A DNA stretch of 64,000 nucleotides from Coptis chinensis (lineage: Eukaryota > Streptophyta > Magnoliopsida > Ranunculales > Ranunculaceae). Of the stretch, positions 1 to 64,000 are shown one piece after another. A program made the translations under genes and the position numbers. Where the stretch lies: assembly GCA_015680905.1 (NCBI GenBank), contig CM027377.1, positions 13,416,501 to 13,480,500 of the forward strand. Direction: 5' to 3'. The first letter of the stretch is position 1. Each line of letters begins with the position of its first letter. The notes beneath the pieces were generated by a model. The model saw only the letters and a program-made list of their open reading frames with translations, did not search any database and was not told where the DNA came from.

Positions 1-692
1 TTTTCGATAATTTGTTGATGCAAGGGTTATGTAATTCCCTTGTTACAGTATCTCTCTTGGACTCTTGGTCATAGATTAAGCAATCATTTACACTAGAATG
101 GTGTACGTGCTATGCACGTTTTTTTTTCCTCTCTTCATCCAACCATATCTTTATCTCTTTTATGCCTAACAACTGTTCTCTCTCTCTTTTAAATAGGATA
201 AATTAGGTAAATATCAAAAAATAGATGGGCAAATAACAAATGACCAAGTAACCAAGAGATACATTAAAAAAATAATAAAATACTATTGCCCCACTGTAGA
301 TAAGAGGCGTAATCTTTAAAGTATTTTAGATGACTACAAGTCTACAAGATAACAAACTAAAATGAAAATTTTGGATTTACTGCATTATTTTTTCTTCAGC
401 TGAAAATTTTGTTTTAAATTTTAAATACACATGTCAAAGGCAAGCACAACGTTTACTTTGGTTATCTAAAATATTTTAAAGAACGCGGGTGTTATCTACA
501 GTCCCTCAACAGTATTTTAATACTTTTTTTTATGTAACTCTTGGTCTCTTCAACCATTTTATTTGGACGGAATTGTCCATACCCATTTGATTAAATTACA
601 AAACACTCCATCAAAATATTAAAGTAAATTTATAATAATGATAAAGACAAATATGTGATTTAGACTCAACACACCTTTTCCACACCACATAA
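1..692. other. gene-free AT-rich sequence
   Basis: No coding region, RNA gene or clear repeat with ends can be supported here. The stretch is AT-rich with scattered homopolymer runs. The six-frame translation gives only short, compositionally random frames. Confidence 0.6.
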
Positions 693-1220
693 GGGTATTT
701 TCAATAGGGGTGTAAATCTTATAGAGTGGAAATTTTACACTCCAAAGGGGTGTAAATCTTATAGAGTGGAAATTTTACACTCCAAATATAAAAAAAAACT
801 CTCTTCAATGGAGTGATATACCGTAGGTAATAGTGTATTAGCTAATAGAGATGGTGAAAAATTACCATTTATTAATTAATAAAAAAGCACGGACACTTTC
901 GAATTGACGATATGCCCTGAAATAAATAATTTACAGACGTCATTTGGAGTAACGTCCCTTTCTAATTCTAAAATAATTTGTTAACTCGAAAAAGTGTCGT
1001 CCCCCGGTTTAAATTAAAGATAACGTCACTTTTAACGCCACTTTAAAGTGGCGTCCGGAGTTTAAAATCTATTTTTTTCTGACTTCCCATTTAGAGAGTA
1101 TAGAGTGTGGATATTTATAAAATTTATATAATAAGTATCTGATTAGAGATGTAAAATCCTAATGACACCTACGTGGAGCCTAGGTGGAGGTGTAATTGTA
1201 TACTCCCATTGGAGATGTCC
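693..1220. mobile_element. Harbinger/Tourist-type MITE (528 bp) with TAA target duplication
   Basis: The left end reads GGGTATTTTCAATAGGGG. The reverse complement of the right end (GGACATCTCCAATGGGAG) aligns with it, the differences being mainly transitions, which suggests an old copy decayed by cytosine deamination. Both ends are flanked by TAA (690-692 and 1221-1223), the target duplication typical of PIF/Harbinger elements. No transposase is present, so it is non-autonomous. Just inside the left end a 40-bp unit is repeated in tandem. Family assignment rests on ends and target site only. Confidence 0.6.
707..786. repeat. 40-bp tandem duplication inside the MITE
   Basis: Two identical adjacent 40-bp units (707-746 and 747-786) each contain a short inverted pair, GTGTAAA...TTTACAC. 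The unit starts within the terminal inverted repeat, so the subterminal region has been duplicated. Confidence 0.85.
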
Positions 1221-1223
1221 TAA

Positions 1224-2924
1224 CAACTACTAAACATCGTGTGCGGAGCACATGCATCATGCTAGTTCTTATAATTAATTGTCAATTGTCTTTGTTTTTT
1301 TCCGATAAACATAAACAATTGTCATTTGTCAAAATGCTTAAATTTAACCTTTGCCTTTGTTTTTTTGAAACCTTCATCTAAAATAATTCTGTTTTTATCT
1401 TAAACTTAGAAAGGGACAATGACTTACCAGACAAATGACAGAACAAAAGCACGCCCATTTTAATTTCGACATCGAATCAGACCTTGGTGTCGCTAACAAA
1501 TAACAACCCATCCTTTTCTCATCCATTATTTGTCAATTTCCTGTTAACTGTTAGCTGTGTGTCAGTATTCTCATTGGGTCGAAAATGTCTATTATTTATC
1601 ATAAAAATAAGGGCAATATATATTGCAATTTGGAGAACGAAGCCAATATCAATATTACTGATTTCTGCCTGCCGATTTCGAACCCCTTCTTAGACTTTTG
1701 AATTATGGGTAGATATCATTTCATGAGAACCTTGGCATTTCATCACATAGTTATGAATTTATGAAATCAAATAAAACGCCAAAAGAGAGATGAGAGGAGT
1801 AGAGGACCGTACGAAAAATCACTAGTCACAACTCACAAGAGCCGCGTACTTCAAACGTTGCTGCAATTTTTGGAAAAAATTTCGTTTGGTTTAGGAATGA
1901 AAAATTTTCTAAGCACCAATCCACTACACAGTACACATCCATTTTTTTTTTTATCTACTGATTAATTCGAGTTAATTAAAATCTAATCAAATATTTATTT
2001 TATTTTATCTCTCCAAATTATTTCATTTTTTCTCCACAAATCTTTCAATTTTTTTGTATTTCTATAAAAAAATTATTAATTTCAATTAAAAATTAAAATT
2101 TTGCATGTATGTGTTGCATATTCTTAATGGGGTTCTCCTTATTCAATTACAATGCAAATTTCTCAAACTTATTTTGTATTGACTATCATCATCAATATTT
2201 TGGGTTGTAATAAAATTGTAATTTGTAATTGCATTTACGTTCCTTTAAGAATTATGATGAAATTTAAGAGTTTTTTTTTTTTATATATATATAAATGTTA
2301 GTGTAGTTTTTATTTTTTTAATGTAAGATTATTAAAAAAAAATGAGAGATTTGTAGAAAAAAAATAGAATACGTATAAAGAGAATCAATAAATATTTGGT
2401 TTGATTTTAATTAACTAAAATTAATCAATAGATAACAAGACGGTGGATGGGTGTTTACTGTTTAGGAGACTTTTCTATCGCCTAGGAGCGAAGTTTTTCT
2501 CCGGTTTGGGACTTTATCATTATGATTATGATGTATCAATGTTTAATCTTACTTTATTTGATTAACTTTTATTGGACCCCATTATGGGTTATAAATGTGT
2601 ATGTCTAGCCCTTATTTGAATGGAAACGTTTATATGATACCCAACTCAATAACGTGCTCATAATGTTAACGTTGCTAGCTGTATCGTTTCTGCCAAAACA
2701 CCAGCTGTCTAAGTATGGGATTGTTCTGTAAATTTAAGTCATGTTATGAGAAGTTGAGAACTGAGAACGTTAAATCTCTGGAACAGAAAATAACACATAA
2801 CTGTGGTGTGACTTGTGAGTGTAGGTAGTTTCAGCTAGTACATTTTAGAGCACTATTGATGCAGTTCAATAGCCGAAGTGCTAAAACGGTGTGTGGCTGT
2901 GGCCTGTGATCTCTGGTGATTGGT
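1224..2924. other. gene-free intergenic DNA
   Basis: No supported gene. The region has low-complexity A/T runs around 1950-2400 and a few short open frames that start or end arbitrarily and resemble no known family. No splice-bounded exon was recognised. Confidence 0.6.
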
Positions 2925-3465
2925 AGGGGTGCAAACGGATAGGTTCGGATGCGGATATGGTTGTATCCTAATCCGAATCCGAAAATTTATATCGATATCC
3001 GAATTCAAATCCGACAGATATTAAAAAAATTATCCGAATCTGATTTCGGATATCCGAAACGGATATCGGATAATATCCGATCTAAAAATTAAAATTAATT
3101 AAAATTTTATTTGTTTTGAATAATTCATTTTACCACTATAAAAACCAGTATAAATATTATATTTGTCATTTATTATTATTATTTTGTTATTATAGTTTTA
3201 TATTATTAGTTTATAATTTTATATAATATTTTGTACAATAAAAAATGAATAAATTAATTATATATAATAACTATTAATTTTTTAAATCGGATCGGATATT
3301 ATCGGATGTGGATATGTCAAGATCGAATCCATTATCCCAAACCGATTCGGACATAAAAAATATAAAAAAAAATATCCGAATTCGAATCCAAATCCGAAAT
3401 TTTCAGATAATATCCGATTTTTCGAATACGAATTCGAATCGGAATGGTGAAGCTGGACGCCTAAC
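2925..3465. repeat. degenerate 'TATCCGAAT/ATTCGGATA' dispersed repeat
   Basis: The block opens with AGGGGTGCAAACGGATAGG and is filled with direct and inverted copies of a roughly 8-bp motif (ATCCGAAT, its complement ATTCGGAT, and GGATATCGGATAATATCCG). Repeats of this look are common in plant genomes and are usually treated as non-autonomous transposon remnants. Clear ends and a target duplication could not be fixed. The overlapping opposed open frames around 3282-3556 are by-products of the palindromic motif and are not genes. Confidence 0.5.
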
Positions 3466-3469
3466 TGAA

Positions 3470-5338
3470 AAGTCCGCAAGGTACTCAAACTCAAAACCTT
3501 TCTCTCATGGATGTTGTATATGCTCACTGCATCTTTGGGTACATAGTTCAAGATAGCAATGTAAACTTAAATGCCACCGGTTGAAATCTTGGCGTATTCC
3601 GCTAAAATACTAACACTACCAAAACTGAAAATACTAGAATTCCAATTATACAGCACCGAGTCTGTAAGTAAAATGTCAGATTCTCAAAATTTGGCAAAAT
3701 CGAGGTATTGGCATACTTCCTAGTTCCTTCTATTCCGAGTTGCTGAACTCAAATGCGAAACGGTTCCAGTCTTTTCTTCTGCCTCATAACAGAGCCAGTA
3801 AAGAAAGATCAAGAAGATGACATGTGAACTGATGTGTCGGATCAGGTGGTCAATTGAACTGAGCACTCAAACTCTAGTTTCTGTATGTGGCAATCAGTCA
3901 ATCATGTCAATGAGTAGTCGTTAGTACGAGAGTTGCTCATACTAGGATATCTAACAAACGTATCATACTTGTACTAAATTTATAGGCAGGTCTTGGTCTA
4001 TGAACCATTCCCCCACGCTTGTATCAAAACAACTAACAAACCATGACAAGCTAGGTTTCAAACTTTAAATACATGTGAAGAGTACTCTTTTTGTTGGTAG
4101 TATATATGTGAATAGTACTGTTTAGACTTGTGCTTTTACTCTATGACTTAATACGTCATCGACCATTGATCGTTTGAGACTATTTCGTCGTATTAAAGTT
4201 CCAACCAAATTACGGTACCTGAAGAGCAGAGTTATGAAGATAAATTGGTCTCAGATTTTAGCTAATGAACTAATGATCCTGATCGATAAGCTGCAAAAGA
4301 TTTTACGATAAACGTGTATGACGAATCTTTAGCTTTCGTGCTAGAAATAGTCGACCCTTTGGTGCACCAAAAAGGCCGACATAGTTAGTCTGTTTATTAA
4401 TTAGTGGGATTCGTTAGAAGATGCAAATTGAACTTTCTCTATCGATGATAACTGGAAGCTTTAGTTTATAAATAAATCGATTCAACTGCCACGTATCAAA
4501 GTTGTTGGGATGTAACAAAACGCAGTTTCTTTAGAGGTTTAGTTAATTGTCTAATCTCATAATCCACCAAATCACACAATAAAATGCATTCATCCAATAA
4601 AATGAGATCACTTGGGAGTTAGGCGAAGTCCAATAGTTTTAGTTCCCTATCTCACCAAACCACAATATAATAGTGTTTAGAGTTTAGCGGGATCTTCTTT
4701 TTTTCTGTTTTGCTTTTTCTTCTATTTTTCTCTTTCTTAGCCGCTATTTGCAGTGGCGTGCAGTCCAAATATATTCTGCCCGTCTTTCAGAATGGCGTGT
4801 AGACCATATGATATTTTGTTAAAACTCATGTTGTATATAGGTAAATTAATAGCAATAGTGTTGACCGGTTGGTGTTTTGATACACGTTAGATTATAATTT
4901 TCATTATATTTGGTGGGATGGCGCACCACGGAACTTACCATTGGGACTATTTTTTATATTATACGTAACCACCAAGGTATTGCTGAAATCAATGTAACCT
5001 GCAACTCCACCAGACAAGTTATAATTCAACTTGTCGATTTTAGTAGTTTCAACTCATACTTTCACCTATGGAGCATCTAGAATTTCCCATCAGTAGTGAA
5101 TGGCAACCAGCACTTTATGAGCCGTTGTTTTACACAGGAATTTGTTGGAACAATCATGCTATAAAATGAGATAGAATCAATATATGGGAAAGGTATACTT
5201 TCATAATTTCATATTTAAAACAGCAAGTGAGACGGTGAAAATAGTGTGTATACTGTTTTTTCTTTTCAGTGGGCTCCTCTCAAACTACAAATTTGGACAC
5301 ACATCAACACAGTTTTACATTTGATACAAAACCATAAG
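3470..5338. other. gene-free intergenic DNA
   Basis: No gene or RNA could be supported. No long open frame, splice-bounded exon or terminal inverted repeat was recognised before the start of the duplicated block at about 5339. Confidence 0.55.
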
Positions 5339-5411
5339 ACTCTAGATATTTATGACATGTTCTCAAATAATTTTCTGAAATCAGACAGTCTACTATTTGA
5401 TATATGATCCA

Positions 5412-6390
5412 AAGCAAAGACGGAGCCAGGAATCTGGCCTAGAGGGCGAGTTTATATGCATAATCAAAATATAGGGTCGGTCGGATGGAGTCAGAATTCT
5501 GATCTAGAGGAGAGTGCTTATACTATTTCAGAAAATAAAATAGCATGAAATGTGTTTAGGGATAACAAAATGTATTAATAGATAAAATAAAACATTCAAA
5601 TTATGAACATACCCCATGAATTTCGAAAAGAAACAATCAAAGTAGACTAGGAAAAAACATAGGCTTTGCCACTTTAAGATCCCCACAATCGCTTATATAG
5701 ACTATTTTAAGTGGTATGTTCCATATATTATGTGCACTCTGAGCTCTTTCATCACTTATATACACTATTTGAATTGAAAAAAAATAGTTTAATATTAGGG
5801 TTTTAAAATGTTTATATCTTCTTCTAATATCATTTCTTAACTTCTTTCCATCAGAATTAACAAATCCTTGTTGTGAATTGAAATAAATTGGCTTAAGAAG
5901 TTATGGAAAGATAAAAATGAGCGATTTCCCCTCATTTTTTTCAAAATTCAGAAAGATAATTAAAGTGAATAGTGAAGACAGAATGAGACCTTATTAAAGA
6001 AAGGGTATAAATAAATAGTATAATAAAACTTTACTTTTTTATATTTGGAGAGAGCAAATAAGCCGTGACTTTGCAAGGATTTTATGCCTTGACTTAATTG
6101 TGTGTTACTTGACTTCTATTCTCGGTACCGTCTCTTTATATTTTCTAATAGTAGATTAATGATAAAACAATTGGGTTTGATATGATGCTCCTACATCTAT
6201 TATAAGAATACTGTGATGTGGTTTCACGTTTAAAAAACATAGTCAAAAAATTTGAAGGGGCGGTAGTAAAATATTTGAACTTATTTTGAGGGGGGCGAAC
6301 CTCTATGTATTCAGAAATTTTCATACTGATAATACATAGAACATAATGGTTCTTTAAAACCTTTGGGAGCCCCCCCCCTATATTTCCATC
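5412..6390. mobile_element. 979-bp insertion with 9-bp flanking duplication, MULE-like by size of duplication only
   Basis: TATGATCCA occurs at both sides (5403-5411 and 6391-6399), and the interval is missing from the second copy of the duplication. The insertion starts AAGCAAAGACGGAGCCAGG and ends CCCTATATTTCCATC. A 9-bp target duplication is usual for Mutator-like elements, but no convincing terminal inverted repeat was found and no coding sequence is visible, so the class is uncertain. Copy 2 has at the same point two TATRATCCRGAG motifs flanking a different short spacer of about 30 bp, which could be a footprint of loss. Confidence 0.5.
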
Positions 6391-6639
6391 TATGATCCAG
6401 AGAGAAACTTAGCTCCGAAGCGCTTAGGGCTTAGGCTCAAACTTTAGCCCACAACATTATTTACTTGTTAGTTGATACTAAATTTTTTGGTACTGAATAT
6501 TCATGAAATGATCGAGCTACACTAGCACCCCCATAGTTGCGACTTGTGAGAGACTCCTATATATAAAATTAAGTATGGCAATCACATCATGAAGAATCTT
6601 AATGGCGATAGAGTGAGTGGAGTGGAGAATTGAAACACT

Positions 6640-6900
6640 TTTAATTTTGTCAATTAGTTATTAGTTATTAGTCTTATTCTGATTGGTTTTCTGAATCCAT
6701 CAAGTGCTTCAGGAATCCATAAAGTCTTATCCAGATTGGTGTTAGGGCAAAAATTGTAAGCTACATATCTACCAAGACACTCTTGAGAAACTGGCCTTCC
6801 AAATAACGCAACCCATAAAATGACGCACAAAATATTCAAAGTGATGGTGAATTGGTTTGTTTTGATGTTGAGACTGAATCACTTTTTAGTTCGGTGACTT
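6640..6900 (-). pseudogene. possible decayed small secreted-protein frame in the duplicated block
   Basis: On the minus strand an open frame of about 70-80 codons has a hydrophobic stretch (LNILCVILWVALFGRPVS) followed by a cysteine-containing tail (QECLGRYVAYNFCPN), which looks like a signal peptide plus mature peptide. There is no in-frame ATG: an upstream TGA precedes the hydrophobic stretch. In the paralogous stretch of copy 2 (about 16240-16440) small indels shift the frame after the YNF motif. It may be a remnant of a small peptide gene or simply 5'-flanking DNA of IPK2. No family is recognised. Confidence 0.2.
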
Positions 6901-8770
6901 CCTACATACCCAGAAATCAAATATCTGAAAGTCTACAGCGTATAGAGCTTCCAATGTAGTTATGTATTTGAAAGACTATTCAATATCTAATCACCCGAAA
7001 CCCTAGAGAATTTCTAGCTTAGGATCCTTATCCCTAGTTTTCAGGTACATTGAATAGTGGACCTTGTTTTCAGCTGATTACGGACTTATAGTGAGGTTTG
7101 GCCCACATGTCATGCTGTACTCTGGCTATGAACCCGAGCTAAGCCTATACATGTTCAGAGAACATGTCCAATTGGTCTATAGAGACGTTGTGCTGCTGAG
7201 CATTTTGTGCTCTGGCTACGAACTTCGGAATAAGCCTACAGATATAAAAGGTCCAGTCCGAGTGCTATGTCCAAAGAACATGTCCTGGTCTACATGGACA
7301 CTGTCATATTGTTCATTCTATTCCATCGAACTAGATGTCTCATTGCACACAATCCCACAAAATAAGAGGATGAGATAATGTCATATGTACCATTTATGAG
7401 GGTCCACACAATTGGTTTCTAAATCATTATAAGAATCAACAATTATAGAGCCAACTACTCGATAATTCAATATCACTCACATTCTTGTACTGATCTAGCC
7501 TAATTTTAAGATCCCCAAATGGAGGATATATAGAAGAAAACTATATAGAAATCAACAAAACAATCCAATCGAGACGTAATTTAAAGTTCTTTAAAGCAAA
7601 AAAGTTACGTCAACTAAACAAATCATGGATACTTTGGGATCTGTTATAATTAAGTAGTCCACTTTATTTCCCTGATCATTTCCTGTGTTCAAAAATTCGG
7701 TTCAAAAGTGTGAGTTGATGTAGAAACACTCTTTCCTGTGTGCCAAAGCCCATAAATTGGACTTTAGGATTTGGGCTTTGGACTGAACATACGCAATATA
7801 ATAATATATTTGTGGCAACACGTGCTGAACAGAAAAAGGAGTTTTCAGCTTCATTACTAAGCTAGACCGTAGAGCCGTAGACCAACAGTAGCTTTTCAAT
7901 CTATTTCCTCATCTGTACATTCGTTGACTACTGTAATTATTTCTTGCTTTATAAGTCACGTGCATTATTGAAATTTTGTTCACTGGACCTTTTTAGTTTT
8001 CTATTTTAATTTGGTATATATCTTATTTTTAGTTATAATGTGTGTTCTGGTCTTCTGGAAGTGGTTTTGTGAATATTTTATGCTGTTACAATGAGTTTCT
8101 TCATTTTTAATATTAGTTTTTACCCATCAATTAACTGAAATCATGACCTAGAATTATTAATGTGTTTTTAGCGAAGTGGATCTATGATTAATTGATTATC
8201 ACTTTTTTTTAATTATTATGAAAAGAACGTTGTGAGGGAAGAAATAATGCAGCAAGTGAAAAAGGCTTAAATGCTATTTTTGTTATTACAAGATTAATAT
8301 CATTGATACATTCACACGAAATATTGCATGTACGTCTTTCCATGTCTGTGAATGTTGAGTTGAGGGGGGAAATTTGAGACACAACCATGATTTTGTTGCA
8401 AGCATATGCACAACTGAAATTGCCTTGAGTAACTTTAGCAGAATAAACGATAGCAACCGTCATAATTTACAATGTTGGGTGCATTGTGTCCGTTGCAAAT
8501 GTATATTGCGTTGAGTGCACTTGTGCATTTAGATATGAGGAACTCTAAGAAGGATTGTGTTTTCTTCCTTTTTTGGTTGTTATTTGCAGTTTTTGTTGTG
8601 CTTATCGTGGAATTGGCTGTTGTTCTGCAACTTCATTTGTGTATTCTTGCTCTTTTATCTTTCGCATATTAGTATGTAAGGGACTTCATACTCCATTTCT
8701 CAGGAATAAAATCTCTGGGCTTGGGGAGTGAAGAACATATTGTACTAGCTATTGGTATTATATCATCATT

Positions 8771-9613
8771 ATGCTTAGGGTCCCAGAACATCAAGTGGCA
8801 GGTCATCAAGCTAGTGACGGAAAGCTCGGTCCACTTATAGATGATTCAGGCCGCTTCTACAAGCCCCTCCAAAATGGTGAACGTGGATCCAGGGAGGTGG
8901 CATTCTACACTAAGTTCTCCTCCAATGCTAATGTCCCAGATCACATCCGCCGATACTTCCCTGTGTTCTATGGTACTCAGCTCCTTGAGGCTTCAGATGG
9001 GTCTGGTCTGCAACCGCACATTATTTTAGAAGACCTAGTCTCGACTCGTGTCCACCCATCTCTAATGGATGTCAAGATTGGTTCAAGAACCTGGTACCCT
9101 GAAGCGCCAGAAGAGTATGTTCAGAAATGTCTCAAGAAAGATAGAGAATGCACAAGTTTGTCATTGGGTTTCAGAATATGTGGTTTGCAGGCGTATGAAA
9201 GTGAAGAGTCAGGATTTTGGAAGCCTGATAAGAAGCGTCTACAGGATTTCACTTTGGAAGATGTCAGGTCATCTCTTAGGAGGTTTGTATCTTCTAACCC
9301 ATTGTCAGACTCAGAACCTGATTGTTCTTATGCATCTGTTGTTTATGGTGGTCCCAAGGGGATTTTGGCACAACTTTTGGAGCTGAAAGCATGGTTCGAG
9401 GATCAAACTTTATTCCAATTCAACTCTTGTTCCGTCCTTATGATTTATGAGAAGAAAGCCGCCGAGGCAGGGATATCAAGTGCGAAGGTGAAGTTAGTTG
9501 ATTTCGCTCATGTTGTTCATGATCAAGGTGTCATTGATCATAACTTTCTAGGGGGCCTCTGCTCTTTGATAAAGTTTGTCTCTGAGATCCTTGATAGTCC
9601 AATGGACAAATAA
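8771..9613 (+). CDS. IPK2: inositol polyphosphate multikinase IPK2, copy 1
   Basis: Single-exon gene for a 280-aa kinase of the plant IPK2 family, which phosphorylates inositol trisphosphate and tetrakisphosphate on the way to IP5/IP6 in nucleus and cytosol. Visible hallmarks are the ATP-site lysine in GRFYKPLQ (K31), the hinge ILEDLV (85-90), the family signature PSLMDVKIG (P96-D100-K102-G104) that binds inositol phosphate, and the metal-binding VKLVDFAHV (D244). The length equals the usual plant form (about 280-300 aa). The ATG chosen is the first in frame and leads directly into the conserved VAGHQA and GPLIDDSGRFYKPLQ blocks. Five residues differ from copy 2: R156, L223, K239, D275 and M278 here. 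No frame damage is seen. Known from the family, not from this window: roles in auxin and phosphate signalling. Confidence 0.95.
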   Translation: MLRVPEHQVAGHQASDGKLGPLIDDSGRFYKPLQNGERGSREVAFYTKFSSNANVPDHIRRYFPVFYGTQLLEASDGSGLQPHIILEDLVSTRVHPSLMDVKIGSRTWYPEAPEEYVQKCLKKDRECTSLSLGFRICGLQAYESEESGFWKPDKKRLQDFTLEDVRSSLRRFVSSNPLSDSEPDCSYASVVYGGPKGILAQLLELKAWFEDQTLFQFNSCSVLMIYEKKAAEAGISSAKVKLVDFAHVVHDQGVIDHNFLGGLCSLIKFVSEILDSPMDK

Positions 9614-10073
9614 GATACATGGTGGTTTCCATCGATGAGAGAAGATCCCATTTTTTCTGCTTACTTATGCACCTGAATTGCTTGTCATTTTGAAAGTTTT
9701 ACTATTATTTTCAATACTAGTTTCTTACATGTATGTGACCCATTTTTTCGGATTTGATTTTTGAAACATTGAGCCAAGTAAGAGCCATGTTAAAAATAGG
9801 GATGTATGCCAATCTTTTTCCGGACATATTCAAAGAACGAGAGGTATTTCAATGTCTAAGACAAAACAAACTTATTGACCTCTATAGTAAATAACTGAAT
9901 ACTGGGCTGAATCCTTTTACAATGAAAGAAACTAGTACCAGAACATTGAACAAACAGTAACATTACTTCCCAGTCGCTTTACATAAATATTTCCTAACTC
10001 ACATAACATCAACAGAAAAATATAGATAACAGTCATGTAAAACTAAAATAAGTAATATTGAAGCAAAACATAC

Positions 10074-10553
10074 CTTTGGGATACTGTTGTTGAGTACCCA
10101 CAGTCTTTTTGTTTGTAGCTGGACCAATGCGCATGGCCCTGGTGGAACAGAACATACCATTCATTTCAGTCATGGCGCGCACTTGCTCACTTTCATCAGC
10201 AAACTTGACAAACCCATAGCCCTTTTTGAACGCCCAGTAATTCTATCAGTAACAACCTTTGCACCCTTAACAGACGGGTAGTGAGTCTTAAAAGTCTCTT
10301 GCAGTGTGTAATCCGAAACATCAGAAGCCAAATCTCCAACAAATATTGTATAATCAGTACCATCATCAGCACGTTTCTCTCCTGAACCCAAAGTAGCCCA
10401 ATTCAACCTAAAATTCTGCTCAGTGTTGGGCATAACCGTGCCATTGAACGATTGTAAAACTCTTTCAGCAGCCGCACGGGATACAAACTCAATAAACCCA
10501 TAACTTTCTGATTGCCCAGTTTGCTTATTACGGATAACCTTCACTGTCAAAAC
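10074..10553 (-). pseudogene. isolated exon of an RBP45/RBP47-type RNA-binding protein, frameshifted
   Basis: Minus-strand exon bounded by AACAG at the acceptor and CCCAAAG|GTATG at the donor. It encodes the end of RRM1 (SYGFIEFVSRAAAERVLQSF, then NFRLNWATLGSGEKR) and most of RRM2 (DYTIFVGDLASDVSDYTLQE, VTDRITGRSK, then in another frame GYGFVKFADESEQVRAM and MRIGPATNKK). The RNP motifs identify the poly(A)/U-binding RBP45/47 family of nuclear and stress-granule proteins. One extra base in the AAAAAGG run after TGRSK breaks the frame. No other exons of the gene were found on either side, so this is a captured or relic piece rather than a functional gene. Confidence 0.8.
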
Positions 10554-10757
10554 CTGTTACAAACTCAGCAGTCAAATTTACATGATGGGCAATAAGAAAA
10601 AAATGATAAAAATCGAAACTTTAAGAAAATGACCTCATTGGTATGGGCAAAACAGGAAGTCAAATAAGTTTCTTCCATCAAATCACCAATCCATAAACAA
10701 TCGCGAAATTGAACTAGTACAACCTCACAACATAAACAATCTATTGTTTATTGGTTT

Positions 10758-10923
10758 GAACTGATTTAGTTCTTCTCACAACAACAATCTCTCAAAATTT
10801 GATGGATTGAAGAACTTGAGCAGGTTAGTTCTTCACGATTGAACTGATTTAGTTCTTATCACAACAACAATCTCTCGAAATTTGATGGATTGAAGAACTT
10901 GAGAACCAACAGGCCCAGCAACA
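10758..10923. repeat. 83-bp tandem repeat, two units
   Basis: Two adjacent copies (10758-10840 and 10841-10923) begin GAACTGATTTAGTTCTT and continue through ATTTGATGGATTGAAGAACT with a few substitutions. The unit is unrelated to coding sequence and lies upstream of the RBP exon fragment on that fragment's strand. Confidence 0.8.
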
Positions 10924-11443
10924 GGTTAGTTCTTCGCGAAATTTGATTTAGTTCTTCATCTTCTGCACCTGCATAATGAATGCAAACACCAATGTCACAA
11001 CTATTTTATTTCATTTTACCACTGCCAGAATTTCAGTCCTTGCTTTAACTTTGCTTATTGTGCATTCTCAACACGTCGTTAACTTTAACCCCTTTTTTGT
11101 CGAGGCAAAAAAATAAAAATCTCGAGGCTGCAATGGGCAATGCTTAAACTGACAAGCAGTCTTTTAACATGCTTCTACTGAATGCTTGAATCTTAATTGC
11201 TTTCTATGTTGCAGATTTATACAATAGTCTACAATGCCCAAACTAGTTATATTCAATACTGTAGTACATGCTATAAACTACCAATGAAAACTACTTGAAA
11301 CTTGAGCTAAAATGGGGCTTATATAAAAAGAATTTACACATCCCCAAGTTATATTTATTTTCTCTTAATTTTCACGTCAATTAGAAGGAAAAAAAAAGAT
11401 ATGTAGAACGTTTTAAAGTGTTGGCTGTTTTTTGTTTATGCAG

Positions 11444-11549
11444 TTTGCATTTTTTATTTGGGAAGAATTTTGAGCGTGCAACTAGAATAGTTGATCAAAG
11501 AGGTGTTAAGAGAATTTCTGGTGAACCCAGTGGTCGTTGCGTTTTTCAG
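11444..11549 (+). pseudogene. isolated exon of SWS1/ZSWIM7 (SSN2-like) recombination factor
   Basis: The exon sits between TTTATGCAG and CAG|GTACAT and translates LHFLFGKNFERATRIVDQRG followed by VKRISGEPSGRCVFQ. This matches my memory of the plant SWIM-domain protein SWS1/SSN2 (human ZSWIM7 homologue), which works with RAD51 paralogues in homologous recombination. The frame and splice sites are intact, but the SWIM zinc-finger exons that should follow (a CxC...CxH motif) were not found downstream. It is therefore a fragment, probably carried here by a transposon. Identification is by motif recall. Confidence 0.7.
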
Positions 11550-12599
11550 GTACATTATATAAATCTTAACTTTTGTTTTCTCCAATTTTGTTGTTTGTTT
11601 ATAATATTCTGATGTTTGAATCGTTGTGTTAAGGAGAAGTAGTTGGGTTTCTTTACAGTTCATGAGCTTTTACTTCTTCCCTTTCTTTATGATCTTATTT
11701 AATCCTATATTCTACTGCAAGAACCATATTCCAAGTGATGTTGTACACTTGTACATATTTCATGATCCCAAGTATTCCACTTTATCATGTTAGGCCGTTC
11801 CAATTTGATTAGACTTAGAGACTGTAGATGATTGTCTAGAGCATCGATGATAAGAGTGTATCTAAGTACCTAGAGTTCTGTTATTAGGTACTTATGGTTT
11901 TGGCTTTAATAACACATAAAAGATAGCAGCTATAGCATTTTGTCTTATATTATTATATATTAGATTTATTGTTTCCTTTTCATATGTTCATTTTGTTTGC
12001 TGCAAATTTGAGATGCTTCATGCACTAGTTTGTCCTATGCTTGATGAGATTGATATCGTAAACCAAAGCCTAAGCCTTTTCGATTTTCACTTGTGTGTTT
12101 CCAAGATGCAATTAGTATGTCTCTCCTTGGGACTTGGTGGAATGAATGCAATGAAGCATTGTTGCGGGGTTTCAAACATTTATAACTTGTAGGAGAGTTT
12201 GAAGCATTTTCATTAAGGAAGAAATCCGACATACTTTGAACTTTAAAAGGTGATAGGGCCCATGAGTCTGATTGATACCCTATTATGCTCTTCAAAACCT
12301 GTTGCGCATTACATTTTGATGCGGCTAAGGAACTACGAGCAAGAATTTTCCGGATTGGTGGCTTAGGATCTCAAACACCTAAAAAGGATTGCTAGCATCC
12401 TGATCCCTCGGTAATGTGTGGAGTTCGGTAGGTGTGGGGTGCTAACGTCACCCTCAGTAGAGGGAAGATTCTTGAATTATTATATGAAATGTCAAGGAAT
12501 GAGGATGAGTTAAGAGGAAGGGGAATTGACTGATGTTAAGCGATTAGAAAAGAAGACCCGAGGCGTCTGATGAAAGCCGAACGAAGAAGACGATAGACT

Positions 12600-12960
12600 A
12601 GACTTCAATTATTCTGGAGGGGGTAAAGGAAGTGGAATATTGACTAGGAACGGATAGTCCCAATGGATGGAGGGGGAAGGGGAGGTAGTTAGGTGATCCC
12701 TGCTGGTGGTCTTTGGTCCTTGAAGTGCCTTTAGTGCCATCTTGGTGGTGGAACTTTGGTTTTAGGACTATTTCTGTTTTTTGGCATCCTTTTTTGCTGT
12801 TGGTATGTCTGTAACTTTGCTATTGTGAGCTAGGTGGTTTAGGGGTGTACATGGGTTTTGGACTGGTCCTTGAACATTAAACTTTGCTTTTGTTTTGGTG
12901 TTGATGCATTAGTTACGCTATATCAATATGATAATCATTTATTGATAAAAAGAGCATCCC
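12600..12960 (+). repeat. possible LINE 3'-end relic
   Basis: T- and G-rich sequence with repeated GGTTTTGG/TTTGGT motifs ends in AATCATTTATTGATAAAAAGA. That resembles the 3' untranslated tails of plant LINEs, which finish in short A-rich runs. No reverse transcriptase is present and no target duplication was found. The call is tentative. Confidence 0.2.
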
Positions 12961-13499
12961 GAACCCTCGTACTCCGATAGAATGCATGTGAAAAACTTGA
13001 ACGAGTTTTAATTCTTTTGTTTATAAGATAACATATAAAAACAAAGTTGCCACGATACAATGCCGGATCGTGTAAGAATATCGAGTAAGCGATAAGCGGG
13101 CTGTGTCAATAGTTGCAAACAATGCCAATCCAAGCCGACAACCCATGTGACACCAAATTTGATGAAGAAACTCTTCAGTTTTGTAGGTTGTGCCTTCTTA
13201 GACTAATGAATCAACAATGGTAGGTTCCATTATTTAATTTTTTTGTACAAATAATTTTCTGATCTTTGGATTTTGAGGGTATTTTTTTCAACACATGGAT
13301 CAAGTGGTTGTAGGCCGTCTGCTTCAATTGTTGTCATGTAAAGCCAACAAAATATAGTCTACATCTTTAGGGCCCCGTTATAAGAGAAGATACTTTTACC
13401 ATTTTATGATTAGTGTTTCTGTACATTATGTTACTCACATTTCATACTGCTTATGTTCTTGAGTCTTGACTAATAAGTAATGACTTTGATCACATGCAG

Positions 13500-13565
13500 C
13501 TTTTGCGAGTACTTGCTTAAGGTCTGGATACAGGGGAACAAAACTGAAGCGGTAAAACATTATAG
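13500..13565 (+). pseudogene. isolated 66-bp exon of a class I alpha-1,2-mannosidase (MNS-like)
   Basis: The exon is bounded by ACATGCAG and TATAG|GTGAG and translates [20 protein letters not shown] plus YR. The motif (S)[15 protein letters not shown] is diagnostic of glycoside hydrolase family 47 mannosidases that trim N-glycans in the ER and Golgi. Here the usual FYEY reads FCEY. The neighbouring exons (for example the one encoding MWEKSM) were not found within the spacer. Splice sites are intact, so it is a captured exon rather than a processed copy. Confidence 0.75.
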
Positions 13566-14047
13566 GTGAGAAGTTCTTTCTTTGGTTATCAAACTTACTG
13601 AATGTACAAATCAAGGTGGTTTTTTTGGGTGGTTTCCCCTATGCTTGACGAGGGACAGAGTCAAATTCATTTTGTTGTAATACTTGATGTACATAAATGA
13701 CGGTTCATACAGAAACAGTTTTGTATATATATACATTTTCACTGTCGTGTAAAAGTTCGGTTATATGTACATATGGTTATTGGAAGGATGTCATTATTGA
13801 TTTCCAGGTTATGACAGGTTTAAGTATACGAAACGTTGACCAAACAAAGGAAATTCTGCCCAAAATTCGATAGAATTTGGATAACGTAACGCCTCATTCT
13901 ATTTGTTCATATATACTTGAAGTTATCATAGCAAGCTTATAAGTATATTAGTTTTACGACTGGGATGATCTCTCTTTTCTAGTGTTTTTCTTTGTACATT
14001 GTTTATCATAGCAAGCCTTGATTTTTTTTTAGTGGGAAATGACGTAC

Positions 14048-14322
14048 CTGTGTTTTAATTGTATGTAATGAGGTCAAACATGTGTCAAATGTAAAATTAG
14101 TAGATGGTCCTGCGACTCCATTGTCTCGCCGATCACTTGCATTTTGAAAAACAAATAATAAGTTAACAGCAAGTGTGGAAATTATTAAATAATAATTATA
14201 TATATAAAGTAATGGAGGAGTTCTTACTTGGGAATGTCGTCGTCGTCTTCGGAAGAAAGTTGGTGATGAGTGAAATCAACTTCTTCGACTTCTAATTCTT
14301 CCATTTCCAGCTCTCTTTCCAT
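14048..14322 (-). pseudogene. 5' fragment of a plant cereblon-like gene (two exon pieces)
   Basis: On the minus strand an ATG at 14322 opens MERELEMEELEVEEVDFTHH, then QLSSEDDDDIP, with a donor CCCAA|GTAAG at 14228. After a 92-bp intron, exon 2 (from 14135) gives DRRDNGVAGPSTNFTFDTCL and TSLHT. The acidic EELEVEEVD start and the FTFDTCL-SLHT block are those of the plant LON-domain cereblon protein (At2g25740 type), a CRL4 ubiquitin ligase receptor. After LHT the expected YLGEV continuation is lost and the sequence diverges, so the capture or deletion breakpoint lies near 14065. LON and CULT domains are missing. Confidence 0.65.
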
Positions 14323-14362
14323 CAATCTCTAATTTTTCCACGACTAACTGTTTCTTTTTCAG

Positions 14363-14500
14363 GAAAATTCATTGTTGCATTTGTTCCTGCTTGTGGTGAG
14401 AAGGAATATTACTTTGGCAGCGCGTGTTCAGAGTTATTTGCCCCTCCCAGTGCTTATTTCTCTTTGTATGGTTTGACAGTACAAGCATCGTTTCTTGGTG
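14363..14500 (+). other. exon-like island, gene not recognised
   Basis: A stretch following TTTCTTTTTCAG and ending before GGTG|GTAAGG is open in at least one frame (KFIVAFVPACGEKEYYFG...) and nearly open in another (NITLAARVQSYLPLPVL...). The splice-like borders and its position next to the cereblon fragment suggest another captured exon. I cannot name the parent gene, and chance openness over 138 bp is possible. Confidence 0.3.
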
Positions 14501-17476
14501 GTAAGGTCTTTTTTTTTGTCCCTAGTTCTCTTTAGATAGCTCCTCAAATTGAAAACAAACAATGTTGCTTAGCTGCTTTATTTTGAGTTCATTCTCTGTC
14601 TCATATTTAAGTTCTTTAGTTGGCTGTTTTTCATGTCTTCTTTGAAGACAGTAAATCTTCTCCATTTCCTCTGTGGATCCCTCATAGTAGCAAATTTTCA
14701 CTAGATATTTTGTTAAAACTTTCATATGAAGAGTAGTACAAAGTAAAATGTTTTAGATAGGTCAATGTGTGAGAAGAGAATTGATTCTCAGAGCTGATTC
14801 TTATAGAACATGCACTGTGTCTTCATGGTAGATTTCTCTGATTCAGACAAGGACATAATTAAGTCCAAAACCACAAATAGAATGACTCACTGTTTTTTAA
14901 GTATCTAGCTTCAAAAATGTACTGGGGGTCAGCACTGTGGCTGTATATAGCAGCTCAAAGGGAACACTTAGGATTGCGAACATGCTTCTAACAGTGCAAA
15001 CAAGATATACGGGATAGCACTGAATGGATTTCATCTTAATAAGTGTTATATTTTCATCTTAATTTTAAAATATTAGTCCTTCCTGTCCCTGCAGCAGCGT
15101 GAAAAACAGCAAGACCAGCTGAAAGTTTAACATTGCCAATGGTTTCTTTCAGCCCCTTCCCACGGTCCAACTCCTTACCTAGCTCTAATATTATTAAACA
15201 CAAAATAAGTCCATAGATTAAAAAACACTTGACTGTTTATAACTTTAAAACCACATTTATTATTAAGTCATGCAAAGCTTACGTACTCTTAAGCTTTTTT
15301 AAGTCTCCAGACGAAGCGGCTATAAACAGTTCACTATATTTTGAACTTTCACCTGTAAACGAGAACCACCCCATTAGTACAGAAAAAGTACGTTTATACA
15401 AGAGTAAATAAGCATGGTTTGTTATCAATTGTCTAATGCCAATAAATTCTTATCTATGAAATAGGAATGTTTTCTCTAATTTTCATATGTTACTATATTA
15501 TATTGATGAAAAGAATTCAAAGTCGAGTCTTGCCAGACTTGTCTTACAATAGAGTTGTAGGGAAGCGCCGATGTTGTAAACATGTAGGCACATCTCCTAG
15601 TCCTTAGCTTCAATTTATTAACTAGAATAAAATCTTAAATTCTTTGTTGACACTATATGTTTTTATTTACATTTTCAGGCTATTGTTCAACCTAATATCC
15701 AAAACTTGAAGATAGCTAAAAAGTAAAAACTTTATGTAATCATATCTCTGAAATTTAGGTAACGTGTTATATTCTATATCATCCTTTCATTTTTTTCAAT
15801 GAATGTTTGTCCCAAAATTTCACATGTCAGTAAAGAATCAGTTGTTCGATCAATGTATTCCTAATATTTACTCTAAATATTTATGACATGTTCTCAAATC
15901 ATTTTCCGAAATCAGACAGTACTATTTGATATATAATCCAGAGATAGTGAGACACTATCCGGGAAAAATATATATATATGATCCGGAGAGAAACTTAGCT
16001 CTAAAGTGCTTAGGGCTTAAGCTCAAACTTTAGCCCACAACATTATTTACTTGTTAGTTGATACTAAATTTTTTGGTACTGAATATTCATGAAATGATCG
16101 AGCTACACTAGCACCCCCATAGTTGCGACTTGTGAGAGACTCCTATATATAAAATTAAGTATGGCAATCACATCATGAAGAATCTTAATGGCGATAGAGT
16201 GAGTGGAGTGGAGAACTGAAACACTTTTAATTTTGTCAATTAGTTATTAGTTATTAGTCTTATTCTGATTGGTTTCCTGAATCCATCAAGTGCTTCAGGA
16301 ATCCATAAAGTCTTATCCGTTGGTGTCGGGCAAAATTGTAAGCTATATATCTACCAAGACACTCTTGAGAAACTGGCCTTCCAAATAACGCAACCCATAA
16401 AATGACGCACAAAATATTCAAAGTGATGGTGAATTGGTTTGTTTTGATGTTGAGACTGAATCATTTTTTAGTTCGGTGACTTCCTACATACTCCAGAAAT
16501 CAAATATCTGAAAGTCTACAACGTATAGAACTTCCAATGTAGTTATGTATTTGAAAGACTATTCAATATTTAATCACCCGAAACCCTAGAGAATTTCTGG
16601 CTCAGGATCCTTATCCCTAGTTTTCAGGTACATTGAATAGTAGACCTTGTTTTCAGCTGATTACGGACTTATAGTGAGGTTTGGCCCACATGTCATGCTA
16701 TACTCTGGCTATGAACCCGAGCTAAGCCTATACATGTCCAGAGAACATGCCCAATTGGTCTATAGAGACGTTGTGCTGCTGAGCATTCTATGCTTCGGCT
16801 ACTTAACTTCGGACTAAGCCTCTGGATATAAAGGGTCCAAATCGAAAGTACTAAGTCTGAGGACGCCATTATCATCTCGATCATTCTATCGAGCTAGATG
16901 TCTCATTGCACACAATCCCACAAAATAAGAGGATGAGATAATGTCATGTGTACCATTTATGAGGGTCCACACAATTGGTTTCCTGAATCATTATAAGAAT
17001 CAACAATTATAGAGCCAACTACTCGATAATTCAATATCACTCACATTCTTGTACGATCTAGCCTAATTTTAAGATCCCCAAATGGAGGATATATAGAAGA
17101 AAACTATATAGAAATCAACAAAACAATCCAATCGAGACGTAATTTAAAGTTCTTTAAAGCAAAATCATTGCATGGAAACTGTGAACAAGTTACGTCAACT
17201 AAACAAATCATGGATACTTTGGGATCTGTTATAAACTTATAATTAAGTAGTCCACTTTACTTCCCTGATCATTTCCTGTGTGCCAAAGCCCATAAATTGA
17301 ACTTTGGGCTTTGGGCTTTGGGCTGAACATACGCAATATAATAATATATTTGTGGCAACACGTGCTGAACAGAAAAAGGAGTTTTCAGCTTCATTACTAA
17401 GCTAGACCGTAGAGTCGTAGACCAATAGTAGCTTTTCAATCTATTTCCTCATCTGTACATTCGTTAACTACTGTAA

Positions 17477-18448
17477 GGGGCCATTTGTTTTTGCCTCTTA
17501 TAAGATCTTGAGGTCTTATAACCTCTTATAAGATGTGGCCCAGTGATTTTGGATATTTTTTTGGTTTGTTTTTTGCCTCTTATAAGAGGCATTCTACTAT
17601 AAATGTTTTATAAGAGGCTCCAATTCTATAAGTACCAAAATTGGATCTACTTCAATTCTATAAGTCTTATAACTTGAAAAATGACTCGAACACCCCCGTC
17701 CATATACCCCTAGCCTCATTTATCTTTTCTTCCTTTTTCATTATCTTATTTTCCAAATAACTCTATTACCCTAGCCACCACCACCACCACTGCTACCACT
17801 ACTACCACCACCATCACCACCACCATCATTACCTCCACCACCACTACCACCGTACTATTAAGACTATCACTACCACCACCATCACCACCGCTGTGCTATT
17901 AAAACCACTACTACCACCATCACTATCAATACCACCGTTCTATTAAGACCAATATCATCACCTCCACTACCACTACCACCGTACTATTAAGACTATCACA
18001 ACCACCACTACCACCACCGTGCTATTAAGACATCCATCACTTCTACTACCACCACCATCACCGTGCTATTAAAACTAATATCATCGCCTCCACTACCACC
18101 ATTACCGTGCTATTAAGACCACTACCACCACCACCGCCAATTAAGGTAGTTTCCTAAAATCGATATTCTAATTATAAAAATTGATTTGAAACCGAAAATC
18201 AAACTATACGTTTGTTTCAAATTAATATATTAAAGTTAAATGTGATATAAAGTAGGGTTATATTTGTCAAATAACCATCTATAAGATGTCATGTATTTGT
18301 TTTTTCTATTTTTATAAGTGCTTATAAGAAGAACTTAAAATAAAAAACAAACCACTTTATAAAACCATCTTATAAGACCCTCTTATAACACATGGTCTTA
18401 TAAGATGGGTACCCTCTTAGAACTTAACCCAAAAAAACAAATAGCCCC
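17477..18448. mobile_element. non-autonomous Harbinger-type element (972 bp), TAA target duplication
   Basis: The ends are inverted: GGGGCCATTTGTTTTTG on the left, and the reverse complement of ACAAATAGCCCC on the right. Flanking TAA occurs at 17474-17476 and 18449-18451. Copy 1 of the duplication has a single uninterrupted site (ACTACTGTAATTATTT), so the insertion is younger than the duplication. Both subterminal regions are packed with the palindrome CTTATAAG, a plausible transposase-binding array. The middle is an ACC-rich minisatellite. There is no transposase. Confidence 0.85.
17762..18145. repeat. ACC-rich minisatellite with recurrent CTATTAARAC motif
   Basis: Trinucleotide ACC/CCA runs are punctuated by seven copies of a motif close to ACCGTGCTATTAAGAC, at irregular spacings of roughly 40-65 bp. 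This makes a compound minisatellite internal to the Harbinger-type element. No open frame of interest runs through it. Confidence 0.8.
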
Positions 18449-19288
18449 TAAGTATTTCTTGCTTTATAAGTCACGTGCATTATTGAAATTTTGTTCACTG
18501 GACCTTTTTAGTTTTCTATTTTAATTTGGTATATATCTTATTTTTAGTTATAATGTGTGTTCTGGAAGTGGTTTTGTGAATATTTTATGTTGTTACAATG
18601 AGTTTCTTCCTTTTTAATATTAGTTTTTACCCATCAATTAACTGAAATCATGACCTAGAATTATTAATATGTGTTTTTAGCGAAGTGGGTCTATGATTAA
18701 TTGATTATCATTTTTTTTTAATTATTATGAAAAGAACGTTGTGAGGGAAGAAATAATGCAGCAAGTGAAAAAGGCTTAAATGCTATTTTTGTTATGACAA
18801 GATTAATATCATTGATACATTCACACGAAATACTGCATGTACGTCTTTCCATGTCTGTGAATGTTGAGTTGAGGGGGGAAATTTGAGACACAAAATGTTG
18901 CCATGATTTTGTTGCAAGCATATGCACAACTGAAATTGCCTTGAGTAACTTTAGTAGAATAAACGATAGCAACCGTCATAATTTTACAATATTGGGTGCA
19001 TTGTGTCCGTTGCAAGTGTATATTGCGTTGAGTGCACTTGTGCATTTAGATATGAGGAACTCTAAGAAGGATTGTGTTTTCTTTCTATTTTGGCTGTTAT
19101 TTGCAGTTTTTGTTCTGTCTTATCCTGGAATTGACTGTTGTCCTGCAACTTCGTTTGTGTATTCTTGCTCTTTTCTCTTTCGCATATTAGTATGCAAGGG
19201 ACTTCATACTCCATCTTTCAGGAATAAATTCTCTAGGCTTGGGGAGTGAAGAACATATTGTACTAGCTGTTGGTATTATATCATCATT

Positions 19289-20131
19289 ATGCTTAGGGTC
19301 CCGGAACATCAAGTGGCAGGTCATCAAGCTAGTGACGGAAAGCTTGGTCCACTTATAGATGATTCAGGCCGCTTCTACAAGCCCCTCCAAAATGGTGAAC
19401 GTGGATCCAGGGAGGTGGCATTCTACACTAAGTTCTCCTCCAATGCTAATGTCCCAGATCACATCCGCCGATACTTCCCTGTGTTCTATGGTACTCAGCT
19501 CCTTGAGGCTTCAGATGGGTCTGGTCTGCAACCGCACATTATTTTAGAAGACCTAGTCTCGACTCGTGTCCACCCATCTCTAATGGATGTCAAGATTGGT
19601 TCAAGAACCTGGTACCCTGAAGCGCCAGAAGAGTATGTTCAGAAATGTCTCAAGAAAGATAGAGAATGCACAAGTTTGTCATTGGGTTTCAGAATATGTG
19701 GTTTGCAGGCGTATGAAAGTGAAGAGTCAGGATTTTGGAAGCCTGATAAGAAGTGTCTACAGGATTTCACTTTGGAAGATGTCAGGTCATCTCTTAGGAG
19801 GTTTGTATCTTCTAACCCATTGTCGGACTCAGAACCTGATTGTTCTTATGCATCTGTTGTTTATGGTGGTCCCAAGGGGATTTTGGCACAACTTTTGGAG
19901 CTGAAAGCATGGTTCGAGGATCAAACTTTATTCCAATTCAACTCTTGTTCCGTCTTTATGATTTATGAGAAGAAAGCTGCCGAGGCAGGGATATCAAGTG
20001 CGGAGGTGAAGTTAGTTGATTTCGCTCATGTTGTTCATGATCAAGGTGTCATTGATCATAACTTTCTAGGGGGCCTCTGCTCTTTGATAAAGTTTGTCTC
20101 TGAGATCCTTGCTAGTCCAGTGGACAAATAA
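19289..20131 (+). CDS. IPK2: inositol polyphosphate multikinase IPK2, copy 2
   Basis: Intact single-exon 280-codon paralogue of the kinase at 8771-9613. All catalytic hallmarks are kept: K31, PSLMDVKIG, D244. Five substitutions separate the two proteins: C156, F223, E239, A275 and V278 here. Of about nine nucleotide differences in 843 bp, five change the protein, a high share for a conserved kinase, which suggests weak constraint on at least one copy. The 5' flank is shared with copy 1 up to the element at 17477-18448, about 0.8 kb upstream of the ATG, so upstream promoter context differs between the copies. The 3' flank runs within about 0.2 kb into the large Harbinger transposon. Confidence 0.95.
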   Translation: MLRVPEHQVAGHQASDGKLGPLIDDSGRFYKPLQNGERGSREVAFYTKFSSNANVPDHIRRYFPVFYGTQLLEASDGSGLQPHIILEDLVSTRVHPSLMDVKIGSRTWYPEAPEEYVQKCLKKDRECTSLSLGFRICGLQAYESEESGFWKPDKKCLQDFTLEDVRSSLRRFVSSNPLSDSEPDCSYASVVYGGPKGILAQLLELKAWFEDQTLFQFNSCSVFMIYEKKAAEAGISSAEVKLVDFAHVVHDQGVIDHNFLGGLCSLIKFVSEILASPVDK

Positions 20132-20499
20132 GATACATGGTGGTTTCCATCGATGTGAGAAGATCCCATTTTTTCTGCTTATTTATGCACCTGAATTGCT
20201 TGTCATTTTTGAAACTATTATTGAGTTTCTTGTATGTACTTGCGGATTTGATTCATTGGGCCAAGTAAGAGCCATGTTTAAAATAGGGATGTATGCCAAT
20301 CTTTTTCCTGACATATTCAAAGAACGAGAGGTATTTCAATGTCTAAGAGTATTTGCAATGCAGGGAAAAAAGGAGGGTTTGTGACTTTTTTCACCGGGTT
20401 GGGACCAAAAACGTTGTGCAATGTAGGGGTGAAAAACCGCGTGACTATTTTCCCCAGTTCAAAACAAGGTGAAACCTTCTACCGAGATAGTGACTGACT

Positions 20500-20580
20500 T
20501 GTTAACTTCGGACGGGATGTTGGATTCCGTCTGGATTACAAAACTCACCAGATGGAATCCAATATCCTGTCCGTAGTCAA
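20500..20580. repeat. left subterminal palindromes of the Harbinger element
   Basis: The sequence around GGACGGGATGTTGGATTCCG and its inverted partner near 20550-20575 (CAGATGGAATCCAATATCC) form imperfect palindromes. Related palindromes with the core GACGG-ATGTTACAT-CCGTC recur at about 24010-24035 and 27590-27690. Their repetition at both ends of the element suggests transposase-binding or structural subterminal repeats. Confidence 0.6.
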
Positions 20581-20730
20581 CGGTCAGAAAGTCAGAACGG
20601 TAAAAAACGGTCAAAATAAAAAACTTTTGTATATATACAATATTTGTTTCATTTCAACTCACACTTCCAACAATCATATATCATATTTCTTCTTCTTTAA
20701 AATCAGTTCTTAAAAAAAACAAAATATCAA

Positions 20731-21866
20731 ATGGCATCAACTCAAGCATCTCAAGCAAGTGGTAGCACTCAAGCAAAAGCGAAAACTCACTTTAGCATGT
20801 CCGATGATCAAGCTCTATGTCTTGCTTGAATAAAAATTAATGAAGACTTCATTGTTGGTGCTTTCCAAAATGCAAATGGATTTTGGAATCGTGTAGCAAA
20901 CGAGTTCAATCAAGTACGTGGGTCGGATAGGTCTTCCGATTCAATTAGCGGTAGGTGGAAATATATTTCAAAAATGATGAACAAGTTTGTTGCAATTGTG
21001 AATGCGGTGGAGGCTCGACATGCAAGTGGTACAACAATACAAAGCCGGGTAATTACAACGTTGTCAATTTGAAATTTATTGATTATCTTAGTCTTAGTCT
21101 AATTATTTCCGTCTTAGTCTAATTATCTTAGTGTATTTATTATTTCCATTTTAGTCTTAGTCTAATTATTATCTTAGTCTAATTATTATTTTAGTTTAAT
21201 TATCTTAGTCTTAGTGATTATTTTAGTCTAATTACCACCATTTTATTTTTTAGTTGTTCGAGGCAAGGATGACGTACCAACTACAAGAAAAATTGGCTTT
21301 TTCACTTTATCATTGTTACGTTATACTCAAGGATAATCCAAAGTGGAGTAACGTTTTTGAGGCAAGGTCAAGCCGCCCCACAAAGGGAAAAGGTTGCAAA
21401 AATGATGGTGAAGATTCAACTTCTAATTCACCAAGTGTTGGTGGAGTTGAATTAGAGGGTTCTCAAGAAATAGAGCATCCAAAAGAAATGGAGCGTCCTC
21501 TTGGATCAAAGAAAGTCAAGTCCAAAAGGAACCAAGAAAAATCAGTTGGTATGTTGAAGGGTTACTTTACACGTTTAAATGATACATTTTCACATGATTC
21601 AAATGAAACACAAAAATGCTTAGAACTTAGGGAAATGGAACTTGTATATGGTCAAAGAACTGTGATGGCAAGAGCAGAAAAAAATCAGATTCAAGCAGAA
21701 AAAAAATCAGGTTCAATTGGAAAAAATAAAATCAGCTTCAAAAGATGCAATATGAAGCTAAGATTTTAGTGACCGATACAAGTGTCCTCCATCCCGATAC
21801 TGCTTTTATAATCGAGCAACAACAAGCTGAATGGGCAAGGGCAAGAGGTGGTTCTAGTTCTAACTA
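20731..21866 (+). pseudogene. Harbinger ORF1: trihelix/NAM-associated DNA-binding protein, broken
   Basis: Exon 1 (20731-21048) starts MASTQASQASGSTQA and contains a Myb/trihelix-like block (FWNRVANEFNQVRGSDRSSD, SISGRWKYISKMMNKF). An intron with GT-AG ends separates exon 2 (from 21254: LFEARMTYQLQEKLAFSLYH, KDNPKWSNVFE), which has the NAM-associated C-terminal domain. This two-part protein accompanies plant PIF/Harbinger transposases and is needed with them for mobility. A TGA replaces the expected tryptophan codon in CLA*IKINEDF (near 20830). A frame slip near 21725 separates the tail AKILVTDTSVLHPDTAFI and EQQQAEWARA, ending at 21866. It converges on the transposase. Confidence 0.75.
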
Positions 21867-22220
21867 AGCTTATGTAATATCTAGTATTTTATTTTAATTA
21901 AAGCACTATGTATTTTAATTAATGCACTATGTATTTTAATTTCATTGTATTTTTAATTAATGAACTATGTATTTTTATCTAACTGTTTTTTTTAATTAAT
22001 GCACTATGTATGTTCTGTCCAATATAATTATTTTCATAGAAATACAATTACCAATAAAATTAAAATACATTGTAATACAGTTCATTAAAACACAACTCAT
22101 TAAATACATAAGAACTTATAAGAATTACATAGGAAATACATTAGGAAATACATAGGAAATACGTTGGAACTTAATAGTTCACGTTAGGAAATACATAGGA
22201 AATACATTTTCATTTCCATT

Positions 22221-23418
22221 TTAATTTTCGCCTCCTTCTCCCTCATCTGGATCCGACCAATTTGGATTATAAATTGGTACCGAATCTGCTGTTTCTTCAA
22301 TGTCAGTCCAATTAAAAACATGTTCAACTAAGTCCTTTTGAAGATTAGTATGCGTAACTTCATTTCTAATCTTATTTCTTGCTTTAATCATCTGATAGAC
22401 AAAATGAAAATCATCATCTTCCTGAAATAGCACAGGTATTGTTTCTTTCCTCTGACCTTTCCAATTCCAAACTCCACTTTCACGTTCATTTTCAACAATC
22501 ATATTATGCATTATAATGCATGCCTTCATTATGTCTCCAAGAACAACAACACTATGACAACGCGCAGAAGCCTTAACAATATGCCATCGTGCCTGCAAAA
22601 CTCCAAATGTCCTTTCAACATCCTTTCTTGTAGCTTATTGACGTTGAGTAAAGATCTTTTCATGTTTATTTCTTGGATAACGAATGGCTTGAACAAATGT
22701 GCCCCATTTTGGGTAAATACCATTAGCAAGATAATATCCCATATCATAGTCATTACCATTCACATTAAATGCAACAGAAGGAGCCTCACCTTGCTCTAAT
22801 GATTCAAAAACATGAGAACGATGAAGCACGTTAATGTCATTATGCGAACCTGGTAAGTCGAAGAAGCAATACCAGATCCAACAATGTTTGTCTCCAATGG
22901 CTTCAAGTATCAAAGTTGGTTCCTTCTTGTACCCTACATGTGTTCCAGCCCATCCACTTGGACAATTCTTCCACACCCAATGCATACAGTCGATTGATCC
23001 AAGCATTCCTGGAAAACCCCTTGCCGCATTTTCAGCTAATATCCTAGCAGTGTTTGCCTCAGTTGGTCGTCTCAAGTACTCTTTCTCAAACGCCGTGATT
23101 ATTGCCTTGCACCAACGCTTCATAGATACATTTGTTGTGGAATCTCCAATTTGTAAATACTCATCCGTTGAATCAGAAGAACAACCAGTTGCTAATTGTG
23201 CAACTGCAGCTAGTCCCTTCAGAACCCGAAATTGCTTGCCGACCCAATCCATCCACCTTGTCTTTAAAGTAATCGTCGAATGATGCAACAGTATGCAACA
23301 TATACATAAATAACTCTCTTGTCATCCTGTATCTTCGTCTAAACTTATGAGGAGGCCACCTACAAGGTGTTGTGAAGTAATCCCTCATTATCTTTTGTTT
23401 CTTCGAAATCACCACCAT
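22221..23418 (-). pseudogene. Harbinger DDE transposase (DDE_4 / HARBI1-like), broken
   Basis: Minus-strand coding sequence of about 400 codons. The N-terminal part has FRRRYRMTRELFMYML. The catalytic core shows the first aspartate in GSIDCMHWVWKNCPSGW, the second in DLPGSHNDINVL, and the glutamate in KDVERTFGVLQARW, i.e. the DDE triad of PIF/Harbinger nucleases. The C-terminal end is YNPNWSDPDEGEGGEN. Two defects are seen: a frame slip near 23240 between FKDKVDGLGRQ and FRVLKGLAAVAQLA, and an in-frame TAA near 22637 just before ATRKDVER. All three catalytic residues are preserved, suggesting loss of function is not very old. Start at 23418 is the first ATG in frame; a slightly longer N-terminus is possible. 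Confidence 0.85.
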
Positions 23419-25607
23419 CTCTAAACGTGTACTCTCGCCGCTTCACAGATCCACCGCGTTTGTCCATCCCACATCTTCAATTTCAATGGCTGCTTGAGTC
23501 ATTAATACCCCCCAAAGAATAGATAATAACGCAACCTCCTCCTCCTCCCTTCTCACCTCATCATATCATTATGCTCATCTCTTACTCTTTCCATGTAGTC
23601 ATCTTCTTAAAGTACTAGAAGAAGACGACCCGGTAAAACCGAAGACTTAATCATTTACTACTAGATCCTCCCCATAACCTTTGGTTATATGCAATTCTTT
23701 TTTCTCTAGACATTTTTCCTATTTTTAGCTTGGTTGTGGGGAAGAAGATGGCTGTTTGTTTGTTTGATATAAAAGAAAGAAGAGTAAAACGAAATATGAA
23801 AGGTAAGGTCACATGTGATACTTCGATTTTGGTCCACTTACCAATTGACAACACATTTTATCAGATTTTTGTTCACTCTCCAAGTGACAACACATTGTAT
23901 CCAAATGTCTATCCAAATGTACCCTCAATAATTCCAATGGGCCACCATCCCCATCCATAATTCCAATGTTTTGAATAGTAAAAGATGTAGTGAGAAGGAC
24001 TTAAAAACCAGACGGAATGTTACATTCCATCTCGGTATCCCCATACATTATTCCTATCAGAACCTGTCAAAACCAAACCACCTGCAAAAATGAGTGATAT
24101 TCCATCAAAATTTTCTGTTTCAACAAAGACAGGAAATGAGTGAAACGAATGTGAAATTTTTGGAAACATACGAACTTATAAATTTTTATTTTTTTTTGCC
24201 ATAATCTCATTTGTTTTATTGACATATTCATATCCAAAACCTGCTAATATACTTTAAAAATAATAAATAAGATAAACAACAATCATGAACAACACTCAAG
24301 TCTAACACAGAAACTCAATAAAAAAACTAACTTGTAATTTCTAAAAAATTTGACATAATCTCCTTTGTTTAATGACATATTCATATCCAAAACTCATAAA
24401 AGAAAAACCTGCTAATAAAAAAGTCATTACAAACAACAATCCCAAACGCCATAAGACAAGTAATGACGCACAGCTATTACAAACTACAAAAAAATATCTA
24501 TTAAGACCTCCTCCCCCTACGAGAAGGCTCAGTCGAAGAGCTCTCCCCCCTACGTCGTTGTCGCCTCTCTGGTTGAGGTTGAGCTTGAGCTTGAGGTGTG
24601 GCACTTGCAACATTCTCCAACTCTTGCACACGTCTTTGAAGCTGCAAAGTTCGATTTCACTCTTATTGTAAGTACTCAAAACTGCGACGAGAGGACTCCA
24701 TGAAGGACTCACGCATGGCATAACTGAGAGAGTTGTAGTTAAGGAGCTCCGACCTTACTTCATCATGTTTAACAAAACAAATGCATGTTAGGGGTTATAG
24801 TGAATACTAATAATAACAAATCATTAATAAATTCAAATCATACTAACCTCGGCTAACTGCTCAAACTGTACTGACAAATCTGCTACCACTGCGACATTTA
24901 CTGGTGGAATAGGTATTCTCATATCTTGCCCCTGAGAAGTAATCATGCTCCAGTGCCAAAGGTCATCATCATCAAATATCTGTGGAGTTCTTTGCGGCAT
25001 CTGAATATCATGAAATACCCTGGGTTGTGATTGTGGCAACTCCACTCCTTCTGGGAAATGAATGTCGGGTCTCAATGCTCCAGAAGTAACCCCTTCAAAA
25101 TTGGTGCCCCGGTATAACGCACCTAGCAAGAGACCTCGACCAACCCTCTTCCAATATAAGTCATAGTCTCCCATAAAATGAAAGTCGATCGTCCCGCCAC
25201 TCATTTGGGTTTGCTCTATAGTGTGAAAGAGCAGCAGGGGAAGAATATCGAGGGCTCATCATATCTATGGGTGGTGGGTAAGGTATAACAATCTCTTCGG
25301 ATACTTGCCGCCAACATCCGTCCCCAAGGTACCATGCGAGATGTGATCGACCCTATAAGTATCATTCGGCTGAGAAAAAACCTTGCTCTATGACACATAT
25401 AAGATAGTCTACTTTTCGGTGTTCTCTAAAACATCCGAATATCCACATAAAGGGTCCGAAAGATGAAGGACTCGGCCCGGGTTGCCATTCAATTCGGGTA
25501 GCTCCTAAAAGCTCAATTTGTCGACGAAAGTGTTATGAATATTATGTGATAGGTCCTCATACCCCCTCTTTATGATGAAGCCCCCATGCTTGAATACGTG
25601 GAATCAT

Positions 25608-25610
<3 letters not shown>

Positions 25611-25684
<74 letters not shown>
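25611..25684. repeat. (TA)n microsatellite
   Basis: Uninterrupted TA dinucleotide tract of about 37 units, ending directly at the MITE. Its exact length in the genome is uncertain because such tracts assemble poorly. Confidence 0.95.
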
Positions 25685-25687
<3 letters not shown>

Positions 25688-26061
25688 GTAGGTTTCCGTT
25701 TACAACATTTTTATACAACGCTTTATACAATACCCCATTTCAAGATGTTTTAAGGGCTAATTTTTTGTAGATAAGATGTTCTCACTATGGATATAATCTC
25801 CACAAAAAATTGGGTCATTTGAACATTTCTAAGTTTGCCAAAAAAAAGTTACAAAATCGATATTTCTAAACCGTTGATAAAAATTCATAGGTTGAGAACA
25901 AATTTTCTCATGGTTAGGAGTTTTCAAATGAGCTGAATTTTTGTGGAGATGATCTCCATGGTGTGGAGATCATATCTACAAGGAATCAATGCTTAATTCA
26001 TATTTTCAAAAGGTGTTGTATAAAACGTTGTATAAAAAGTGTTGTAAACGGAACCTACCCC
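25685..26061. mobile_element. 377-bp MITE nested in the PMD segment
   Basis: The ends are long near-perfect inverted repeats: GGGGTAGGTTTCCGTTTACA at the left, and its reverse complement TGTAAACGGAACCTACCCC at the right, one base shorter. The inverted match extends inward through TATACAACG. Both sides are TATA, consistent with a TA target site in a TA microsatellite (Stowaway or other TA-targeting family). No coding capacity. Confidence 0.85.
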
Positions 26062-26192
26062 TATATATATATAAATGAAATGAAGCCCCCATGTTTGAAT
26101 ACGTGGAATCAGGTCATGAGTCTCATCATCTTCTAACCTCTTCAACACAGGATGCATCACATGAAAATGTTCGTAGAATAAATACATCAATA

Positions 26193-26196
<4 letters not shown>

Positions 26197-26270
<74 letters not shown>
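26197..26270. repeat. (TA)n microsatellite
   Basis: Second TA tract of about 37 units within the degraded PMD gene, between the IPRIQTWG piece and the conserved PMD exon. It lies in what was probably an intron of that gene. Confidence 0.95.
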
Positions 26271-26276
<6 letters not shown>

Positions 26277-27815
26277 GTCAACATTAATAATTAGATAAAT
26301 AAATGAAATGAAACAATAACTTAATAAATAAGACTTACCGGTATAATCCAAACAAAGCCGTACAAATTGCCTTTAGTGGCTTTCGTCTCAACTGCGAGGT
26401 CTAGCTAGCGGTAAAGGTATGCCAAGATGGATTGACCCTAGTCATAATCTCACATCCTCTCTACGTCTGAGACAACGACCATCCACCCGATACGTAAATA
26501 ACTATCAGCATATCCAAATAATACCGCACTAACAAAATAGAAGAGGAAGGCACGTACATACTCGTGGATCGACTCCTCACCAATATGATAGTCTTTCGGC
26601 TTCTCCTTGAGTCTATTCAAATATCTCGAAGTAAACCAACTCATATTTATAGCTCCTCCCTTAAACTGCTCAGCCGATAATCTCAAAAACCCGTCTTGCT
26701 CATCATCTTCAACCAAATCAAAACATTCAAAGAAACTCATCGCCGTAGTAAAAACCTCTAAAGTTTCATAAAAAGGAATGACATCTCCATAACCAATTGG
26801 GATACTCGTGAGCATTGTGAAATCAAGAGGGGTAATCCCAAGCTCACCCCATGGGAAATGGAATGTGTGGGTAGTTTGCCACCACCGCTCAACTATCCCA
26901 AACAACAACGCTTGATCATTTTGTCCCAAATTAGAATTCAACAAGTTCCCAAATGGTGTGGCGGATATAATGTCGGTAACCGTGACAAAATTAGGATCCG
27001 TTTTTTATTTCATACAACGCCACCACGACACAACATTTGAAAGTGCACAACGCACTTTCCATAGGTGTACTTCCTACATTCAACCAATACGCAATACGAT
27101 ATAATTACAACTAATTTTTTTTTTAAACAATGCGACAAATTCAAACTAATTACACAACAACAAACTTGATATAAACTAACATAAATAATAATAATTAACA
27201 TAAAAAAAAAATCAAAAACTTATTTAAGACTCCGCAACTCGATTTGCTATATGTCGGACCGATGTTGACGCTAAAGGTGGGTGTTTCTCGATTTCACAAC
27301 GCGGTGGAAAATTGAACCCAAGTTCAATTTCGTCCTCCTCGCCCACATTACGCGTTCTTGACGATGATCTTTTTTGCCCCATTTTTTTGGAAATTTTGAC
27401 ATTTCCAAACCATCGAGAATGCTCTTCATGTGGTGAGGTTGGTGGGGATGTATTTGGGGGTGGAGAAGTCATTAGGAATGGAAGTTTGTGTCAAAAACTT
27501 GTTAATGGAGGCTAGAAAATCACAATTTTGGATGGGAAGGAAGTGAAAATAGAGTCTGTTCGCGTTTGTTCATATAGAGTCATCAGACGGGATGTTACAT
27601 CCCGTCTCGTTATAAAATACCAGACGGATATTACATTCCGTCTCAATAAAAAACCTCAAGACGAAATCTAACATCCTATCCGGGATATTTTATTCACATT
27701 TGCATTGCACAACTTCAACTTGTTTTTCACCGTTTTGGTGAAAAGGGGGTGAATAAGTGATGAGGTGGCGGTGAATAGGGGGGGAAAACTTTCACCTGCA
27801 TTGCAAATGCTCTAA

Positions 27816-27922
27816 GAGCATCTCTAGGTGGTGGTAGTATCACTTGAATGTTTGAGGCCGAAATTTGTCAAACCAACTTTAGGTGGAGGCAAATATTAGT
27901 GTGCGACATTACCACTGTCGCC

Positions 27923-27953
<31 letters not shown>

Positions 27954-28135
27954 TCCTAATGCTCATGCCAAATTAAAAAAGTAAAAAATGCTACATCTTA
28001 AATTTGCATCCACGGATGCGGCTAGACAGGTAATAATTCTATATTTGCCAACACTTAGAGATGATTTTTCACGAAATTCCGAATTGTAGAGGCAAATTTG
28101 GAGTTGATACTACCACCTAGAAATACTCTACGCTC
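27816..28135. mobile_element. 320-bp Harbinger/Tourist-type MITE directly abutting the large transposon
   Basis: The left end GAGCATCTCTAGGTGG continues to GTGGTAGTATCA. The right end, reverse complemented, is GAGCGTAGAGTATTTCTAGG continuing to TGGTAGTATCA. So the inverted repeat is about 27 bp with a short extra piece on the right. The left TAA (27813-27815) is also the right target duplication of the 7.5-kb element; the right flank is TTAA. An internal A homopolymer lies near 27925-27950. The element ends about 320 bp upstream of the INTS7-like start codon. Confidence 0.75.
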
Positions 28136-28455
28136 TTAATAGTTGCTCACAATTCGCATCTTTTAGAAAGGTGATCAAGACGAGTTGATCATATTTCAAT
28201 GTGGATTTGTCTAATTTTAAACATTCTTATCATTCCAATTTCCAATAGTCCACAGAAATTGGTTCTTCAATAAAAAATATTGTGAACTCCTACCGAATTC
28301 TTGATACTTCATTTTGTAACGATATGCCGAGATTCAGTGGTCCACTTTCCAAATCACAAGGAAAATTTTGAGCTTTCGACTAAAAACAAGTTATAGAAAA
28401 GGCGAAAAAGAATTGTGAAAAGAAGGAGAAACAAAAACCAGAAACAGGTATTACG

Positions 28456-31400
28456 ATGGAGAGGAATTCAGCAGCATGTGCTATGGAATGGAGCATTGAA
28501 CTCGAAAAAGGCCTTAGATCAAACAAACCAGGTGAGCTTCATTATATATAAAAATATATCTTTTTTAGTTTTTAGAATGTGGAGTGACATTGTCTTTGTA
28601 CCATTTTAGGCCGACGTATTGAGGCTATAACACAGATTGGACAAAGACTTGAGCAGTGGAGTAAGGAGCCTAGCTCGACGATGGTCATATCGAACATTTA
28701 TGGTCTAGTTCCGGGGGAGGACAGGCTGTTTGCAAATGCGGTTCTTCTTCGTCTTGCAGATGCATTTAAGTATGGAGACAAACATACCCGGCTATGTATC
28801 CTAAAAACTTTTCTTTTAGAGAGAAGCCAACGTAAGAAGGGTAAGAAATATGTTGGTCTTCTGGCTAAGGAGAGGATTGCAAATTATCAACAACTTCTTA
28901 AAAGAGTGAAGATAGTTTTCGACAGAGGGGATGTTGAATCCAGAGCAATTACTTTATGCTTCCTTGGTTGTTGGTCTGATTTTGCAAAAGACAGTGCTGA
29001 AATACGCCACATGGTCTTGTCAAGTTTAGGATCGTGCCATGTTTTGGAGGTATTGTTACTATCTCATGCAAGAGATTTATGGCTTTTAGAGTAGCAGACG
29101 TTAACACGAAACAGTAGAATAAAATATGTCGTAAAGTAAAAAACGCTGAGTTTGCATATTCTGTTTCAAATATAAGTAAATTACAAGATGCATGATACTG
29201 AGAAATACATCTTGGTGTGCTATTTCGTTCGAATTTGTTGATTCTACTCTTCTTTATTCATCAATGGTATCTGCATTAGAGTAATCTACTTTTAGTTGAG
29301 CTGAAATTCATTATGGTTATTAGAAGTATTTGGCAAGTCCTTGATCACTGCACAATATTGACTAAGAACTTTTCTTAATCTATTTGATGTCTATCAGGTA
29401 AAAGCATCAATTTTCACTGCGGGCTGCTTTTCTGAGTTGTCCGGGGATTTTGCATGTATCTTTTTGGAGGTGCTTATCAACATGGTGTCCTCTTCAAAAA
29501 CTTCTATAACTGTCAAGCTAGCATGTGCGAAAGCTTTTGCTAAACTGGGAATCTCGTTTACCCTTGCAAGCCGAGGTTACAAGGTGATGCACATATTTTA
29601 CTTCAACTGCTATCTAGTTAACATGCACGAGCACTTTTTTCCATTGTATTATGCAATTCTGATTCCCTCTGGTCCAATCTGCATTGGCCTGACCCTTAAT
29701 AGTTTTAACTTTCAAGACAATAGTAATAGCATGTCTTGATTGAGTAGACAGGAAGATTAGAAAAAATGCGTTGCTTTTTCTGTACTTTCTGATGTAAAGC
29801 AGGGTAAGGTATATTGGTTAGGGTCTGTTTGCTTTAGTCATTCTGTGTAAGGAGATGTACCTGGTTGACGAAATACCTTCTCTAGCAATTTCCCAGACAT
29901 TGTGGCTTCCTCAACAACAATGCTAGTTGTTACTTTGTGTTGGGGGGGGGCGGGGGAAGAGAAAATGACAAAGGAATGAACGTATACTAGTGCTTAGATA
30001 GTGGGCATAAGCCTTCCAGATTGATCACTTAGGGTTTCACCAGTGACTCTTATTTTTGTTGCAGACAGGTAGAAAGCTGTTGCTAAACTCTTCCGAGGAG
30101 GAATTCATAGTTGAGATGTTGATGTCACTCTCCAAACTTGCTACTAAGTCATTGTTACTGATTTCTGAACAGGTATCATGTCTGACTTCTCAAGTACATT
30201 CTTTTGTACTCTTTTTCCCCCTTTTCATTTTTGTGGATCAGTTGTCAGGTAGATTTAGGCATTTAGCACGTGTATTTAGTGAATTCTAAACGAGGTCAAT
30301 CAAATTCTGGGCCAATTAGATTTGGTACTGCATGTGGAAAAACGATGTGTACTTTGTAACTTTGTATATTATGTGGATGAGTGGGAGAAACAACAATTGA
30401 GGTTGAGGAATACATATAGACTTAGTTTAGAAACAGATTTATTTTTTTTTATTCTAAATTGATTTTGTGAATGTAGGTTGAGTTGCTCTTATCATTTATT
30501 ACTCACAATTCTGTTTTGCGCGTGCAAGTGATGGCAATACGGTGTATGCTCTTTCTTTTGGAGGGCGGAGTTTGTCGTTTTCCTGTAGATGTGGGGTTGC
30601 TTGCAAGATTGTTCAATGTTCTGGATGGTAATGTTCTTCCAACAGCTGCACAATGTGATGCTCTACGGATATTGCTTAAGGTCATCTTTCTTTTCAGTAA
30701 CCTTATCTAATTCTTGCTAACAGTACATCTCATCCATTAAGTATTCTTTGAAATTGACAGATCTTCCGGTCCACCCAACCAAGTGTTTATTGCATAGAGA
30801 TGTCCGAGTTTGTGAAATGGGTGTCCATTGTTGAAAGTGCTACACAGTCTCGAAGTACATCTAAGAGACTCTTGGCACGCCAACTTCTGGTTGATATCTC
30901 TCTCAAATGCAAAGGGGGAGTGGAAACAAATGCTTTGACAGATCTTCCATCCCGAGTACTTTTGTTAGTATTAGATCAGTTAGCACAGCTGGTGAAGCCT
31001 GTATCAAAGCCTTGTAAGACTGCCTCTGAATTGGCACAGGAATGCCAAAGCTTGCTCAGTTTTTCTCTTTTTGTTGTTGAAGAGTATCCTTCCTTAGGAG
31101 TTCTTGCACTGACTAAAATTAGTTCATGTATAGAATCCTTGGTGAATATGGGAAAAGGAGGATTTGGAGAAAACCCAGCTTCGTCTAGTCGTGAGGTTGT
31201 GCTGTTAGATGGTAAGAAGGATCGTTCTATTACTTCACAATTAGTCTTGTGCATGTATCAATTCGTGGAATGCTGTATTGAAATTCTCAATGAAGCCAGT
31301 AGTATTACTGCAGAAGTACACCAGATTGTAAAGCTACTTAGCAAAGTTCTGCACAAAAGCTACTTAGTCAGTGATGATATGTGCACGATACAGTTAATTT

Positions 31401-34081
31401 TGTTACACTCTCGTGTTGTTTGGAGTTACTTCACAAATGTTGATAAGAAAATCTGCAATGTTGATAATTTGGGTATTTCAGATAATGACTACTGGATTGA
31501 GTCTGAAATGATTACCCGTGAGTTTGTGAGGAAGATGATGGCCAGGCCGGATAAGTGGGCTGCGTACAAAGCTGGAAAATGTGCAGCATGTCACGGTTCT
31601 TGGTTTGCAGCTGCATTCATATTTAGGCAATTGATAAATAATGTGCAGTCAGACGCTTGTCAGAACTGGTTGAAATCTCTCTCTTTGTTTGCAAAATCAG
31701 GAAGCACTGTCATGCTACTCTTCCTTCCAGGACAAGACCAGAGATCAGTAAATAAGTCACATATACACGAAATTTGGACTACGCCATGTGGGCTTTTGGG
31801 TAAAAATACTGATGGTGCTTCTTGTAATGCCATTTTGTGGGACTACTGTGGAAGTTCTAATGAAGCTTATGGTGATGTTTGCTCTGCAGTGGAATTGTTA
31901 GAAGCTGCTGTCACAACTGATCACACCTTTTTCTTCCAGAGATGGTTCTTGAATTTAAGAGCTAAGGTTCTAGAAATTTTGGTTGTTATACTTAGACTCT
32001 TGGATCCGAATCCATGTAAAGAGGAAGATATTCACAACTCTAAGCTAATTGAAGGATGCACCGGTGTGGGACTTTCCAGACCTGCATTAGATGCCAATTC
32101 TTTCACTGTAATATCTTTACGGTTAAAGAAGTTGGCTCAAGAACTTGATCTTCTGGCCACATCTTTCATGGACATGGACCCCAAAAGCGTTAGAATTATC
32201 TTTAGACTTGCACTGAATTGCTCACTACTGGCCTTCTGTACTGGATTTTGTGTGGAGGACTCGAAGAAGTGCTCACATTCAATGCTTCTACAAGATTTGG
32301 CCAAGCGATTGTGTCATGTAGACAGTGAGATGAGTGCAACTCTGACTCAACTTTTGACACTCGTTGGGGAGCCAAATAGCTGCTTCCATCCACCACCTAG
32401 AGTGCCTGTATACAAGGCCGGTCAGGAAGAAAGAATTTTGTTTGATATCTGTAAGTTTGCTCTATCTAAATTTCTTTGCATGCTAGAAGAGGCAAAGGAA
32501 ACTAAAGCTCAGGGAGTATCATACCAGGAGCCCACTGCCAGATTGCAACTTCTTTCTAGTGTACTTGAAAGATGGATGAACATGTCCTTTCAGATACCCA
32601 AGTATTTCTTTGAATTGAGGTATGATATGACTACTAATTCTAGCCATTCCTTTCTAATTTTATAGGAAAATGTTACTATTTTTTTTATTAAAGGGGAGAA
32701 GTATATAATCTGAAAGATTACTGGCTGGTATTAGTAGATGCCATTTAGCTTTCTAAAAGGGAATGGGGATTGCTGTTGTGTATTAGCTTAGGAAAACATG
32801 TCGTTGACATTCCCATGACAGCATTCCGTCAATCTTGGATTATTCCACACTCCCACTTATATCTCAATATCTCATAGGCACAAGACGATCTCTATCTCTA
32901 TCAATTTGTACAAATTTTTATCTGTTAAATTTTAGTTTCTACTTTTAAATTAAGTATTTAGTCTCCTTACCAGGAAACTAGGATGAATGATTTGGAATAA
33001 CTTTTGGACTTGCAAAGACCAAGTCATTCAATTTGATGGACCTTCCATATGGATCTCACAGCTATGCTTAAGATCCAATCGACTTGGTTAGCGCACATGC
33101 CGAACAGGTCTATGGTCTGTATCTATAATTAATAGTACAACACCATCTTATTGGACACGTCAAACTTGAGATGTGCACAAATCCAACCAAGTTTGAGATT
33201 AAAAAAAATGAGATTATCCAATTTTTCTGACTTTCCCTTCACATATCAGGGCAGACTCTGATGAGAGATTATTTCAAATTATAGACTGTTGTATGTCCCA
33301 ATGTCCCATACACCATACCCCAGCTTCCATGGATGTTGGAAATAAAGATGGGCACTCCAATCCCATTCAAAATTGATATGTATGTTGATCATTTTCATTT
33401 ATCTTCATTTCATGGTTGAGTGAAATATCTCGAGTGTTATCATAGAAAAAAAATAAAAAAATCGTGGTCTTCCTGTTTGCTTTATATTAATATCTTTTCT
33501 TTAGTAACATTACAATGTCAAATGCTATTTGCTTCAGATCTTGCATTGGCGCAGAACTATTTGTCTTCAATGCTGATACCAAAAGCCCCAGTAAGTTACT
33601 TGTCTTCCCAGGCTTCCACCTCTCACTAAATATCTGCCTACAGTTGAAACATGTCCCACCTAGCCGGGTCACTAAGCTGTATTGTATTTTAGCCTCTAAG
33701 CCATCCTATTGGACACCTGGACATGATGGAGAAAGTAAAGGGAAAATGCTGTCAGAATTTAAACCCTGGGACTCTAATGATACAGTGGATCTGAATGAAA
33801 AACTATGGATGTATGTGACAGAAGGTGCAAAGAGAAGTGGCAAAAAGCTTGCGCGGGCTAGCAGTGGAGATCCTTTGGTTTGGTCGTGTGTGAGTTTTGT
33901 ACTAAATGGACGAGGGCAGGGGTTCTCATCTTGCTTGCTTGATGTTTCTGCGTTTCCAGTGGGTTCTTACGAAATAAAGTGGCATATTTGTTGTATTGAT
34001 AGTAAAGATTCTTACTGGAATCTCGTCCCTTTGAATATGGGTCCTGTATTTAGTGTCAATAGGGATACAGTTGCTGGTTGA
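28456..34081 (+). CDS. INTS7: Integrator complex subunit 7-like protein (EMB1895 type)
   Basis: Seven exons: 28456-28531, 28610-29049, 29398-29583, 30065-30172, 30477-30680, 30761-32619, 33538-34081, all with GT-AG introns and compatible phases, giving 1138 aa. The start MERNSAACAMEWSIELEKGL is the first ATG of the open exon. The protein is an alpha-helical ARM/HEAT-type repeat with no catalytic motif. Conserved blocks include RRIEAITQIGQRLEQW, LVPGEDRLFANAVLLRLADA, WSDFAKDSAEIRHMVLSSL, and the C-terminal beta-rich PGFHLSLNICLQLKHVP and WNLVPLNMGPVFSVN. Family knowledge: Integrator processes snRNA 3' ends and attenuates Pol II transcription in the nucleus; the Arabidopsis homologue is embryo-essential. 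It appears intact. Its upstream region consists of a MITE and the 7.5-kb transposon. Joining exon 6 directly to 33538 gives FELR|SCIGAELFVFNADT in frame. Confidence 0.9.
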
Positions 34082-37000
34082 TTGTTTACGCGATAAAATA
34101 AACTATGTTATGCTTGCATAAAAGTTTTGCTCTGTTTGCATCATTTTTTCTTGCTTCTATCACTACACATAGCGCAACTCAAGCTCAATATCTCTTTTCC
34201 AGCTAATCTGTTGGCCACACTCAATTTTGCATCACATCTGATTGAGAACCAAAGGCCACAGACCAGCTTAACTTAATTTCTACTTGATTACCAAACTTTT
34301 GCTATAGTTGTCGCTATACAAGTGAACTGTGAACTCAACTTCTAAAGTTCTAATAACTGTACATGGAAAATGGAATAGACCCTGTTCAGTAAAGCTTAGC
34401 AAGTTGATGTTTGTTGATAAGTCTAAACTTTTACGTGCTTCTGATAGTGACCACAGTCATGGAGTTTCCATGAGTCGATGATTCTTCCTTGTCGCCTTAT
34501 GCAATCGACTTTTTGTTTCTGTTATGACTTATGTCTAACTAAAACTCTTAATCGAATTTCCACTCTTCCCTAAATATTTCACCAATTGAGAGTTTGAGAC
34601 TCAGTCTGTCATTTGGACGACTTAAGCTGTTCTTTATTTTCTTTGCTAAATAAGTGAAAGGTGTTCCGTCATTATGTCAAAAACGCAATAAGATGCCCCA
34701 CCTTATAAAAGGGGATCACATTATCATTTGTTTATTTCTTACCCATCCCCTTTTACTAATGCGAACATGGCAAATCATTTCTACGGCATGCATTGCCTTC
34801 TTTCCACGAGACACCCAACAACTTTCTTTGATAAGATGACAAAATGGCATTGATCTGTTTTCATGACTGGGTTAAACAAATCTTATGAAGAATTTATATT
34901 GATAATTGATTTCAACTGAACCTTTAGATACTTTTTTTTTACTAATGATACACAAGTAGTAATAATCGCTGCTACTTACAACAATCACCAATCACAGTTA
35001 GTTTAATGTTGTAACTTAAATCTGATTTAGCATAACCAAAACACTCGGGAAAATCAATAATTGGAGCATGGTACGGGTACCGAACCTTTGTCTCAAAACT
35101 CAAAAAGGTCGTAGTGGCCAGTCTAGCATCTCCAGCGTCCAGTGGTCCTGCATGTTTCAAAGTTGTTCATAGCTTTTGAGAGCTGAGAGTACTACTCTTA
35201 ACATTGTCTGCAATTGACCTGGTGAACCAGCTACCAAAGATGTTCCTGGAGCATGTTCACACATAGATCATCATACCTTCCAGGTTGCAATCACGTATTC
35301 CGTATTCACACAATCACACATACATCAAAAAGCCAATAACACAATAGCTGAGAAACTTAAGCAGGAATATTGAAGTCCATATATAAGAATATATTTTTTT
35401 CTTTTTTTGTAAAGATATAATTAAGATATAAGAATATAATTAAGACACTGTCATATACTCATTTTAAACCTTTTAAAAAAGTGGCTTCAATAGGTTGTGT
35501 AGATTAGTCCTGCATGTGCGCCATGCCGCCATGTACTAGTCTGCCGGGTGTGCATTCTCCTCAGAATACATGTAAATCACAACACTACTTGTTAACGTGG
35601 TCAAATAAGCACGCATGTGATGAGTGCTGCGTCTCGTTGGTGTTTTTGTCCAGTAAGTCACTCATGAAACACGTGATAAAAAATTCACAAGGGTTTCGTT
35701 AGTCTTATGTGACATTATGACATCATTTTTCTGCTTAATATGCTATTCAACGTGAAAATAAGCAAAAAAAAGCATTAAACGTTCATTAACTCATTACCAC
35801 AAAAAAGGGATTTGTCATGGCAATATGGCAATTGCAAATTGGAAAAAACTAGTATCTCACAAGGTATATCCGAAATCCCGAATTTCCAATAAACTTTGTA
35901 TATCTCCAACCAAAGTGCAGCCCAAAGGTTTTGCAACAAAGCGTACGTTGGTATTCCACTACTTCTACACACACAGGGACATTTCTTTGCTTTTAGGACA
36001 CCTTGTTTTCCTAGCTTACTTTAGCACCCTGCCCCAACGGTTTAGTGGTTACGACGCATTCACCGTATCCCTTTGCAGACTTTTCACACAACACAACAGA
36101 ACCACCACAAGATTCACGCAAGTGGATCCCCTCGTTGGTCCACTTTTACAATCATAACAATTGATGTCATCCAATCATACTACAAATTTCCCACTGGATT
36201 CTTCCTAGCAGACACATACACGGGACCTAAGTCTAATTAATCACATTGGCCTACTGACTTGACTAAAAGTGAGAAAGATATCTTAATTCCTCATGCTCGA
36301 ATTATCATTTGACACACAATCTGTGTAATTTAGCGCGCATCCAATAAAAACTGTTCGCGGGGTAGTGTAAAATAAATAAAGTTTATCGTTAGTTCGTTAC
36401 CCGCCAATCAGAGCTGACGCAAAGGCATTTTGTTGCACCAACAATTTAGCCTTTCGAGCACACATGAGCACATGACATAGTGCAGGACAGTATTTTAGGT
36501 ATTGAGGATTCGTCTGGGATCTAGTGTTCCATCGGAGTTTGGTATGTTGGTATACATTGTCACCTTTCTTACTTGATCCTTAAGTCTTGTAATATTATAT
36601 ATTAATAATATTGACAATTGCAGTTTTATATATTTCTTATAATATATATATCATTCTATCTTATTAAAATCAGCTATGGCTACAATCTTGAAACCAAAAA
36701 AAGATAAAAACGGAGAACTACATTCGAGAGGATATCTCCTCTTAAAAAATGACTGAGAAAGTACACAATTTTTCGATATTTGGTACTACAACGTAAGACT
36801 CTTCAAAAATCAAAATACGCTTGCTCAAAACCCGATAAAAAGGGAGACTTTGTTGGTGTTGGCAATGAAGTACAGCGTAGCTAATCAAAAACCAAAACAT
36901 AGAAAAAAAAAAAATGTTAATTAAACTAAACTCTCCATTTTATATACATATTTAGATTAAACCCCCAACTGTATAATTCTTTAGACATAAATTTCCGTTC

Positions 37001-37216
37001 TGTTTTCTCTATGTCCCACCAACGTTTGTATTTCACTTAATATCCTAACTACCTTTACATAGATCCGGCATAGTTTTTTCACCCGTCCACTTTCTCTAAT
37101 TTTATATAAATCTAGCAATCTCCATTTTGGTTTGCACTTCCCTTTTTATATAAATCTAACAATACAAATCAACCAAATACAAAGTCATTAAAAAAAAAGG
37201 TGGTTTAGTCTAATTA
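34082..37216. other. gene-free interval between INTS7-like and formin genes
   Basis: No supported gene. A 110-codon open frame at 35825-36157 shows no family motif. A tRNA-like snippet near 36035 is incomplete. The remainder is AT-rich intergenic sequence. Confidence 0.55.
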
Positions 37217-37447
37217 ATGAAAAAAAAAATGATGGAAGAGAGAGAGCCTGTAAAACTAACTAATAAAAAAAAATATATAATAAGTCCAATCACCTCACTC
37301 CAAAATCCAAAATCCATTCCACGTGTCCAATTCCGTGATTTGATCAAACAGCTTACACAGCAGCAGGAGCAGCAGCAGCTTCAGGGTCCGAAAGAGAAAG
37401 AAAACGTTTCAATTCCTTCTCCATCATCACTCTACTCTCCACTTTAA
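37217..37447 (+). other. 76-codon open frame upstream of the formin; possible upstream ORF or small peptide
   Basis: An ATG-started frame (MKKKMMEEREPVKLTNKKKY, IPRVQFRDLIKQLTQQQEQQ, ending PSPSSLYSPL) lies 156 bp before the formin start. The FRDLIKQLT piece loosely recalls the VQ motif (FxxxVQxxTG), but the central VQ and final G are not matched. The serine-proline tail is also VQ-protein-like. It may be an upstream ORF in the formin leader, a relic, or chance. Confidence 0.25.
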
Positions 37448-37602
37448 ATAAATATATTTTTAAAAAATAATCGAACATTTTTTTTAGTATTTATTTTAAC
37501 CTAATATATATATATAAAAAAAAAAATTGGTTTGAATTGGGAGAGGGCTGGTGATTGTTGGGTCAAAATTGGATCGGATTATAAAGAAACAGCGCCCATT
37601 AG

Positions 37603-40600
37603 ATGGCGCTGTTCAGAAGATTGTTTTATAGAAAACCACCGGATCGGTTATTAGAAATCTCCGAAAGAGTTTACGGTACGTCTTTCTCCTTTTCAGATCT
37701 GGAATCTCTACTTTACTTCATTACTATTCAATTCTCCAATTACATTATGTCTATACGTTCATTTTTAATGCTAATGTGTGCCAATGTTAAACTCAGTAGC
37801 ATTTTTTAGTTATATTTCCAACTTTTAAACAGAAAGAGAGAGAATTTTATTTGTTCAGTTTGGATATTTAAGTAGCGTATTCTCAGATCACATAAAACGT
37901 GTGAAGGAACTTGCTAGAATTATAGCTAGTGATGCTAGTAACTTCCCCTGATAAACATCTTTGGTGAAGAATGTTGACAGAGAACTTGTCCTTTTAATTG
38001 TTCTGTTTTTTCCTTTCCTTTTTCTCATATCTGGTGCGAAAGACAAACATTTTATGGATGATTTCAACTCCTTGTTTACGATATATGCTATTATATGGAA
38101 GCTCTTATAATACACTTATTTTGAGCTTCTTTGATGTGGGTGTTTTGTTTTATACAGTGTTTGACTGTTGCTTTTCCACGGACATTTTGGAAGAGGATGA
38201 GTATAAAGTTTACCTGAGCGGCATTGTGGCCCAGCTACAGGACCACTTTCCGGATGCCTCGTTCATGGTTTTTAACTTTAGGGAAGGAGAAAGGAGGAGC
38301 CAGATTTCGGACATATTGTCTCAGTATGACATGACCGTTATGGACTATCCTCGACAGTATGAGGGATGCTCTCTACTACCTTTAGAGATGATCCATCATT
38401 TCTTAAGATCAAGTGAGAGCTGGCTGTCATTGGAAGGGCAACAGAATGTGTTGCTGATGCACTGTGAGAGAGGCGGGTGGCCTGTGCTTGCTTTCATGCT
38501 CGCGGGTCTATTGTTATACAGAAAGCAATATAGTGGGGAGCAAAAGACTCTAGAAATGGTATACAAGCAAGCTCCTAGGGAACTGCTTCATCTTCTGTCT
38601 CCTCTTAATCCACAACCTTCCCAAATGAGATATTTGCAGTATATCTCCCGCAGAAATCTTGGTTCAGATTGGCCTCCATCTGCCACGCCGTTGATATTGG
38701 ATTGTCTTATCCTTCGAGTCCTTCCAGTGTTCAATGGAGAAAGTGGTTGTCGGCCAATTATTCGGGTATATGGTCAGGATCCTTCATCTACAGCCAGCAG
38801 AGGTTCTAAAGTTATATTTTCAACACCAAAAACAAAGAAACACGCTCGCCACTACAGACAGGTATAAAACTCTTAGATGTTTGAAACCTGGAAAGTACAT
38901 CTACTCTCCACATTAAGCAGTTAATGTTTATCTGAATCCTGATCTGTATCTACAGGAAGAGTCTACACTGGTAAAGATAGATATCCGTTGTCGTGTTCAA
39001 GGGGATGTGGTTCTCGAATGCATCCACTTAGATGAAGATCTCATACGTGAGGAAATGATGTTCAGAGTTATGTTTAACACTTCTTTTATACGATCAAATA
39101 TTCTATTACTGATTCGTGAGGAGATTGATGCACTGTGGGATGCCAAGGACCAGTTACCAAAGGACTTCAAAGCAGAGGTACGTGACAATCATTTTAATGG
39201 GAGTATCTATTGTTGAAATTGGGAATTGAGTGTTTATCTCTTAATCAGGTACTATTTTCGGACTTCGATTCTATTGTGTCTAATATCAACACTGAAGTGG
39301 TAAGTGAAAGTGAAGATGAAACAGAAGGTGCAACAGAGGAGTTCTTTGAGGTGGAGGAGATCTTTAGCAATGTAGATGGGCAAGACGGGAAGGGAGATTC
39401 TGATTTTTATATGGTTGAATTCAATACACTGGATAATGGGAATCAGATAGAAGATATAAAAGGGGATTCTGAACTTCACGCTGTTCAAGAAAGAAAACCA
39501 GATGGGAAGGGGGATTCTGTTCCCCGTGAAGTGCAAGTAAGCAAAGTGGATATTTCTAATGATTTAAATCGGAATGTGGATTTGGAGCCTCCTAGAGACC
39601 AAGGAAGCATTTTGGATAACTGGTTTGATAATGTAGAAAAAAAGGCAGCAACTTCTGATGTCCTCTGCAAATTGGAAGATATTACAGAGACCAATGACCA
39701 AACAGAAAAAGAATCAAGTAACTTGAAACATGACAACACTAACACGAAGACAAACTTAGAACCTGAGGTTCCAGAGCAGAAGTTGGAAAATCATGTTAGT
39801 ATACAGAAAGCTGGCAGTTTGCCCCTTCCACAATAAAGACACGGGAAGCAACCACTTTTAAACCAGCCTCAGATCCAGTAGTGGCAAAGGAAAGAGTTAA
39901 ACAGAATGAATCCCAGGGCCCTCCTGTGAAATCAACAAAACCAAAAGTCATATCACGTTGGATCCCTCCAGGAAAACACACACATGCTAAATCCATAATT
40001 GCGTCATCTCACCAGCCGTCAAGATACAACAGTGCACCAGCTGGTTTAGTCATTACTTCACTTATGAAAGGTTGCAATGAGGAGGATGGGGAAATGTCAG
40101 ACGCTCTTCCTCCACCACCGACCCCAGAGATAACATCGCCTCCGTGGTCTGACGCACTTCCTCCACCCTCACCACTAACCCCTGTACCTCATTATTTTTC
40201 AAATGGCCGGTCTTCTCATCTAGCCCCAAGTAATTCCTTTTCACCTTTACATCGTGCTGCACCCCCTCCACCTCCACCACCACCACCACCACCACCTCCT
40301 CAGTCATCACATGCAAGTGGTACAGTTCTCTCTCCCTCTCCCTCACCCCCTCCCCCACCCCCACCCCCACCTCCACCCCCTCTCCCTCCACATTTGGTCT
40401 CAAGTAATTCCTTTTCACCTTTACCTCGTGCTGCACCCCCTCCACCTCCACCACCACCCCCACTTCCTCGTTCATTACATTCAAGTGGTATAGTTCTCTC
40501 TCCCTTGCCACTATCTCCGCCACCCCCACCCCCACCCCCACCACAATCACAGTCATGCCTAGGTGGGACAATTTCTTCTTTCAATCAAATTACCCCAAGA

Positions 40601-43600
40601 AACATTTCTATTGGATCGATTCCCCTTCCACCACCACCCCCGTCATTACCTTCTATGCGTGGACCTCCTCCTCCACCTCCACCACCTCAGCTACTTTCGG
40701 GCAGAACTCTGCTTCCACCTCCACCTCCACCTCCGATTTCTATTGGATCGATTCCCCTTCCACCACCACCCCCGTCATTACCTTCTATGGAGCACCTCCT
40801 CCTCCACCTCCACCACCTCCTAGCTACTTGGGCAGAACCTGCTTCCACCACCACCTCCGCCACCCCCCCCTATCGTGGAGCATCACCAAGCACCACTACC
40901 ACCACCACCACCTCCTATGCGTGGAGCATCACCAACACCTCCACCTCCACCGCCTTCAGGATCTCGTACACCTGGTCCTCCTGCCCCACCTCGACTTCCA
41001 GGTGGTCCAGCTCCTCCACCTCCTCCTTTTGGTGCTAAAGGAGCAAATCCCAGAGGGTTGCCACCGGGAGGAGGGCGTGGGATCGCACGTCCTACTGGAT
41101 CTGGTTATCAGGGCTCTGCTTCAACACCTCGAAAATCATCGTTAAAACCATTGCATTGGATCAAGGTTACAAGGGCAGTACAAGGAAGCTTGTGGGACGA
41201 ATTACAAAGATTTGGTGAACCTCAAGGGTATTGAAACTACCTGACTATCAGTTATTATTATCACTTTTGTTGCTTCATGCAGTTGTCATTAATAATGTTT
41301 ATTTCTTGATTACTAGTGCATCAGAATTTGATGTATCAGAACTTGAGAGCCTGTTCTCTACTGCGGTTCCGAAGCCTGTTGATAGCTCAGGAGGTAAAGA
41401 CGGAGGGCGTCGCAAGTCTCTTGGGGCCAAAACAGAAAAAGTTAATCTGGTAAAGTTGGCAAATTAATATTTGCATTGGAATGTTCTTGTCCCTGCACAA
41501 TCAGTTTTGTGTGTTTATTTTTATAATACGTATTTATTCTATCTGTATCTATTTTATGCCCTTTTGCCTTCAGTTTTTGTTACTTGATCTAGAAATTATG
41601 TTTTGGAATTTTTCCCTTAAAAAAGATTTCATCACGGCAGGTATAAGGAAATGGAACTAGAGTATACTTTTGTGTTGCTATCATTAATTCATTACCCTTC
41701 AAGCTTTCAGCATAGATAGACATGCAATATGTATATATGCATGAGATATCGGTCAGTTCAGAGTTTGAACACGCTCCAATAACAAAAAAATCTGGACTAT
41801 CAAAAATACTGAAAGCAATAGAATGGGAAGTAAGGCAAGATGTCCTTTGAAAATAAATAAGAAGATATTCAAGAACCTTTTTACAAAGGTACAAACTTTT
41901 TCTTTATATGAAATATATTTTCTTTAAGCATGAAGTCTTTTGAACTGCATGTGAATCCAAAATAAAGTGCATCTGGGGAATCAATCTTCATTTTTAAACT
42001 GGAATAGTATTTCATTAGGTGAATTAGTTTTAGAACTTCCTGTATTCAAGGTTATGCAGGTAACTAAAGTTTAACTATCAGTCTATCACAATCTACATAA
42101 TGATAAGTAGGAATATGGAGCAATTATAGACTGAGTCATAGGAGTGTACCTTGGAGTATTTGCATCAGTTCTTCCCATCATAACATATACTTTACCTAGA
42201 ATATCCTATTTCATGATCTACGGTCCTGGAGACAGGTCTAATGTGAAGTTTTTATTATGAGAAGCATCTCTACTGAAGAACCATGTAATTTTAGTTCTAT
42301 GTTGCAATTCTCGATTTTGATTAGTGATCTGATTGGATGGTTTGCCTTTGCCATATTAAATCAACTTTTTCAGGTAGTTCTAGAAGTAGAACTTCTTTTG
42401 GTTTCTGTGAACAAGGTTTATATATATGTATATATATATTGTTGGAGCTTTGACACTTTCAAATCCTCAAAAGAGTTGTCAATTTGTCATTTTACAGGGT
42501 AATATATCAAAATAAACTTGTCTTTGCTAAGTAGTATATTACATAAACTACAATCTGTAAGAGCTGTTATCTGTTGTTTTTTATACTGTCAAGCCTTTCA
42601 CTCATGATGTGTCTATTACCTTCTGTAGGTTGACCTGAGACGGGCAAATAACTGTGAAATAATGCTTACCAAAGTTAAGATGCCACTTTCTGATATGATG
42701 GTAAGCAAATACTTGTAAAATGATTATTTGTTAAGGGTCTCTATAATTGGTGGATCGTCTAGTACCCATTTTGGTAGAAAAGCATGCAGAGGTATCATTC
42801 AAAACTGACATGACTTTATGTGCAAAGGAGGGAGGAGGGGATTACTGTCGGAAAGGAAACATAGGATAATTTCTGTTGACTTCAACGATTAACCTTTGCC
42901 CTTACCTCACTGTTTGGTGATCTCTTTATCAGGAGCTTACACCTGGTTAATACTTATCTTCTGAAACTTGCCTGCTATCATATAGGAATCTCACGCCTTC
43001 TCATTATATTTGCTACAGTCTGCTTTTTATTTTTTCATAAAATAAAATTCTTTGATTAGAACTGAAAATCAGGACATCTCTCCATACCAAGTAGGAACAT
43101 TGAGTTCATGCTGCAATACATTTGCCAAAAAAATTCCTACTAACGGACCATGTCAATTCTTCATAGGCAGCAGCACTTGCAATGGATGAATCAGTTTTAG
43201 ATGTTGATCAAGTGGAAAATCTCATAAAGTTCTGTCCTACAAAAGAGGAGATGGAACTTCTGAAGGTTTATGTGCTTTCTCATATTTTTCCTGCATTTCT
43301 TCATTTCTACCTCAATTCCATTGTGGAAACATATATAAGTATTTGTTTAGATCTACATTGAACAACTTTGTCAGGTGCTTTGTATGTGTGTCTGAATTGT
43401 TTGTCATTATTGGTCAGGGCTACAGCGGTGACAAGGAAAAACTTGGAAAGTGTGAACAGGTTTGAAATCTTCACATACTAATCATTGTAATAGTTTCCAG
43501 TATTTGATGCATATACAAAAATAAGTTGCATACATTTTACTGAACCGCTTAGTAAGCGTAAACTAATGACTTAGGATATGATGCCCAATTCGTTTTGACT

Positions 43601-46600
43601 GTTGACTACTGAGATGAAACATTTGTTAATAGTCTTGATTCTTGATGTCTGAGGAAAATGAAACAATAAAATTAAAGTTATTGCACAAGTTGCAAACACA
43701 CAAACACAATTCTTGTTGGCATATCCAACCCAGCAGAGGATTTCCCCCTCCCCTGCTCCTTATTTGCTGAGGAATTATTGGCTAAAGAAAGAAAATATTA
43801 CTCAGAAAGTCAGGGATAGGTTTTTAAGAGTCTCATCAATGATAAGAGGATGAGCCTGGCAGTCACGCCCAATATGGTGTCCCGCATAGTTGGTGCTGGC
43901 ACCACTTGATTACGGATTTTTTTTTTGAAAAGTTGATTTGGGTTAGGTAGACCCTTAACCTGTATTAACTCTTTAATATAGTTTTTCCAGCTTTATCCTC
44001 CTCAACATATACTGACAACAAACTGTCTAGGGGAGGTATAACGTACTTACAAGATTCATTACATAAGGGTAGCGAAGCTAAATAATCAGCACACCAGTTA
44101 GCTTCTCTATATACATGTTTGAAGGTAATACTCTCAAAGCTACTTGCCATATGCTTGATTCCAGCCACTAAATTTACACAATGCCGCGGTGGCTTCTCCG
44201 CATCATTGATTGCCATTACTGCCCTCAAAGAGTCTGACTCAACTTCCACCTTGGTTAGTTGCATTTGCATACAACATTTCAAGCCTTCTTGTAGTCCTTT
44301 AAGCTCCTGAACCAATACTGATTTTTGATCATTTGAGCCTGCAAATGCCATTCTCACTTCTCCATGAGAATCTCCGATCATTCCTCCATAGGTTCCTCTG
44401 TTTTGTACCAATGGTTCATCCACATTAAGCTTCACACTCCCATTTTCTGGTGGAGTCCATTTGCACTCTACTGTTGGCTTATGGATCAAGTTAAGCTCTA
44501 CTCCTAATCTATCCATTAGTATACTTGCCTTAATTGAGTGCTTCAATGAAGAAAATGGAGCTTGTTTGTAGTCCTTGGTCTCTGAAATAAGCTTGTTCCT
44601 TAGTACCTCCCATGGCTGCTGTAAGTTACGGAAAATTCTGTTATTCATTTCTGTCCATATGTAACTTATAGCTGCACAAATGTATATTCTATACATCTCT
44701 ATCTCCGGGAATTTGGACCTGCAAAGCTTGAATATCCTTCACCATTCAGTGTTGCTGTTTTGTGTTCCCATATCTAGCCTCAGAAAGTCTTTAACTTCTC
44801 TCCATATCTTCCTTGTATACTCACACTCAAAGAATAAGTGCTTTGAGTTTTCTCTTGCATTGCAGAAACAACACTTTGATTCAGTGAGTACCTTTCTAGT
44901 CTTTCTTGTACTGGTAGAGCTCCTGAAAAAAGTTGCCATGCATTTATTATGTTTTAATAGTATTCTTTGTAAATATGTAATCAAGAAAACAATACGCAAT
45001 TACGAGAAAATTTTGTCTAATGCTCGTTCTTGTAGTAAATTATACAATACTATCTCCTTTGCTTTTGAGAATTCATTAGGAATGTTATAATCCATATTTG
45101 TTTAACTTTGTTGATCCCTACTCGTTCACATGTTTTATGTAAAGATTTACGTCTAGCAAATCAATGACCTTGCAGTGACACGATCTTGTCTTTTTATTTC
45201 TCATGTGGCTGTACAAATGGATTTAAAGTTGTCAATTTAATAAATTTTATGTGTTGTAGTTCTTCCTGGAGCTAATGAAAGTTCCACGGGTGGAATCTAA
45301 GTTAAGAGTTTTCTCTTTCAAGATTCAATTTGGCTCTCAGGTTGGACGCTATTCTTAATGTTATTCTGACATTATTGAAATAGTCAACATAACTTTCCAT
45401 GAATTGATGACCTATTCTTTTTTTTTATGAAGGTAGTAGATTTCAGGAAAAGTTTAAACACTGTAAATTCTGCTTCTGAAGAGGTATTTTTTCTAATTTG
45501 ATCTGACCTGTGTTCTAAAACTTCTTTTACACATTCTATGATTATGTCCTACTTACTAGTGACTGCAATCAGGCTCGAAATTCCATAAAAGTGAAGGAGA
45601 TAATGAAGAGAATTCTTTACCTGGGGAACACATTGAACCAGGGAACTGCAAGAGGTAAACTTTCACATTTCTGCAGCTACAACAACTGAAAACTCATTGG
45701 ACATGTTATCAGACCTGGTTCAAACTGCGTCAGCGCCTTAATCAGTATTACATATTTGGAAGAAGTTTTATTTCATAATTCCCATAATCTTTATTTATAT
45801 TTGCATTTGGAATTCATGCTTAGTATTTTTATTTTTTATTTTTTTTGTGATCAGTAAAATTCGTGCTTAGGATTTACTGATGGATATAATACTTTGGTAA
45901 TTGTTGAACTTTGACATATTTTTCTTATTTCGTGTTTCTTGCAAATCGTAAATTTGGTTTTCTTTAATTGAAAAACCTTCTCCCATTAGTAAGTTTTGAT
46001 CTCGAAATTGCTAGATCCTCCTCTTTGATTCTCTCTTTCTGCGACGTACTCAGTAAATTTAGTTATACAGGTTCTGCTATTGGATTTCGATTGGACAGCC
46101 TACTAAAACTTTCTGATACACGGGCTTCTAACAATAAAATGACGCTAATGAATTTTCTTTGTAAGGTATGTCTAAATTTACTACTTGTTTTCATAGAAGT
46201 TACTATTATGTTATTAGTACTGGTTCTTTGATGCTCTATGGAATTGAATACCAATTTGTATAATCAAACCATATTTTGCTGTGGATGGTTGAACTCCTGA
46301 AGTGTGCGTCAAAATTGATATTTGAACTTGAACAGGCCTAAGAAAGGAAGAAAAGAGCCCAAATTTCAATATAGTTTATGAAGTTGACCCTAATCTTCAA
46401 TACCCTAATCACAACCACAATAAGCTCTCTCAAAGTTAGTACATATGAATGGCATTGCCTCAACTCTCCATAACTGGTAAAATATTACACATTGTTTTGA
46501 TATCTTGAGGGTGATCTTGTTTATTTTTTTAAGCAACGGGGAGCTTCCCCCAACTAGGAGGCGGGGGGGAGACTCATACAGAGATCGATCCATGGCCTAC

Positions 46601-49600
46601 AACATTTACTTATTCTACTGATATAGAAGGTTATACAATATTTCAAAGCATGAGTGAATGTCATGAGCAACCATGACATTCCTAGGAGAGTGGGCCAGTT
46701 CGCTACTCTAAAGCTGTTTCTAGAAAAAAAATTCTAATGAATTACTGGAATTCATATGACAGAATTACCAGATAGTGTCAATTCTGACTCACTTTGACAT
46801 CTACATTGCGTCCACATGGAGGGATTATATGGTATTTCTTCCCCCAAGGATAAGTTCTCTCCTTGGGTAATCCATTACAAAAATCTGGATCTTTGATTGT
46901 TGACTTGAATGCCACGGGTTATAGGGTTATAAGATTGACCTACTAGTAGTGCCCTGTAAAATACCTAAATTTACTGGAATTGTCATTCTAATTTCTAACC
47001 CTTTCTCGTCACTACTTCCTCCTGGTTATGAACATGCTAGAAAGTGGTTCTTTTGTAGCGTCAATGTCTCATTGCTACTTAAAATAACGTAAATAAAAGG
47101 TTTGTTTTCAGTTAAATATATTTGTTCGGTTCCTTGGAATAGTTGTATACTTGTATGTCATCAAGGTTGTACTGTTCCTCATATTTATGAAATGCATCTC
47201 AGTTCTCTAGCCTATTAAAACCATTACTAGACTTCCATAAATCATTGACTTTGAGATGTTATGTGGTTTTGTTTGATTTAAAATCATCAAATACATAACA
47301 ACTTTCATATGGTCAGGATCATTCGTACTCTATTATCTAATATGCATAGTTTGTTTCACGAGTTTCAGGGTATTGCTTCCAAATCACCAGCACTTTTAAG
47401 TTTCCATGAAGATCTTGTGAGCCTTGAGGCAGCATCAAAGGTTATCATGCTTCACTTTTCTTTGTTGATCACTTGTATTATAATCAACCTATAGTAGCAC
47501 ACTCACAAGTATGTTATGCGTGTGTAGATACAATTAAAGTCCTTGGCAGAAGAAATGCAAGCCATAATTAAGGGTTTAGAAAAGGTTAAGCAAGAATTGG
47601 CTTCCTCGGAAAATGATGGCCCGGTGTCGGAAGTGTTCCGCAAGGTACTACGAGATGGTTTTATGAATTTTCTTATTATTACAGCTTGCATGTCAATAAT
47701 TTGCCAAGTTTAGTGCCCTGCAATTTTCATTTTGACCATTAAAAGGAATTGCTGAAGTTTTAGTGATGTGAATGTGAGTGCATTGACGTGAAAGTTATTG
47801 GGTAAGAAGTAATCCTAATAATGTTATATAACTCTCTATCCATCTCCCTCTTCTTGTTGCCTCTCTTTATATCACTAAGAAGGATAATTGTAGATTGACA
47901 ACCACAATAAGGATGCATACTCTCCCATACATTGAGTATGTATGCTAGCACAAGCAAGGACTCTGATTTTTCCATTATCATTACTTTATTTCTTCCAATT
48001 TGATGACTATCTCTTAAAATGCAAGTCTTATAATGTCAGTAACTAGCAACTATCTCGTATGTATTATATTCTGTTGCGTATATATCTCTCTGTTGACACA
48101 CTCACATTGTTTTGTAGTGTTTTTTTTTTTTTTTTTTCACATTATAAATTCTCTTTTTTTTTGTTTGTAGAAGTAAACATATACTATAACTACTTGGAGT
48201 TAGTAGACATAACCATCATCATCTAAAAAACCATATGAAACATCATACTGATACAATCATATATGTTTTTAAGCTCTTCAGTTTTTACAGATTCCTTTTG
48301 CGGTTCATGGTTCTCTGAATTCCCATCATTGTCTGACTCCCTCCTTTTATAGATTGCTCCCTGTTGTTTTGGTCTGACTTGCATAACATGGTCTACTTGA
48401 GGAAACAATCCCAATAGGATTCCCCTTAGTTTATCACCTGTAGGTTATTCCTACAGTTCCACAGATGTCCAGACTTTGTAGTGTCAAGACTGGTTCTATC
48501 AGTTATCCATCTAGAGAATATTGTTGGTGTTTATATGGCTAAAGTATCAGCAGTATTTTGGTTGATCAGGCTTAAATTAGCTGGTTACCTTAGAATAGAG
48601 CGATGTACGTATCTTGTATTACCAGTATGTATGATACTGGCTGTTCACTGTTTAATTTAGAAAAGAGTTTTCATTATGATCATGATGATGGTTGTTAACT
48701 ATTTGATTATGTTGTTTAGACTTTGAAAGAATTCATCGGTTTTGCGGAAAGAGAAGTGACTTCCTTAACGTCATTGTATGCTGGAGTGGTATGTCAGTTG
48801 ACACTCAACTTTCTTCTTGATTTTACACCTAGTGCTTTTCTAGTTTTTCTAATGTTTCTCTTTCATGATGTTTGGCTGGTGGACAGGGTAGAAATGCAGA
48901 TGCGCTTGCTTTATATTTTGGTGAAGACCCTGCCCGCTGCCCATTCGAACAAGGTAACTTTTGGTTATTGCAACTCAGAATTTCTTGAATTCCATTACTG
49001 TCTCATAATTAGATACTTTACTTAATAAAATATATGAATTAGTACTTCAACTGGGTTATTCTTGGAGATTCCTGAAAAGTCCTATTCTGGCTACCATGAA
49101 GAGCAGGACATCTTGGTCTAAGTATTCTACAGAGAAATAAGATTTTAAACCATGAAAAAGGGGATTGGTTTGGGCTCTATCTTTAATCGGTGTGAACAAG
49201 ATATTATACAACAGAGTTTGTGAAGTAATGCTTAAAATCTAACATAGAGTAATGTTCTCTGTGTCATGCTTTATATCCTTTTTCTTATTTGATGAATAGT
49301 ACTCCTATTCCAAAAGAATGTGCTTCCAACTCTAGGCACTAGTGATGAAGAAGTAGCTTCTCATAGTCACGGAATTATGTTGTAGTGTCCAATTAGAGAT
49401 TTGATAATTAGGAATCATCTGGCATACAATGTTTTGCTGAAAAACTTGATGTAAGACTAAAACATCTAGAATTTCATAGACATTTTATTCTGAGCAAACT
49501 GTGGGAGGAAAACCCGATTCAGTTTTTATCTATTTATTTTCTTATTTAAATAATTATGCTTGAAACGATTATAGGATTAGGCTGACCCCTATTCACTCAA

Positions 49601-50243
49601 GTCATCAAAGTTTTAGCCCTAAACAATTTATACCATGAGGATGTAGGAAGCATTATAAACACCTGAAGCGAATATATAACCAACAGAAAGAAACCAATAA
49701 GGCCCTAAAGTTCATTCCCGCAAATCTCCGAATTAACTGAAACCTAAGCAAGAACTCAGCTCTTCTTTCTCCTAATACTCCTCCTTGACAACTTTTTAAC
49801 AATATCAGGCCATCAGGGTGATCTATCTTCATATGTGCCTTGAGCTTTCCCTTTGTCATAATCACGAAAAGAATGTCACAAGCTCCACAGACATGTCATT
49901 ACATCTAGCTGTCGTCCGTATGTGATTCTGTTACTACTTATGATTACCTAGTCTAAATGTTTGATTTTCTTAGTCTGTTTCTTAACATGGTTCTTGACTT
50001 CTTGGCTGTTATGATCTGGGTTTCATCAGTTAAAGAGTCCTCCAACATTTTCATGTCTGTGATGACGTAAAATGTGTTCTGAAAATTGCAGTTACTGCAA
50101 CTTTACTAAATTTTGTGAGGTTGTTCCGAAGAGCACACGAGGAGAATTGCAAGCAGGCAGAGTTAGAGAGGAAGAAAGCTCAGAAGGAAGCCGAAATGGA
50201 GAAGGCAAAGGGTGTGAACATAACAAAGAAAAATGTGAAATAA
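37603..50243 (+). CDS. class II formin (PTEN-like + FH1 + FH2), AtFH20/FH14-like
   Basis: Actin nucleator with 17 exons: 37603-37675, 38158-38861, 38956-39177, 39249-41227, 41317-41449, 42629-42700, 43167-43265, 43418-43459, 45260-45340, 45433-45483, 45573-45654, 46071-46165, 47369-47440, 47528-47644, 48720-48788, 48887-48953, 50092-50243. About 1370 aa. Start [20 protein letters not shown] is typical of the class. Exons 2-3 hold the PTEN-like membrane-binding head (VFDCCFSTD, inactive phosphatase loop HCERGGWP, then a C2-like region). Exon 4 is the acidic linker plus polyproline FH1. Exons 4-17 give FH2 ([69 protein letters not shown]) and a basic tail ending KKNVK. Exon 4 shows three one-base slips (near 39825, 40790, 40842), all in the same direction, so the total phase is restored. 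Confidence 0.9.
40606..40865 (+). repeat. 129-bp internal tandem repeat in the formin FH1 exon
   Basis: A unit starting ATTTCTATTGGATCGATTCC occurs at 40606 and again at about 40735, encoding [18 protein letters not shown] followed by a polyproline block and a GRT(L)LPPPP motif. Comparing the two units shows that the second lacks one base after CCTTCTATG and another in GGCAGAAC-CTGCTTCC relative to the first. Those are two of the three frame slips. Confidence 0.85.
43917..45080 (-). mobile_element. 5'-truncated LINE (L1 clade) in formin intron 8, antisense
   Basis: On the minus strand a reverse-transcriptase zinc-binding domain ([33 protein letters not shown]; 44999-44739) is followed by an RNase H-like domain ([46 protein letters not shown]; 44696-43965). 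This order is typical of the C-terminal end of plant L1-like ORF2. A T run at 43917-43928 on the plus strand is the poly(A) tail. The endonuclease and reverse transcriptase core are absent, and the two domains are in different frames, so it is a dead partial copy. The 5' limit (about 45000-45080) is approximate; no target duplication was settled. Located inside an intron, it leaves the flanking splice sites intact. Confidence 0.8.
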
Positions 50244-53200
50244 TTAACAGTACTCTCTTCCCACTTCATGTGGCTCGTAAATGGAGGGGTTTTCCCAAAA
50301 CAAGTGTTCGCGGAGGAAGTGATCGAGGCTAGTACTCTCTTCCGCTCTACAGGGGAAGCCACGTTCGCACTGCACAACAGTTTAGACCGGGGCTCTCGAC
50401 AACAAAAGATATTGCTCAAAGTTTAGACTGGAGCCCTTTATTTTCCGAGGAAATCTAGCAATGGTAAACTTTCTAAATACTACTAGATAATGACGAAGTA
50501 GCCATTTCTATTGGTTGATGCAGGTGTGATTTTTTTGAGCCAGAACACTGACAAGTATCCCCAGGAGGGATCCCACCTAAAACCCATATTTAGGAGTTCG
50601 TGTATGATCTATTGCATCCCAGGAAAAAAAAATCTCATATGGTCTGAGGATCACTCTTTAGGTTGGAGGTTTATGGTCATACTTTCTTTAATAAAATGTT
50701 CATCCTAATAAATTGATGCGTCTGCCTTACGTTCTACACGTGGAAAGGTTTTGCGCGAGTCCATGATAAAGTGGTTTCTGTCCCCATGATTTCAGTTTAA
50801 TTGAAATTGTCAAACCTACAGATTAAGGTCAAATTATTGTTTTAACATGGCATTTTACCGTTCTTATTGTAGGTTATTTTTTTGAGAACCAGTGCAGATG
50901 CCCATCGGACTGTACAGCACACGCTAGGATTGTATTTAGAAACAGTGTACAAAGTTCTAACCCTCTTCTCACATTCCATTCTTTTCATGTGACGTAAAGG
51001 TGATTTTTTCCTTAAATTTTTTTTATTGAGATTTTGACAGGAAACATCGAGAAGCTGTTGTATAATATATTTGAGAGGCAAGTCATCTTATAAGTGTACT
51101 ACTAGAGAAAATGGGGAAGCAAGTCCTCTTATAAGTGTACTATAGTATCACGAAAGTTATGGTGATCATAATACTGTTTTTCTTTAACCTCCTTTGTAGT
51201 TAAAATGTTCACAGTTGTAATAAGCATAGAATCTGGGTAGATTTATACTCTGCCCGATATATGACTTTCCCAAAATTTCCCATAGTACACATCTAAAAAA
51301 ATAGACATTTGTAAGCAGATAATGTTTCCACTTTTTGGGTCCTTTTCTTTGTTATCTCTTGTTAGTCTATAGAACTAAGGTTTTGGAGTTGTGGTTCATC
51401 AAACATCCTGTACTAATAATTGTGCTTTGTCATGAATTACTATCACTATTGGTATGTAACACTTTTCAAATCTAATAATATCATCCTTTCCTTCCACCAT
51501 TAGAGCATGGATGAATTTTACTTCATGCTAGTATGCTTGCCGTTATGACTATTTTGTTTAGCTCAACCCTTTGCTAAACAAAGGTATGTTCAAGGGTCAG
51601 GTCATGTTTCTTAATTCTGGGAAGATTTGAAAGGCTTTGCAACTTCATCAGGTATTTTATTTGTATATTTTATTTACGTATGTCATGAATCAATATTTTC
51701 AGGTGCAGGTTAAACTATTGGGGAGTTTCAACTTGTATACATTTACGACTTTTTGTGTACGAGTTAATTCCTTTTCCTTGTACTGAGTGGTTGATTTTGC
51801 ATGTTCCCCCTGGCTTGCATGCCGAATGAACATGAGTAAACCTATCTGGTCATAAACCGAGAACCGAAAATTCCCTGTTTATCAGGAATTTCCATTGTTA
51901 TCCATGTTTCGGATCCTAGTTGCAGATATTTTCTGATGTGGTGTGCACAATGTCTGTTCAATTCAACTATATTTTCAGAGCTTTCAAGAGCCTTCATTTA
52001 GTGCCTGAAAATTTATCTTGTGGTCAGAAAAATAGTTGTTATTGTCAGTAGTGTGTTCTCATTTGAAAGGCTTCATGCGATTCTTGTAATATTTGAAATT
52101 ATATGAAAACTCGTATTATTAGCTCTCGAATAGATAGATAACAAATCCATGGAGTATTTTAACTGATGCTTAAGTACTCTGTTGGGTCAGTATACTCTTG
52201 ATGAATGCAACCTCTAGTTTAGAAGACGATCAGAATTAAGTACTTGAAATTTGTTCAGACAAAATTAGATAGGAGTACAAAATTAGACAAAATTTCTTCT
52301 GAAAGAAAGTAAAATGGACTTGAAACTAGAAAACTTTGCGGCATCAAATTGCGACTTCTTTTCAGGTGTTGTGTTGAGCTGTCCGTTAAGGAAGCAGTAG
52401 GCTTTTGTTGTGTAATTAATTAATATAGTTGGGGCATGGGGGTTGAAGGACCCTTCAAAGTTCTAAAAAGGGTCTCTTCCCAAAATATGTTAAGGTGAAC
52501 CGTCTACCATATATACCCGCCTACAACGTCTCAATTTCTTAGCAATGCAGCAAAGAAAATTGAGAGGAAATTTTAATCTTTAGCGCAGTTCGGAATTGGA
52601 TGACTAAACATTTGACAATTAAGGTGCAGTGGTATTTTTCGTAGTAATAAATGGTATCACGTGTCTGTTGAAGGTCACATAATCACATGTGAGTGAGGCC
52701 ATGGAAGATGCCAACTTGACAAGTTTCTAGTGTTTGTCACCATAGAAGGAAATAGTTGATAAGGCCCGTGTATACTTCAGGCCCACCTTTAGCTTTTGTA
52801 CAACGCAAGATTCAGAGATTACATATAAAATCTGTTCATCCGTTGTAGTTCACAGTTTGGAGATAAGATAATGGAAAAGTGTATTATAACTTTATAATTC
52901 AATAAAACGATTGTGCTCAAAAAAGATCTGTAGTTCTTTAACTTCTTTGTACGTTGAGCCACCTTACAGAAAATGCCATCACAAAGTTTTTGGTCGAATA
53001 GCCTAATACGTGATTTAAATGGATATAATATTCTTGTTTCAAAGCCAGTTCGTCAAAGTAAGTAGAACAAACTCACCAACTAGGTACTTAAAAGCATGCA
53101 ATTGCTAATTTGCTTAGTAACTAAAGTGACTAAGACGTGAGATATAATGGGGTCATATACTCATGTCACTCAGCTTTTTGTAAAGATATTTGATGGGTTA

Positions 53201-54026
53201 TACACTTATACTAAAGCCTCATTGTTAGACACTTTTTAGATTCTTCCATGGGTCTAAAGATTTCCTTGGGATGATTTTACATGGACCAGTCATACTAGGT
53301 GAACCTATTGGTGATGTTCAATTGCCACACAAGAAGCCATGAGATACGCATGATGCCGAATTGCCAATATACCATAGAAATGCATGCTGGGCACGTCTAA
53401 GGCTTGTAGCATGGAGGATTACGTACTTGGGACTTTCGGAGGACAGAATGACAGATTGGTAGCCACATTCCAGAGAAGTCAAAACATAGATAGATTAGCA
53501 GCGAAAGAGTGTCAGAAGGAAGAGTACCAAAGAGACAGACAATTAGTTTGTAAAATACGACTATACAAAGTACCCAACCCACTTGCTTTTCTTGCTTGAC
53601 CTTCATCAACTCCAACAACTGACAATAAAACGCCAACACCAAACAAACCCCACTTCTCTTACAAGTCTCACAACGCTCCATGGTACCCCCGTTGTCTGAT
53701 CTCACTCACATTAGCTAAATACCTCATCTTCTTCTGAGCTGTCACTCTCCTTCTCAGATCTCTCAGTACTGTTCATGGCCCATGGTCCATGGACGCTCTA
53801 TAAATGACCAAGCTTCAGTAAATGGCCCAATAATTTCTTTCTTTTGGATGTTTCTATCTTCATGTATGTTAATAACAAGTGTACTATCTCAAAGGAAAAG
53901 ATTGTATTATAATAAGACAGTATACATGAAAAATATGACTTTGGATTACAAATGTTAAGGAAATATTTAGAAATGTGTTTTATAACGTCTATGATGTTGG
54001 TACTATTTGTCTTTAGGCTCTAGCTA
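50244..54026. other. gene-free interval downstream of the formin
   Basis: This contains the formin 3' flank and long AT-rich sequence. A pair of short direct repeats around CTTATAAGTGTACTA lies at about 51086-51131. The 102-codon minus-strand frame at 53397-53705 (MRSDNGGTMERCETCKRSGV...) shows no family motif. No RNA genes were recognised. Confidence 0.5.
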
Positions 54027-54225
54027 CCGGGATGATATCCTCATAGGAATAAGAGTCCACGGACCGTTGGATGTTGGATGTATGATCTAATGGTCTAAAA
54101 ATCAATAACAAAAAAATGAGAACAAAAAATAAAAAAATATTGTATTTCTAGACCGTTAGATCACACATTCAATGGTCACGGACCTCATCCCTACGAAGAC
54201 ATTCTCATAGTAGACAACCATCCCA
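54027..54225. mobile_element. about 199-bp foldback MITE
   Basis: The sequence is nearly a full-length imperfect inverted repeat. CGGACCGTTGGATG and GATCTAATGGTCTA in the left arm pair with TAGACCGTTAGATC and CAATGGTCACGGACC in the right arm around an A-rich loop near 54105-54140. The outer ends CCGGGATGATATCC and, reverse complemented, CTGGGATGGTTGTC also match. Such ACCGTT(A/G)GAT foldbacks are common in plant genomes. The target duplication was not determined. Confidence 0.75.
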
Positions 54226-55125
54226 GTATATAGTCTTGTCTTTAAATGTGATTCACAAGCTTGAGCCTATGAGGTTTCTCAAATTATACACTCTGGAATC
54301 TGGATTGGGAGTAAGTACAGATTACAGATTTTAGGAAAAAAAAAAATAAAATACACTGCAGATTCCAATATTCCATAGACAAAGCACTTGGCGACTAGAT
54401 ATATAATTTTCCTTTCTAGGTGTTGGCCTAAGCTTAAACCACCACCCCTATAGGGAAACTGGGAAAAAGCATTGCCAGAAAAATTATTTCTTGGACTAGT
54501 GTGCTTCCAAAGGTGTATTTGTTATCAAAAAGCATGGCATGAAACTATGATTGGCTGTATATATTTGGGAGCATAGAGATTGAGATGCCATTAGTGTAGT
54601 GGGGACGTATTTTATATTTAGATAAAAAAAAAAAAATTGGACTATACTATAACCTCTTCTTGGGAAGCTTTCCCAGTAAAATAATATGAAACCTAAATCT
54701 TACTTTTTGACCAAACCAAATAGAAAACTGAGTTTGCACATTGAACAAGAGAAAGGGAAAGTTGTTGTGGTAATTATTTGCATGAAAAGGAAAAACTAGT
54801 TACTCTCTCCTTGTTTGGCTTAAGAAAAAAAAACATAGAGACAGATCTTATAGAGATTCACAAGAAACAAACAGCATAAACACCCAACATTTCTCTCTCT
54901 CTCCTCTTCCATCACTTAGTAAAGCTGGTGTTGGACTGAGAAACTTTCTGCTCTGCTTTTAAGCTTTGTTGTGAACTGTGAACTTTTTATGGGGTGATCC
55001 CCATTTCTTGCTAAGAGAGTAGAGAGTGTTAAAAGGAAAAAAAAGAAGTGTTTTTTGTTGAAATTTTTACTTTTGGGCTTATACTCATTTGTGCATTTTT
55101 GGATTGTAACACTTGAATTAGCAAA
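54226..55125 (+). promoter_or_regulatory. upstream and 5' leader region of the S-acyltransferase gene
   Basis: There is no coding sequence. A pyrimidine-rich tract (TTTCTCTCTCTCTCCTC, near 54891-54907) lies about 220 bp before the ATG, as is common in plant 5' leaders and core promoters (Y-patch). No clear TATA box position could be assigned. Confidence 0.35.
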
Positions 55126-58100
55126 ATGAGGAAACATGGATGGCAACTTCCTTACCATCCTCTTCAGGTAATAATCATAATATTTTCTTTTTCAAGTTTT
55201 AAAATTTTATTTATTTATTTATTTTTCTGAACTTTTCATTTTTTTTTGCTGCTGTATAGGTGGTTGCTGTGGCTGTGTTTCTAGCATTGGGTTTTGCTTT
55301 TTATGTGTTTTTTGTACCCTTTGTTGGAAGGAAGGTTGTCCAGTACATTGTGATGGGAATCTATACACCCCTTGTAAGCTCATATAACTCTATACTGTTT
55401 CTTTTTTTTTTGATTTATGAACTGAGATCTGCTTGATGTGCTGTTTGTTTGATTGGGTTGTGTGATTTTCTATGCTGGGTTCAGTCCCCTAAATTTTGTC
55501 CCTTACATTTTTCGTGATTTATTTATTGTTTTTTGTTTTGAAGTTTGTCACTCTTAGCTCAGAAGGAAAAATGGTGGCTTGTTGTAAACTATTTTTTTCC
55601 GATAATGTGGCTTGTTGTAAACTAAGTTATCTGGATCTTGCTATATAGGCTTTGTACTTTTTAAGTACAATTTTGAATTGCATTACCTGATAAAACTCCG
55701 AAGGGGGGAATAGAGATAGGTTACTTTATAACTTGTTGTAATCGTAGCAACCCTTGGTTCTGGACCTCTGGATTTTGGAGATAACGATTTGATTGTGTAT
55801 TCCAACACATATGGCTCTGAGTGAGCTTAACTACCAAAGGATTGAGAAGAGAGGAGAGGTGCTTGGAGAGGAGAACTGAAATGTAGCATGCAGTAAAAAG
55901 ACTAGAGGAAGCGAATTTGAGGCGTTCATGTGCACGGAGTCAATCTTTTGGACCAATATTTAATGTGTAGTGAATATGAACTAGAGAAGTTGGGGATGGA
56001 GGAGGAATATCATTGAAATATCAGATTAAGAAAAATACTTGGGGGAGGAAACTTCCTTGAGGGTTTTCTGTGGTATGAACTATGAACCCAAGGTGTTGAA
56101 CAACACTTAATGGATTCTATTAATATTACCTTTCGTGTTTCCTTGCACTGAGTAGTGTGAAGAGGATCCTCATCTTAATGGCGTACTTTGCCCTATAGGC
56201 GGTCCAATTGAGAGATAATGACGTTCCTTTAAATGGATCTTATGGTAGTAAATCTTGATTCTATTCTATTTACTACAGGCTCAGAAGCTCCTGACTATTT
56301 TAAATGACAAATTCTATTGAATGTTTAGGATAACAGGATGAAATACTTGCTGTGCTGTATATGATTGCAGTGTTGGTAATTAATTGCATCATTTTGATTA
56401 ACGTATGGTCAAGTTCCTCCAACATTGGGAGGGCACTTCCATTTCACAGCAATGCAGTAATGTATGAAATACATGATGTGCAATCTTGGAAAGCAAATTT
56501 CTTAGAAACCAACAACAATAGCAGGAAACCAGGGAGCACATTTTCTTTCCAACGCAGCCATCATTTCTCACTAACTAAATTAAGAATTATACTACTGATG
56601 TATGTTTTCTATTGACTAAAATTTCAGATATTTGAATTATAATATCTAATCTTGGAATGCATAATTAGTTTTGGAATATTATGGCAGGTTTTGTTTGTAA
56701 CGTGCTATGTATATCTGTGCAATAACCTATATGCAGTATGCCTATTTGTGTGATATTTGTTGCGAAAAAACAAAGTAGGTTTGTCTTCTTAAAAGTATTT
56801 TGAACTTATTGAGTCTTTGTTAGACATACATACAATCCACTTGACATGTATGTCTGGTTAGATATACGTACATTCACTTGACATGTACTTCTTTTGTCAG
56901 ATTACATGCGTCTTCTGCCTATACATTTGGTGTGCAGCAGCTGATCCTGCAGATTCCGGAGTCTTCAAGTCAAAGAAATATATAAACATTGATGAATATA
57001 GAAAACATGCTCTCCTCAAAGAATCTAAGCTACAAGAGGAATCAACCTCGTCGATACACACAGCCAGCAAAAAGAGTTTGGATGAGGGTGTGGTTGGCAT
57101 GGAGTCCATTGGGGAGGACTCCACAGAAATTGGAAAGAAGAGTGTAACCTCTCACCCTCACCATCCATCATGTTGCATGGTATTGTTGGGATGGTGTCCT
57201 TGTGCAATTTTCTTGAATTGCTCAGGTCGGAATGAAAAATCACCTGATCAACAGATGAGTGAAGATGGCATGTTCTTTTGCAGTTTGTGCAAGGTGGAGG
57301 TACGCATTAAACCATTAGCAATCTTTTTTTTTCCCCTTAAAAAATTGATATTCATTGCATTCAAAATTTGAGTTTTAACAGTTACAGGATGCAAATAATG
57401 ATCTTTGAAATAGCTTCCAAAATCTATATTAGTTAATCCAATTGCAAATACTTTTCATCCAAGAGATAAAGGTTTGATCATCCATTCCCCCCCTCCCGCC
57501 CTCCGCATGTTGTCTTATTTGTTGGTAGATTGATGCCTTATCCTAGAGTCCTCTGTAAATGTGGTATTATTTTTGTCCCTGTTCAAATTGTAGGCCAGTA
57601 TGTTAGCTTCTTTGAGACGGATAAATCCTTATGTGACACTCTTGTTCAGGTTTTCAAGTACAGCAAGCACTGCAGAGTTTGCGACAAGCGTGGACCAGTT
57701 TGATCATCACTGCAGGGTATAAAGAACATTAGTTATCAAGCTGCCTTCGGCTTCTAGTCACTTACTCACATATCTTATTTTTTCTTCCTCTTGTTTCTGT
57801 AGTGGCTCAACAATTGCATAGGCAAAAAGAACTATCGGCAGTTTTTCACCCTCATGGTCTCTTCGCTTCTTTTGGTAAGCATGAGCCTCCTTTTTGTTAG
57901 GCTCAATTTCCAGAGTCTTCAAACAGTCTCCATATGAGCTCCCTTCCTAGTCATGCCCAACCAATCCTTACTCATATGAATTGAATGAACACATCACCTT
58001 ATAAAGTTTCACTCCATCACATCCTTGTTGATCCAATTTCAGCTATGCCTTCAATTCATAGCATATGCTTGCACAGTATCCTTCCCTTTTTTGATCCCAT

Positions 58101-60188
58101 GTAACCATCTCCAAGTTACAATTGACGTAAATATACAAGATGCCACATCCCAACGATCACCCCATTCAAAGAGTAAGCAATTTCTTTTCAAGTCTTTCTT
58201 CATTTTGCTTGAATATTGACAGGTGTATTCGTGGTTTGTGCACATTGGGCTTGAGATTGCAGCTTATAGTACAATGGTCTATTGGGATCCTAGTGATGAT
58301 CTGCTGTTTTTTGGAGCGAAAGCAATTCTCAGTGGATATTAGAACCAAATTGGGGAGCAGTTTTTCTTTCCTTCCCTTTGTTGTGGTGGTGGTGAGATTT
58401 TGATCCTTCCTCCTTTCTTCTTCCACTATATATATATATGATTTAGATTTATATGATATAAGCTTGGCTAATTATTTGGATTTTTCTTTTCTTTTCTTTT
58501 TGTTTTAAAAAAAATCAATGTTTTCTTATACTCATCCACTGTTTGGAGTTTGTGAAAATTAAATTTCTAGAGTTTTCTTCTTATTAATGGTATCTAATCC
58601 CTAACTAACAGGATTTTGGTTTGCTTTTAAATAGGCTTCTTGCACAATTCTGGCCATGATTGCTACCCTGCCACTTGCTCAGTTATTCTTCTTTCATGTT
58701 CTTCTGATTAAAAAGGCAAGTTTAATAGTCATCATTTTCTCCATGATTTGTTTATTTAGGCTTTTATAGCAGGTTACATGTCCTTGTGCATAAAGAGAAA
58801 ACAAATGTGTAGTCTCTCTTCCTACTGTTTACTTTGTGTTATTGAAACAATTCCCACATTCAGTCACCCTTTTTTCCCCTCATCTTTCCCTCTTCCTTCT
58901 GGATGTCTCAAATAGAGTGAAAATATGTAAACCATGTCTCACCATGTCTCACAGGGAATCAGCACGTATGATTACATTGTAGCTTTGAGAGAGCAGGAAC
59001 AGCAATTAGTTGGAGGTCAGCAGAGTCCTCAGATGTCTCCTGCCAGCTCCCTTACAGGGCTAAGTAGTGCAAGCTCTTTCAGCACTTTCCATCGTGGTGC
59101 ATGGTGTACCCCTCCACGACTTTTTCTTGAAGATCAGGTAGATCCTTGCTGAATTTCGAAACTTGAATTTTCTTACTTTCCACTCCTGCTTGGAGATTTA
59201 TATTCTGTCTGTTATCGGTATCCAGTGAGAAAATATCTCACTTGGTAAAAGGGCTCATAAAAACCTTGCCTGTTTAGTGTAAAAGAACTCAAGCATTCTG
59301 GATACTTCTCTAATTTGCCACTTGCCCACAATGATTTGGCCAACCAAAATCATCTCCCTTGGTGGCGTTTTTTCAAAATACAGATATTTTGAAGAAAACA
59401 TGTTTAGTGCTCTGTTCAAATCAACTCATTCCGTTCTCTGATTTTTAATCCAGTTCGATGTGGTTCCTCCCGAGACTGGTATTTCTTTAAGTTCTTCAGG
59501 GAAAAGGATGGTGGGTGAGGAATCTATGAAGAAAAAGAATCCTGGGACTGTGAAGATCAGTCCATGGGCACTGGCACGCTTGAATGCAGAGGAAGTCTCA
59601 AAAGTTGCTGCGGAGGCACGGAAGAAGTCAAAAGTTCTTCAGCCTGTGGTGAGGCGTGAAGAACTTGTTGAAACAGACAGCAGCTTTGGTAGCAGTGGAC
59701 GTATGACCACAAGGCCTGAGAACCGCAAGCGCCCTAATAAACGGGTGCGGCTTCCTTCTGACCTTCCCCTTGAGCCCCTTGGGAAGATGTCAGCTAATAC
59801 CATCGACCACAATACTCTAGTTGCAGAGACATCAACTAGCTTGGCTCCTCTGCAGCTCGAAGCACGGAGTGCTTTTCGCACAAGCAGGGCAATGTCAGGG
59901 TCTACCAGTATTGTTGCTTCTTCTCCTGAAAGCAGTTTAGAGTCTCCTGATCTCCATCCGTTCCGTGTTTCCTCATCAGGAGCAGAAGAAGCAAGAGGCC
60001 TTACAACTCTTTCTGGTTCTAGTATTCAGAGGGGAGTTCCTCTATCAAGGTCCACCAGTGATGGCTACGAAGCATCGGGAGGTGAAGATAGTGATCAAAT
60101 TTCCTCCAGAATCATGCACAGGCCAACAAACTGGAGTAACCTTCTGTTCAGCTCTGGACATGATGATAGGGGATTCAGGTCGACATAA
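55126..60188 (+). CDS. DHHC protein S-acyltransferase (PAT22-like), with a 2-base gap in the catalytic domain
   Basis: Nine exons: 55126-55167, 55260-55373, 56901-57299, 57650-57716, 57803-57874, 58263-58391, 58635-58715, 58955-59137, 59454-60188; about 607 aa. A membrane enzyme that palmitoylates proteins on cysteine. Start MRKHGWQLPYHPLQ leads into TM1 (VVAVAVFLALGFAFYVFFVP) and TM2 (ITCVFCLYIWCAAADPAD). The cysteine-rich domain runs from FFCSLCKVEVFKYSKHCRVC through DHHCR to WLNNCIGKKNYRQFF. TM3 (LIVQWSIGILVMICCFLE) and TM4 (ILAMIATLPLAQLFFFHVLL) follow, then a long serine-rich tail with GISTYDYIVALREQEQQ. In exon 4 the expected CDKC-VDQFDHHC reads GACAAG-CGTGGACCAG: two bases are missing at the conserved cysteine, shifting the frame. 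Intron 7 uses a GC donor (AAAAAG|GCAAGT). Confidence 0.88.
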
Positions 60189-61248
60189 TTCTCATTGAAT
60201 CAAGCCAACAATAGAAAGCTTTGACTGAGGTCTTAACTTGGGATGTACTGTGTTGAAATTTGAAAGGAAAGTTTTGATGTCTTTCCTCCTTTTGCAGTAG
60301 GCTTCATTCATGTATTCTCGAACACTTGTCAGCCTATATCTGATTGTCCTGCTCGAATGAGTATTGGGATTGAGCTTCTTTTGTTGGTGAGAAAGAGGGG
60401 TTCTGAAGTACGTTGGCATCTGGGTTCTCTGTATAAACATGCTTTTTATTGATCGCCATCAAGATCTACCAGATAGGTTTTGCCGTTGTATTTATCAAAA
60501 CTCATGTGCTGGATTCTGTTAGAAATGAATATATTCACCCCTGGCTTTTGCCAAATTTCTATACTGGTTATTTGTTTCTAGATGAAGTTTTACTGGTCGT
60601 GATGTGATTCCGATCACAGAAGTATATTGTGTTTCATTATTGTTCATACGATTTTTGTTATTGTCCTAGAAGAAAGCCACCGTTTAACATGTAAGGTTGG
60701 AAACTTGGAACTACTCTTTAGTTATGGCCAATTATTCAAGTTTAAAATGGAGAAATATCACTGTATAGATAACAGAAAAATATAAATTATGTAAATCATT
60801 AGAAATGTTCATCATGTGTACTGCTGCATTACATCGTATATATATGCAGTGTTCAAGTTTTAAGTGCTTTGTTTCTCTGAATTGAAAATGTGTTGAGCTA
60901 ATGCCTCGAATCCAGGGCGTAATAAGATTTACTTCTCAATTTTTTTTCAAGTACAATCTTGATGAACAAAACAAAGCTGTGCTAAGGAAATCATCTAACT
61001 TTGCACTCCAGAAAAAGAAAACATATATATGCACACATTGAGTTGGAGGCAAATGGAACAGTATGACATTCTTTCAACTTAGCTCTTTGAGCTTACCTAT
61101 CCATTGTGTCCTTTTTAGGACTAAAAACTTGCAAGTTTCCCGGGCAATCAACTGGAACATGTGTAAGATTGAGTTCCAATAATGTGCATTCTTTCTGGCG
61201 CGAAGTAGTGTAGTGTGTCCAACCTCTGTTACTGCTATCACAAGCTCT
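60189..61248. other. tail-to-tail intergenic region of two convergent genes
   Basis: This holds the 3' untranslated regions and polyadenylation areas of the S-acyltransferase (plus strand) and the membrane-protein gene (minus strand). No additional gene is seen. Confidence 0.55.
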
Positions 61249-62217
61249 TTAAGGGAGTTCGTGTAATATCTTCGAGTTTGTTAATGTACCATTATCTTCT
61301 TCATCTGCAAGTTCAATTTTGTAGTATGTGCATTCATCTATAAGAGAGCTTGATTTGCAGCTCTTGTAAAAGATACAGGTGGTGATAGTGTCAACGAGAA
61401 TGAGGACTGCGTATAGATAAGCAACCAACAGTCCTTCAAAAGCAACAGACGGGGTGAGGTTATTAGAAAGACGGTAAGCTGTCACCACTCGGAACTGATA
61501 CAAGGCTTCAAGAGCAGCAAAACCAAAATTGACAGGGAGAGCCAACGAAAGTGCAATTGCGGCCCTGCCTCTGATGAGCACACAGGCCTTGAGGATTGCT
61601 AGAAAACCACCACAGTTCTCCATACCTGCGACAACCAAGGCTAAGTTGCAAGTTATTAAGGTGTTGGCAAGAATGACAGAGTAAAGAACTGCTCCTACGG
61701 CAGAGAGGAAGAGAACGAAGTTGTTAGAAGATAAACCAAAGGAGTCTAGAGAGTTGAAAGCCAGGAAGAAGAGAAAGAAAGCAGAAGCGTTTGCAGAAAC
61801 AATTATAAATGAATTACATAGGTGAGTGCAGAGGATGTTATTGAAGATGGGTAAGACTGATGAGAAGGTAGGTGTATTGAGGTGGCTGAGAGATTGGATA
61901 ATATTTGCTTTTGCAAAGAGCAAGAAAGAAAGGGTAAAAGGCAGAGTGAAGATAGAGGAAAAGATGGTTTGAGAAATCTTGATATTGAGAAGGGAGAAGA
62001 ACTCTGATGAAGATGGGAATCCTGCAGCCCCAAAGAGGGATTCAAGACGAGCATAAATGGTTGCCATGAACGGGGACATTGATGGCATAACAGCCTGTGA
62101 CAGGAGAATTGCCACAGATACAGGCAGCACAAGTGCTGTAGCTGTGGAGGTGAAGTACTGGTAGTTTTTTAGGAATATGTGGATTGATCTCCTGATGATC
62201 GTGCTTGTTCTCTCCAT
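61249..62217 (-). CDS. multi-pass membrane protein of unknown function (At1g69430-like)
   Basis: Single-exon gene of 322 codons. MERTSTIIRRSIHIFLKNYQ is a basic amphipathic start, followed by about six hydrophobic segments (residues about 22-45, 90-112, 132-155, 163-192, 200-235, 262-288; for example TATALVLPVSVAILLSQAV and NSFIIVSANASAFFLFFLAF). A polar acidic tail ends ELADEEDNGTLTNSKILHEL plus P. The FLKNY-F start and layout fit a plant-specific membrane family whose Arabidopsis members sit at At1g69430 and At1g26650 and have no firmly assigned function. It is convergent with the S-acyltransferase gene. The frame is intact; the ATG at 62217 is the first in frame. No enzymatic motif is visible. 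Confidence 0.8.
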   Translation of the reverse strand: MERTSTIIRRSIHIFLKNYQYFTSTATALVLPVSVAILLSQAVMPSMSPFMATIYARLESLFGAAGFPSSSEFFSLLNIKISQTIFSSIFTLPFTLSFLLFAKANIIQSLSHLNTPTFSSVLPIFNNILCTHLCNSFIIVSANASAFFLFFLAFNSLDSFGLSSNNFVLFLSAVGAVLYSVILANTLITCNLALVVAGMENCGGFLAILKACVLIRGRAAIALSLALPVNFGFAALEALYQFRVVTAYRLSNNLTPSVAFEGLLVAYLYAVLILVDTITTCIFYKSCKSSSLIDECTYYKIELADEEDNGTLTNSKILHELP

Positions 62218-63200
62218 CGGGACTGATCGATCACAGATGAAGAAGAACTAAAAATGTCTCACAAGTGTATTGTATAACAAAAGAGAGCTAGGCTATGTGT
62301 TTTCCCTGCTTGGAAGTCTTTATTGAATTTCTGCTTTGGTGGTGGTTTGGTTGATTGGTTTGGTGTTTTTGATGAAATAGATAGGTCAACTACTAAACTA
62401 ACTCAGCTGCTGCAAACTTGGAGTTGTTTTAACATGGTTTTTAACAACACACATAGAGGCTCTTTCTTTGTGATCTCCACTCTTTTTTTTCGCTTTTGTT
62501 ATTGAAGTGAGTAGCACGAAAAGAGCATGCGTAGTATATTATTAGCTTAATGCCTCAAACTAGCTTGGCTTTGAGCCTATTTTGCTTTTGGCAAAAAGAG
62601 TTTGTTTTGGCCTTTGGGGTATCTTTGGATGTAATCCAACTCCAACCACATCAATCTTTGGTGGTCGATATGATAATGATGCGTAGTTTGCAAGAAAAAA
62701 ATATTTTATTTCTTGACAAGGGAACTCTATAATATTTACTTTTTCTTCAAGGCAGCTAAGCTACTCATTATAGTCGCACAAAAATGGTAAACCGTTGTCA
62801 TGACTGCGTACGGGTCACTGAATTGGGTCGTTTGATGGTTATAATCATAGCTGATTCTGGAGCTTAAGAAAAAATAGTGGGTCATACACCAAATATGAAT
62901 GCTACATGTGCTGATATAGGCCGGAACAGTTAGGAATTTATTGGTTTTAGGGTAGGGGTGTGGATGGGGTAACTACCTGAAACCTAACCGGAACAGTTTA
63001 TAGTGGTTTTGGGTCTTAAAATATTAGACCCATTAAAAATTAAAAGTGGCCGGGTCTTTAAGAACCTGTTAAAACGGAATAATAAAAAATCGGTGAGTAC
63101 CTGAACTGAAACTGAAACCGAACCGAAACCAATTATTATGATTTTGATATATAAAATTTAATATTATATTACACTAAATAAATAATACAAACCCAAACAT
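62218..63200. other. upstream flank of the membrane-protein gene and dispersed repeat
   Basis: No gene is seen. Around 62945-63135 is a block beginning GGGTAGGGGTGTGGATGGGG, with GGGTCTTAAAATATTAGACC forming a small palindrome and with AACCGGAA/CCGAACCGAAACC motifs. It resembles the start of the 2925-3465 repeat in style and may be a related non-autonomous element, but ends could not be defined. Confidence 0.4.
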
Positions 63201-63204
63201 TATA

Positions 63205-63385
63205 ATATATAGTTTTTTTTAGGTGTAAATGTCTACTAAATATATAGGACTATCATAATAGTAAATAAATGTTATTAAATACATATTTTATAACATCACA
63301 TTGAATATGTGTATTATAAATATATATAGTTTTTTTTAGGTGTAAAAATCTACTAAATATATAGGGGTAGCATAATAGTGAATAT
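63205..63385. repeat. about 111-bp tandem duplication, diverged
   Basis: TATAGTTTTTTTTAGGTGTA at about 63209 and again at about 63320 is followed in both by CTACTAAATATATAGG and CATAATAGT. The two units differ by several substitutions. Confidence 0.75.
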
Positions 63386-63563
63386 ATATTGTTGTAGTTT
63401 TTTTTAAATGCATGTTTTGTAACATTATATTGAACATGTGTATTATAAATATTAATAATAATGTCAACGACTACACACATGTATAATATAAATTAATTAA
63501 TACAATGTAAATATTAACTAATAAACGTGTACATGATAATATTTATAAAAGTGAACATGCTTG

Positions 63564-63574
<11 letters not shown>

Positions 63575-63597
<23 letters not shown>
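63575..63597. repeat. (TAA)n microsatellite
   Basis: About eight units of TAA/AAT, adjacent to the larger TA tract. Confidence 0.85.
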
Positions 63598-63600
<3 letters not shown>

Positions 63601-63683
63601 ATGCGTGCAATGTTAACAATAAAAGTACATGTACTTATTCTACATGTTTAAATTTAGTGTGTAATATATATTTATATATGACG

Positions 63684-63784
<101 letters not shown>

Positions 63785-64000
63785 ATGTACACGTGTTCGA
63801 TTTGAAATGTAAGTTAAAATATGCGTACATAACTACATACAATTTATGAGATGTATTTAAAGTTTTTAGAAAAATTTCAAAGATTATTGAATTTAGGACC
63901 ATTACAAGGGTTATTGTCGCACTAAAAACTAACTTTTATATCGGTTACGTAATTAAAAATGTAATTTTAGTAATAAAAATGTATAACCCGAGAAGGAATT

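Follow-up and report, generated by a model that had tools for sequence, protein, structure and literature searches.

The stretch of Coptis chinensis DNA analysed here (hereafter the window; 64,000 nucleotides of contig CM027377.1) contains a PIF/Harbinger element at positions 20347-27812, with terminal inverted repeats (TIRs), TAA target-site duplications (TSDs), a transposase gene, a gene of ORF1 type and a gene for a plant mobile domain (PMD) protein (Table 1). The coordinates given by the initial annotation are exact, its 18-bp TIRs (17/18 bases agreeing) and TAA duplications are present, and both usual Harbinger ORFs that it named were matched in Pfam, as a Plant_tran transposase (PF04827) and a NAM-associated ORF1-type gene (PF14303). 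The minus-strand PMD gene that it placed between the transposase and the right end is also present, with the quoted peptides. The exon that it quoted exists, but this multi-exon gene exceeds it and comprises exons 1, 2 and 3 and a further open exon.

Table 1. Features of the Harbinger element, in positions of the window
Feature	Position	Strand	Basis
Left TSD, TAA	20344..20346	.	Read from sequence; like the TSD in 15/20 fetched copies
Left TIR, GAGTATTTGCAATGCAGG	20347..20364	+	Sequence; 17/18 bases match the right end; copies share ends
Left subterminal repeats, GACGGGATGTTGGATTCCGTCT type	20509..20585	.	Repeat comparison
ORF1 gene, 2 exons, NAM-associated, putatively Myb-like (approximate ends)	20731..21865	+	Pfam PF14303; open frames on majority columns, 16 copies
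Harbinger transposase (Plant_tran, PF04827; 5' end approximate)	22221..23442	-	Pfam; majority-column open frame
Subterminal repeat of right-end type, internal copy (transposase-PMD interval)	24009..24038	.	
Probable final PMD exon, C-terminal tail (ends approximate)	24341..24754	-	Open frame on majority columns, 16 copies
PMD exon 3 (PF10536 positions 180-286 in copy L010)	24860..26187	-	Pfam on L010; tblastn; split here by nested insertion
Nested insertion in PMD exon 3	about 25610..26079	.	TA repeats around a 174-nt inverted repeat pair
PMD exon 2 (PF10536 positions 15-179)	26339..27073	-	Pfam, E=1e-13 in window; E=1.3e-22 in stop-free exon 2 of L040
PMD exon 1, proline-rich start	27227..27472	-	Other copies have a GT-AG intron after it; splicing predicted from sequence
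Right subterminal repeats	27584..27685	.	Repeat comparison
Right TIR	27795..27812	-	Reverse complement of left TIR at 17/18 bases
Right TSD, TAA	27813..27815	.	Read from sequence

The Plant_tran profile matches 22635-23321 on the minus strand (E=4.3e-61), as expected of a Harbinger-family DDE transposase, and the match continues over 22221-22634 (minus strand; E=1.3e-19); read along the majority columns across 16 copies, the transposase forms a single open frame of 543 codons. PF14303 matches 21254-21769 on the plus strand (E=1.2e-11), in ORF1 exon 2. As for the Myb/SANT domain typical of the second ORF in PIF/Harbinger elements, the fragment of the first ORF1 exon that was scanned gave no Pfam match. 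An Rfam scan of the window returned 0 matches. The TSDs are of the 3-bp AT-rich (TWA) type of PIF/Harbinger elements: in the window copy and 15 of the 20 fetched copies with a PMD hit, the two ends are present and flanked by identical TTA/TAA duplications, and in the remaining five one or both ends are not recognisable. The TIRs start with A or G, as in PIF/Harbinger elements, the ends being of the GAGCATTTGCAATGCAGG type. The left subterminal repeats are possible binding sites for ORF1 or the transposase, and the five further copies of the main family that were checked each have the internal repeat of right-end type, in one unit or two.

The PMD gene and the damage in the window copy

The PMD profile (PF10536) matches 26450-27004 on the minus strand of the window (E=1e-13), with 51.6 bits in the window and 80.9 bits in L040, both over the Pfam cut-off of 34.9; exon 3 of L010 alone falls under this cut-off (E=7e-5, 22.6 bits). 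Six PMD loci from elsewhere in the genome were compared with the Harbinger PMD exon 2: five share 20-29% amino-acid identity with it, and the sixth (L032), which matches mainly the later part of the profile, has no match to this exon. A PDB search with exon 2 produced a lone weak match to ribosomal protein L17 (E=0.017), which we judged to be due to chance.

The window copy is dead. Stop codons interrupt PMD exons 1 and 2, the splice donor of exon 1 is mutated and exon 3 contains frameshifts, and stops and frameshifts also break ORF1 and the transposase. Moreover, exon 3 is interrupted by an insertion with 35 bp of element sequence duplicated on either side. Among the copies fetched, this AT-rich stretch is seen in the window copy only, and those whose alignment continues across that point lack it; it was therefore ruled out as a part of the PMD gene, and it is not the source of this gene either.

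All 18 full-length copies checked have stops or frameshifts, although the counts for exon 3 and the transposase are rough because the alignment of these 18 copies is gappy there. Early in exon 2, one codon reads TAA, a stop, in 14 of 23 copies and also in L047, an older, 84%-identical copy. Either this stretch lies outside the working protein or many copies have spread while their PMD gene was split. Use of a later splice acceptor, considered from sequence, would skip this codon, and there are too few changes to tell. The damage and this shared stop count against the explanation favoured below.

Copies of the element in the genome

Genome-wide, tags of 32 bases gave 345 matches for ORF1, 300 for the transposase and 326 for PMD, versus 0 for each of the reversed control tags, which excludes chance. 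The zone compared holds 89 exact transposase tags; for 71 of them, an exact PMD tag lay within 20 kb in like orientation, with 64 of these pairs spaced 2.5-3.6 kb, and no exact transposase-PMD pair in opposite orientation was found within 20 kb. Among 100 exact PMD tags listed, at least 88 lay no more than 20 kb from a match to the transposase or ORF1. The zone has 18 left ends, of which 11 are followed downstream by a PMD tag, where about 0.002 per end would be expected, and two more left ends (L029 and L048) hold PMD without the exact tag. A deletion derivative that lacks both PMD and transposase (L002) has also moved. The layout of the main family recurs in L046 and L047. The order, orientation and spacing of ORF1, transposase and PMD are fixed in the main family and two further subfamilies.

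None of the 117 top-scoring PMD places, out of 3774 first-look candidates, lies within 12 kb of any of the 150 top-scoring Harbinger transposases, out of 2426 candidates. Many PMDs of the genome sit away from Harbinger elements, which we count against the explanation favoured below.

The PMD segment could have been peculiar to this one element; instead, the search for other copies found a PMD gene at the same place in many. It could also have come from a separate PMD-bearing element that landed in one Harbinger copy or ancestor. The internal subterminal-type repeat does mark a boundary at 24009, and the window copy does contain a nested insertion, but that insertion splits the PMD gene, and the position of PMD is equal in the full-length main-family copies, L046 and L047. 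The PMD segment shows no terminal repeats that would belong to it alone: when the TIR type of this Harbinger family was scanned for, allowing up to 3 mismatches, no inner pair turned up around PMD. A recent nested insertion as PMD source is refuted, and we regard nested insertion in general as very improbable.

Relation to known elements

Literature searches, with Repbase and most subscription journals outside their scope, found no paper on a Harbinger-PMD element. By word search, the words 'Harbinger' and 'PIF' are absent from PMC5418596, and PMD is absent from PMC7264820 and PMC8978399. Passages of PMC6317226, PMC9289625 and PMC5418596 describe PMD in Ty3 and MULE elements. The present element resembles the PIF/Harbinger elements with ORF1 and transposase outlined in parts of PMC4482050 by its 3-bp AT-rich TSD, short TIR starting with G, transposase and second ORF of NAM-associated, putatively Myb-like, kind; unlike them, it has an additional gene, the PMD gene, which contains introns and takes up about 3 kb from the transposase towards the right end. 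With the MULE that captured PMD-C (Ikeda 2017, PMC5418596), it shares being a DNA transposon with a PMD. In the MULE, as far as described in sections of that paper, PMD is fused to the transposase and occurs in several grasses and Amborella, whereas here it has its own reading frame in an element with a Harbinger transposase and a 3-bp TSD. The authors of that paper speculate on anti-silencing in one of its passages. The Ty3/Gypsy (Ogre-type) elements described in parts of PMC6317226 and PMC9289625 likewise carry PMD as an extra ORF, but these are retrotransposons and the element here is a DNA transposon: its ends are TIRs, and no reverse transcriptase or LTR-element domain was found in the 8 ORFs scanned of 36. 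Epigenetics-related cargo genes are described in passages of PMC12730594 for Harbinger elements with TET/JBP (fungi) and HarbingerS with a SET methyltransferase (oomycetes), with different cargo and hosts. The suggested working mode, an element-coded counter-silencing protein, is like that of VANDAL/VANC (parts of PMC8616336 and PMC12730594), whose function is shown; here it is suggested.

Probable selection on the PMD gene, and its proposed origin and role

Single-pair dN/dS values (0.56-0.97 for L029 against 22 others) are uninformative, as neutral decay after insertion dominates them. We therefore compared singleton changes, which arose after insertion, with changes common to at least three of 16 copies, which were inherited. 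In the PMD exons, N:S was 367:98 for singletons and 73:41 for shared changes (p=0.0014); for exons 1 and 2 only, it was 161:39 and 14:13 (p=0.0024), and six variants of the test gave p values from 0.00007 to 0.023. Inherited differences thus hold fewer amino-acid changes than those acquired after insertion, so that the PMD gene was probably under purifying selection during amplification, as judged by one kind of test. Singleton rates were alike in coding (0.163-0.239 per region) and non-coding DNA (0.207), as neutral decay predicts. In addition, the PMD exons diverge from L047 at 6.7% of sites versus 10.2% for non-coding DNA (p=7e-5). Fixed differences between the main family and the second subfamily are few and agree in direction (coding 12/963, non-coding 8/171; p=0.006). 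The same comparison gave no significant signal for the transposase (239:79 singletons vs. 59:25 shared, p=0.40; p=1.0 against L047) or for ORF1 (p=0.55; p=0.057 against L047), and the PMD signal could therefore owe something to peculiarities of the test. Also against constraint, the differences from L047 in PMD exons 3 and 4 show little codon-position bias. The data do support selection on the coding sequence of PMD, which says nothing of function.

These results bear on whether PMD was enclosed once by chance and copied since then only because the ends lie outside it, with no use to the element. Such a passenger would suit the damage in every full-length copy checked, the frequent stop in exon 2, the movement of L002 and a transposase that itself lacks a significant signal in the same test. 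It is at odds with the depletion of amino-acid changes among inherited PMD differences, with the lower divergence of the PMD exons from L047 and with PMD tags as frequent genome-wide as those of the transposase, and we consider it unlikely.

A stable Harbinger-PMD element, as the initial annotation had supposed, is well supported. Its further suggestion, acquisition possibly to evade host silencing, goes beyond these results. That the gene was acquired is inferred from two observations: Harbinger elements usually have two genes and no PMD, and repeats of right-end type lie between transposase and PMD. A limited search found no PMD-less ancestor. An intron-bearing plant PMD gene would have been enclosed when transposition used a right end beyond it, which would have left the older right-end repeats stranded between the two genes. 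Evasion of silencing would be a plausible reason for carrying PMD.

The PMD protein might instead serve transposition itself, perhaps as an adaptor that binds DNA or a host factor, and not modulate silencing. The constraint and the near one-to-one numbers of PMD and transposase tags would fit this role, and PMD function is called unknown in a passage of PMC8616336. However, parts of PMC2836001 report ORF1 and transposase as the two element proteins that Harbinger mobilization requires, and sections of PMC5418596 and PMC7156037 describe effects of known PMD proteins on silencing and on gene expression; a machinery role seems to us unlikely.

This PIF/Harbinger family of a few hundred copies, with ends of cut-and-paste type, has PMD as a regular third gene. 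The explanation that we consider fairly likely as a whole adds to this a constraint on PMD while the family spread, its acquisition via an outer right end and a protein that would act in trans. Most likely, the protein would interfere with or redirect the host pathway of MAIN/MAIL-PP7L type, so that the element is expressed. More tentatively, PIF/Harbinger may be a further transposon superfamily that took in a PMD gene independently, purifying selection may have maintained it through several subfamilies and hundreds of insertions, and it may have been kept because its protein counteracts or redirects MAIN/MAIL-PP7L silencing by the host.

PMD proteins silence transposons by an unknown mechanism, and transposon-borne PMD genes have earlier been proposed as counter-silencing factors. 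PMD genes recur in unrelated transposon types. The Harbinger element described here is compact, has three genes and hundreds of copies, carries its diverged PMD gene in a separate reading frame and bears a selection signature that can be measured. It offers a tractable test of this proposal, in a system independent of the MULE and Ty3 elements.

Structure of the window element and of its PMD gene

The initial annotation had described Harbinger ends, TAA duplications and three genes in this element; sequence and Pfam bear this out, with matches to a Harbinger transposase, an ORF1-type (NAM-associated) gene and a plant mobile domain (PMD, PF10536). The genes are ordered ORF1 (+), transposase (-), PMD (-), right end. 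Within the PMD gene, a 174-nt inverted-repeat pair is enclosed in long TA repeats. A duplicated 35-bp segment of the element, much longer than an ordinary target duplication, flanks these repeats. The stretch is a nested insertion and is absent from the fetched copies whose alignment spans this point.

Features of the window element (window positions) and exons of its PMD gene
Feature	Position	Details
Terminal inverted repeats, 18 bp	ends of 20347-27812	17 of 18 bases identical
TAA duplication	20344-20346 and 27813-27815	read from the sequence
Nested insertion	25610-26079 (25575-26114 with flanks)	in PMD exon 3 of the window copy
PMD exon 1		starts MTSPPP, then GT-AG intron; from copies
PMD exon 2		PF10536 positions 15-179; from copies
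PMD exon 3		PF10536 positions 180-286; from copies
PMD further open exon	after exon 3	from copies

Among the fetched copies, stops or frameshifts were found in all 18 aligned full-length ones (16 of the main family, L046 and L047). Exon 2 of copy L040 is free of stops (PF10536, E = 1.3e-22). At one codon early in this exon, 14 of 23 copies have TAA, 8 have TCA or TCT and 1 has AAA; the codon is also a stop in L047 and a serine in several copies of a second subfamily, and the surrounding stretch may or may not belong to the working protein. Exon 2 of several second-subfamily copies (L038-L044, L046) has small frameshifts, some compensated nearby, and is otherwise well kept; either true indels or faults in the assembly could explain these frameshifts.

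Distribution of the family in the genome

We searched the genome (935.6 Mb, 116 contigs) at the DNA level. The left 600 bases of the element gave 1156 first-look candidates and the PMD part 484; for each query, all 40 scored candidates matched (92-100% identity for the PMD part). The 20 best-ranked of the 39 other PMD-hit copies were then fetched. The check proposed in the initial annotation, for other copies with the same ends, found such copies: 15 of the 20 have both ends with identical TTA or TAA duplications, and align end to end with the PMD gene at a constant position, with internal gaps in some. One or both recognisable ends are missing from the other five (L012, L013, L023, L024, L028). 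Three extra copies were chosen from the left-end hits: L029 and L030 carry the PMD gene, and in L031 the match reaches the last part of this gene before giving way to other sequence.

Conserved 32-base tags, counted genome-wide with up to 3 mismatches, gave 345 matches for ORF1, 300 for transposase and 326 for PMD exon 2, while the reversed control of each tag gave none. As the first 100 exact places were listed per tag, pairing was limited to the zone from contig C1 to 29.2 Mb of contig C5. For 71 of the 89 exact transposase tags in this zone, a same-orientation PMD tag lies within 20 kb, in 64 cases at a spacing of 2.5-3.6 kb, which supplies the count of copies with both genes at a fixed position that had also been proposed; no opposite-orientation pair was found within 20 kb in this zone. 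Conversely, 70 of the 100 PMD tags listed are paired with a transposase tag. An ORF1 tag or a transposase profile match accounts for 18 others, in a comparison that covered the places judged to be close (20 of 100 for ORF1, 7 of 150 for the profile), so the sum of 88 is a lower bound. The zone contains 18 left-end hits; 11 of them are followed downstream by a PMD tag in the same orientation, 9 of these at 5.2-6.3 kb. Five of the other seven were examined. L029 and L048 (C3:93636278) have the PMD gene, the latter with a right end yet without an exact PMD tag, so a missing exact tag does not mean a missing gene. L031 is interrupted, and in C4:53228423 (L008; 3.6 kb of sequence) the match ends after element position 1363. 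L002 is a short deletion derivative with both ends, a TAA duplication and the ORF1 part, lacking transposase and PMD; it presumably moved in trans.

A PF10536 profile search gave 3774 first-look candidates, which makes PMD domains highly abundant in this genome. Comparison of the 117 best-scored candidates with the 150 best-scored Harbinger transposases found no pair less than 12 kb apart; many PMD domains therefore probably belong to other transposon families or to genes.

Subfamilies, age and origin of the PMD gene

The left part of L029 belongs to the main family and its right part, PMD included, is only about 79% identical, with no relative above 86% among 40 scored hits: L029 is a chimera with an older subfamily. 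Used as a query, this right part retrieved the second subfamily (L038-L044, L046) and L047. Two of these copies, L046 and L047, extend over the full element and are bordered by TTA and TAA duplications. L047 has slightly different ends and shares 84% identity with the window element across its length. As both carry a PMD gene, its presence predates the split of these subfamilies.

A tree of 19 copies is close to a star (terminal branches sum to 0.53 and inner branches to 0.12 substitutions per site, 0.076 of the latter being L029's own branch, moved there by rooting), which fits one main burst. Usual plant substitution rates serve to date it; if they hold, the burst probably took place a few million years ago. 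Per site, C to T changes are several-fold more frequent than A to G and reach their highest frequency at CG and CHG sites, as expected if the copies were methylated and silenced.

The interval between transposase and PMD contains subterminal repeats of the right-end type in the window element, in L047 and in the five other copies of the main family that were inspected. This suggests, without proving it, that a former right end stood at this position and that another one, past a PMD gene, was later used. The introns kept in the PMD gene argue for its capture as genomic DNA.

Probable selection on the PMD gene and its possible role

In 16 aligned full-length copies, which are not independent, we compared changes found in a single copy (singletons) with inherited changes, common to at least 3 copies. 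Singletons build up equally in coding and non-coding regions, as changes that arise after insertion should. Each gene was compared solely with its own singletons. For the PMD exons, the ratio of amino-acid-changing to silent changes is 73:41 for inherited changes versus 367:98 for singletons (p = 0.0014), 14:13 versus 161:39 for the best-aligned exons 1 and 2 alone (p = 0.0024) and 96:43 for differences from L047 (p = 0.022). This signal persists at thresholds of 2, 3 and 4 copies and after removal of CpG sites, with p values between 0.00007 and 0.023. The same comparison gave no significant difference for transposase (59:25 versus 239:79, p = 0.40; L047, p = 1.0) or ORF1 (13:5 versus 137:37, p = 0.55; L047, p = 0.057). 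Divergence from L047 reaches 6.7% of sites in PMD exons, 5.6% in transposase, 4.9% in ORF1 and 10.2% in non-coding DNA; fixed differences between the main family and the second subfamily are few (12/963 coding, 8/171 non-coding). These substitution patterns provide moderate evidence that the PMD gene was functional during the spread of the family. That it was a passenger, or had a part in transposition itself, is possible but less likely.

PMD genes have been reported in Ty3/Gypsy elements and, through two captures, in MULE elements (PMC5418596, PMC6317226, PMC9289625). In fungi and oomycetes, TET/JBP or SET genes have been described as cargo of Harbinger-type elements (PMC12730594), from which the present family differs by its PMD gene. 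No report of a Harbinger element with a PMD gene was found in the literature searched, Repbase and most subscription journals lying outside it. The plant proteins MAIN and MAIL1, with PP7L, are involved in silencing and gene expression (PMC8616336, PMC7156037, PMC5418596), and the use of PMD proteins by transposons against silencing has been proposed (PMC8616336, PMC5418596). By analogy, the PMD protein of this Harbinger family may have acted against silencing.
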